A stretch of 36,703 nucleotides of DNA, from NCBI GenBank assembly GCA_017444245.1, contig JAFSXD010000102.1, positions 1 to 36,703 of the forward strand. Reading direction: 5' to 3'. Shown one piece after another: positions 1-36,703 of this stretch. This DNA comes from Selenomonadaceae bacterium (lineage in GTDB: Bacteria > Bacillota > Negativicutes > Selenomonadales > Selenomonadaceae). How positions within the stretch are numbered: the first letter of the stretch is position 1; the number at the start of each line of letters is the position of its first letter. Below the pieces are notes generated by a model. That model ran no database searches. It saw only the letters and a program-made list of their open reading frames with translations, and was not told the origin of the DNA. The position numbers were made by a program, and so were the translations under genes.

Positions 1-546
<546 letters not shown>

Positions 547-569
547 TTTTAACAAGACAAAATGAGTCT

Positions 570-704
570 CCCGTTTCTGTAAGCGAGAGCAAAAAGCCTA
601 TATCGCGTGAGCGGGGGCGGAGCGAAACGGTATCCCCCACTCACAAGAAGTCAATCCACGCGATGTAGGCTTGTCGTGCTTCTGAAAATACCGACGGGGA
701 TTGA
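570..704 (+). ncRNA. Candidate structured RNA with nested stems and a pseudoknot
   Basis: Four nested helices can be drawn by eye. CCCGT (570-574) pairs with ACGGG (694-698). AAGC (581-584) can pair with GCTT (678-681). A 13-bp helix joins 594-606 and 660-672 with a single G-U pair. An 11-bp helix joins 607-617 and 634-644 with one C-A mismatch. In addition TCAATCC (651-657), unpaired inside the 13-bp helix, is fully complementary to GGATTGA (698-704) outside it, which would make a 7-bp pseudoknot. A T-rich run follows at 729-739. I do not recognise the family: it is not tmRNA, RNase P, 4.5S RNA or an obvious 6S RNA. It could be an independent small RNA or an elaborate enolase 3' UTR or terminator. 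Strand is assumed from the enolase direction. Confidence 0.5.
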
Positions 705-743
705 AATAAATCAGTTTTGGGGTGTGGCGTTTTTATTTTAGTT

Positions 744-764
744 GTTAGTCGTTAGGGGTTAGGG
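744..764. repeat. Heptamer tract, unit GTTAGGG
   Basis: Three 7-bp units: GTTAGTC, then GTTAGGG twice. It forms the left arm of the hairpin between the convergent enolase and aminotransferase genes. Confidence 0.6.
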
Positions 765-799
765 AAAAGTAATTCAGAAAAACTTTTCCCTAACCTCTA
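753..799. terminator. Long perfect hairpin at a convergent gene junction
   Basis: 757-770 is perfectly complementary to 782-795 (14 bp, 11-nt loop). Pairing continues outward for about four more pairs with one G-U. There is no clean U-tract on either side, so factor-independent termination is not assured. The position between converging genes suggests a bidirectional terminator or transcript-end stabiliser. Both arms are made of the GTTAGGG/CCCTAAC heptamers. Confidence 0.55.
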
Positions 800-820
800 T
801 TTACTACTTCCTACTCACTA
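788..820. repeat. Degenerate heptamer tract, CCCTAAC / TCCTACT type
   Basis: Four to five 7-bp words (CCCTAAC, CTCTATT, TACTACT, TCCTACT) running into the stop codon of the aminotransferase (TAG on the minus strand at 818-820). Confidence 0.45.
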
Positions 821-2103
821 AACTTTCGCCAAGACAAAATCAATCGCGTTAAGTACGTCGTCAACATTTTGCGCAGTGATGACAAGCGGCGGCTGAAATG
901 CCATGACGTTCCGCCCGACGCCACCTTTGCCGATGATGAATCCCATGTCTTTCAGCTCTTCCAAAACTTTGTCCAAAAGTTGCGGCGCAGGAGATTTATC
1001 CGCGTTGACAAATTCCGCGCCAATCATCAATCCGATTCCGCGCACGTCGCCAATCACGGAATATTTTTTTTGCAATTCGAGTAAACCATTTTTAAGTTGG
1101 TCGCCGCGTTCCTTCGCATTCGCCATGAGATTTTTTTCAGCGATGTAGTCAAGCACTGCCAGCCCCGCCGTCGAGGAAACGGGATTGCCGCCGAGTGTCG
1201 ACGCTCCTGCGCGGGTGTACGTGTCAGCAATTTCCGCCGTCGAGATAAACGCGCTAATCGGTTGCCCGTTGCCCAACGCCTTCGCCACGCTCATAATGTC
1301 AGGCACAACGTCAAAATTTTCAATCGCGAACATTTTTCCCGTTCGCGCAAATCCTGTTTGAACTTCGTCCGCGATAAGCAACGCGCCGTATTTTTTCAAA
1401 ATTTCTTTAACGCGCTTGAAATAATTTTTCGGCGGCACGACAATTCCCGCGTTGCCTTGAATCGGTTCAGCAATGAGCGCAGCAGGTTTTCCCGAAGTCG
1501 AAGTTTGAATGACCGTTTCAATTTTGTTGGCGCATTCCAAATCGCATTCGGGATATTTTTTTCCCAGCGGGCAACGGTAACAGTACGGATTCGGCGCGAA
1601 ATGTATTCCGCCGACAGGATTGGGATCCGTCCGCCACATTCCGATTCCCGTCAAGCTCATCGTCAACTTTGTCCGTCCATGCAAACTGTTTTGCAACGCG
1701 ATAAATTCTGAACTCTTCGTGTAAATCGTCGCCAAAAGCAATGAGCCTTCGTTTGCCTCCGTGCCCGTCGAACAGAAAAAACTTTTTTGCAAATTTCCAG
1801 GCGTGACTTCGGCTAAACGTTCGGCAAGGTTTACGAAATTTTCCGTGAGATAATGTTACAGACGTGTTGAAGATTTTGAATTTGCGCGATAATTTTTTCC
1901 GTGATGTACGGGTTGCAGTGCCCGCAATTAATGACGGAAACGCCGGCGTACATGTCCAAATATTTTTTCCCCGCGTCGTCGAAGAGATATTGCATTTGCC
2001 CGCGTACGAATTGCGGCGGCGAAAAATAAAAATGCCCTAAACATGGCATGATGAATTTTTTCTTCTTCTCTAAAATTCCTTGCGCTCCAATGTATTCACT
2101 CAA
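818..2103 (-). pseudogene. Class-III PLP aminotransferase, interrupted by one frameshift
   Basis: The gene encodes a fold-type I, class-III aminotransferase (relatives of AGXT2, 4-aminobutyrate and beta-alanine transaminases), which moves an amino group between an amine and a 2-oxo acid. The first ~85 codons (from 2103) contain HFYFSPPQFVRG and FDDAGKKYLDMYAGVSV. The rest (to 818) contains CSTGTEANEGS, the PLP-facing IADEVQTGFARTGK, the Schiff-base lysine in SVAKALGNG, and STLGGNPVSSTAGLAV. The halves are in different frames. At about 1850-1855 one T appears to be missing: restoring it turns the sequence into NIYLTENFVNLAERLAE and joins both halves into ~429 aa, a normal family length. The TTG start has AGGAGG seven to eight bases upstream. 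It is the last gene of the envelope array. The substrate cannot be told. The break may be a real mutation or a sequence error. Confidence 0.85.
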
Positions 2104-2121
2104 AATAAGTCCTCCTAAAAT

Positions 2122-3534
2122 TTATTGCTTGTAAGTGCTAACAACGTTACCGTCTTTGTCAACCACTTTTATCGGATCGAAATGCAATTTTCCGTCCAAA
2201 ATGCTAAACGCGTCGGTGGACAATTTGTAATTTCCCAAGTCAATATTCACGTCATAAAAACTTAAATCCTTGTACTCATTTTTAAATTTCCCCGACAAAC
2301 TTTTAAAAGCCAAAATGCTGTAACGTCCGTTGCCGGAAACAAAATCGCCGCTTGTAATTGTCTCGCGCGCGTTGCCCTTCGACTGTATCGTAATATTTAA
2401 ATCTACGTCGCAATGAAGACCTGAATTTGGCAGAGCAATATAGGCTTTCAACTTATCGCCGTGCCCGTAAATATTGTAATAGCGTGTGTCGATATTGTAA
2501 TCTCCATGCGCGTCCAATTTTCCGCCGTAAACATCCGCCGTTACGTTTTTGAAATCTACCAGTGCATTTTCGTAGTAAATACTTCCTGCAACATTTTTAA
2601 AATCAATTCCCGGCAAGTGCAACTCGTCCATTCTAACTGTTCCATTGCCGACGGGTTGAGTAATCGGACCTGTGAACCGCGCATATAAAGTCATTTTGTC
2701 ATGAAGATTTAATCCGAAGCCAAGTGACGACGGATCAACTTCCATAAATGAAATCAATAAATTGCATTGAGGAATTTCCGCTTTAAAATCGACGCCGCCG
2801 TTAATATCCATGCCGCGCCCTATCATAGTTCCGCCAAATGTCCCCGTGTGCAGTTTCAACGTCATTTCATTGCCTGTATCTATTTCCGTTTCAAAACTCA
2901 CGCCGCGCAGTAAATAATGCCTTTCTTTATACAGAACTTCAATTTGGCAGTCCTCCAGATTCAACGCCAAATTAAGCGGATGACCCTCGATCTCAAAATT
3001 TTTCCAGCCCTTTTCAATCTTCGACTGCTGCAAGCGTCGCCTGCGTTCGCCAATTTCTTTTAACTCCTCTTCGGTTTTGTTTGCGCGGCTAACTTTTTCT
3101 TCCCAATCGTCGCTGTCTTTTTTCATGCTGTCGTTAACTTTTCCAAAATCCTGCGAATGACGAATGAAGTCAACCTGCATGTTTTCATCAAGATGAACAG
3201 AAATGTTTGCGCCACGCAAAGATAATTTTTGTATCGTGGTCGACTTAAAATCATTTGTGATAACGTCCCACAGCCGAACTTTGAAACTTCCTTCAGGAAT
3301 TTCTAAAATAGTTCCGCCGCGCTCATCTTTCCACAACAAATTTTCAAAAACAACTTCGCCTTTCAAATTTGCTGAAATTTCTTCGACGGTAATATTTCCT
3401 TTCAACATGGTTTGTTCCTGCATAGCCGCGTTGAAAGTTTCAGTGGCACTTCGGCTTGCCATTTCCAGTATGACGACGCCGACTAAAATTATTATCGCGA
3501 AAAAAATTGCGGCGTACTTAAAAAACTTTCTCAT
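2122..3534 (-). CDS. AsmA/TamB-like membrane-anchored envelope protein
   Basis: 470 aa. An N-terminal membrane segment (about residues 7-26 of MRKFFKYAAIFFAIIILVG) is followed by a long beta-rich periplasmic body with the repeating amphipathic strands typical of AsmA-like/DUF3971 proteins, for example near GNGTVRMDELHLPG and the C-terminal DLGNYKLSTDAF. AsmA-like proteins are thought to bridge inner and outer membrane and carry phospholipid. A charged, probably helical insert lies around residues 145-175. The ATG at 3534 is preferred over an upstream in-frame start because AGGTG lies just before it. That start is six bases past the stop of the preceding ligase-like gene, so the two are probably coupled. 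The AsmA-like assignment is by pattern, not by a diagnostic motif. Confidence 0.65.
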   Translation of the reverse strand: MRKFFKYAAIFFAIIILVGVVILEMASRSATETFNAAMQEQTMLKGNITVEEISANLKGEVVFENLLWKDERGGTILEIPEGSFKVRLWDVITNDFKSTTIQKLSLRGANISVHLDENMQVDFIRHSQDFGKVNDSMKKDSDDWEEKVSRANKTEEELKEIGERRRRLQQSKIEKGWKNFEIEGHPLNLALNLEDCQIEVLYKERHYLLRGVSFETEIDTGNEMTLKLHTGTFGGTMIGRGMDINGGVDFKAEIPQCNLLISFMEVDPSSLGFGLNLHDKMTLYARFTGPITQPVGNGTVRMDELHLPGIDFKNVAGSIYYENALVDFKNVTADVYGGKLDAHGDYNIDTRYYNIYGHGDKLKAYIALPNSGLHCDVDLNITIQSKGNARETITSGDFVSGNGRYSILAFKSLSGKFKNEYKDLSFYDVNIDLGNYKLSTDAFSILDGKLHFDPIKVVDKDGNVVSTYKQ

Positions 3535-3539
3535 AAAAT

Positions 3540-4526
3540 TCACCTGTGCAAACTCGCCACGCACACGCCAAGCAAAAACCAGTAAGCCCGCATTGCGCTG
3601 TAATTTTCAAAAATAAAATCCGTAAACGAATAAATCATCAGCAACAGCGTGGAAAAAAATAAAATGCGCCCGTATAAATTTTCCGAACGCCTCTTCGCCC
3701 AAACTAAAATTGCGCCGAAAATTCCGCAGAATAAAATCAATCCGAAAATTCCCGTCTCCGCCCAAAATTGCAAGTACGTGTTGAATGCGTGATGAATGTG
3801 TAAATCTTGCGCTTCAGGTAAAATTTTATCCAGCTCTTCGTTAAAATTTCCCAGCCCGACGCCCATTATCGGATTATTTTTCACAATTTCAAATGACGCC
3901 GCCCAAATTATTTTTTGCGTCCGGAAAATCTCGTCCGTGCCGAAATATTCCACGTCTTTGAAGGCAAATTGAGTGTACAAAAATAAAAATGCCGCCAACG
4001 ATACGAGGAACGTCGCGCAAAAAAAAATTTTTTTTCTGAAGTCTTTTTCGTCAGTGAACAAAATAAAAAAAGTTGGAAGTAAAATTGCGTACAGAATTAA
4101 ATTTTGCAACGGCGCGTCGTTCAAAAAAGTTATCGGATTTTCAACGCCGGTGGCAAGCTGTCCGAAAATAAAAACGTCGTCAATCAGCAGAGAAACAGCC
4201 AGCGCGACAAAAAGTTTTTCTGAAATTTTTTGTTGGCGAATTATGGTAATCATCGGTATGAACAAAATCATGTTGTGGCTGAAAAAAAACCAGTAAACAT
4301 TGCTGTCGCTGTCCGAAACGAGATGCCCGCCGTACACCGAAGAAATTATCATCCACCACGCAAAAGCAGATATTGGCAACAAAAAATTTTTGTAACGCTT
4401 GATTAAATCCATGCCGTTATCGCGCCCAATAAAAAATTTCACCGCAACAATTACGAAAATAATTCTGATTATGTTGCGGCTCAATGGTTCTGAAATGCAG
4501 ACGCTCAACGCCAGCAGTATCAACAA
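3540..4526 (-). CDS. O-antigen ligase/polymerase family membrane protein (first of two)
   Basis: About 328 aa with around nine hydrophobic segments and the Wzy_C-type signature NPIMGVGLGNF followed by HHAFNTYLQFWAETG in a large periplasmic loop. The family either transfers O-antigen to lipid A-core (WaaL) or polymerises O-units (Wzy), and sequence alone does not separate these. The first TTG is at 4526, but there is no good ribosome site in front of it. The frame stays open upstream for another ~18 codons (IAKYIVRIENI...) with no ATG, GTG or TTG, so the true start is uncertain. The upstream region is a heptamer tract that also carries the end of the neighbouring ligase-like gene. Confidence 0.75.
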   Translation of the reverse strand: MLILLALSVCISEPLSRNIIRIIFVIVAVKFFIGRDNGMDLIKRYKNFLLPISAFAWWMIISSVYGGHLVSDSDSNVYWFFFSHNMILFIPMITIIRQQKISEKLFVALAVSLLIDDVFIFGQLATGVENPITFLNDAPLQNLILYAILLPTFFILFTDEKDFRKKIFFCATFLVSLAAFLFLYTQFAFKDVEYFGTDEIFRTQKIIWAASFEIVKNNPIMGVGLGNFNEELDKILPEAQDLHIHHAFNTYLQFWAETGIFGLILFCGIFGAILVWAKRRSENLYGRILFFSTLLLMIYSFTDFIFENYSAMRAYWFLLGVCVASLHR

Positions 4527-4575
4527 AATATTTTCAATTCGTACGATGTACTTTGCAATGCGTAACGGAAAAATT

Positions 4576-4624
4576 TTAATCCTTAATCCCTACTCCCTGC
4601 TTACTGCTTATTCTTCACTCTTCA
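4576..4624. repeat. Heptamer tract, units TTAATCC / CTGCTTA / TTCTTCA
   Basis: Seven 7-bp words: TTAATCC twice, CTACTCC, CTGCTTA twice, TTCTTCA, CTCTTCA. It overlaps the 3' end of the gene at 4608-5810. The last residues of that protein (KSEE) and its stop codon are written by the repeat. Confidence 0.75.
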
Positions 4625-5810
4625 CTAAAAATTTATTCGCCGCAATCAACGAGCCCGCCAGTATCCAAAATTCCCGCATCAATTTCACTTGATTCAAATT
4701 CGTATCCGTCAGCCCTTCCAAATGCAACGCGGCAAGAATCAACAGCAACGTCAACCCCGCGCTGAATTTCATGGAATCTTCGCGCTGATATTGCAAAAAA
4801 AATCTTCGGAACAAGTACGCGTACAAACCGACGAACGAAACCAGTCCGATTATTCCGCCCTCACTCAACACGAACAAAAAATTATTGTGCGGGTGCGTGT
4901 GTCCGCTCATCGTTTCATCAGGGCGTTCCTTTGCGTCGGGGGAAATATATTCTTCGTTGTAAAGTTTCTCAAACATTTTTTGCCCAATGCCGTGAATGGG
5001 ATAATCTTTGAAAATTTCAATCGCCGATTCCCACATCAAAACGCGTTCGGTGTTGCTCTGAAAATTTTTGTCCGTCAACGTTTCGATTCGCTCTTGAAGT
5101 TTTGGCGACATGTCCAACACGATTAAGAAAATGATGAACAACGCCGCGAAAAGTTTTGCCGTTCGCTTGCGATGTTTCTTTTCCAGCGCGACAAACAAAA
5201 AAATCACGGCGACAAACGACAGCCATGCGCCGCGCGTCATTGACAAACCTAAACACAAAACGCTAAGCAGTGTTGCAAAAATTCCTACGGAACGAAATTT
5301 TTCCGGCAAAAGTTTTTCTTCAACCATGAAAATTAAAATTGGTATTTGTATCAGCATTGACGACGCAAAAAATGTTGGCGAATACTCCAAGCCTTCCGCA
5401 CGCGGCGTTCCCTCGATGAAGTACTGGTAAATTCCCGCCGCGTCGTTCACCAAACTTGAAACCAGCGTCGCCAGCATCACCCCGCGCAGTTGATCTCTGT
5501 CCTTGACAAAAGTCATTGCGAACAGTAGCGGAAAAAATCTGTGCATTTCGCCGACGACTTCGCGTAAACTCGTGGCAATATTCACGGACGTTACCGCTAT
5601 GAAAATCTGCGCAACAAAATAAATTACAAGTACCTTTACCATTTCCGAATCGAACTGCGGAAATTTTTTTGTACGAGCATATTCGTAGATTATGAGCAGT
5701 GCGCCAACGGCTATGGCAATGGTCGCCAATGCCGTCGAAATTGTCGCGAACAGAGCGATTGATAAAATCACTCCGTACATTGCGCGATCCAACGAAAAAT
5801 TTTTCAGCAT
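4608..5810 (-). CDS. O-antigen ligase (WaaL/RfaL) family membrane protein
   Basis: 400 aa with about ten to twelve hydrophobic segments. It carries the family signature IHGIGQKMFEKLY, then HTHPHNNFLFVLSEGGIIG; the conserved periplasmic His and the arginine-bearing loop SMTRGAWLSF fit O-antigen ligases. The expected role is joining a polymer to lipid A-core at the periplasmic face of the inner membrane, or polymerising repeat units. The ATG at 5810 has only a weak purine stretch upstream (AAGTGATTG). It lies between lptA and a second ligase-like gene, so one of the pair may be the ligase and the other the polymerase. Its C-terminus runs into a heptamer tract. Confidence 0.82.
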   Translation of the reverse strand: MLKNFSLDRAMYGVILSIALFATISTALATIAIAVGALLIIYEYARTKKFPQFDSEMVKVLVIYFVAQIFIAVTSVNIATSLREVVGEMHRFFPLLFAMTFVKDRDQLRGVMLATLVSSLVNDAAGIYQYFIEGTPRAEGLEYSPTFFASSMLIQIPILIFMVEEKLLPEKFRSVGIFATLLSVLCLGLSMTRGAWLSFVAVIFLFVALEKKHRKRTAKLFAALFIIFLIVLDMSPKLQERIETLTDKNFQSNTERVLMWESAIEIFKDYPIHGIGQKMFEKLYNEEYISPDAKERPDETMSGHTHPHNNFLFVLSEGGIIGLVSFVGLYAYLFRRFFLQYQREDSMKFSAGLTLLLILAALHLEGLTDTNLNQVKLMREFWILAGSLIAANKFLVKSEE

Positions 5811-5826
5811 ACAATCACTTTTTTTT

Positions 5827-5854
5827 AAAGCTTGAAGCTTGAAGCTTAAAGCTA
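5827..5854. repeat. Heptamer tract, unit AAGCTTG/AAGCTTA
   Basis: Four 7-bp units (AAAGCTT, GAAGCTT twice, AAAGCTA) between lptA and the ligase gene. The lptA stop codon (5852-5854) is the last three bases of the tract. Confidence 0.8.
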
Positions 5855-6427
5855 TTTATCAGGGTCGGGAATTGTAATCTTTGGAATGTCAAACGTCTTG
5901 TCAAGTTGCAAAATTTTATTCTCCACGACGTTGTAACGTACGTGAGCATAATTTCCGTTTTCAATTTTCAAGCCGTCAGCAATGAGCAAATTTTTTTTCG
6001 CAACAACTTTCACGTCGCCGTAAAAATCTGCCTCCTTGCTGTCCCAATCAAAAGTTGCCGTCTTGGATTTTATAAAAACACTTTGCTTGCCTTCAAAATC
6101 AATTTTGCCGACAAGTTGCGCCTTGTGCGCCTGCCAATTCATATAAGCTTCGTCGCATTTCAAATTATAATTTTCGTGGCTGAATTTGACGTTGCCGAAC
6201 GCCCAACACCTTTGAGCAATGACATTGACGCGTGCTTCATTTGCGGTAACCGTCGACTTAAAACCTTTATTGTTAATCACGACGTGAACGTTATCTTTCA
6301 GGACGTAATGCCCCTTCATAACGTCAAAGTAAGTTTCGCCCGCCGTAATTTCAGGCATTTCCGCAAAACTTTGACAGGGGACAATCATCAGAGCAAACGT
6401 CACTACAAAAATTTTTAAGAGATTCAT
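5852..6427 (-). CDS. lptA: LptA/OstA-like periplasmic LPS-transport protein
   Basis: 191 aa. The signal peptide MNLLKIFVVTFALMIVPC ends with SFA before EMPEI. The body is a run of short beta-strand repeats of the OstA/LptA N-terminal domain type: GHYVLKDNVHVV, ANEARVNVIAQR, DEAYMNWQAHKAQLVG, KTATFDWDSKEADFYGDV. LptA forms the periplasmic bridge that carries LPS from LptBFGC to LptD. An upstream extension of the frame exists, but ATG at 6427 has AAGGAA in front and is followed by the signal peptide, so it is the start. It lies two bases after the cobK stop, with its ribosome site inside cobK. LptC and LptD are not in this window. An LptC-like role cannot be fully excluded. Confidence 0.8.
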   Translation of the reverse strand: MNLLKIFVVTFALMIVPCQSFAEMPEITAGETYFDVMKGHYVLKDNVHVVINNKGFKSTVTANEARVNVIAQRCWAFGNVKFSHENYNLKCDEAYMNWQAHKAQLVGKIDFEGKQSVFIKSKTATFDWDSKEADFYGDVKVVAKKNLLIADGLKIENGNYAHVRYNVVENKILQLDKTFDIPKITIPDPDK

Positions 6428-6429
6428 GG

Positions 6430-7209
6430 TTAAGTTTCCTTCTTTTGAATTGCCGAAGAGTTGACGAAATTTAAAACTTCGTTGAAATTCACGGCGACGT
6501 TCGGATAAAAAATTTTTGGACGATTGATAATTACAACGGGCAAGTTCAAAATTTTTGCGGCGTCCAATTTCGTATCCGCCCCGCCAACTTTGCCGCTGTT
6601 CTTCGTGACGATAACTTCTGCGCGGCAATGTTTAAACGTCTCCACATTCAATTCAACGCTGAACGGTCCTTGCATGGCGATAATTTGTTTCGGCGTCAAT
6701 CCGCAACTTTCGCACTCCGCCAAAACTTCAGCCGTCGGCAAAATTCTTACCGTCAAGTTGCAATTTTTCAGCGCGGGCGAAGTCAAAAATTTTTTCAAAT
6801 TACGGCTGCCGGTAGTGATGAAAATATTTTTGCCGAGTTCCGCCGCCTTCACTGCCGCCGATTCGTAGCTGTCAACTTTGAAAATATTTTCGTCGTCAAC
6901 TTCAACTTCGGCGCGTTCAAAACGTATGTATGGAATTTCCGCGCGGCGGCAAGCGTCGATTGCATTTTGCGAAACGTTCACGGCGTAAGGGTGGCTGGCG
7001 TCAACCAGAACGTCGAAATTTCCGCGCAGAAGTTTTGTAAATTCGTCGGCGTCCAATTTTTTTTCGCTGACGGTAATTCCTTCGTGTTGGGACAAAATTT
7101 TTTTTCCGTACTCACTGACAACTGACGCCGTCACAAAATTTCCGTGATTCATCAAAAATTCTGCGAGCTTGCGTCCGTCTTCAGTGCCCGCCACTAAAAA
7201 AATTTTCAC
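6430..7209 (-). CDS. cobK: Precorrin-6A (cobalt-precorrin-6A) reductase
   Basis: 259 aa. CobK/CbiJ reduces the macrocycle of (cobalt-)precorrin-6A with NAD(P)H in cobalamin synthesis. Family features are the N-terminal MKIFLVAGTEDGRKLAEFL, LVDASHPYAVNVSQNA, IPYIRFER, IFITTGSRNL, IIAMQGPFS, and the C-terminal VTKNSGKVGGADTK. Length is typical. The start is GTG at 7209 with AAAGG about eight bases upstream. It sits as a lone cobalamin gene between bamA and lptA, with only two bases to lptA, so it is co-transcribed with envelope genes. It is a confident family call, but its place is unexpected. Confidence 0.92.
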   Translation of the reverse strand: MKIFLVAGTEDGRKLAEFLMNHGNFVTASVVSEYGKKILSQHEGITVSEKKLDADEFTKLLRGNFDVLVDASHPYAVNVSQNAIDACRRAEIPYIRFERAEVEVDDENIFKVDSYESAAVKAAELGKNIFITTGSRNLKKFLTSPALKNCNLTVRILPTAEVLAECESCGLTPKQIIAMQGPFSVELNVETFKHCRAEVIVTKNSGKVGGADTKLDAAKILNLPVVIINRPKIFYPNVAVNFNEVLNFVNSSAIQKKET

Positions 7210-7231
7210 TTAGACAGCCTTTCACTAAACT

Positions 7232-7263
7232 ATCGATCCATCGATCTATCGATCCATCGATCT
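7232..7263. repeat. Octamer tract, ATCGATCC / ATCGATCT alternating
   Basis: Exactly four 8-bp units in the order CC, CT, CC, CT, so it is also two copies of a 16-bp repeat. It lies between the bamA stop and the cobK start and is rich in the palindrome ATCGAT. Confidence 0.85.
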
Positions 7264-7265
7264 AA

Positions 7266-9254
7266 CTAAAATCCGCCGCCAATGGAGAAGTGGAAACGTC
7301 CGCCCTGCTTGCCGCGCCCGTAGTCCAACCGAAATGCTCCAAGCGGAGTGTTAAGCGCGACGCCAACGCCGATACTGCCATGAATATCGCCGCCTTTAGG
7401 GAAAAATCTTGAGTTCCACGCGCCGCCCCAATCTGTGAACACGATGCCTTGAACTCTCTTTGTCAGCGGGAAACGATATTCTAAAGTTGCAAGGAACATT
7501 CTGTTTCCACGAAATTGGTCGTCACGGTAACCGCGCAAACTGCTTTGTCCGCCGACGCGGAATTGGTTGAACTCCGTCAAATCGCCGCGCCCCCAACCGT
7601 ACGAGCCGCGCCATGCCCAAATTTGATCGTGATTTCCCGCCTTGATGAATTGTTGGTTGTCAACGGAAATTTTTTGAAATTTGAAGTCTCCGCCGAGAAG
7701 ACCGCCCCACTCAAAATCAATGGAGGAACGTCCGCCGCTCGTTGGGTTATAGATATTGTCGCGGGTGTCAGTGATGTGTTGGAACTCAATGCTACGCGTC
7801 GTGCCAAAATTTTCGTTGCGCCACTGTTCGCCTGATGCGCCGCTTCTGTCGCCCGCGTTGCCGCTTGACACGTGCCGGATGTAAGAATCTTTTCGTTGAC
7901 GAAGTGTAATAAAGTTTGTGGAATATTCGCTGAAAGGTCTGCTCAAAGTAATTTCGCCGCCGCTGTACCTTCTCATGTAACGTTCTTTCAAGTCGCCTTC
8001 GGTATCGTAATCGTAGTATTGATAGGTGCGGTGGTAGAATTTTAAAACGCCTGCGGTTTCTTTTCTGTCAAGCCAAGGACGACGATAGCTGAAAGTAAAA
8101 CCTTGTGCGTCGCGTTCGTTCGCGCTTTTTTCATACGTCACTGCAATTGAATCGCCCATGCCGAGAAAATTTCTGTCCGCGATATTTACTGAACCGATAA
8201 TGCCTTCAGACGTGTTATAGCCCGCGCCAACTCCGAAAGTGCCCGTGCGTCTTTCTTCGACGTTAATTTCCATAATTATGCCGTCGGGCTCAAAACCGGG
8301 ACTCATCTTTACGTTGACATCTTCAAAGAAACCGAGATTGTAAACCCTTTCCATTGAACGCCGCGCCAATTTTGCGTTGAAAGGTTCTCCAACTTTTTGG
8401 CGCATTTCGCGCAGGATAACTTTTTCCCTCGTCTTTGTGTTGCCCTTGACTTTGTAGCCTTCCAACATTCCTTCGGTGACGCGAATTTTTACAACGCCTT
8501 CGTTGCTAACTTGCAAGTCGGCAACTTTCATCCAAATATATCCGTCGTTGTGATATTTCTCCAGCATCGCCGTGATATTGTCATGCAAAGTGTTGGCGTT
8601 CAAAACTTCGCCGCGCTTTACCGTAATTAATTTTTCCAGTTCGCCTTCTTTGTAAACGGTGCTGCCTTCAATGACTACATCTTTCATTACGGGATGTTCC
8701 AGCATGTGGTAGGTTATCATCACGCCTTCGGGAATTTCGGAAAAAGTTTGATAGGCTTCGTAAAAATATCCGCTGTTGCGAATGGCGTTGATGTCGCGCA
8801 ATGCTCCCGCCGAAGTGAACGCATCGCCTTCGTGCATGAGCACGGCAGATTTTACCGTTGGCAAAGTTGAAGAGCTTGCGCCCTCAAAATCAATGTGGAC
8901 GACGGTCTTTCCTTCAAACTTTTTGATATATTCCAAGTACTCGGCGTCGCTTGCAGAAATCCGCGTGGAATTTTCCGGCGGCTTAGAATTTTCCGGCGTC
9001 GCAGGTGTTTCCGTTTTCTTTTCTGCGGCGGGCGCAACTTCTTCATGCGAATTGATATGCCCTTCTGATAGCGGCTTGGTGTCTTCAAAGGGTTTGTCAA
9101 CGGTTTGGTCTGAAGTTTGGGCATTTAAGGGAGTTTTATTGTTTAAATTTTCGTCGCCCCCCTTTGATGTAAATCCGAAAAGAAGCGGCAGAGCCAGTAG
9201 CACCGCGCCTATCGTGGCTATCTTTTTTTTCAATAAACATCGTTTAGTTCTCAA
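7266..9254 (-). CDS. bamA: BamA-like Omp85 outer-membrane assembly protein
   Basis: 662 aa. A basic, hydrophobic N-terminus (about residues 1-29) acts as signal sequence. A Pro/Glu/Thr-rich linker (31-100) follows, then three POTRA domains (about 117-187, 188-263 and 265-336, the last with GNTKTREKVI and NLGFFEDV) and a beta-barrel from ~338 to the end. The barrel carries the Omp85 hallmark as LRGY (about 573-576) and ends in phenylalanine. BamA inserts beta-barrel proteins into the outer membrane. E. coli BamA has five POTRAs, so three is short; diderm Firmicutes are known for reduced versions. Because tamB is directly upstream, a TamA-like role is the main alternative. The TTG start has GGAGG eight bases before it. 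Confidence 0.82.
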   Translation of the reverse strand: MRTKRCLLKKKIATIGAVLLALPLLFGFTSKGGDENLNNKTPLNAQTSDQTVDKPFEDTKPLSEGHINSHEEVAPAAEKKTETPATPENSKPPENSTRISASDAEYLEYIKKFEGKTVVHIDFEGASSSTLPTVKSAVLMHEGDAFTSAGALRDINAIRNSGYFYEAYQTFSEIPEGVMITYHMLEHPVMKDVVIEGSTVYKEGELEKLITVKRGEVLNANTLHDNITAMLEKYHNDGYIWMKVADLQVSNEGVVKIRVTEGMLEGYKVKGNTKTREKVILREMRQKVGEPFNAKLARRSMERVYNLGFFEDVNVKMSPGFEPDGIIMEINVEERRTGTFGVGAGYNTSEGIIGSVNIADRNFLGMGDSIAVTYEKSANERDAQGFTFSYRRPWLDRKETAGVLKFYHRTYQYYDYDTEGDLKERYMRRYSGGEITLSRPFSEYSTNFITLRQRKDSYIRHVSSGNAGDRSGASGEQWRNENFGTTRSIEFQHITDTRDNIYNPTSGGRSSIDFEWGGLLGGDFKFQKISVDNQQFIKAGNHDQIWAWRGSYGWGRGDLTEFNQFRVGGQSSLRGYRDDQFRGNRMFLATLEYRFPLTKRVQGIVFTDWGGAWNSRFFPKGGDIHGSIGVGVALNTPLGAFRLDYGRGKQGGRFHFSIGGGF

Positions 9255-9273
9255 ACTTCAATCCTCCCAAATT

Positions 9274-9303
9274 AGCTTGTAGCTTGTAGCTGTTAGCTTG
9301 TAG
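9274..9303. repeat. Heptamer tract, unit AGCTTGT
   Basis: Four 7-bp units (AGCTTGT twice, AGCTGTT, AGCTTGT) and a partial one, filling most of the gap between tamB and bamA. Confidence 0.8.
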
Positions 9304-9317
9304 AAATTTCCAAGTCA

Positions 9318-12300
9318 CTAAAAATTAAACTTCGCCTCAAGACCGAAAATATATTTTCCGTCCTCGCGCTCAACAGTGAAACCAATGCGATCGTTAATGT
9401 CATACTGAAAACCGTAACGAGTGATTTTGTCGCCCGTGATGCCCTGCGTGTAGCGCAACATGATTTTATCAGAAATGTACTTGCCGATAAAGATGTTAAA
9501 TTCATTTTGTCGGTTATTACTTTCGTCGTCGTGGTTATCGAACGCCGAGCCCGTGCCGCGCGTCAATCTGAATTGGTCAAAGCCTAAAGTCTTTCGTACG
9601 GTATCTTCAACGTCCGCCAATAAACTCATCTGCAAGCCAATCGCCAAAATATCCGACGCCGTAATATTTCCTTTGCCTTCAGCGTAATTTTCGCGCAGTG
9701 TCAGCAAATTTATAATTTCCGTCTGCGTCATCTCCGGACTTGAACTCAAATTGACTTGCATGTTGTTTAGAGAACCGTCAAGGTTTAAGAAAACTTGCGT
9801 GCGTGAAAATTTCGTATCCGCCGCAAAATGAATGCTTGGGAAAAACGAATCCATTTGATTGAAAGACGCCTCCCCTTCGCGAATATCGAAGACGCTGTTT
9901 GCATAAGTCAACGTTCCGCCGCGCTTGACGCTGATTGTTCCCGATTGACGCGGATGTTGCGTCGAGCCTTCAAAGTGCGCCGAACCAACCAAGTACATGT
10001 CATACAAGTGCGAACTGTACAGATGAACTTTGTCGCCGAGATTTATCATGATGTCCATCAACGCCAGCGGCAACGGATCATCAGAATCCGGAATACTTGG
10101 TACGCTGATCGTGCACTTGTCCAAATCCAAATGCCCCGCAATCTTCGGCAAAATTCCAAAGAAAGTTTTTTCTTCCGTCACGGAAAATTCTGCGTTCAAT
10201 GGACCGTTGAAGAAGGAACTTTTTATATCGAGTTCATTAGCCGTTAAGTTGAAATTATAACCGTTGAGTGAGAAATTTGCAAAGTTAAATCCGCCGTTCA
10301 GATTAAAAATTCCGCCGCCGATGTTGCCCGTGAACTGTTCTAAATCAAATCGATCGTCTTTGAACACCGAAGAAATATTAAAGTGCTCAATCGGATTGGA
10401 CATGAATTTTAATTTAATCGTGCCGTCTTTAACTAAAATTCCTCCGTTGATTTTCGGATTGTTCAGCGTTCCCGTCACGTCCAAGTTGCCGTCAACGTCG
10501 CCGACCGCCCATTCAACATATTTGTCGAAGACCGGCAACAAAGTTAAATCCGCCTCGTTCAAAGAAATTTTCAAATCGAATTGCTGATTGCTTGAAAGAT
10601 TTTCGCCGGGATCTATGTACAAAGATTGAATTGGAACTTTACCTTTTGCGCTTGCCTTTAAACTTTTTTCGGCAATGTTGCGTTGGACAAAAAATTCTTG
10701 AACGTCGAAGACCCAATCGCGGAATAAAATGTGAGCCTTCAGTAAATCGAATGCCGCTCCGTTGACGCTGCCCGCCGCCGTCAAATTTCCTTCAGCTTGA
10801 GGATTTTCCAGATTGCCGCCGACTTTTACTTCAGCGTTCGCCGTCCCTTTTACGTCCACGTCCACGCCCGCAAGCCCGCTGAACATTTTCAATTCAATTT
10901 CTTTTGCAGTCAAATCCAAATCCAAATCGCCCGACGGATTTATCGTCCCCAGCAAATTAAATTCTCCTTCTTCGTTCTGCCTGCCGTGCATTTTTTTGAA
11001 GTAAATCATTCGATCCGCAAGCGTCACTTCAAGTTCCACATCGTGAATGTAACAGCCGCCAACTTCGCCCTGCATAATATTTCCGTTGACGACGAAGGAA
11101 GGATTTTTCAGCGTGTTGCCGAGACGAATTTCACTGTTCAAGTTTCCCGTTATCGGCAAATTTTTTGTGTTGAAAAGTGCCAGCAACGAAGTAATGTCAA
11201 CGTTTTGCACGGTAACCAAGCCGTTGATTAAATCAGTCGTTGAATTTGAATCCAAATTCATTTTGAAAAGACCGTCGCCTTGATTAAATTCAAAATTTTT
11301 GCACCTGAACTGCTCGTTACTTATGTCAACTTCTCCATGAACATTTTCAATATCGACGCCGTTCAAATTCATTGCCGGCGAATTGAAACGACCGACAAAT
11401 TCCGGAGAATCCAAAGTTCCGCTCAAATTTCCTTCAAAAGTTCCATGCCCTTCCGCGTGATAATTTTCCGGCAACTTGTATTGAATGCGTTTTAAGCTGA
11501 TGTCTTTACCTTCAACGACAAAATCAAGCGCGCCTGTCTTGTTGTCAAAAGTTCCGTCCAAAACAACGTCAACCATCGGCGAAGTCACGTAGAAATTTTT
11601 CAGCCGCAACTTTTCATTTTCGTAGGAGTATTCGCCTTCCATGCCGCTGATTAAAAATCCGTAATAAGTTCCGTATTTGAAATGAACATTGCCGACGACG
11701 TTGGGATTGTCCAGCGTCCCCGTAATTCTCAACTTGTTGCTGATGTTGCCCGTCAATTTTTGATCCGGCGCAACGAGCGCAACAATATCTTCAAGCCGCG
11801 CGTCAACCGTATCGACTTCCAAATTTATTTTCTTATCGCCCGTCAAGCCGACAGTTCCGGAATTGACTGTCCAAATAATTTTTCCGTCCCGCTCCAAAGT
11901 AAATTTGTTGACGTTGATGTTGTCCAGACCGCCTGAAGCTTCAAGCTTAATTGAATCGTACGGTTGCTTGAATAAAACGCCTTTGAAATTTTCGTCGCGT
12001 TCATTATTAACGGCTGAAAGTTTCAACGCAATTTCCGGCGCGGAGACACTGCCTGAAATTTTTCCGCTTAAGTCTGACAGTCCGCTGACATCAATCGAAT
12101 CATTGAACGCTTTCAACGCCGCCAAATCGACGTGCGACGCAAAAAAATTCAAGTCAAGTTTATTTCCCTTCGCCACTACGCCTTCAACGCCGATTGCGCC
12201 ATTGTTCGGCAAAACTGCGTTGAGATTGTCGATTTTCAAAATATTTTCGTCGTAGTAAAACGACGCCTTAGCATCATCAATGTTGAATCCTTGAAAATCT

Positions 12301-13694
12301 GCGCGGGAAGTTTCAGCACTGCCAAAAATTTTAAACTTCGACATATCCGAGCCGACGCCGTTTAAAGCAACGTCCGCGAAAATTTCTCCGTTGAAGGGGG
12401 CGTCCGATTCGGCGAAAGATAAAATTTGTGCGGCGTCAATTCCGTTTGCTTTTGCGTGGGCGTTGTAAGCCATGCTCCGCGTGTCGATTTGACATTCCCC
12501 CGCTATTTGTCCGCCGAAAGTTTCGCCGGTTACGTCTGTCAAATAAATTTTTCCGTCAACATAATTTACGTGAGCGCGAACATTGCCGGCAGAAAAATTT
12601 TCGTAGGCAACGAAGGGCGAAAAAATATCCGCCTCAACTTGCGGATTTTTTGCAGTGCCGATGATATGCGCCGTAAAATCTGCCGCGCCCTCGACACCAA
12701 TATTTTCTATGATAGCGGCGGGCGAAAAATTTTCAGCCTCTGCGTTAATATCAAAAAAGGGTTCGCTGCCATTCGTGCGAACTTTTCCCCTAGCTTTTGC
12801 CGCTTGCCCGTTGGCTACAGCCGTTGCAGTGAATTTAACTTCCTTTTCGTCGACAGTAACTTTGCCGCGAATATTTTTAACTTCAGTTTCTTCAACTTTA
12901 ACTGCTCCGCCATGAACTTGCGAAGTCAAATTATATTTCAAAAAATCTCCACGCCGCGCAATTTTCAAAACGGGCGTATCTAAAATTCCGTCGTGAATTT
13001 CCAGCGACTCCGGCAATGTACCTTCCGGCAGGTAAGGCAACATTTTTTTCACGTCCACCCTGTCGAATCTTGCACGGATAAATTGATTTTCCATGCCGAC
13101 AGTTCCGACGAGATTTAATTTTGAGCCGAGCACATCAGCTTTCGCGACAACGTCAACCGCCGACAAATTCGCGCAGTCTGCAGTGAAGGAAACGCCGTCA
13201 ACAGAAATATTTTTTCCGTCAAAAGTGGCGTCAAGTGAGCTGTCCTCAACGATAACCGTCGCGCCGAAATGACTTTCGCCTGAAGTTTTTATTTTTATGT
13301 CATCAAAATTCCATGAATCGTCGCTACGTTTTTTCAAATTGGCTTTCGCGCCGACAATTTTAATTTCATCAATGGCGGCTGAAGGATCGTCGTACAGCGT
13401 GAAAAGTTTGAAGTCGACATGCGCCGCGTCCGCCGTCAAAATTTTTTCTGAATCTCTGTCAAAAATTTCAATGTCATGAATCGTAATTGAACTGCCGAGA
13501 ATATTTGACAAATTCAATTCGTCAACGTCGACTTTGCCGATTTTGACTTCAGTCCCAATGTAAGCAGAAGTTTCTTTCTCCGCCATTTTCAAGGCATTTT
13601 GTATGAGGGCGTCGCGCTGTGAATTTATGTAAACTCCGCCGACAAGCGCGCAGGTAGTGAGTATGCCTCCGGCGACTTTTACGAATTTATTCAC
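9318..13694 (-). CDS. tamB: TamB-family translocation and assembly module protein (DUF490)
   Basis: 1458 aa. One N-terminal membrane anchor (about residues 5-24) is followed by a very long periplasmic body of repeated beta-strands and the DUF490/TamB C-terminal domain: TYANSVFDIREGEASFNQ, TQTEIINLLTLREN, ASDILAIGLQMSL, and a final YTQGITGDKITRYGFQYD segment ending in F. TamB-type proteins are proposed to form a hydrophobic groove bridging inner and outer membrane, moving phospholipid and aiding outer-membrane protein assembly together with an Omp85 protein. That fits with bamA immediately downstream. The GTG start at 13694 has AAGGAG ten bases upstream. It is somewhat longer than E. coli TamB (1259 aa). 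It is intact, with no stop in nearly 4.4 kb. Confidence 0.93.
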   Translation of the reverse strand: MNKFVKVAGGILTTCALVGGVYINSQRDALIQNALKMAEKETSAYIGTEVKIGKVDVDELNLSNILGSSITIHDIEIFDRDSEKILTADAAHVDFKLFTLYDDPSAAIDEIKIVGAKANLKKRSDDSWNFDDIKIKTSGESHFGATVIVEDSSLDATFDGKNISVDGVSFTADCANLSAVDVVAKADVLGSKLNLVGTVGMENQFIRARFDRVDVKKMLPYLPEGTLPESLEIHDGILDTPVLKIARRGDFLKYNLTSQVHGGAVKVEETEVKNIRGKVTVDEKEVKFTATAVANGQAAKARGKVRTNGSEPFFDINAEAENFSPAAIIENIGVEGAADFTAHIIGTAKNPQVEADIFSPFVAYENFSAGNVRAHVNYVDGKIYLTDVTGETFGGQIAGECQIDTRSMAYNAHAKANGIDAAQILSFAESDAPFNGEIFADVALNGVGSDMSKFKIFGSAETSRADFQGFNIDDAKASFYYDENILKIDNLNAVLPNNGAIGVEGVVAKGNKLDLNFFASHVDLAALKAFNDSIDVSGLSDLSGKISGSVSAPEIALKLSAVNNERDENFKGVLFKQPYDSIKLEASGGLDNINVNKFTLERDGKIIWTVNSGTVGLTGDKKINLEVDTVDARLEDIVALVAPDQKLTGNISNKLRITGTLDNPNVVGNVHFKYGTYYGFLISGMEGEYSYENEKLRLKNFYVTSPMVDVVLDGTFDNKTGALDFVVEGKDISLKRIQYKLPENYHAEGHGTFEGNLSGTLDSPEFVGRFNSPAMNLNGVDIENVHGEVDISNEQFRCKNFEFNQGDGLFKMNLDSNSTTDLINGLVTVQNVDITSLLALFNTKNLPITGNLNSEIRLGNTLKNPSFVVNGNIMQGEVGGCYIHDVELEVTLADRMIYFKKMHGRQNEEGEFNLLGTINPSGDLDLDLTAKEIELKMFSGLAGVDVDVKGTANAEVKVGGNLENPQAEGNLTAAGSVNGAAFDLLKAHILFRDWVFDVQEFFVQRNIAEKSLKASAKGKVPIQSLYIDPGENLSSNQQFDLKISLNEADLTLLPVFDKYVEWAVGDVDGNLDVTGTLNNPKINGGILVKDGTIKLKFMSNPIEHFNISSVFKDDRFDLEQFTGNIGGGIFNLNGGFNFANFSLNGYNFNLTANELDIKSSFFNGPLNAEFSVTEEKTFFGILPKIAGHLDLDKCTISVPSIPDSDDPLPLALMDIMINLGDKVHLYSSHLYDMYLVGSAHFEGSTQHPRQSGTISVKRGGTLTYANSVFDIREGEASFNQMDSFFPSIHFAADTKFSRTQVFLNLDGSLNNMQVNLSSSPEMTQTEIINLLTLRENYAEGKGNITASDILAIGLQMSLLADVEDTVRKTLGFDQFRLTRGTGSAFDNHDDESNNRQNEFNIFIGKYISDKIMLRYTQGITGDKITRYGFQYDINDRIGFTVEREDGKYIFGLEAKFNF

Positions 13695-13725
13695 GGGTTA
13701 ACCGCTCCTTATCGCCAGTCCTCAT

Positions 13726-15261
13726 TTACTCCGCAATTACAACGCCGCTGTTATTTGAATCTGTATTAGTTCCGTAATTTGAATTGTAATCGGTGTTTGA
13801 AAGGTCTATCGTGACTGGTGGAGCAACTTCTTCTGTCTGCGGCTCATTTGATGCGTCCGGAACAATCGCGGCGTCTTCGCGAGCCTCTTGCGCGGTTTTT
13901 CCTTCTTCTTCGGCGGCAACGTAACGAGTGACATCAATTCCGACGGGAATACCCATTGCCTTATCGAGAGACGCTTTAGCCGTGTTGTAATTGTAAAGTG
14001 CCGTGTAATAATTTGTCTTCGCTTGAGTTAATTTATCCGACGCGTCCATAACGTCCAAGTTTGTGCCGACGCCCGCCGCGTAACGAACTTGAGCGATGTG
14101 GTAATCTTCTTCAGCACTCTTTATGGCAACTTGAGTTGTGGAAATATTTTTTTCTGCCGCGTGCAAAGTCAAGAACGCCGATTGAACGTCCAGCTGAATT
14201 GATTCACGAGTAGCGGCGGCGTCTTCTTGTGCGCTGATGAGTGCGGCTTCGGCTTGTCTGATTCGCGCTTCGGTAATTCCGCCGTCAAAAACATTCCACG
14301 ACGCATTCAAGCCGATTGACCATGATTCGCCGTCCGAATTTGGTTTGAAAGGAAATTCATTTGAAGATATGCCAACAGAACCGACGGCGTTAAGAGACGG
14401 TTTGTAACCCGCCTTCGCTGAACGTATATCAGATTCTGCGCGTTTAACTGCGTAATCGGCGGCGGCGGCATCGGGGCGATTTTCCAAAGCGTAAGCCGTG
14501 CAAGTTTGCAAATCCAGATTGTATTTATTATAAGTCAAAGTGTCCTGCGGATGGATAATCGTATCAGCAGAGAGCAAAATATAATTTGCTAAAGTTGCAA
14601 CGGCAATATCGTAATCATTTTGCGCGTTTACCAAAGATTGTTGCGCGTTAGCCAGACGAACTTCCGAAGAAAGGATATCCGCTTTCGCAACCGTACCTGC
14701 GCGGAATTGTGCGTTGACGTTTTTCAAATGTTCTTGCAAAGTTCGGACGTTGTCTTCATCAACTTTGATTAAATTGCGGCACTGCAAGACGTTGAAATAA
14801 TAAATCGTCGCTTGTTGACGAACTGCCTGCAAAGTATTTTCCAAATTTAAATCTGCGGCATTCAAACCGTAACGTGCGGCGATTCTTCCTTCCTTGTACG
14901 TCCCCGCAATGTCAATGGGAAGAGTGACTGACGCAGTTTCGCCAAAGCGGCGGTGTTTGTCGTCGGAATAAGTGCTTGCATTCGCGGGACCGCCACCAAA
15001 TCCCCAGTTTCCACCCAAGCTGACAATCGGAGTAGTTTGACGGCGCGCGTTTCTTAAACTCCAATAAGCGGATTCACGGCTTGCAATGGATTGTTTAATT
15101 ACACGATTATTTGCCAATGCCCGCTGTATTGTTTCGTCCAAATCCAAATTTATTTCCGGTGCTGCCTCCGCTGAAAATGAAAAACTCATCAGCCCTAAGG
15201 CAACTGCCATCGCCATTTTTTTTAAGCGCAACTTTTTTCCAATTTTGTTGAACAAATTCAT
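13726..15261 (-). CDS. tolC: TolC-family outer-membrane efflux protein
   Basis: 511 aa. The signal peptide ends near FSAEA before APEINLDL. Two repeats of the outer-membrane efflux protein family are present: LDETIQRALANN with ANAQQSLVNAQNDYDIA in the first half, and CTAYALENRPDAAAADYAVKRA with VDMDASDKLT-like coiled-coil helices (actual sequence LDVMDASDKLTQAKTNYYTA) in the second. It trimerises into the channel-tunnel used by tripartite pumps and type I secretion. After the last helix (KASLDKAMGIPVG) there is a ~70-residue acidic, then Ser/Asn-rich tail, longer than usual. The ATG at 15261 has GGAAGGTGG upstream. The pump it serves is not adjacent; an HlyD-like adaptor lies at 33.9 kb. Confidence 0.92.
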   Translation of the reverse strand: MNLFNKIGKKLRLKKMAMAVALGLMSFSFSAEAAPEINLDLDETIQRALANNRVIKQSIASRESAYWSLRNARRQTTPIVSLGGNWGFGGGPANASTYSDDKHRRFGETASVTLPIDIAGTYKEGRIAARYGLNAADLNLENTLQAVRQQATIYYFNVLQCRNLIKVDEDNVRTLQEHLKNVNAQFRAGTVAKADILSSEVRLANAQQSLVNAQNDYDIAVATLANYILLSADTIIHPQDTLTYNKYNLDLQTCTAYALENRPDAAAADYAVKRAESDIRSAKAGYKPSLNAVGSVGISSNEFPFKPNSDGESWSIGLNASWNVFDGGITEARIRQAEAALISAQEDAAATRESIQLDVQSAFLTLHAAEKNISTTQVAIKSAEEDYHIAQVRYAAGVGTNLDVMDASDKLTQAKTNYYTALYNYNTAKASLDKAMGIPVGIDVTRYVAAEEEGKTAQEAREDAAIVPDASNEPQTEEVAPPVTIDLSNTDYNSNYGTNTDSNNSGVVIAE

Positions 15262-15283
15262 GACGTTACCACCTTCCCGTTTT

Positions 15284-15320
15284 AGCTTGTAGCTTGTAGC
15301 TTGTAGCTTTTAGCTTGTAG
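15284..15320. repeat. Heptamer tract, unit AGCTTGT
   Basis: Five 7-bp units (AGCTTGT three times, AGCTTTT, AGCTTGT) between mlaD and tolC. It lies just upstream of the tolC ribosome site and ends two bases before the mlaD stop. Confidence 0.85.
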
Positions 15321-15321
15321 T

Positions 15322-16626
15322 TTAAAATTCCTGCTTGATGCCTAAGTATGCGGCGCGCTCATCTTTGTGATTTACATTGTGCCATTCGCCCAAAATATAA
15401 GTTGAGTCACTAACTTTGTATTGCGTCTTCAATCTTAACGTGGCGTCGTTGGGGTCGTAAGCTTCGGCGGTAAACTTCCATTTGTCGCCTGCGTAAGCGT
15501 CAAGACCAATGCCGGGCTTGCCTGCGATAATTCCCGCCCGCGCGCCGAAATCCGTACCAAATTTTTTTCCAACTTGAGCATTTAATTTCGTGCCGTCGCC
15601 AATACTTTCTGCGCCAATATCCAACGAAGTTTCCCCAACGGCAACGTCCACATTAAAATTTGTTTTCCATTGAGATTCGCCGCCGCTGTACATTACATCG
15701 ACAGAGGGAGTGACTTCAACTTTCGACGCGCCGTCGGCAATGCCTTCAACCTTGCCCAAAATTTTATCTGCGCGTGCCGTCAAACTTCTTGCGTTGGTTA
15801 TGGTGGCTTTCATATCTTCGGCAACTTTCGGATCGCTCACGATTCCGTTCATGCTTTCAGTCATGCTTGCAACATTTTTTGTCGTGTCAGAAATATTTTT
15901 CAGCGTCGCTCTCAAATCTTCAACGGTCTGCGGATCGCCCGCGAACTTGTCAATATTTTGCATCATGTGTTCGGCAGTCGCCATGCTTCGATTCATTCCG
16001 GACAAAACTCCGTCCAGTTGTGCCACAATGTTATTGATGTTCTCTTCGTTGTTCGCCGCCGTGCGCTCCATGATTTCCGTCATGCCGTTGATGTGTCCTG
16101 ACGCCTCTTTAATGTTATCGCTCATCACGACAACGGATTTTTGAAAGTTTTCATCGCCAACGATTGATTGCACAGAGCCGAGCAAGTCTTCAACTTTTCC
16201 CATGACTTTGTTGAGACTTTCAAACATGGCATTCATTCCGACTTCTTCGACGCCCAAAAGAAAATCGCCGTCTTTAACATAATCGCCGGTGCTTGTGCCG
16301 GGAATGATATTAATGAACCTTTCGCCCATAATTCCCACGCTGGTTATCGTAACTTTTGAATCAGTAGGAATTTTTGATTCGGCGTTAACGCGCATTACGA
16401 CAGTGACGCCGCCCGACGCCGCCGTTAAATCTTCGACTTTGCCAACGGATATTCCGTTCAACTTTACATCAGCTTGGGGCGAAAGTCCCAAAACTTGTTT
16501 GAAGTTCGCGAAAAGAACCATGTCGTTTTCGGAATCGAAATTGAAATTACCCAAAGTAAAAATTGCCGTACTTAACATCATCAGTCCGCCGATTGTAAAA
16601 GCCCCTACTTTTGCCGCCGCCGACAT
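15322..16626 (-). CDS. mlaD: MlaD-like MCE protein with a C-terminal barrel-like domain
   Basis: 434 aa. An N-terminal membrane anchor (about residues 7-27) is followed by an MCE domain (about 35-120; KQVLGLSPQADVKLNGISVGKV and GIMGERFINIIPG). Next comes a long helical stretch (about 135-300) with NEENINNIVAQLDGVLSGMNR. The C-terminal region (307-434) is built of alternating strands with aromatic girdle residues and ends in aromatic F (YLGIKQEF), as outer-membrane barrels do. E. coli MlaD is ~183 aa and lacks both extensions. In Veillonella parvula a MlaD of this layout has been described as a trans-envelope bridge for phospholipid traffic, and this protein matches that layout. It binds MlaE/MlaF at the inner membrane. 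The ATG has AGGTGG upstream. Confidence 0.9.
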   Translation of the reverse strand: MSAAAKVGAFTIGGLMMLSTAIFTLGNFNFDSENDMVLFANFKQVLGLSPQADVKLNGISVGKVEDLTAASGGVTVVMRVNAESKIPTDSKVTITSVGIMGERFINIIPGTSTGDYVKDGDFLLGVEEVGMNAMFESLNKVMGKVEDLLGSVQSIVGDENFQKSVVVMSDNIKEASGHINGMTEIMERTAANNEENINNIVAQLDGVLSGMNRSMATAEHMMQNIDKFAGDPQTVEDLRATLKNISDTTKNVASMTESMNGIVSDPKVAEDMKATITNARSLTARADKILGKVEGIADGASKVEVTPSVDVMYSGGESQWKTNFNVDVAVGETSLDIGAESIGDGTKLNAQVGKKFGTDFGARAGIIAGKPGIGLDAYAGDKWKFTAEAYDPNDATLRLKTQYKVSDSTYILGEWHNVNHKDERAAYLGIKQEF

Positions 16627-16643
16627 TATACCACCTCTTTGTT

Positions 16644-16685
16644 AGCTTTAAGCTTTAAGCTTTAAGCTTCAAGCTTCAAGCTTTT
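16644..16685. repeat. Heptamer tract, units AGCTTTA and AGCTTCA
   Basis: Six 7-bp units (AGCTTTA three times, AGCTTCA twice, AGCTTTT) filling the gap between mlaF and mlaD. The last base touches the mlaF stop codon. Confidence 0.87.
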
Positions 16686-17410
16686 TAGTCTACTACTCTG
16701 AAAAATTCTTTAATGCGTGGGTCGTCAATCTTTTTAAAATTTTCAACCGTATCAACCGCAATCAATTCGCCATTGTAAACCATCGCGATCCTGTCAGCGA
16801 TTTTGCACGCGCTAACCATATCGTGAGTGACGACGATACTCGTAACTTTCAAAGCCCGTTGCGTCGAAATTATCAACTCGTCAATTCGATTCGTCGTTAT
16901 TGGATCTAGTCCCGAACTTGGCTCGTCGTAGAAAATAATTTCCGGACCAAAGGCAATAGCCCGCGCCAACGAAACGCGCTTTTTCATTCCGCCGGAAAGT
17001 TCATTCGGCATGAGATTTTCGACGCCTTCAAGTCCCACCTGTTTCAATTTTTCCCGCACAATTTGGCGGATTTTTTCTTTGTCCAAATTTGTATGTTCAG
17101 TGAGACCAAAGGCGACGTTATCTCCAACCGTCATGGAATCGAACAGCGCGGAGTACTGAAACACCATGCCCATTTTCAGACGGACACGAGTAATTTCGTC
17201 TTCGTCCATTTTGGAAATTTCGTCGTCGTTAATCCAAACTTCGCCTTCACTAGGTTTAATCAATCCTATCATCAGCCGAAGGAGAGTAGATTTGCCGGAA
17301 CCTGAACCGCCGATTATCGCCAGAGTTTCGCCCGTGCCAATTTCCAAATTTATATTTTTCAGTGCCGCCTTAGCACCAAAGTACTTGCTTACATTTTTTA
17401 TCTTAATCAT
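16685..17410 (-). CDS. mlaF: MlaF-like ABC transporter ATPase
   Basis: 241 aa, the size of E. coli MlaF. Walker A is GGSGSGKST at residues 34-42, the Q-loop is in GMVFQYSALFDSMTV, the ABC signature is LSGGMKKRVSLARAI, Walker B is IIFYDEPSSGLDP, and the switch His is in VVTHD. It hydrolyses ATP in the cytoplasm to drive phospholipid movement through MlaE and MlaD. The ATG at 17410 is fixed by homology (MIKIKNVSKYFG). No convincing Shine-Dalgarno site precedes it: the 35 bases upstream are an AGCTTNN heptamer tract. Translation may be coupled to mlaE, 39 bases away. Confidence 0.95.
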   Translation of the reverse strand: MIKIKNVSKYFGAKAALKNINLEIGTGETLAIIGGSGSGKSTLLRLMIGLIKPSEGEVWINDDEISKMDEDEITRVRLKMGMVFQYSALFDSMTVGDNVAFGLTEHTNLDKEKIRQIVREKLKQVGLEGVENLMPNELSGGMKKRVSLARAIAFGPEIIFYDEPSSGLDPITTNRIDELIISTQRALKVTSIVVTHDMVSACKIADRIAMVYNGELIAVDTVENFKKIDDPRIKEFFRVVD

Positions 17411-17415
17411 AGTTC

Positions 17416-17450
17416 AGCTTAAAGCTTAAAGCTTGAAGCTTAAAGCTTTC
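17416..17450. repeat. Heptamer tract, unit AGCTTAA
   Basis: Five 7-bp units (AGCTTAA twice, AGCTTGA, AGCTTAA, AGCTTTC) occupying the whole mlaE-mlaF gap, where the mlaF ribosome site would be expected. Confidence 0.87.
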
Positions 17451-18223
17451 TACCTGTAAATCACGAAAGTTAAAAGCGCATTCAAAATAAAAATTACGAT
17501 TATGGAAGTCACGACAGTTTTGGTTGTCGCCTTGCCAACGCCCTCCGCGCCTTCAGGACAATTCAAGCCGTAATAGCAACCCAAAACTGCAATGACATTT
17601 CCAAAAAACATTGCCTTAATCAAGCCGCCCGTCAAATCGTACATCTTCGCAAAAGTTTTTATCGACTCCATAAACAGGTAGGAGCTGATGTCAGAGTAGT
17701 ACACCGCGATGAGCCAGCCGCCGGCGACGCCGATTATATCGCCAAAAATCGTGAGGATTGGCACTACAAACATGCACGCCAACATTCGCGGGACAATCAA
17801 GTAATCAACAGGACTAACCGCCATAACTTTCAGCGCGTCAATCTGTTCAGTGACTTTCATTGTGCTAATCTCCGCCGTTATCGCCGCGCCGACCCTTCCC
17901 GCGCAGACCACGCCGACGAGAACCGGACCAAGTTCACGCCCGATGGCAATGGCAATTACGCCGCCAACCGTTGACTGCGCGCCGAAACGTATAAATTCAT
18001 GCGCCGTCTGCAACGTGAATACCACGCCGGTAAAAAGCAAAGTCAACGTGACGATCAATAGAGAGTCAACGCCCAAGTGCGCCATCTGCGCGATGATGTG
18101 ACCAATGCGCGGCTTGTGGCGAAGTTGTTTAATTGTTTCGGCGTAAAGTAAAACGATTGTACCAAATTCTTCAAAGCGTCGAATTACGAATCCGCCGACC
18201 GCCTCCAAAAATTTTATGAACAA
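17450..18223 (-). CDS. mlaE: MlaE-like permease
   Basis: 257 aa, the usual family length. It is the membrane subunit of the phospholipid ABC transporter, with an N-terminal interfacial helix and about five membrane segments. Family motifs are FTGVVFTLQTAHEF, GRELGPVLVGVVCAGRVGAA, AEISTMKVTEQIDALKVM, and the C-terminal GLNCPEGAEGVGKATT. The start is TTG at 18223 with AGGAG ten bases upstream. An intervening ATG is followed at once by a stop and is not used. It forms an mlaE-mlaF-mlaD set in the usual order, downstream of minCDE. Confidence 0.95.
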   Translation of the reverse strand: MFIKFLEAVGGFVIRRFEEFGTIVLLYAETIKQLRHKPRIGHIIAQMAHLGVDSLLIVTLTLLFTGVVFTLQTAHEFIRFGAQSTVGGVIAIAIGRELGPVLVGVVCAGRVGAAITAEISTMKVTEQIDALKVMAVSPVDYLIVPRMLACMFVVPILTIFGDIIGVAGGWLIAVYYSDISSYLFMESIKTFAKMYDLTGGLIKAMFFGNVIAVLGCYYGLNCPEGAEGVGKATTKTVVTSIIVIFILNALLTFVIYR

Positions 18224-18245
18224 ACTACATAAGCTCCTATTTTTA

Positions 18246-18294
18246 AGCTTTAAGCTTAAAGCTTTAAGCTTGAAGCTTTTAGCTACAAGCTACT
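18246..18294. repeat. Heptamer tract, units AGCTTTA / AGCTTAA / AGCTACA
   Basis: Seven 7-bp units, each starting AGCT, in the gap between minE and mlaE. The last units overlap the minE stop codon region (18290-18292). Confidence 0.87.
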
Positions 18295-18556
18295 TTGCAT
18301 GGCGCAAAGAAGTGACGGGAATGTTTGCTACCAGTGCCACCGAATCTGAATCATTTTCAAGGGAAATTTCCATAGCACTGCGGTTAATATCCATGTACTT
18401 TGAAAGCACAGTGATGATGTCGCCCTTGAGTTGCTCCATAGTTTCAGGGGATACACAGGCGCGGTCGTGAATCAGAACAACTTGCAATCTCTCTTTGGCA
18501 ATTTGCCCCGACTTTTTGTCTTGTCTTCCGAAAATTTTCATAAGAACGTCGAACAT
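18290..18556 (-). CDS. minE: Cell division topological specificity factor MinE
   Basis: 88 aa, normal MinE size. The N-terminal amphipathic membrane-targeting stretch MFDVLMKIFGR is followed by the anti-MinCD helix with the typical AKERLQVVLIHDRA. The dimerisation domain includes LKGDIITVLSKYMDIN. MinE displaces MinC and stimulates the MinD ATPase, generating pole-to-pole oscillation. The start has AGGGGG seven bases upstream. It is 12 bases downstream of minD. Confidence 0.96.
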   Translation of the reverse strand: MFDVLMKIFGRQDKKSGQIAKERLQVVLIHDRACVSPETMEQLKGDIITVLSKYMDINRSAMEISLENDSDSVALVANIPVTSLRHAK

Positions 18557-18568
18557 AAGCGAGCCCCC

Positions 18569-19360
18569 TTAAATCATTCCAAACAGTCGCTTAAGTCTCG
18601 TGAAAAAACCATCCTTTGGCGGTTTCAGAAAAGGAATATTTTCGCCACACATTCTGCCAACGATATTTTTATAAGCTTGCGCAGCATACGAATCTTTCAT
18701 CATTATAACGGGCTCGCCACGATTCGTAGCCATAACAACGGACTCGTCGTCCGGAACTTGTCCAATGCAATCGATTGATAAAATTTCGTTTATATCGGAC
18801 ATATCCAACATATCGCCTTTTTCAACCATCTGCGGACGAATACGATTGACAATCAGCTTGACGTTTTCCTTGTCAGCGCGACCAAGCTCACCAATAATTT
18901 TGTCTGCGTCACGAACGGCGGAAATTTCCGGCATAGTCACAACTATTGCCCAGTCAGCCGCAGCTATCGCCGTCTTAAATCCCTGTTCAATTCCCGCAGG
19001 ACAATCAATTATAATGAAATCAAATTCTTTTTTCAACTCTTTGCAAAGTTCGACGAGCTGTTCAGGATTAATTGCCGATTTATCTTTGACTTGCGACGTT
19101 GGCATAAGGTAAAGATTTTCTAATCTCTTGTGACGCACCAGAGCTTTTTTGTAGGGAACGCGCCCGCTTGTCACGTCAACCAAATCATAGACAATTCTGT
19201 TTTCAAGCCCAAGCAGTAAATCAAGGTTTCTCAATCCCGTGTCAGTGTCGATGAGGACAACTCTGTTTCCGCGCATTGCCAAGCCCATGCCGATATTCGC
19301 CGTCGTAGTTGTTTTGCCTACGCCGCCTTTGCCGCTCGTTATAACTATAACTTCACTCAT
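18569..19360 (-). CDS. minD: Septum site-determining ATPase MinD
   Basis: 263 aa. The deviant Walker A motif GKGGVGKTT is at residues 10-18, the switch segment is VLIDTDTGLRNLD, and DFIIIDCPAGIE is the Walker B region. The C-terminal amphipathic membrane-binding helix is in FFTRLKRLFGMI. MinD binds membrane as an ATP dimer, recruits MinC, and is cycled by MinE. The frame extends nine codons further upstream, but ATG at 19360 follows AAGGAG and matches the family N-terminus MSEVIVITSGKGGVGK, so it is the start. Confidence 0.97.
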   Translation of the reverse strand: MSEVIVITSGKGGVGKTTTTANIGMGLAMRGNRVVLIDTDTGLRNLDLLLGLENRIVYDLVDVTSGRVPYKKALVRHKRLENLYLMPTSQVKDKSAINPEQLVELCKELKKEFDFIIIDCPAGIEQGFKTAIAAADWAIVVTMPEISAVRDADKIIGELGRADKENVKLIVNRIRPQMVEKGDMLDMSDINEILSIDCIGQVPDDESVVMATNRGEPVIMMKDSYAAQAYKNIVGRMCGENIPFLKPPKDGFFTRLKRLFGMI

Positions 19361-19379
19361 ATTAATCTCCTTCGAAAAG

Positions 19380-19407
19380 AGCTTCAAGCTTCAAGCTTTA
19401 AGCTCCT
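19380..19407. repeat. Heptamer tract, units AGCTTCA / AGCTTTA
   Basis: Four 7-bp units (AGCTTCA twice, AGCTTTA, AGCTCCT) in the minC-minD gap. Confidence 0.8.
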
Positions 19408-19415
19408 CCCTAATT

Positions 19416-20057
19416 TTATCTCATAATTGGTTCAAAGACAATATACCCGTTTTTAATTGACGCACGTTCAGCCTTGTTGGGATCTTTCACGTCGTCAGGA
19501 GAACGCGCGATAACGTTGGCAATTCTGATTTGCGTCGGCATGAGTTTATCCGCCACAATAAACGCCGTCTCGTCTCCAAAAGCCCCCGCATGCACCATGC
19601 CGCGACAAGTTCCGCGAATATCGACACTGCCGCCGGAAATTACCTGCGCGCCGGGATTGACGTTGCCGCAAATCATCACTGAAGATTCTGTACGAACTTC
19701 CTGCCCGCCGCGTATCGTTTTGTTAATCACCAACATGGGGCTTGGTTTCGTCTCAACTTGCGGCTGCTCAATAATTTCCTGTTGCGGTTGAGTTGCACGC
19801 ACCGGCGCAAAAACCGGCTGCTTGTAATCGTAGCTGAAAAGCATGCCGTGCCGATGAAACATTCTGCGCAACGCCTCGTTTTGCTCTTCGGAAAAATGAT
19901 CCTTCTGCATGTAAACCGTCGTCCCGCGAATGAAAAAATTACTGCCCGTTTCCAGTTTGTCCAAAAGATTCGCTTGAACATCCTCAAAACTTGCGCCGTT
20001 AGCGAAGCTGAGTTGCAACCCCGACTTCAGCCCCCTAATCTTTACAATATCTCTCAA
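19416..20057 (-). CDS. minC: Septum site-determining protein MinC
   Basis: 213 aa. The N-terminal FtsZ-inhibiting domain (about 1-75; VKIRGLKSGLQLSF) and a Gln/Pro linker are followed by the right-handed beta-helix MinC_C domain (about 105-205; NKTIRGGQEVR, GNVNPGAQVISGGSVDIRGTCRG, VHAGAFGDETA). It blocks FtsZ assembly away from midcell with MinD. The TTG start at 20057 has GGTGAT upstream. It is the first gene of the min-mla array, with a probable promoter in the 107-base gap before it. Confidence 0.95.
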   Translation of the reverse strand: MRDIVKIRGLKSGLQLSFANGASFEDVQANLLDKLETGSNFFIRGTTVYMQKDHFSEEQNEALRRMFHRHGMLFSYDYKQPVFAPVRATQPQQEIIEQPQVETKPSPMLVINKTIRGGQEVRTESSVMICGNVNPGAQVISGGSVDIRGTCRGMVHAGAFGDETAFIVADKLMPTQIRIANVIARSPDDVKDPNKAERASIKNGYIVFEPIMR

Positions 20058-20105
20058 AAGAAATCACCGCCCGTATAATTAATTGTAAGAATAAGTCCGT
20101 CAATT

Positions 20106-20134
20106 ATTATACATAATTTGCGGAGAATTTCCAT
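20106..20134 (-). promoter_or_regulatory. Possible sigma-A promoter for the minC-mla-tamB array
   Basis: On the minus strand a perfect TATAAT occupies 20111-20106. The matching -35 position 17 bases upstream (20134-20129) reads ATGGAA, a weak match. The gap between DUF445 and minC (20058-20164) is the AT-rich break expected at the head of a transcription unit. Suggestive only. Confidence 0.4.
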
Positions 20135-20164
20135 AGTTTTTTACAGATTTTTTTCAGCTACCTT

Positions 20165-21541
20165 TTAACCGCCGATGACTTTTTCGATTATGTGAGCGAC
20201 GACGTAAAGCAACATTCCCACAGCCGCGCCGCAGACTGATCCGTTGATACGAATCATTTGCAGATCGTCAGAAACTTTTTCTTCGACGAATCGCGTCAAC
20301 TCTTCGTCGTTTAATTTGTCAAGACGTTCACGAATCATGGTTGGAATTTCGTCGTGGTACTGCTCCAACATCTGCGCGACAAATTTTTTTACAAGCTTGT
20401 CAAATTTGTATTGGAGGACGGGACTTCTTATGAACTCGTCAATTTTTTCGTCAATGATATTTTCAAGAATCGGATGCCAAATTTGTTCGTGGCGTTCCAG
20501 TTCGATTATGCGGCTACGGTTTTTCGGATTGGCGGCGGCTTGACGACGAATTTTTTCCAAAATCACGGGGTCTGTCTCGCCGCGTACGTTGACATCAATC
20601 CAATTTTCAATGTGTTGGGCAATGTCAATTTTATTTCGGAGAATATCTCTGATTCGCGCGTGGAAAGTGGATTTGTCGAAACCTGCGGCGGCACTTTGCA
20701 CAAATTTTGTGAACGTGTCAATGAAAGTTTTTGCTGTCTCGGCAGTTTCGTTGTCAACCATTCCTTTGACGTTCAAAACTTTCAGCGTGTCATCAATTTT
20801 TTTCTCGACGTTCTCATTGAGTATCGACAAAATTTTTTCGTCCGTCAAATTCATTGATGAAAGAACCAACGCCCGCCCGACTGAATCGCCTTCGTAGGCT
20901 TCGCGCAGTTCGACAATTTTTCCGAAAATGGCGTCTTGCATGTGAGGAGATTGCAAAATTTTTTTCCCCGTGCTCAACAACGCCGTCAAAATTTTTCGGC
21001 TGTACTTTTCTTTCGTCACGACTCTAACGGCGGCTTCGGTGATTTTGTCCGCGTTCAAGTGACGAACTTCCTCTTCCAAAATCGGCGCGATTGATTCTGA
21101 AACAAATTTGCTGTCCATCTGCGCAAAAAGTTCGTTCAAAATTTCAAAGGCTAAGTCTTTAACTTTTTCCCGCCCTTGATGACGTTGAAAATAATCAATC
21201 AACATCTGCGCGGTGTTTTCGTCTTCAATGGTCGCCATGATATTTTTCGTATTGAGCAGGTCGCTGCTTACGAAGTCAATCACGGCGTCGGTAATGCGGG
21301 TGCGGTTGCGTTTCAAAATTTCCGTACGGTAGCTTATGCCCAATGGCTTGCGGAAAAGTGCCGTCACTGCGAACCAGTCTGCCAAGCCGCCGATTGTCGC
21401 CGCAATGAATCCGTGATTCAGTAGCCCCAAAAAAAAACTTCCCGTCGTCGCGCTTACCAGCGGAGATAAATTTGGCGTCGTACTTGCCGCAAGTACCGCA
21501 CTCGCCGCCAATGTCATTGTTGCTTTAGTCGCGTTTTGCAT
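20165..21541 (-). CDS. DUF445-family membrane protein
   Basis: 458 aa. Two N-terminal hydrophobic segments (MTLAASAVLAAS and the region GFIAATIGGLADWFAVTALF with the family motif RKPLG) are followed by a long helical cytoplasmic or periplasmic body and a C-terminal hydrophobic helix (CGAAVGMLLYVVAHIIEKVIGG). This is the DUF445/YjiN layout, and its function is unknown. The frame allows a start at 21571, but ATG at 21541 follows GAGGGTGG. It overlaps the end of folK-folA by 17 bases, so the two are translationally coupled. Confidence 0.85.
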   Translation of the reverse strand: MQNATKATMTLAASAVLAASTTPNLSPLVSATTGSFFLGLLNHGFIAATIGGLADWFAVTALFRKPLGISYRTEILKRNRTRITDAVIDFVSSDLLNTKNIMATIEDENTAQMLIDYFQRHQGREKVKDLAFEILNELFAQMDSKFVSESIAPILEEEVRHLNADKITEAAVRVVTKEKYSRKILTALLSTGKKILQSPHMQDAIFGKIVELREAYEGDSVGRALVLSSMNLTDEKILSILNENVEKKIDDTLKVLNVKGMVDNETAETAKTFIDTFTKFVQSAAAGFDKSTFHARIRDILRNKIDIAQHIENWIDVNVRGETDPVILEKIRRQAAANPKNRSRIIELERHEQIWHPILENIIDEKIDEFIRSPVLQYKFDKLVKKFVAQMLEQYHDEIPTMIRERLDKLNDEELTRFVEEKVSDDLQMIRINGSVCGAAVGMLLYVVAHIIEKVIGG

Positions 21542-22466
21542 AATCCACCCTCGTATAAATTCTAAACTCAACAGGTTTGTTGCAAAAAATTTCCTGTTTA
21601 CTGTCAGTCAAAAAAAAATCTTCGTCGAAGTTGGGAAATTTTACGTCAAAATCTTTTTCTTCGTCAACTACCGTAAGATAAATTTCTTTCGCGTACGGCA
21701 AAAGTTCATGAAAAATTTCCCCGCCGCCGATGACGAAGTTTAGCGAAGAGTCCGTGTTTCCTAAAATTTCCCAAAGGTCATTGACGCTGTGAACGATTTC
21801 TGCGCCGGAAATTTTTTCCAAATTTCGCGAAAAAATTATGTTCCGTCTGGACTCCAGCGGCTCACCGTTCGGCAAAGTCGCCAGCGTCTTCCTGCCGTAA
21901 ATTACCGTTTGGTTAATCGTCAGTCTGCGAAAATTTTTCAAGTCTTCGGCAATGTGAAAAAGAAGTTCGCCTTTGCAACCGATACCAAAGTTTTTATCGA
22001 CGCAGGAAATTAATTTCAAATTAAAATCCGTTGGACTGCCGAAAATTTTTTCTACCCTGTCACCGTGCAGATTAAATTTTAGCGGAGAAATTTCAGCCAA
22101 CGGTATTTTAACAAAATCTCTTTCGTATAAAAATTTATGTGGCACTGTCAAACGTTCGGAATTTATTTTCAACCCGTCAATCATCAAAATATCAACGTCG
22201 ATTGTTCGTGCCGCCCAGTGTCCGGTGCGCACGCGTCCAAGTTCCGATTCAATTTTCTGCAGTTCGTCAAGCAGGGCGAACGGCTCAAGTTCCGTACGAA
22301 TTTTTATTGCCGCGTTGATAAAATCAGGTTGATTCGTAATTCCCCAAGCTGCCGTTTCGTAAAATGACGACACGCGCAGAAGTTCAACGGCGGGAATTTT
22401 TTTTACGCGCTCAATCGCCGCACGAAGATTTTTTATGCGGTCGCCCAAATTCGCGCCCAGCCCCAA
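21525..22466 (-). CDS. Bifunctional HPPK-dihydrofolate reductase fusion (FolK-FolA)
   Basis: About 313 aa, two folate enzymes in one chain. Residues ~1-150 are HPPK, which pyrophosphorylates 6-hydroxymethyl-dihydropterin: GLGANLGDR, SSFYETAAWG, QPDFINAAIKI, and ARTIDVDILMIDG with the Mg-binding Asp pair. Residues ~152-313 are dihydrofolate reductase: ISCVDKNFGIG, HIAEDLKNFRRLT with the acidic active-site residue, TVIYGRKTLATLP, and FVIGGGEIF. The first usable canonical start, TTG at 22466, would cut the first HPPK strand. The family N-terminus (IIAYLGLGAN) continues to an ATA codon at 22478, eight bases from GGGAGG. A TTG at 22482 is one frame off. DHPS (folP) and FolB are not nearby. The domain calls are firm; the start is not. 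Confidence 0.9.
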   Translation of the reverse strand: MGLGANLGDRIKNLRAAIERVKKIPAVELLRVSSFYETAAWGITNQPDFINAAIKIRTELEPFALLDELQKIESELGRVRTGHWAARTIDVDILMIDGLKINSERLTVPHKFLYERDFVKIPLAEISPLKFNLHGDRVEKIFGSPTDFNLKLISCVDKNFGIGCKGELLFHIAEDLKNFRRLTINQTVIYGRKTLATLPNGEPLESRRNIIFSRNLEKISGAEIVHSVNDLWEILGNTDSSLNFVIGGGEIFHELLPYAKEIYLTVVDEEKDFDVKFPNFDEDFFLTDSKQEIFCNKPVEFRIYTRVDYAKRD

Positions 22467-22500
22467 GTAAGCTATTATTCAAATTACCTCCCGTGCAAAA

Positions 22501-22521
22501 TCCCTAGCCCCTAATTAATCT
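22501..22521. repeat. Short heptamer tract, CCCTAGC / CCCTAAT type
   Basis: Three 7-bp words (TCCCTAG, CCCCTAA, TTAATCT) between yraN and folK-folA, covering the yraN stop codon (22515-22517). Confidence 0.5.
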
Positions 22522-22883
22522 GTGACTTCAAAAGCGTTTTCAATGTGCCGCGCAGAAAATTGTGAGCCGTTGGAATAAATTTCGATTACGTCGAAACGGC
22601 ATGGGGCGTCGAAATATTTTTCGTCTTGAAGGAAGACGCCGGCGGCTTGAATAATTTTTTGTTGCTTACGAAAGTTGACGGCTTCGGCGGGCAAACCGTG
22701 TTTTGTATCGGAGCGAGTCTTCACTTCCACGAAAACAATCACGCCGTCGATTTCCGCGACGATGTCAATTTCTGCCGAGCGAACGCGAAAATTTTTTTCA
22801 AGGATTTTGTAGCCGAGCTGTTCGAGATAATTTGCGGCGAAAATTTCTCCCGCGTTTCCCAAATTTTTTGTCCGCGCAGTCAT
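22515..22883 (-). CDS. YraN/UPF0102 family endonuclease-like protein
   Basis: 122 aa, the usual family length. A Holliday-junction-resolvase-like (PD-(D/E)XK) fold is indicated by GEIFAANYLEQLGYKILEKN, AEIDIVAEIDGVIVFVEVK (acidic residues and the E-V-K of the nuclease core), and the C-terminal RFDVIEI. The physiological role of YraN is not settled. Its ATG directly abuts the nitroreductase stop (TAAATG) without its own clear ribosome site, so it probably depends on coupling. Confidence 0.9.
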   Translation of the reverse strand: MTARTKNLGNAGEIFAANYLEQLGYKILEKNFRVRSAEIDIVAEIDGVIVFVEVKTRSDTKHGLPAEAVNFRKQQKIIQAAGVFLQDEKYFDAPCRFDVIEIYSNGSQFSARHIENAFEVTD

Positions 22884-23396
22884 TTAAAGTTCCGTCACGA
22901 CTTCGGAAATATTTCTGCGTTCTTCGTGGCGATTGGAAGGTTTTGCGCCGTCTGCCGGATAGCCGATTGGAAAAACCGCGATTAATTCGTAGCCGTCCAT
23001 TTCGGGGAAAAGTTCCTTCAATTTTGGCGCGTCGAAGTAACCGACCCAAGTCGTGGCAAGTCCTTCGTCTTGAACGGCAAGCATTAAATGTGTCGCAACA
23101 ATCGCACCGTCAATCTGCGCGAAATTAATTTTGTCGAAGGGGCGAACAAAAGCGTCAGTATAATCGACGCCGACGATTAATGCCAAGCCCGCGCCGAAAG
23201 TGAAATTTGTCGTCTGCTTGAGTTTGTCCATTGCGGCGGGCGAAGTGACTTTCCAAATTTTGTACGGCTGAACATTTTTTGCAGTGGGCGCGGCGATAGC
23301 GGCTTGCAAAATCCGTTCGATTTTTTCCGGCTCAATTTTTTTGTCAGTCAACTTTCTGCAAGAATAACGCGCCTTTGCCAATTCCAAAAAACTCAT
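22884..23396 (-). CDS. Nitroreductase-family FMN oxidoreductase
   Basis: 170 aa. N-terminal ARYSCRKLTDKKIE (FMN phosphate-binding Arg and Ser), ILQAAIAAPTAKNVQPYK, and GLATTWVGYFD are typical of small nitroreductase-like flavoproteins. These use NAD(P)H to reduce nitro groups, quinones or related compounds. The substrate is unknown. The ATG at 23396 has AAAGGAGG. It is followed without a gap by yraN. Confidence 0.9.
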   Translation of the reverse strand: MSFLELAKARYSCRKLTDKKIEPEKIERILQAAIAAPTAKNVQPYKIWKVTSPAAMDKLKQTTNFTFGAGLALIVGVDYTDAFVRPFDKINFAQIDGAIVATHLMLAVQDEGLATTWVGYFDAPKLKELFPEMDGYELIAVFPIGYPADGAKPSNRHEERRNISEVVTEL

Positions 23397-23412
23397 GAAA
23401 AATTCCTCCTTT

Positions 23413-23444
23413 GGATCGATGGATCGATAGATCGATGGATCGAT
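23413..23444. repeat. Octamer tract, GGATCGAT
   Basis: Four 8-bp units (GGATCGAT twice, AGATCGAT, GGATCGAT) upstream of the nitroreductase and after the first-listed GT9 gene. It has the same size and core as the octamer tract at 7232-7263. Confidence 0.85.
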
Positions 23445-23461
23445 GGGTTAACTTTAAGCCA

Positions 23462-24784
23462 CTAACTGATAAAAGTTGTGTCAATGATTTTTCGCGTAAC
23501 TTTTTCTTTCAAAATTTTAAGACCTTTAAACAAAGTCGCCGGCTCAATTTGAGTAATGCAATGCGGCTTGTCTTGCCTGCAACCGACGTAGTGATACGGT
23601 TCGTTTACCGCGCACTCCGGCAAAGATTTTTTTGGCTGAACTGTCACGGCGGGAACTTTGTACGGCGCAAAAAGTTTTGTGTCCATGACTTGATTGGATT
23701 CCAAATTTTTTGGGAAACAATGAACGGCTAAAACGGGGCACTTCACTGCCGCCGCCGCATGCATTATCCCGGTGTAATTTCCAATGTAGAAGTCGCAGAA
23801 TTTTAAAATTGCGGCAACTTGTCTGTAACTGTTCTTGCCAACCAAATTTGCAACGCGGTTTGCAAAGATATTTTCGCCGAGATGTACGCCCAAAATCTGC
23901 GCGGAAATTTCGTCGTCCTTGCCCGAGCCCAAAATTATGAAATTTGCCGTCGGCTCTTCATTCAAAATCATTTTGATAAGTTGAGCGTATTTTTCCGGCG
24001 GATAACGGCGTTTCGGATCGCTCGCGCCCATTGCCAACGCATAACACGGATGCGAAACTTTTTTGAAAAAATCTTCAACCAATTTCAAATCCAGCAACGT
24101 ATACCAAACTTCAAGTTCGCGATTGGCAACGGGCATTTGCAAAAAATAATCCACCAAAGAAAAATTTGCGTCGACGACACTTTCACCGAATTTGTACGGC
24201 GGAACAATATTCGTCGCCAAATTTATGGACAACCTCAACGGAACGTCGCCGGCACTTTCCAAATCCGTATCCATGAGCAGATTAGTTATCCTCGTGCGCG
24301 CGCCGCTCATGTACATCAACGCGGGAGTTCCCGGCAATCGCGTAAAGCAATAGCAAATGTCAAAACGAGTTTGCAACAGCGTTTTGGAAAATTCCATGTT
24401 CCTTATGAAACTCGGCATGAATCGCAAATGAAACGGATGCGGATTGACAATGACTTCTTGAACGTGCGGGCAACCTTCGGCAAGTGACGTTGCCAGAGGC
24501 GAAACGACAAGGGTAATGTTAGCCGTAGGGTAAAGCCGCCGAATTTCACGAATCGCCCCCGACATCGTGATAAAATCTCCTGCCGCCGAATCGTGAATGA
24601 TTAAAATATTTGGGTTGGAATTTTCGGCACGCGGCGGCGTCCTGTAACCTGCTTTTCTAAAATAGGGCTCAATGAAACTTTTAAATTCTTGCCAGTTAAA
24701 AATATTTGTCTTGTTGAGATACGCGAAATATTCTTCATAGGCGTCCGTTACGATTTTTATATCCGACGGTTTGACTTCGTTCAA
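23462..24784 (-). CDS. GT9 glycosyltransferase, heptosyltransferase-like (copy A)
   Basis: 440 aa. A GT-B enzyme related to heptosyltransferases WaaC/WaaF/WaaQ. NILIIHDSAAGDFITMSGAI corresponds to the N-terminal acceptor domain loop. The C-terminal nucleotide-sugar domain has YALAMGASDPKRRYPPEKYA, FIILGSG, and FCDFYIGNYTGIMHAAAAVKCPVLA. It probably adds a sugar to LPS core or another glycan at the cytoplasmic face. A ~45-residue N-terminal helix region (NEVKPSDIKIVTDAYEEYF) precedes the usual GT9 start. The C-terminal CITQIEPATLFKGLKIL tail is shared with copy B. The TTG start follows GGAGG. Confidence 0.87.
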   Translation of the reverse strand: MNEVKPSDIKIVTDAYEEYFAYLNKTNIFNWQEFKSFIEPYFRKAGYRTPPRAENSNPNILIIHDSAAGDFITMSGAIREIRRLYPTANITLVVSPLATSLAEGCPHVQEVIVNPHPFHLRFMPSFIRNMEFSKTLLQTRFDICYCFTRLPGTPALMYMSGARTRITNLLMDTDLESAGDVPLRLSINLATNIVPPYKFGESVVDANFSLVDYFLQMPVANRELEVWYTLLDLKLVEDFFKKVSHPCYALAMGASDPKRRYPPEKYAQLIKMILNEEPTANFIILGSGKDDEISAQILGVHLGENIFANRVANLVGKNSYRQVAAILKFCDFYIGNYTGIMHAAAAVKCPVLAVHCFPKNLESNQVMDTKLFAPYKVPAVTVQPKKSLPECAVNEPYHYVGCRQDKPHCITQIEPATLFKGLKILKEKVTRKIIDTTFIS

Positions 24785-24836
24785 AATTTTTCCTCCAATC
24801 AGATTTAGGGACTGGGGAAGATTGAAGAAATTTTTT

Positions 24837-24860
24837 CTAGCCCCTAGCCCCTAATCCCTA
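24837..24860. repeat. Heptamer tract, units CTAGCCC / CTAATCC
   Basis: Three to four 7-bp units between the two GT9 genes, running into the stop of copy B. TTAGGGA-type words on the other side of the gap (24805-24818) can pair with it, so the gap can fold as a hairpin. Confidence 0.65.
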
Positions 24861-26162
24861 GCTGATGTAAGTGGTGTCGACGATTTTTTTTGCAATTTTT
24901 TCTTTGAGAAGTTTGAATCCCCTAAACAAAGTCGCCGGCTCAATTTGAGTAATGCAATGCGGCTCGTCCGCCCTGCAACCGTAAAGATAGTACGGTTTAT
25001 TTTCGGCGCACTCCGGCAAAGCATGTTCAGGCTGAACGGAAACTGCCGGCACGTGGTACGGTCCGAAGAGACGAGGAACATCTTCAACGCCCGTGTCCAA
25101 ATCTTTTGGGAAACATTCGGCGACGAGGACGGGGCATTTGAAAGTACACGCACCCCACATATTTCCGGTGTTGTTGCCAATGTACATGTCGCAGAATTTT
25201 GAAACTACGGAACTTTCTCTGAAAGTAGTTTTGTTCACCAAATTCAAAACATGCTTTTCAAAAATTTCTTCGCCAAGATTTTCTTTCAAAATCTGCGCGG
25301 ACTTCACTTCGGATTCGCCGCCGCCGAGAATTACGAAATGTGCCGTCGGCTCTTCATTCAAAATCATCTTGAGGAGTTGAGCAAATTTTTCCGGCGGGTA
25401 GCGACGTTTTGCATTTCGCGCGCCCATTGCAAGTGCGTAAAGCGGGCGTGGCAAATCTCCCACAAAACTTTTGGCAACGTTAAAATCTTTTGGCGTGTAC
25501 CAAATTTCAAGTTCGCGATTGGCAACGGGAGCATGCAAAGTTCCGTCAATGACGGATAAAAAACAATCCAACACGTGGTAACCAAATCGCCGAACGGGTA
25601 ATACATTTGTTGCCAACTGATCAAAGTACTTGCTCAACTTTCCTTCTTTTTCGTTTTCGTTTGCGCTGAAGAATGAAAAAATTACTCGCTCACGCGCACC
25701 GCTCAAATACATCAGCCACAACGTATCAGAAAAATGTTTGAAGGAATATACAACATCGTATCGTCGCCGAAGAAGTTGCGGCATAATATCTAACGCATCC
25801 TGTTTGAAGTCGGGTTCCGGTTTGCGCGCGCGAATAATTATTTCGTCGACGTAAGGACAATTCTCCGCAAAATTTACGTTGGGCGGATCTACCATCAATG
25901 AAATGTGCGCTTGGGGATAAATGCGGCGAACTTCGCGAATGGCGGGTGAAGTCAAAATAAAATCTCCTACAGGACCGTCCGTAAGCAGGAGAATATTTTG
26001 TCTGCCAAGTTCAACGTCACGATATCCCGCCCGTTTAAAATGCGGCTCCATGTATCTCTTAAAATCTCTCAAGTTAAGCCGTTGAGCTTTTTCAAACCAC
26101 GCAATCCATTGTTTATAAGCGTCGACTACAAGTTCAATATCCGACGGTTTAACTTCGCTCAA
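24858..26162 (-). CDS. GT9 glycosyltransferase, heptosyltransferase-like (copy B)
   Basis: 434 aa and a clear paralogue of copy A over its whole length: same N-terminal EVKPSDIELVVDAYKQW, ILLLTDGPVGDFILTSPAI, YALAMGARNAKRRYPPEKFA, MYIGNNTGNMWGACTFKCPV, and a near-identical tail. Its 3' region shares a block of about 38 identical bases with copy A (24927-24962 against 23535-23570), pointing to recent duplication or gene conversion. The acceptor-loop DSAAGD of copy A is DGPVGD here, and copy A's TGIMHAA is TGNMWGA, so the substrates may differ. Start is taken at TTG 26162 behind GGAGGG, matching the copy A N-terminus, rather than five codons upstream. Confidence 0.87.
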   Translation of the reverse strand: MSEVKPSDIELVVDAYKQWIAWFEKAQRLNLRDFKRYMEPHFKRAGYRDVELGRQNILLLTDGPVGDFILTSPAIREVRRIYPQAHISLMVDPPNVNFAENCPYVDEIIIRARKPEPDFKQDALDIMPQLLRRRYDVVYSFKHFSDTLWLMYLSGARERVIFSFFSANENEKEGKLSKYFDQLATNVLPVRRFGYHVLDCFLSVIDGTLHAPVANRELEIWYTPKDFNVAKSFVGDLPRPLYALAMGARNAKRRYPPEKFAQLLKMILNEEPTAHFVILGGGESEVKSAQILKENLGEEIFEKHVLNLVNKTTFRESSVVSKFCDMYIGNNTGNMWGACTFKCPVLVAECFPKDLDTGVEDVPRLFGPYHVPAVSVQPEHALPECAENKPYYLYGCRADEPHCITQIEPATLFRGFKLLKEKIAKKIVDTTYIS

Positions 26163-26192
26163 AAAAATTCCCTCCAATTAGCTGTTAACTTC

Positions 26193-26210
26193 TAGCGATC
26201 TATCGATCTA
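26193..26210. repeat. Short octamer tract, TAGCGATC / TATCGATC
   Basis: Two 8-bp units and a partial one between purF and GT9 copy B. It is the shortest member of the octamer group. Confidence 0.5.
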
Positions 26211-26212
26211 AA

Positions 26213-27646
26213 TCATCTTTCGTAGTCGCCGCGAATATCTTCAACGGGCGGGGAGACAGGATAATTTCCGCTGAAACATGCGTCGCAAATTGGAAGTCCG
26301 CCGGAAAGTTCGCTAAGATTTTCTATCGGAAGGTAGCCGAGCGAATCCGCGCCGATAATTTTACAAATTTCTTCGACGGTGCGCCCGTTGGCAATCAGTT
26401 GATCTTCGGCGGGAATGTCAATTCCGAAATAACACGGATGACGAAAAGGCGGACTCGAAACACGCATATGAACTTCACGCGCGCCCGCCTCCCTAAGCAT
26501 CGTAACAATTTGATCGCTCGTCGTGCCGCGTACAATCGAATCGTCGACAATCACAATTCTTTTTCCGTCCACAACGTCGCGCAGTGCATTCAATTTTATT
26601 TTGACGCTCTTCACGCGCCCGGATTGTCCCGGCTTGATGAAAGTTCGTCCGACGTAAGTATTTTTCGTGAACGCAATGCCGTATTGAATTTTTGATTCCA
26701 TTGAATAACCCAACGCCACCATGTTTCCTGACTCGGGAACGCCTACGACTAAATCTGCGTCGACAGGATGAGTTTGCGCTAAAATTTTTCCCGCAATGAT
26801 TCGCGATTTTGTGACGCTCATTCCGTCAAATTTCGTATCCGGTCGGCAAAAATAAATGTACTCGAAAATACATCGCGCAGTTTTTTTTGCGTCAATGGCT
26901 AATTCCAAACTGGATTCAATTTTTCCGTTCGGCAAAATCGCCACGACTTCGCCCGGCAAAACATCGCGAACAAATTCAGCATTGAGAGTTTCCAACGCAC
27001 AAGTTTCAGAAGTTATTATGTAAGAATTTTCCAGCTTGCCGATAACCAACGGACGAAAGCCCCAAGGATCTCTTGCGCCAATTAATTTTCGCGGGCTGGC
27101 GATAACAAGGGAGTACGACCCCAAAATTTTTTTCATGGCGTTAACAGTCGCCGCTTGCACGGAGGGGGTTTTCACTCTTTCACGCGCGATGTGGTACGCA
27201 ATGGTTTCGGTGTCAGTCGTCGTCTGAAAAATTGCTCCGCCCAATGCTAATTCGCGTCGAAGTTGCGGCGTGTTGACCAAGTTACCGTTGTGAGCAAGCA
27301 CCAAAGTTCCTTTCGCGTAAGCCAACACGAGCGGTTGAGAATTTTCACGAGTGGACGCGCCCGCCGTTGAGTAGCGAACGTGACCGACTCCCAAATTTCC
27401 CGTCAACTTGGACAAATTTTCTTGATTGAAAATTTTGTTGACGCGCCCCAAATCTTTGTACGCGAGGACTTGATCCTTTCCATTGAAAGTATTCGCCACG
27501 GCAAGGCCCGCGCTTTCTTGTCCGCGATGTTGCAACGCATAAAGTCCGTAATAAATCGTCGACGCAACATCATTTCCCGATAAATCGTAAATTCCGAAGA
27601 CGCCGCAAGATTCGCCCATGCCTATTCCGGATGCATCAAAATCCAT
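26213..27646 (-). CDS. purF: Amidophosphoribosyltransferase
   Basis: 477 aa. It commits PRPP to purine synthesis by making phosphoribosylamine from glutamine. The N-terminal Ntn-hydrolase glutaminase begins at Cys14 (CGVFGIYDL) after a 13-residue propeptide, which must be removed. HRGQESAGLA and GHVRYSTAGA follow, then the PRPP motif VIVDDSIVRGTTSDQIV. Cysteines in CIFEYIYFCRPD, RHPCYFG and ICDACFSG match the 4Fe-4S ligands of Bacillus-type PurF, so this is the oxygen-sensitive, cluster-bearing form. AAAGGGGG lies about ten bases upstream of the ATG. It is 60 bases downstream of purA. Confidence 0.97.
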   Translation of the reverse strand: MDFDASGIGMGESCGVFGIYDLSGNDVASTIYYGLYALQHRGQESAGLAVANTFNGKDQVLAYKDLGRVNKIFNQENLSKLTGNLGVGHVRYSTAGASTRENSQPLVLAYAKGTLVLAHNGNLVNTPQLRRELALGGAIFQTTTDTETIAYHIARERVKTPSVQAATVNAMKKILGSYSLVIASPRKLIGARDPWGFRPLVIGKLENSYIITSETCALETLNAEFVRDVLPGEVVAILPNGKIESSLELAIDAKKTARCIFEYIYFCRPDTKFDGMSVTKSRIIAGKILAQTHPVDADLVVGVPESGNMVALGYSMESKIQYGIAFTKNTYVGRTFIKPGQSGRVKSVKIKLNALRDVVDGKRIVIVDDSIVRGTTSDQIVTMLREAGAREVHMRVSSPPFRHPCYFGIDIPAEDQLIANGRTVEEICKIIGADSLGYLPIENLSELSGGLPICDACFSGNYPVSPPVEDIRGDYER

Positions 27647-27669
27647 TGGAGTGTAACCCCCTTTACAAA

Positions 27670-27711
27670 AGCTTCAAGCTCCAAGCTTTAAGCTTCAAGC
27701 TCTAAGCTACT
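27670..27711. repeat. Heptamer tract, units AGCTTCA / AGCTCCA / AGCTTTA
   Basis: Six 7-bp units beginning AGCT in the purA-purF gap. The purA stop codon (27707-27709) lies inside the last unit. Confidence 0.85.
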
Positions 27712-28996
27712 CAAAAATATTTTCTGCTACAACTATTGTTTGATCTCGATTAGGTCCAACGGAAATTATTCCCAGATCAATTTTCGTAACCTCCGCCATT
27801 CTTTCAAGATATTTTTTTGCATTGTCGGGAAGTTCGTCGTAAGTTTTCACTTGAGAAATATCAGACTTCCAACCTTCAAAAGTTTCATAAATCGGATTGA
27901 CGCGCGCCAAAACTTTCAAGCTTGCGGGAATTTCATTCAAAATTTTTCCGTCAACTTCGTAGGCGACGCACATTTTAATTTCGTCGAAGTCATCAAGAAT
28001 ATCCAGCCGCGTGACTGCCATGTAATCAATGCCGGAAAGTTGCCCCGCGTATTTCACAACGCAAGCGTCCAGCCAACCGGTTCTGCGCGGACGCCCCGTC
28101 ACTGTTCCAAATTCATGTCCCGCCGTTCTAAGTTTATCGCCAATTTCATTTAACTGTTCAGTTGGGAAAGGACCTTCGCCGACGCGCGTGCAATATGCTT
28201 TGACGACGCCAAAAACTTTGTCAATTTTTTTCGGAGCAACGCCCGTGCCGACGCCTACGCCGCTTGAGATTGGATGACTTGCCGTGACGTAAGGATAAGT
28301 TCCGTAGTCAATGTCAAGCATCGTTGCCTGCGCGCCCTCGAACAAAACTTTTTTGCCCGCGTCAATTTCTTCGTTGAGCAAAGTTATCGTGTCGCAAACG
28401 TACGGCGCAATTTTTTCTGCGTAAATTTCGTATTCGTTCAAAACTTTTTCGTAACTAATCGGCGCGTGATTGAAAACTTTCCGCAGAATAAAATTTTTTT
28501 GCGTCAAAACTTCTCTACACCTTGCCGCAAATTCTTCAGGGTCGATTAAATCACAAACTCTGATTCCGATTCGATCCGCCTTGTCAATGTAGCACGGACC
28601 GATTCCGCGTTTCGTCGTGCCGATTTTTTTATCGCCGCGCAGTTCTTCATTGAGCTCATCAAAAATTTTGTGCCAAGGCATGACGACGTGAGCGCGATTA
28701 GAAATTCTGATGTTGGAAGTGTCAATGCCGCGACTTTTAATCGTCTCGACTTCTTCCAAAAAAACTTGCGGATCGAAGACGACGCCGTTGGCAATGACGC
28801 AAAGAGTATCCTTGCAGAGAATCCCCGAAGGTATCAGCCGCAATTTGTATTCTTCGCCGTTGACGGTGACGGTGTGTCCCGCGTTGCTGCCGCCTTGAAA
28901 ACGAACAACAACGTTGGCTTGCGACGCGAGATAGTCGACGATTTTTCCTTTGCCCTCATCGCCCCATTGCGTGCCGCTTATAATTACTGTTGACAT
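27707..28996 (-). CDS. purA: Adenylosuccinate synthetase
   Basis: 429 aa, normal length. It joins IMP and aspartate using GTP, the first step from IMP to AMP. GTQWGDEGKGKIVD (P-loop with the catalytic Asp), GGSNAGHTV (catalytic His), IGTTKRGIGPCYIDK, LFEGAQATMLDIDYGTYPYVT, and TGRPRRTGWLD are all present. The ATG has GGGAGG nine bases upstream and a good promoter lies at 29061-29089. It leads the minus-strand purA-purF unit and is divergent from ftsX. Confidence 0.98.
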   Translation of the reverse strand: MSTVIISGTQWGDEGKGKIVDYLASQANVVVRFQGGSNAGHTVTVNGEEYKLRLIPSGILCKDTLCVIANGVVFDPQVFLEEVETIKSRGIDTSNIRISNRAHVVMPWHKIFDELNEELRGDKKIGTTKRGIGPCYIDKADRIGIRVCDLIDPEEFAARCREVLTQKNFILRKVFNHAPISYEKVLNEYEIYAEKIAPYVCDTITLLNEEIDAGKKVLFEGAQATMLDIDYGTYPYVTASHPISSGVGVGTGVAPKKIDKVFGVVKAYCTRVGEGPFPTEQLNEIGDKLRTAGHEFGTVTGRPRRTGWLDACVVKYAGQLSGIDYMAVTRLDILDDFDEIKMCVAYEVDGKILNEIPASLKVLARVNPIYETFEGWKSDISQVKTYDELPDNAKKYLERMAEVTKIDLGIISVGPNRDQTIVVAENIFE

Positions 28997-29060
28997 TTAT
29001 AAATCTTCCTCCCAAAAATTTGGTTAACTTACTAAAATTTTTATCTTCACGTACATTGTA

Positions 29061-29089
29061 ATTATCGCATTAGACTTTCTTAATTGCAA
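29061..29089 (-). promoter_or_regulatory. purA: Sigma-A promoter for purA
   Basis: On the minus strand TTGCAA (29089-29084) and GATAAT (29066-29061) are separated by exactly 17 bases, five of six consensus bases in the -10 and four of six in the -35. The implied start near 29054 leaves a leader of about 58 bases that contains no obvious purine-riboswitch fold. Confidence 0.7.
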
Positions 29090-29112
29090 GAAAAAAAATC
29101 TTTCACGCGGCG

Positions 29113-29156
29113 GGCGAAAAAAAATTTCAAGTTGCGAAGAAAAAAATTTTTTCGCC
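29113..29156. repeat. Inverted repeat with A-tracts between divergent promoters
   Basis: GGCGAAAAAA (113-122) is complementary to TTTTTTCGCC (147-156), with further A and T runs inside the loop. It lies between the purA and ftsX promoters and upstream of both. No U-tract follows, so it is not a terminator. Curved, A-tract DNA or a protein-binding site is plausible. Confidence 0.45.
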
Positions 29157-29186
29157 GAAAGTTTACATTTAATTTTTAAGAATCTG

Positions 29187-29195
29187 TGATATACT
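29187..29195 (+). promoter_or_regulatory. ftsX: Extended -10 promoter for ftsX
   Basis: TG-A-TATACT forms an extended -10 element (TGnTATAAT with one mismatch) 33 bases before the ftsX ATG. No good -35 lies 16-18 bases upstream; TTTACA at 29162-29167 is 22 bases away. A start near 29202 would still include the GGGGTGA ribosome site. Confidence 0.55.
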
Positions 29196-29227
29196 ACGTG
29201 TCAAATTTTTTCGGGGTGATTTTTTTC

Positions 29228-30115
29228 ATGAAGTTGCAGACGGTTGAATATTATTTTCGCGAAGTCATAATTTCCATGATTCGCAATCGCTGGATGAGTT
29301 TTGCTTCAATCGGAACGGTGGCGGTGTCTCTTTTCATTCTCGGCGTGTTTTTGGTTCTCGTGATGAACATGAATAAAATGGCGTCGTCTTTGGAAAGTCA
29401 AGTGCAAATTTCCGCGTACCTCAACGACGAAATTTCTAAGGAGGAACGCGACGACATTGAGCGCATGACAAAAGATTTGCGCACCGTCTCCAAAGTCGAA
29501 TACATTCCAAAAGAATCCGCGATGAAAATTTTGCAGGACAGACTCGGCGACAATCGGAAAATTTTGGACGCGCTCGGTGAATCAAATCCGTTGCCAAATT
29601 CTTTTTTGGTGACGGTTAACGCGGCAGAATTTGTCAAGCCGACTGCTGATGCCGTTGCCGATTTATACGGCGTCGAAGAAGTTAAATACGGGCAGGACGT
29701 AGCGTCAAATCTTTTCAACCTCACGCACTTGGTTAGACTTTTCGGATTAATTCTCTCCGTGATTTTGACGGCGGCGACAATTTTTATAATCGCTAACACA
29801 ATTCGGTTGACGGTTTTTGCGCGCAGAAAAGAAATTGCGATTATGAAATTCGTCGGCGCAACGGATTGGTTTATCCGCATTCCGTTCATCCTTGAAGGAA
29901 TCGGGCTCGGCATAATCGGCGGCACGTTGAGCGCGTTTGCACTTAGAAATTTTTATTCCGCAATGGAAACAAAAATTTACACGACGCTTGCTATATTCCC
30001 GATGGTTGAGCAATATCCGTTCATGAATTACGTCACACTTTCGCTGATAGCGGCGGGAATTTTTGTTGGCATTTTGGGCAGTACTGTATCGCTCAAAAGA
30101 TTTTTGCAAGTTTAG
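29228..30115 (+). CDS. ftsX: Cell division ABC-type membrane protein FtsX
   Basis: 295 aa. A first membrane segment (about residues 22-42) is followed by an extracytoplasmic loop with the FtsX features VQISAYLNDEISKEERD and VSKVEYIPKESAMKILQDRLGD, then three C-terminal membrane segments with IIANTIRLTVFARRKEIAIMKFVGAT. FtsX, with the ATPase FtsE, senses the division state and activates murein hydrolases through a coiled-coil partner. The ATG at 29228 with GGGGTGA is chosen over an upstream in-frame start lying within the promoter. No ftsE precedes it. The next gene encodes a coiled-coil LytM protein. The stop codon merges with a heptamer tract. Confidence 0.94.
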   Translation: MKLQTVEYYFREVIISMIRNRWMSFASIGTVAVSLFILGVFLVLVMNMNKMASSLESQVQISAYLNDEISKEERDDIERMTKDLRTVSKVEYIPKESAMKILQDRLGDNRKILDALGESNPLPNSFLVTVNAAEFVKPTADAVADLYGVEEVKYGQDVASNLFNLTHLVRLFGLILSVILTAATIFIIANTIRLTVFARRKEIAIMKFVGATDWFIRIPFILEGIGLGIIGGTLSAFALRNFYSAMETKIYTTLAIFPMVEQYPFMNYVTLSLIAAGIFVGILGSTVSLKRFLQV

Positions 30116-30183
30116 CTTGTAGCTTGTAGCTTAAAGCTTGTAGCTTGTAGCTTAAAGCTTGAAGCTTGAAGCTTGAAGCTTGT
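30114..30183. repeat. Longest heptamer tract, AGCTTGT / AGCTTAA / AGCTTGA
   Basis: Ten uninterrupted 7-bp units. The first six are a 21-bp block (GT, GT, AA endings) repeated twice, then three GA units and one GT, so duplication has acted above the heptamer level. It starts inside the ftsX TAG stop and ends just before the ribosome site of the next gene. Confidence 0.92.
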
Positions 30184-30200
30184 AACCGGGAGATGGACTG

Positions 30201-31445
30201 ATGCGGAAAATTTTTGAAATGGTCTTGGCAATAATCATTTTGACGCATGGAATTGTTTTTGCGGACGAAATCGAAGAGCTGGAAGGACAAAAAGCCGAGT
30301 ACGACGCGGCGGCAGAGGAAGCGCGTCAAGTTGTCGACGCCATTCAAGCGAAAATAGATTCAATTTCCGAAGTCAAGCGCATTCTTGACGAAGAAGCCAA
30401 CTTGGCAATCGCTGACTACGAATACAAAAAATCTAACCTTGAACAAACTCTCTGGCGCATTGAAGAAAATCAGGAGAAATTGCAAGCGATTGAAGTTGAG
30501 TACACCGAACGGCATGACAAACTTGAAAAGCGCGTTCGTGATATTTACATCAACGGGCAAATTTCCTACCTCGATGTAATGTTCGGCGCACAAGACTTTG
30601 AAGATTTTTTGACGCGAATGGATTTGCTCAAGCGCGTTATGATTCAAGATTCGGAGTTGGTCAATTCAGTTTTGGCTTACCGAAATGAAATTCAAGAAAT
30701 TGGGCGTCAACTTGAACAGGACAGGTTGAGGCAAGCCGAACAAACGATGATTGCTGAAGACGCTAAGGACGTAAAACTTTCCAAAGTCGCCGAGCAACAA
30801 GCCTTGATTGACATGATGGAAAATGACAAGGACGTTTACAACAGGCAGTATGATGAAATGATGGCGGCATCAAATCAAGTTGCGCAGATGATTCAAGAAA
30901 GCAAGTATCGCAAGGCGGCGGAAGAGGCGCGCCGTCAACAAGAAGAGGAAATGCGTCGACAGGCGGAGGCGGCACGTCAAGCCGCGCAGGAGCAACAACC
31001 TCAAGGCGATTATGAAACTTCGGACGACGGAGATTATCAAGCGTACATTCCCGCAACAAATTCCGGCGCAATGATTTGGCCACTCACCGGACCAATAACG
31101 TCGGAGTTTGGCTGGCGCAGTCATCCGATTTTTGGCGGACAAAGATTTCACAGCGGAATTGACATTGGCGGAGATTACGGCTTGCCGATTCACGCGGCAC
31201 AAAGCGGAATTGTTTCTCATGCGGGTTGGATTGACGGCTACGGCAACACGGTAATGATTGAACACGGCGGCGGTATCGTCACGCTGTACGGGCACAATGA
31301 AGGGCTTGCCGTCGACGTCGGGCAGTACGTCAATCAAGGCGACGTTATCGCTTATTGCGGCTCGACGGGAAATTCTACCGGTCCTCATTGTCATTTTGAA
31401 GTTAGGTTGAACGGAGAACCCGTCAGCCCGTTTAATTATTTGTAG
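30201..31445 (+). CDS. Murein hydrolase activator / M23 (LytM) peptidase, EnvC-like
   Basis: 414 aa. A signal peptide (MRKIFEMVLAIIILTHGIVFA) is followed by a long coiled coil (about 25-265, Glu/Gln/Arg-rich) and a short linker, with the LytM domain from ~290. The zinc ligands are all there: His317 and Asp321 in FHSGIDIGG, and the HxH pair His396/His398 in GPHCHFEV. EnvC-type activators lack these ligands, so this one may cut peptidoglycan itself rather than only activate amidases. Location next to ftsX and the coiled coil suggest FtsX controls it. The ATG has GGGAG upstream; the stop abuts an octamer tract. Confidence 0.92.
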   Translation: MRKIFEMVLAIIILTHGIVFADEIEELEGQKAEYDAAAEEARQVVDAIQAKIDSISEVKRILDEEANLAIADYEYKKSNLEQTLWRIEENQEKLQAIEVEYTERHDKLEKRVRDIYINGQISYLDVMFGAQDFEDFLTRMDLLKRVMIQDSELVNSVLAYRNEIQEIGRQLEQDRLRQAEQTMIAEDAKDVKLSKVAEQQALIDMMENDKDVYNRQYDEMMAASNQVAQMIQESKYRKAAEEARRQQEEEMRRQAEAARQAAQEQQPQGDYETSDDGDYQAYIPATNSGAMIWPLTGPITSEFGWRSHPIFGGQRFHSGIDIGGDYGLPIHAAQSGIVSHAGWIDGYGNTVMIEHGGGIVTLYGHNEGLAVDVGQYVNQGDVIAYCGSTGNSTGPHCHFEVRLNGEPVSPFNYL

Positions 31446-31526
31446 ATCGCCAGTTAGTCAGATCGCCAGATCGCCAGAAATTTTTCTATCACTAGTGATC
31501 TAGCGATCTAGTGATCTAGCGATCTA
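31445..31526. repeat. Double octamer tract, GATCGCCA then GTGATCTA / GCGATCTA
   Basis: Two blocks separated by about ten bases. The first has GATCGCCA, GTTAGTCA, then GATCGCCA twice. The second has TATCACTA, then GTGATCTA and GCGATCTA alternating twice. All carry a GATC core. The tract follows the M23 gene stop and ends eight bases before the AAAGGAG of mutS2. Confidence 0.87.
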
Positions 31527-31569
31527 GTCAACGAAAGGAGCTTTTGTCACGAAAGATTATTTTAACGTT

Positions 31570-33921
31570 TTGGAGTTTGAAAAAATTCGTCAACGACTAA
31601 AAAATTGTGCGTCAAGCAATCTCGGTAAAGAACTTGCCGCCGCGATTGTCCCCGACGATAATTTTGACGCAGTCCATGAAAATCTTCAATGGACTACCGA
31701 AGCCGTAAAAATTTTTGCGGTAAGTGCGCCGCCATTGGGTGGTGTGCGTGACATTCGCGAAACGTTGGAAAAAATTAAACTCGGCAGTTCCGCAACTTCC
31801 GAAGAATTTTTAGATATACTTTCCACAATGTACGCCATGCGCAACGTCAAAAAATTTTTCAAGGAAACTGAAATTGACGCGCCTAAATTAAAAACTCAAG
31901 CCGCGCAGATTGAAATTCTCGGCAACCTTGAAAAGCAAATTGAAAATACCGTCGACGAGCGCGGACTTGTTCGCGACACGGCAAGCGTCGAACTCCAAAA
32001 AATTCGTCGTGAACTTCGCAGTGCACAAGGACGCGTTAAGACAGAAATTTTTAGCATCCTTCACGACCCCGCTAAACAAAAATATTTTCAAGACGCAATC
32101 GTTACCATGCGTGGCGACAGGTACGTTTTGCCCGTGAAGACGGAATATAAATCACAAGTTCAAGGCATCGTTCACGACCAATCCGCGACGGGCGCAACTC
32201 TTTTCATTGAGCCTATGGCAATCGTCAATCTCAACAACGAAATCCGTCAGCTTGAAGTTGCAGAGCGAAATGAAGTTGCCCGCATTCTCCGCCTTCTTAG
32301 TGACGCCGTCAGAAAAAATTCTTTAGAACTTTTAATTAACGTCGATATACTCGCGGAAGTCGATTTAGTTTTCGCGAAAGCAAAGTTGGCGTACGAACTC
32401 AACGCCACTGAACCGATTCTTTCAAACGTCACGGATATAAAATCTGCGCGGCATCCGCTGATAAATCCCAAAGTCGTCGTGCCGATTGACATAAAACTTG
32501 GCGGCGAATTTACAATTTTGCTCGTCACAGGACCAAACACCGGCGGCAAAACCGTTTCCATGAAAACTTTGGGACTGCTCGTAATGATGACGCAATGCGG
32601 TTTGTACATTCCCGCCGCGTCCAATTCAAAAATCGCCGTCTACACAGATATTTACGCGGACATCGGCGACGAACAATCCATTGAGCAAAGTCTTTCAACT
32701 TTTTCTGCGCACATGAAAAAAATTGTCACGATATTGCGGGAAGTTCGCCCAACTGATTTAGTTTTGATTGACGAAATCGGCGCGGGCACAGACCCCGACG
32801 AAGGCGCGGCGTTGGCAATGTCAATCCTTAGCCGTCTGCTGAAAATAAAAACTCCCACCATTGCCACGACGCACTATTCGGAGCTGAAAACTTTTGCGTA
32901 CACGACAACGGGAATTGAAAACGCTTGCGTCGAGTTCAACGGCGAAACTTTGCAACCGACCTACAGACTTTTAATCGGCATTCCCGGTTCAAGCAACGCC
33001 TTTGCAATCAGTCAACGTCTTGGTTTGCAACAAAGTCTGATTCGCCGCGCAAAAAAATTTCTGAAGGCAGATCATGCAAACTTTGAACAAGTTATTTCGG
33101 AGCTGGAGTCAGAACGGACGATTTACGAGCAACGCAACATTCAAATGCAAATTCAACAAAAGCAAATTGAATTTCAAGAGAAAAAAATTGCGGAGATTCG
33201 CGGCGAGATTGAAAAAAGTAAAGGCGAAATTATAAAAAAGGCGCGTGAAAAATCTGCCGCAATGGTGCGCGAAGCCAAGCGCGAAGTTGAAGAAATTATC
33301 GCGTCACTGAAAGAACAGTTTGATGACTTGGGCGTAAAGCGTCGTCAACAAGCAATTCAAGCCGCCCGCGACAAAATCCGTGAAGCGGAAATTGAAACTG
33401 CGCCGATTATTTTTTCCGATAAATCCGTTGGCAAGAAGATTAACAAAAATTCTTTGATGATTGGTGACACAATTTATATCAAGCCGTTGGATCAAAACGC
33501 AAAAATTATTTCAATAGACCTTGACGCCGAAAAGTTAACCGCGCAGGTCGGCTCACTTACCACGACGATAAAATTTTCTGATTGCCGATTCATCAGCCAT
33601 GAAGAAAAATTTTCTGCCCCCGCCCCAACGACTGATAAGGAGCGCGGTTCAGAAAAACTTTTGCAAAAAGTCATGGGCGCGAAAAGAAATTTGGACGTAC
33701 GCGGCATGATGGTTCACGAGGCGGAACAAGTTTGCGAAAAATTTATCGACGACGCGCAGTTAGCCGGACTGAAACAAATTTTGATAATTCACGGCAAGGG
33801 CACGGGATTATTGCGGCAAGGCATACAAGATTTTTTGCGGCGTCACAATTCCGTAGCAGATTTTTCTACGGCAGACCTTGACGAAGGCGGCGCAGGTGCA
33901 ACGCTTGTAACTTTGATTTAA
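31570..33921 (+). CDS. mutS2: Endonuclease/ATPase MutS2
   Basis: 783 aa from the first canonical start (TTG 31570). MutS2 acts on recombination intermediates and collided ribosomes rather than in mismatch repair. The clamp/lever region is followed by Walker A in TGPNTGGKTVSMKT (about residue 321), Walker B in LVLIDEIGAGTDPDEG (about 397), a coiled coil (about 500-610), and a C-terminal Smr nuclease domain with LDVRGMMVHEAE (about 708) and HGKGTG (about 741). Homology (VTKDYFNVLEF against Bacillus MQQKVLSALEF) and the AAAGGAG at 31534-31540 place the real start at 31546, where the codon is GTC. TTG 31570 has no ribosome site. A TTG at 31544 would be in frame if one base were missing. Confidence 0.95.
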   Translation: MEFEKIRQRLKNCASSNLGKELAAAIVPDDNFDAVHENLQWTTEAVKIFAVSAPPLGGVRDIRETLEKIKLGSSATSEEFLDILSTMYAMRNVKKFFKETEIDAPKLKTQAAQIEILGNLEKQIENTVDERGLVRDTASVELQKIRRELRSAQGRVKTEIFSILHDPAKQKYFQDAIVTMRGDRYVLPVKTEYKSQVQGIVHDQSATGATLFIEPMAIVNLNNEIRQLEVAERNEVARILRLLSDAVRKNSLELLINVDILAEVDLVFAKAKLAYELNATEPILSNVTDIKSARHPLINPKVVVPIDIKLGGEFTILLVTGPNTGGKTVSMKTLGLLVMMTQCGLYIPAASNSKIAVYTDIYADIGDEQSIEQSLSTFSAHMKKIVTILREVRPTDLVLIDEIGAGTDPDEGAALAMSILSRLLKIKTPTIATTHYSELKTFAYTTTGIENACVEFNGETLQPTYRLLIGIPGSSNAFAISQRLGLQQSLIRRAKKFLKADHANFEQVISELESERTIYEQRNIQMQIQQKQIEFQEKKIAEIRGEIEKSKGEIIKKAREKSAAMVREAKREVEEIIASLKEQFDDLGVKRRQQAIQAARDKIREAEIETAPIIFSDKSVGKKINKNSLMIGDTIYIKPLDQNAKIISIDLDAEKLTAQVGSLTTTIKFSDCRFISHEEKFSAPAPTTDKERGSEKLLQKVMGAKRNLDVRGMMVHEAEQVCEKFIDDAQLAGLKQILIIHGKGTGLLRQGIQDFLRRHNSVADFSTADLDEGGAGATLVTLI

Positions 33922-33945
33922 AAAATCCCTAAGGGGGGTGGAATT

Positions 33946-35277
33946 TTGGAGAAAACAGATCTTTCTGATGCGGCTAGGCACGTAATTTATTTTGGCTTAG
34001 TCGCATTGTTGATAACGGCGGGCATGATTGGCTACGGCGTCTTTGAAAGTTATCATGCAACTCGTGAATTGCAAATTGAAAACGCGAAAGTCACGGGTAC
34101 AATGGTTTCTGTTCGCACGTTGGTTAACGGCAAAGTCAGCGAATTTTTATTTGAGGACGGCGCGGAAGTGAAAGCCGGCGACGTTATCGCGCGAATTGAA
34201 GTCAGCGTGACCGAAGAGACAATCGCTCAACTTCAAAACACCGTCGATCTTGCGCGTCAAAATTACGAGGAACTTCAACAAGGACGCTGGGTTAAAGTTC
34301 CGATTAAAAGAGTTCGCGCAGTTCGTACGCCTACGCATCGTTCGTCTTCGCGTTCTTCTTCCGGCTCAAGTTCTGCAAATTTGGCAAGCCTTGAGGAACG
34401 CGCCAACCGCATGAAGGAACTTTTTGAAATGGGCGCAGTCAGTGCCATTCAACGCGACGCGGCGATACAAGCCTATGAAAACGCCAGAAATAATTCTTAT
34501 TCATCATCATCATATTCCGACGGAGAAACTTCCTACGAGACGACTTACATTGAAGAGATTGAATACGTCGACGAATTTCAAGAGACGCCCGCCGCGATTT
34601 TGTACGGCGCAGAAAATGCCGTCAAGCAAGCGGAACTTTCATTGAACGTTGCCTTGCAGGAAGCCCAGCAGACAGAAATTATTGCGCCCGTCGACGGCAC
34701 GATTTACTATTCAACCGAAGTTGAAAAAGATTTGGTAGCGGGCGATGTCATTGCGAAAATCGGCGACAGCAAGGAACTTTGGCTTGCGGCAGAAGTCAGC
34801 GAAGATATTTTCAATCAAGTTGCGCTTGGCAAGTTGGTCAGCTACTCAATCGACGGGCGAAATTTGACGGGCATAGTCATTGAAAAAATTTCTCCTGATC
34901 CCGTTGAAGAAGTCGAAGAAAAAGTTTCAACCGAAGAAAAAGTTTCGACTGAAGAAGAAAAAGTTTCGACGGATGCTGAAAAAATTTCTGAAGAGGTAAC
35001 TAATCCTGCGACTGCCGAAAATTCTGAAACGGCGACGGAAAATAATTCTACGGACGAAAATTCTGCTCAAGAAAATTCCGCTACAGAAAATTCTACGGTT
35101 GAAAGTCCTGCCGAAGAAAATCCCGCGCAGGAAGTTGCCGCGCCGCAAATTTCAGAAACACAAACGGACGACGCGCCGCCACGCAACGACAAATTTATTT
35201 TGAGAATTTCTCTTCCGGAAGAGCGCGACTTTGAATGTAAACCGAACAGCACGACGACAATCAAAGTGCGCATTTGA
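33946..35277 (+). CDS. HlyD-family periplasmic adaptor with acidic low-complexity insert
   Basis: 443 aa. One membrane anchor (about 13-33) is followed by the first half of the biotinyl-lipoyl domain (NGKVSEFLFEDGAEVKAGDVIARIE), a helical hairpin (about 92-235) broken by a Ser-rich loop (SSSRSSSGSSS), and the second half (IIAPVDGTIYYSTEVEKDLVAGDVIAKIG). A beta-barrel part follows, interrupted at ~320-413 by about 94 residues of repeated EKVSTE and ENS-type acidic units before the last strands (NDKFILRISLPEER). Such adaptors link an inner-membrane pump to TolC. No pump gene is adjacent: a terminator follows directly. TTG start behind GGGGTGG. Confidence 0.87.
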   Translation: MEKTDLSDAARHVIYFGLVALLITAGMIGYGVFESYHATRELQIENAKVTGTMVSVRTLVNGKVSEFLFEDGAEVKAGDVIARIEVSVTEETIAQLQNTVDLARQNYEELQQGRWVKVPIKRVRAVRTPTHRSSSRSSSGSSSANLASLEERANRMKELFEMGAVSAIQRDAAIQAYENARNNSYSSSSYSDGETSYETTYIEEIEYVDEFQETPAAILYGAENAVKQAELSLNVALQEAQQTEIIAPVDGTIYYSTEVEKDLVAGDVIAKIGDSKELWLAAEVSEDIFNQVALGKLVSYSIDGRNLTGIVIEKISPDPVEEVEEKVSTEEKVSTEEEKVSTDAEKISEEVTNPATAENSETATENNSTDENSAQENSATENSTVESPAEENPAQEVAAPQISETQTDDAPPRNDKFILRISLPEERDFECKPNSTTTIKVRI

Positions 35278-35337
35278 AAAAAATTTTGAGGAGTTTGATT
35301 AGAGTTGACGAAAGATTTTTCGTTGACTCTATTTTTT
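35278..35337 (+). terminator. Rho-independent terminator (upstream copy of a duplicated element)
   Basis: AGAGTTGACGAAA (35301-35313) pairs with TTTCGTTGACTCT (35318-35330), 13 bp with two G-U pairs and a four-base loop, followed by ATTTTTT. It ends the ftsX-M23-mutS2-HlyD unit. About 55-60 bases including the stem recur at 36464-36526, flanking the cassette between them. Confidence 0.85.
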
Positions 35338-35341
35338 ACTC

Positions 35342-35967
35342 CAGAAAAATTTTTGTTGCGTCGAAATTTACAAAAAAAATTCTCCCAATCACAAATCATA
35401 TTTGAAATTGATTCAAGAAGAAATTATCACATTCGGTAACAATACTTTTTAATCAAATTGCTTATCTGTTCGATAGTCCCGATCTTCAAGATGATTACAA
35501 AAAAAATTTTGATTTCCGTTTGCGACAAGATGGATGTTTCCTACCGCCCTTCAGATACGGTTACAAAAATTGAGAATCAACTTTTGGGAAAAACTTTTGA
35601 AGGCGCATTTAATTCGTTGTCAGAAAATGCAAAAAAAGCCCTCATTCAAGAACTTGGCGTGCAGGAAGGTTCAAGAGGCAAAATTAACGCGGCACTCTTC
35701 ATTAAACTGTTTAACAAAGGCGGCTTTGAATCCCACAAAATGTCAGTAGTGATTGCGAATAGTCTTTCTAAATTGGTTTTGGGCAAGGGGCTGTCTTTTG
35801 TGGCGAACGCTACACTTACAAAGACGCTGTCGATTTTGTCGAGCGGTCCGGTGTTTTGGTTAACGACTTTGTGGGGAATTTACGACCTCGCAGGTCCAAA
35901 CTACAAAGTAATTATTCCGGCGGTAACGTACATTGCTTGCCTTCGCAAAATGCACCCACGCAAATAA
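35342..35967 (+). pseudogene. YaaW/UPF0174-like protein, broken by several frameshifts
   Basis: The intact part (from about 35497) reads KKILISVCDKMDVSYR, IENQLLGKTFEGAF and ends YKVIIPAVTYIACLRKM, matching the C-terminal half of the YaaW/UPF0174 family (E. coli ends YRVTIPAVLQIACLRRM). Earlier sequence continues the match in other frames: NSPNHKSYLKLIQEEIITFGNN (35378 onward), then NQIAYLFDSPDLQDDYKK (35451-35510). The frames are joined if one T is dropped from the T5 run near 35446-35450 and one A from the A8 run near 35509-35516. Another slip may lie in the A8 run at 35372-35379. The first ~40-60 family residues are absent: the terminator lies there. A 169-aa frame from 35458 is open, but its start has no ribosome site. 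Function unknown. Confidence 0.7.
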
Positions 35968-35984
35968 GAAAAGGAGTTTAAATT

Positions 35985-36451
35985 ATGATATACTCTTGGA
36001 ATCCCGGCATGGTAATTTTCGTTTTGTGTGGCTCTCATGAACATTATGGGATTTACGCGGGCAACGACGAGGTAATACATTTTGCGCCGCTTAATCGTTT
36101 TGGCAAAGAGTGTATTCATAAGGTGTCCCTTCAGGAATTTTTATCGCCCAATACTGTTTCCGAATGTTATGTTAAACATTTTCCGGAGAACAGGAAACAA
36201 TTTGAACTGATGCTGAAACAAAAAAAGATGAATTCGGGTGCGATTGCGCGTCTTTTAAACGAGTTTGACAGTTCAAAATATCATTTTTTAGCGACGCTGA
36301 AACGCTTCAACGTGCCGAAGAGTGTATGTACAACCCGAAATGGAGCTACAGTCTTTTTGGAGAAAATTGCGAGCACTTCGTAGTTTGGTGTAAAATTGGT
36401 ATTGAGTACTCTCATCAAGTGGAACGTTTTTTTAATGTTCTAATCGGATAA
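35985..36451 (+). pseudogene. LRAT-domain (NlpC/P60-like) protein with one frameshift
   Basis: The ATG at 35985 has AAGGAG. The N-terminal part shows the LRAT first motif EHYGIYAGNDEVIHFAP with the catalytic histidines. The open frame ends at 36383 after ~132 codons, but the catalytic-cysteine motif lies in another frame: WSYSLFGENCEHFVVWCK, ending at TAA 36449-36451. Adding one base near 36318-36330 (for example a second G to give AAGGAG, reading PKECMYNPKW) restores a ~155-aa protein. LRAT-like bacterial proteins are thiol acyltransferases or hydrolases; the substrate is unknown. Together with the YaaW-like gene 17 bases upstream it forms an accessory cassette between two terminator copies. 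Confidence 0.8.
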
Positions 36452-36463
36452 TGTTTCTTGACG

Positions 36464-36526
36464 AAAAAATTTTTGATGAGTTTAGTTAAAGTTGACGGGA
36501 ATTTTTCGTTGGCTCTAAATTTTTTT
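36464..36526 (+). terminator. Rho-independent terminator (downstream copy)
   Basis: AGTTGACGG (about 36489-36498) pairs with TCGTTGGCT (36506-36514) through several G-U pairs and is followed by AAATTTTTTT. It is a diverged copy of the element at 35278-35337, including the shared flanking words GAGTTTAGTT / GAGTTTGATT. It insulates the rRNA promoter from the cassette. Confidence 0.75.
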
Positions 36527-36537
36527 GAAAAAAGGGG

Positions 36538-36566
36538 TTGACAAAAAAGAATTAAAGTTGTATCCT
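36538..36566 (+). promoter_or_regulatory. rRNA operon promoter
   Basis: A perfect TTGACA (36538-36543) and TATCCT (36561-36566) are separated by 17 bases, with an A/T-rich stretch upstream. Transcription would begin near 36573, giving a leader of about 108 bases before 16S rRNA. Confidence 0.85.
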
Positions 36567-36589
36567 ATGCAAGCTGATTCGCTCAGGAC

Positions 36590-36657
36590 TCCTTGAAAAC
36601 TGAACAATGTATTTGCTAGTGCAGGTCTTTTTATTAGACCTTTATGATTTTTTTTTT
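36590..36657 (+). promoter_or_regulatory. rRNA leader with terminator-like hairpin
   Basis: The leader contains CCTTGAAAACTGAACAATG (36591-36609), a phrase common in Firmicute rRNA leaders. A 6-bp hairpin (AGGTCT 36623-36628 with AGACCT 36636-36641) is followed a few bases later by ten T residues (36648-36657). It looks like a terminator that rRNA antitermination must override, or an RNase III processing site. Confidence 0.5.
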
Positions 36658-36680
36658 GAGTAGATTGAACTCGATATAAT

Positions 36681-36703
36681 TTTTGGAGAGTTTGATCCTG
36701 GCT
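36681..36703 (+). rRNA. rrs: 16S rRNA, 5' end only (cut by window edge)
   Basis: GGAGAGTTTGATCCTGGCT at the right edge is the universally conserved start of bacterial 16S rRNA (27F primer region). The gene continues beyond the window. The exact mature 5' end is approximate. Confidence 0.95.

Follow-up and report, generated by a model that had tools for sequence, protein, structure and literature searches.

A gene-less, structured element downstream of eno in a Selenomonadaceae genome is likely a non-autonomous mobile element of the IS200/IS605 superfamily

The window, a stretch of 36,703 nucleotides that forms contig C78 of the genome (1.64 Mb, 77% complete) of a Quinella-like rumen bacterium of the Selenomonadaceae, carries eno, which ends at position 546 (stop codon 544–546) and encodes an enolase 93% identical to that of Quinella sp. 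2Q5. The stop codon is followed by TTTTAAC (547–553, + strand), which contains the target of TTTAAC-type IS200/IS605 elements, and directly 3' of this motif lies a gene-less element of ~153 nt (554–707, + strand, boundaries ± 3 nt) with three conserved hairpin domains. Its limits were set by repeat comparison, since copies at unrelated loci share a 5' edge at TTTAAC and a 3' edge after GATTGAAA. Beyond the element, a long inverted repeat that is almost perfect (GGGGTTAGGGAAAAGT...ACTTTTCCCTAACCTC, 739–815) gives a spurious microRNA match; similar intergenic repeats (GGGATTAGGG/GGGGTAAGGG) are found in congeners (L083, L098, L099). A class-III aminotransferase gene follows (818–2103, − strand), split over two frames (818–1792 and 1831–2103) by a frameshift or an assembly error.

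The element is composed of a left end (554–593), a central hairpin and a long-range helix that closes its 3' end, all on the + strand. The left end contains a guide-like AATGAGTC followed by the P1 hairpin (CTCCCGTTT-CTGT-AAGCGAGAG, 568–589). The inner hairpin P2 (609–642) carries a conserved internal motif, GGGCGGAGCGAAACGGTATCCC, and no part of the element is better conserved from Quinella to Lachnospiraceae than the core between the strands of P2 (CGGAGCGAAACGGTAT, 618–633, with the pattern GGCGGAG..AA..CGGTATCC), though this core is mostly unpaired. The helix P3 joins a 5' arm, TCAATCCACG (651–660), to a 3' arm, CGGGGATTGA (695–704), at the 3' end of the element. The folding energy is −58.6 kcal/mol for the 152-nt element and −39.9 for its dinucleotide shuffles, which gives a z of −4.5; in a 221-nt frame z is −2.64.

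A preliminary description of positions 570–704 had proposed a structured RNA of no recognised family, built from a 13-bp helix stacked on an inner hairpin, an outer CCCGT/ACGGG helix and a 7-bp pairing of pseudoknot type. The two stacked helices are present, at 594–608/658–672 (15 pairs including one G-U) and 609–617/634–642, and in the window the 7-bp TCAATCC (651–657)/GGATTGA (698–704) pairing does cross the former. The crossing arm itself covaries, with 6 of its 7 pairs changed on both sides. The 13-bp helix shows no compensatory change across five Quinella copies and is missing from the consensus fold of 23 Lachnospiraceae copies, so the pseudoknot topology stands as a prediction for the Quinella lineage only and not as a conserved feature; of the two crossing helices, the 7-bp arm alone is conserved and covarying. 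The outer helix (570–574/694–698) could not be upheld because it competes with P1 (568–576/581–589), which covaries in 9 of 9 pairs.

Covariation was assessed over the 36 copies that the covariance model R2 gave over the loci collected, in an alignment that was fitted to the model, so that the figures lean towards it. Compensatory changes are found in P1, P2 and P3. Two-sided changes affect 24 of 31 pairs, a level reached by 0 of 500 shuffles, with 107 two-sided cells versus 35.4 in the shuffles; 91.5% of cells are paired, where the shuffles give 82.3% and sliding the partners gives no more than 53.6%. By helix, all 9 pairs of helix 1 (P1) are changed on both sides and 92.7% of cells are paired; helices 2 and 3 (P2) have 94.9% and 97.1% of cells paired, with 5 of 9 pairs of helix 2 changed on both sides; and helix 4 (P3) has 6 of 7 pairs changed on both sides and 85.7% paired. 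The switches in P3 are visible by eye, from CCACG/CGTGG to CCACAGTC/GACTGTGG to TCACAGTC/GACTGTGA. Wobbles in P1, P2 and P3 are G-U (25, 22 and 21) rather than A-C (7, 4 and 2), and the folded strand is therefore the sense strand; an additional helix, P3b (GTCG/CGAC), lacks this bias (7 G-U versus 13 A-C). These pairings exceed chance, as had been argued from the window, and no family of Rfam 15 matches at its gathering score, HEARO, group I introns and CRISPR repeats included. Relaxed thresholds gave only spurious microRNA and snoRNA matches and one CRISPR-repeat match of 12.7 bits. The 3' end of the element does resemble type I-C CRISPR repeats (CGTGGATTGAAAC), but a CRISPR repeat was rejected: GTGGATTGAAA occurs only twice in the genome, once in the element and once in coding sequence. 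No tRNA or tmRNA was found.

Copies are dispersed over unrelated loci, in low number and without terminal inverted repeats or target duplication. The genome of the window has a further copy, 84% identical, after rpmB, and congeners carry copies in the glgC/glgD interval, after pfkA and in the ylxR/infB interval. The covariance model R1 recovered full-length copies in 4 of the 66 genomes of the genus, including that of the window (3 of the 65 others), and a P1-only match in a fifth genome. A lead from blastn and a search with R1 identified a human-gut scaffold with a diverged copy; this scaffold is filed as phage and carries bacterial chromosomal genes. Five more gut scaffolds hold homologues. 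One of the six contains ychF, lgt and the mra/fts cluster, and its YchF is 75–78% identical to that of genome family f104, which we take to be Lachnospiraceae; 32 of the 397 genomes of this family have a match at E ≤ 0.01, some of them left-end-only or chance matches. The records MT835706, MT835696, MT835994, MT836829 and MT836632 (L144–L148) bear the title 'Bacteriophage sp.' but consist of bacterial chromosomal sequence, with ychF, the mra/fts cluster, a glutamine synthetase gene and proA. A phylum-wide R2 scan scored 7 candidates per genome and was not exhaustive, so absence in it carries little weight. Scans of viral contigs with 6 patterns gave no true copy, and the matches L100 and L141 from those scans, like L103, L105, L106 and L136 from phylum pattern scans, are chance matches in coding sequence.

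Several copies (L161, L182, L192, L186, L170) are truncated at the 5' or 3' side or decayed, and copies therefore decay in place. Solo 3'-terminal stretches of ~35 nt, lacking P1 and P2, occur at L099:1501–1540 (− strand, GTCGTGCTCCTGAAACCACCGGCGTGGATTGAGAC), where an IS605 right end and an ORF of 142 aa precede the stretch, and at L134:1501–1531 (TTACCGACTGTGGGTTGAAAC).

By our ORF and orientation calls, which are crude, every copy with an assignable upstream gene (about 26) lies in the sense direction. The genes on both sides usually run the same way, and a ribosome-binding site often follows directly. Neighbours recognised by sequence include eno, rpmB, glgC, pfkA, ylxR/infB, ychF, glnA, ilvN/ilvC, purF, rplQ, nusG/rplK, rpsB, efp and icd. 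The position behind enolase, which had been proposed as a guide to homologues in Negativicutes, is incidental; copies follow some 30 different genes, in Lachnospiraceae as well.

The first ~40 nt of the element align with ISEfa4-like IS200/IS605 transposons at their left end, and the same hairpin lies immediately 5' of tnpA or tnpB at seven public loci. TTTAAC stands at the spacing seen in the element at five of these: a gut element with tnpA and tnpB (L135), a Fusobacterium tnpB (L142), a Lachnospiraceae TnpA gene (L166), a Paenibacillus plasmid where the match lies just 5' of the start of a TnpB-like ORF (L193), and a Staphylococcus capitis tnpA+tnpB unit annotated as 'IS200/IS605-like element ISEfa4 family' (L194). 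At the remaining two, 5' of a Mycoplasmatota transposase (L143) and of a Peptoclostridium tnpB (L196), the motif is TTTATC. Common to the left ends at the transposase loci are GAAGTC/GAATTC ahead of the hairpin, a loop of the CTATA type and a trailing ATGAAT. Among the copies of the element, TTTAAC occurs within 30 nt of the 5' edge in 16 of 34, compared with 1.0% of random 30-mers from the same loci (P about 1e-23), and looser forms in 26 of 34, compared with 4.6%; in several copies the stop codon of the host gene is supplied by the TAA within TTTAAC. The family left end is thus found 3' of the family target motif.

The right end departs from this pattern. Related transposons end in a CTATA-type hairpin followed by TTCAC or TTCAA, whereas the element ends in GATTGAAAC and has neither the CTATA-loop hairpin nor the TTCAC/TTCAA cleavage motif; the base of P3, TCAA/TTGA, could serve as a guide/cleavage pair. 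Beyond the TTTAAC, spacing, guide-like GAAGTC/GAATTC, P1 with its CTATA-type loop and trailing ATGAAT that it shares with ISEfa4-like transposons (tnpA+tnpB, TTTAAC target), the element differs from them in having no tnpA or tnpB and in the replacement of the usual right end by P2 and P3. PATE and MITE derivatives of IS200/IS605 are short, gene-less and dispersed and keep an IS-type end. The element shares all these traits and differs in its unrecognisable second end and in the conserved unpaired core within P2.

A comparable arrangement is seen in two other genomes (G382 and G387, with 11 and about 29 matches), which contain a dispersed three-hairpin element of ~105 nt (L101, L102, L108–L126). 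It has a P1 with the same loop, of the CTATA type (TTCTATAA), a similar P2 (CAGTGGGGG...CCCCCACTG) and a third hairpin, but ends in GAGTTCAC (GTTCAC, the usual right end of the group) and lacks the GGCGGAG..CGGTATCC core. L101 and L102 have no Rfam match. In our view this is an analogous element of the IS200/IS605 type, possibly related to the present one; R2 gives it 34–36 bits. IStrons, which join a group I intron to an IS (PMC4227781), likewise unite IS ends with structured RNA, but the element is only about 150 nt long and matches no group I intron.

We consider it likely that the element is a non-autonomous, gene-less mobile element of the IS200/IS605 superfamily, similar to MITEs or PATEs. 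The reading has its demonstrated basis in the family left end, the TTTAAC target, the dispersal and the covarying sense-strand structure, and it keeps the compact, conserved structure of the preliminary description while recasting the supposed RNA as a mobile or dispersed element that begins with an IS200/IS605 left end. IS200/IS605 elements have subterminal hairpins with a guide 5' of the hairpin, and their transposases target the lagging-strand template (PMC6006769). A Y1 (HUH) TnpA acting in trans would recognise two structures of the single-stranded lagging-strand template, P1 and, on the 3' side, P3, and insert the element after TTTAAC, with P3, through its TCAA/TTGA base, acting as the right-end hairpin. 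The sense bias after stop codons can be explained by lagging-strand insertion, since this template carries the sense of genes running with replication, as most genes would, together with purifying selection. The extra conserved core of P2 may, more tentatively, confer a separate function on the transcribed copy, for example protection or protein binding.

Several observations count against a mobile element. A minimal transposase substrate would not need so elaborate a P2 and core, the 3' end is unusual, copy number is low, and no usable empty site was found by a search with the eno flanks or by megablast and blastn. Among the four Quinella carriers, all with incomplete genomes, no Y1 transposase was found in that of the window (G000, 77% complete), G023 or G024; a partial one is present in G029. 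A matching TnpA is encoded in one Lachnospiraceae genome (L166).

The non-standard 3' end GATTGAAAC leaves room for an orphan guide RNA of the TnpB type (omegaRNA or reRNA), in which the last nucleotides of the scaffold, GATTGAAA, would form the internal pairing P3, host DNA on the 3' side would be the guide and TTTAAC the TAM; a TnpB acting in trans would then cut the empty donor site, so that the element stays. TTTAA is a known TAM, and the reRNA of S. islandicus ends at the right end of the transposon with the guide next to it (PMC11043419). The element matches this plan in its TTTAAC 5' flank, in a structured RNA that ends exactly at the 3' boundary and in its sense position in transcribed regions, and TnpB genes are present in its own genome. 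Still, we judge this reading unlikely. The characterised reRNA of the group ends in UUCAC (PMC11043419) and the element in UUGAAAC; the upstream genes are host genes, with no tnpB among them, and no tnpB was found that has the module of the element as its 3' end. The 3' flanks of the genome's own TnpB genes (L088, L089) and of L135 are dissimilar to the element, and an omegaRNA of these TnpBs was rejected. A guide-RNA function and mobility can coexist and are not exclusive: a gene-less transposon might use host read-through transcripts to turn its 3' flank into a guide RNA, with a co-resident TnpB guarding its insertion sites, but this, too, we hold to be unlikely.

A domesticated cis-acting regulatory RNA of 3' UTRs or intercistronic regions, influencing mRNA stability or translation of the downstream gene, would account for the sense orientation between genes that run the same way, of which several (eno, rpmB, rplQ, nusG/rplK, rpsB, infB, efp) are highly expressed, and for the frequent placement directly before a ribosome-binding site. 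It is improbable given that the host genes are unrelated, the loci vary among genomes, the flanks match an IS target, and any match at all is confined to 5 of the 66 genus genomes, one of these P1-only. REP sequences of the TnpA-REP (RAYT) family are likewise dispersed intergenic hairpins related to Y1 transposases; with GT[AG]G at the hairpin foot, lengths of 21–65 nt and high copy number as their defining features (PMC6006769), they make a very poor match for an element of about 150 nt at low copy number whose hairpin foot has neither GTAG nor GTGG. A chance fold of ordinary intergenic sequence, for which only the z of −2.6 in the 221-nt frame might speak, is refuted by the conserved copies and their covariation and has a negligible probability.

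The element thus combines an IS200/IS605 left end with a conserved, covarying internal structure that is absent from Rfam, and no published description of it was found in the part of the literature that we covered. Such combined elements have spread among Firmicutes of the gut and the rumen and reached transcribed positions beside core genes of translation and glycolysis, and a structured sequence that was previously unclassified can now be placed in a defined class of mobile elements. If the guide-RNA reading were true, the element would parasitise RNA-guided TnpB systems without carrying any gene. The case also advises caution with covarying 'ncRNA' candidates in general, which can be the ends of transposons that move as single-stranded DNA.
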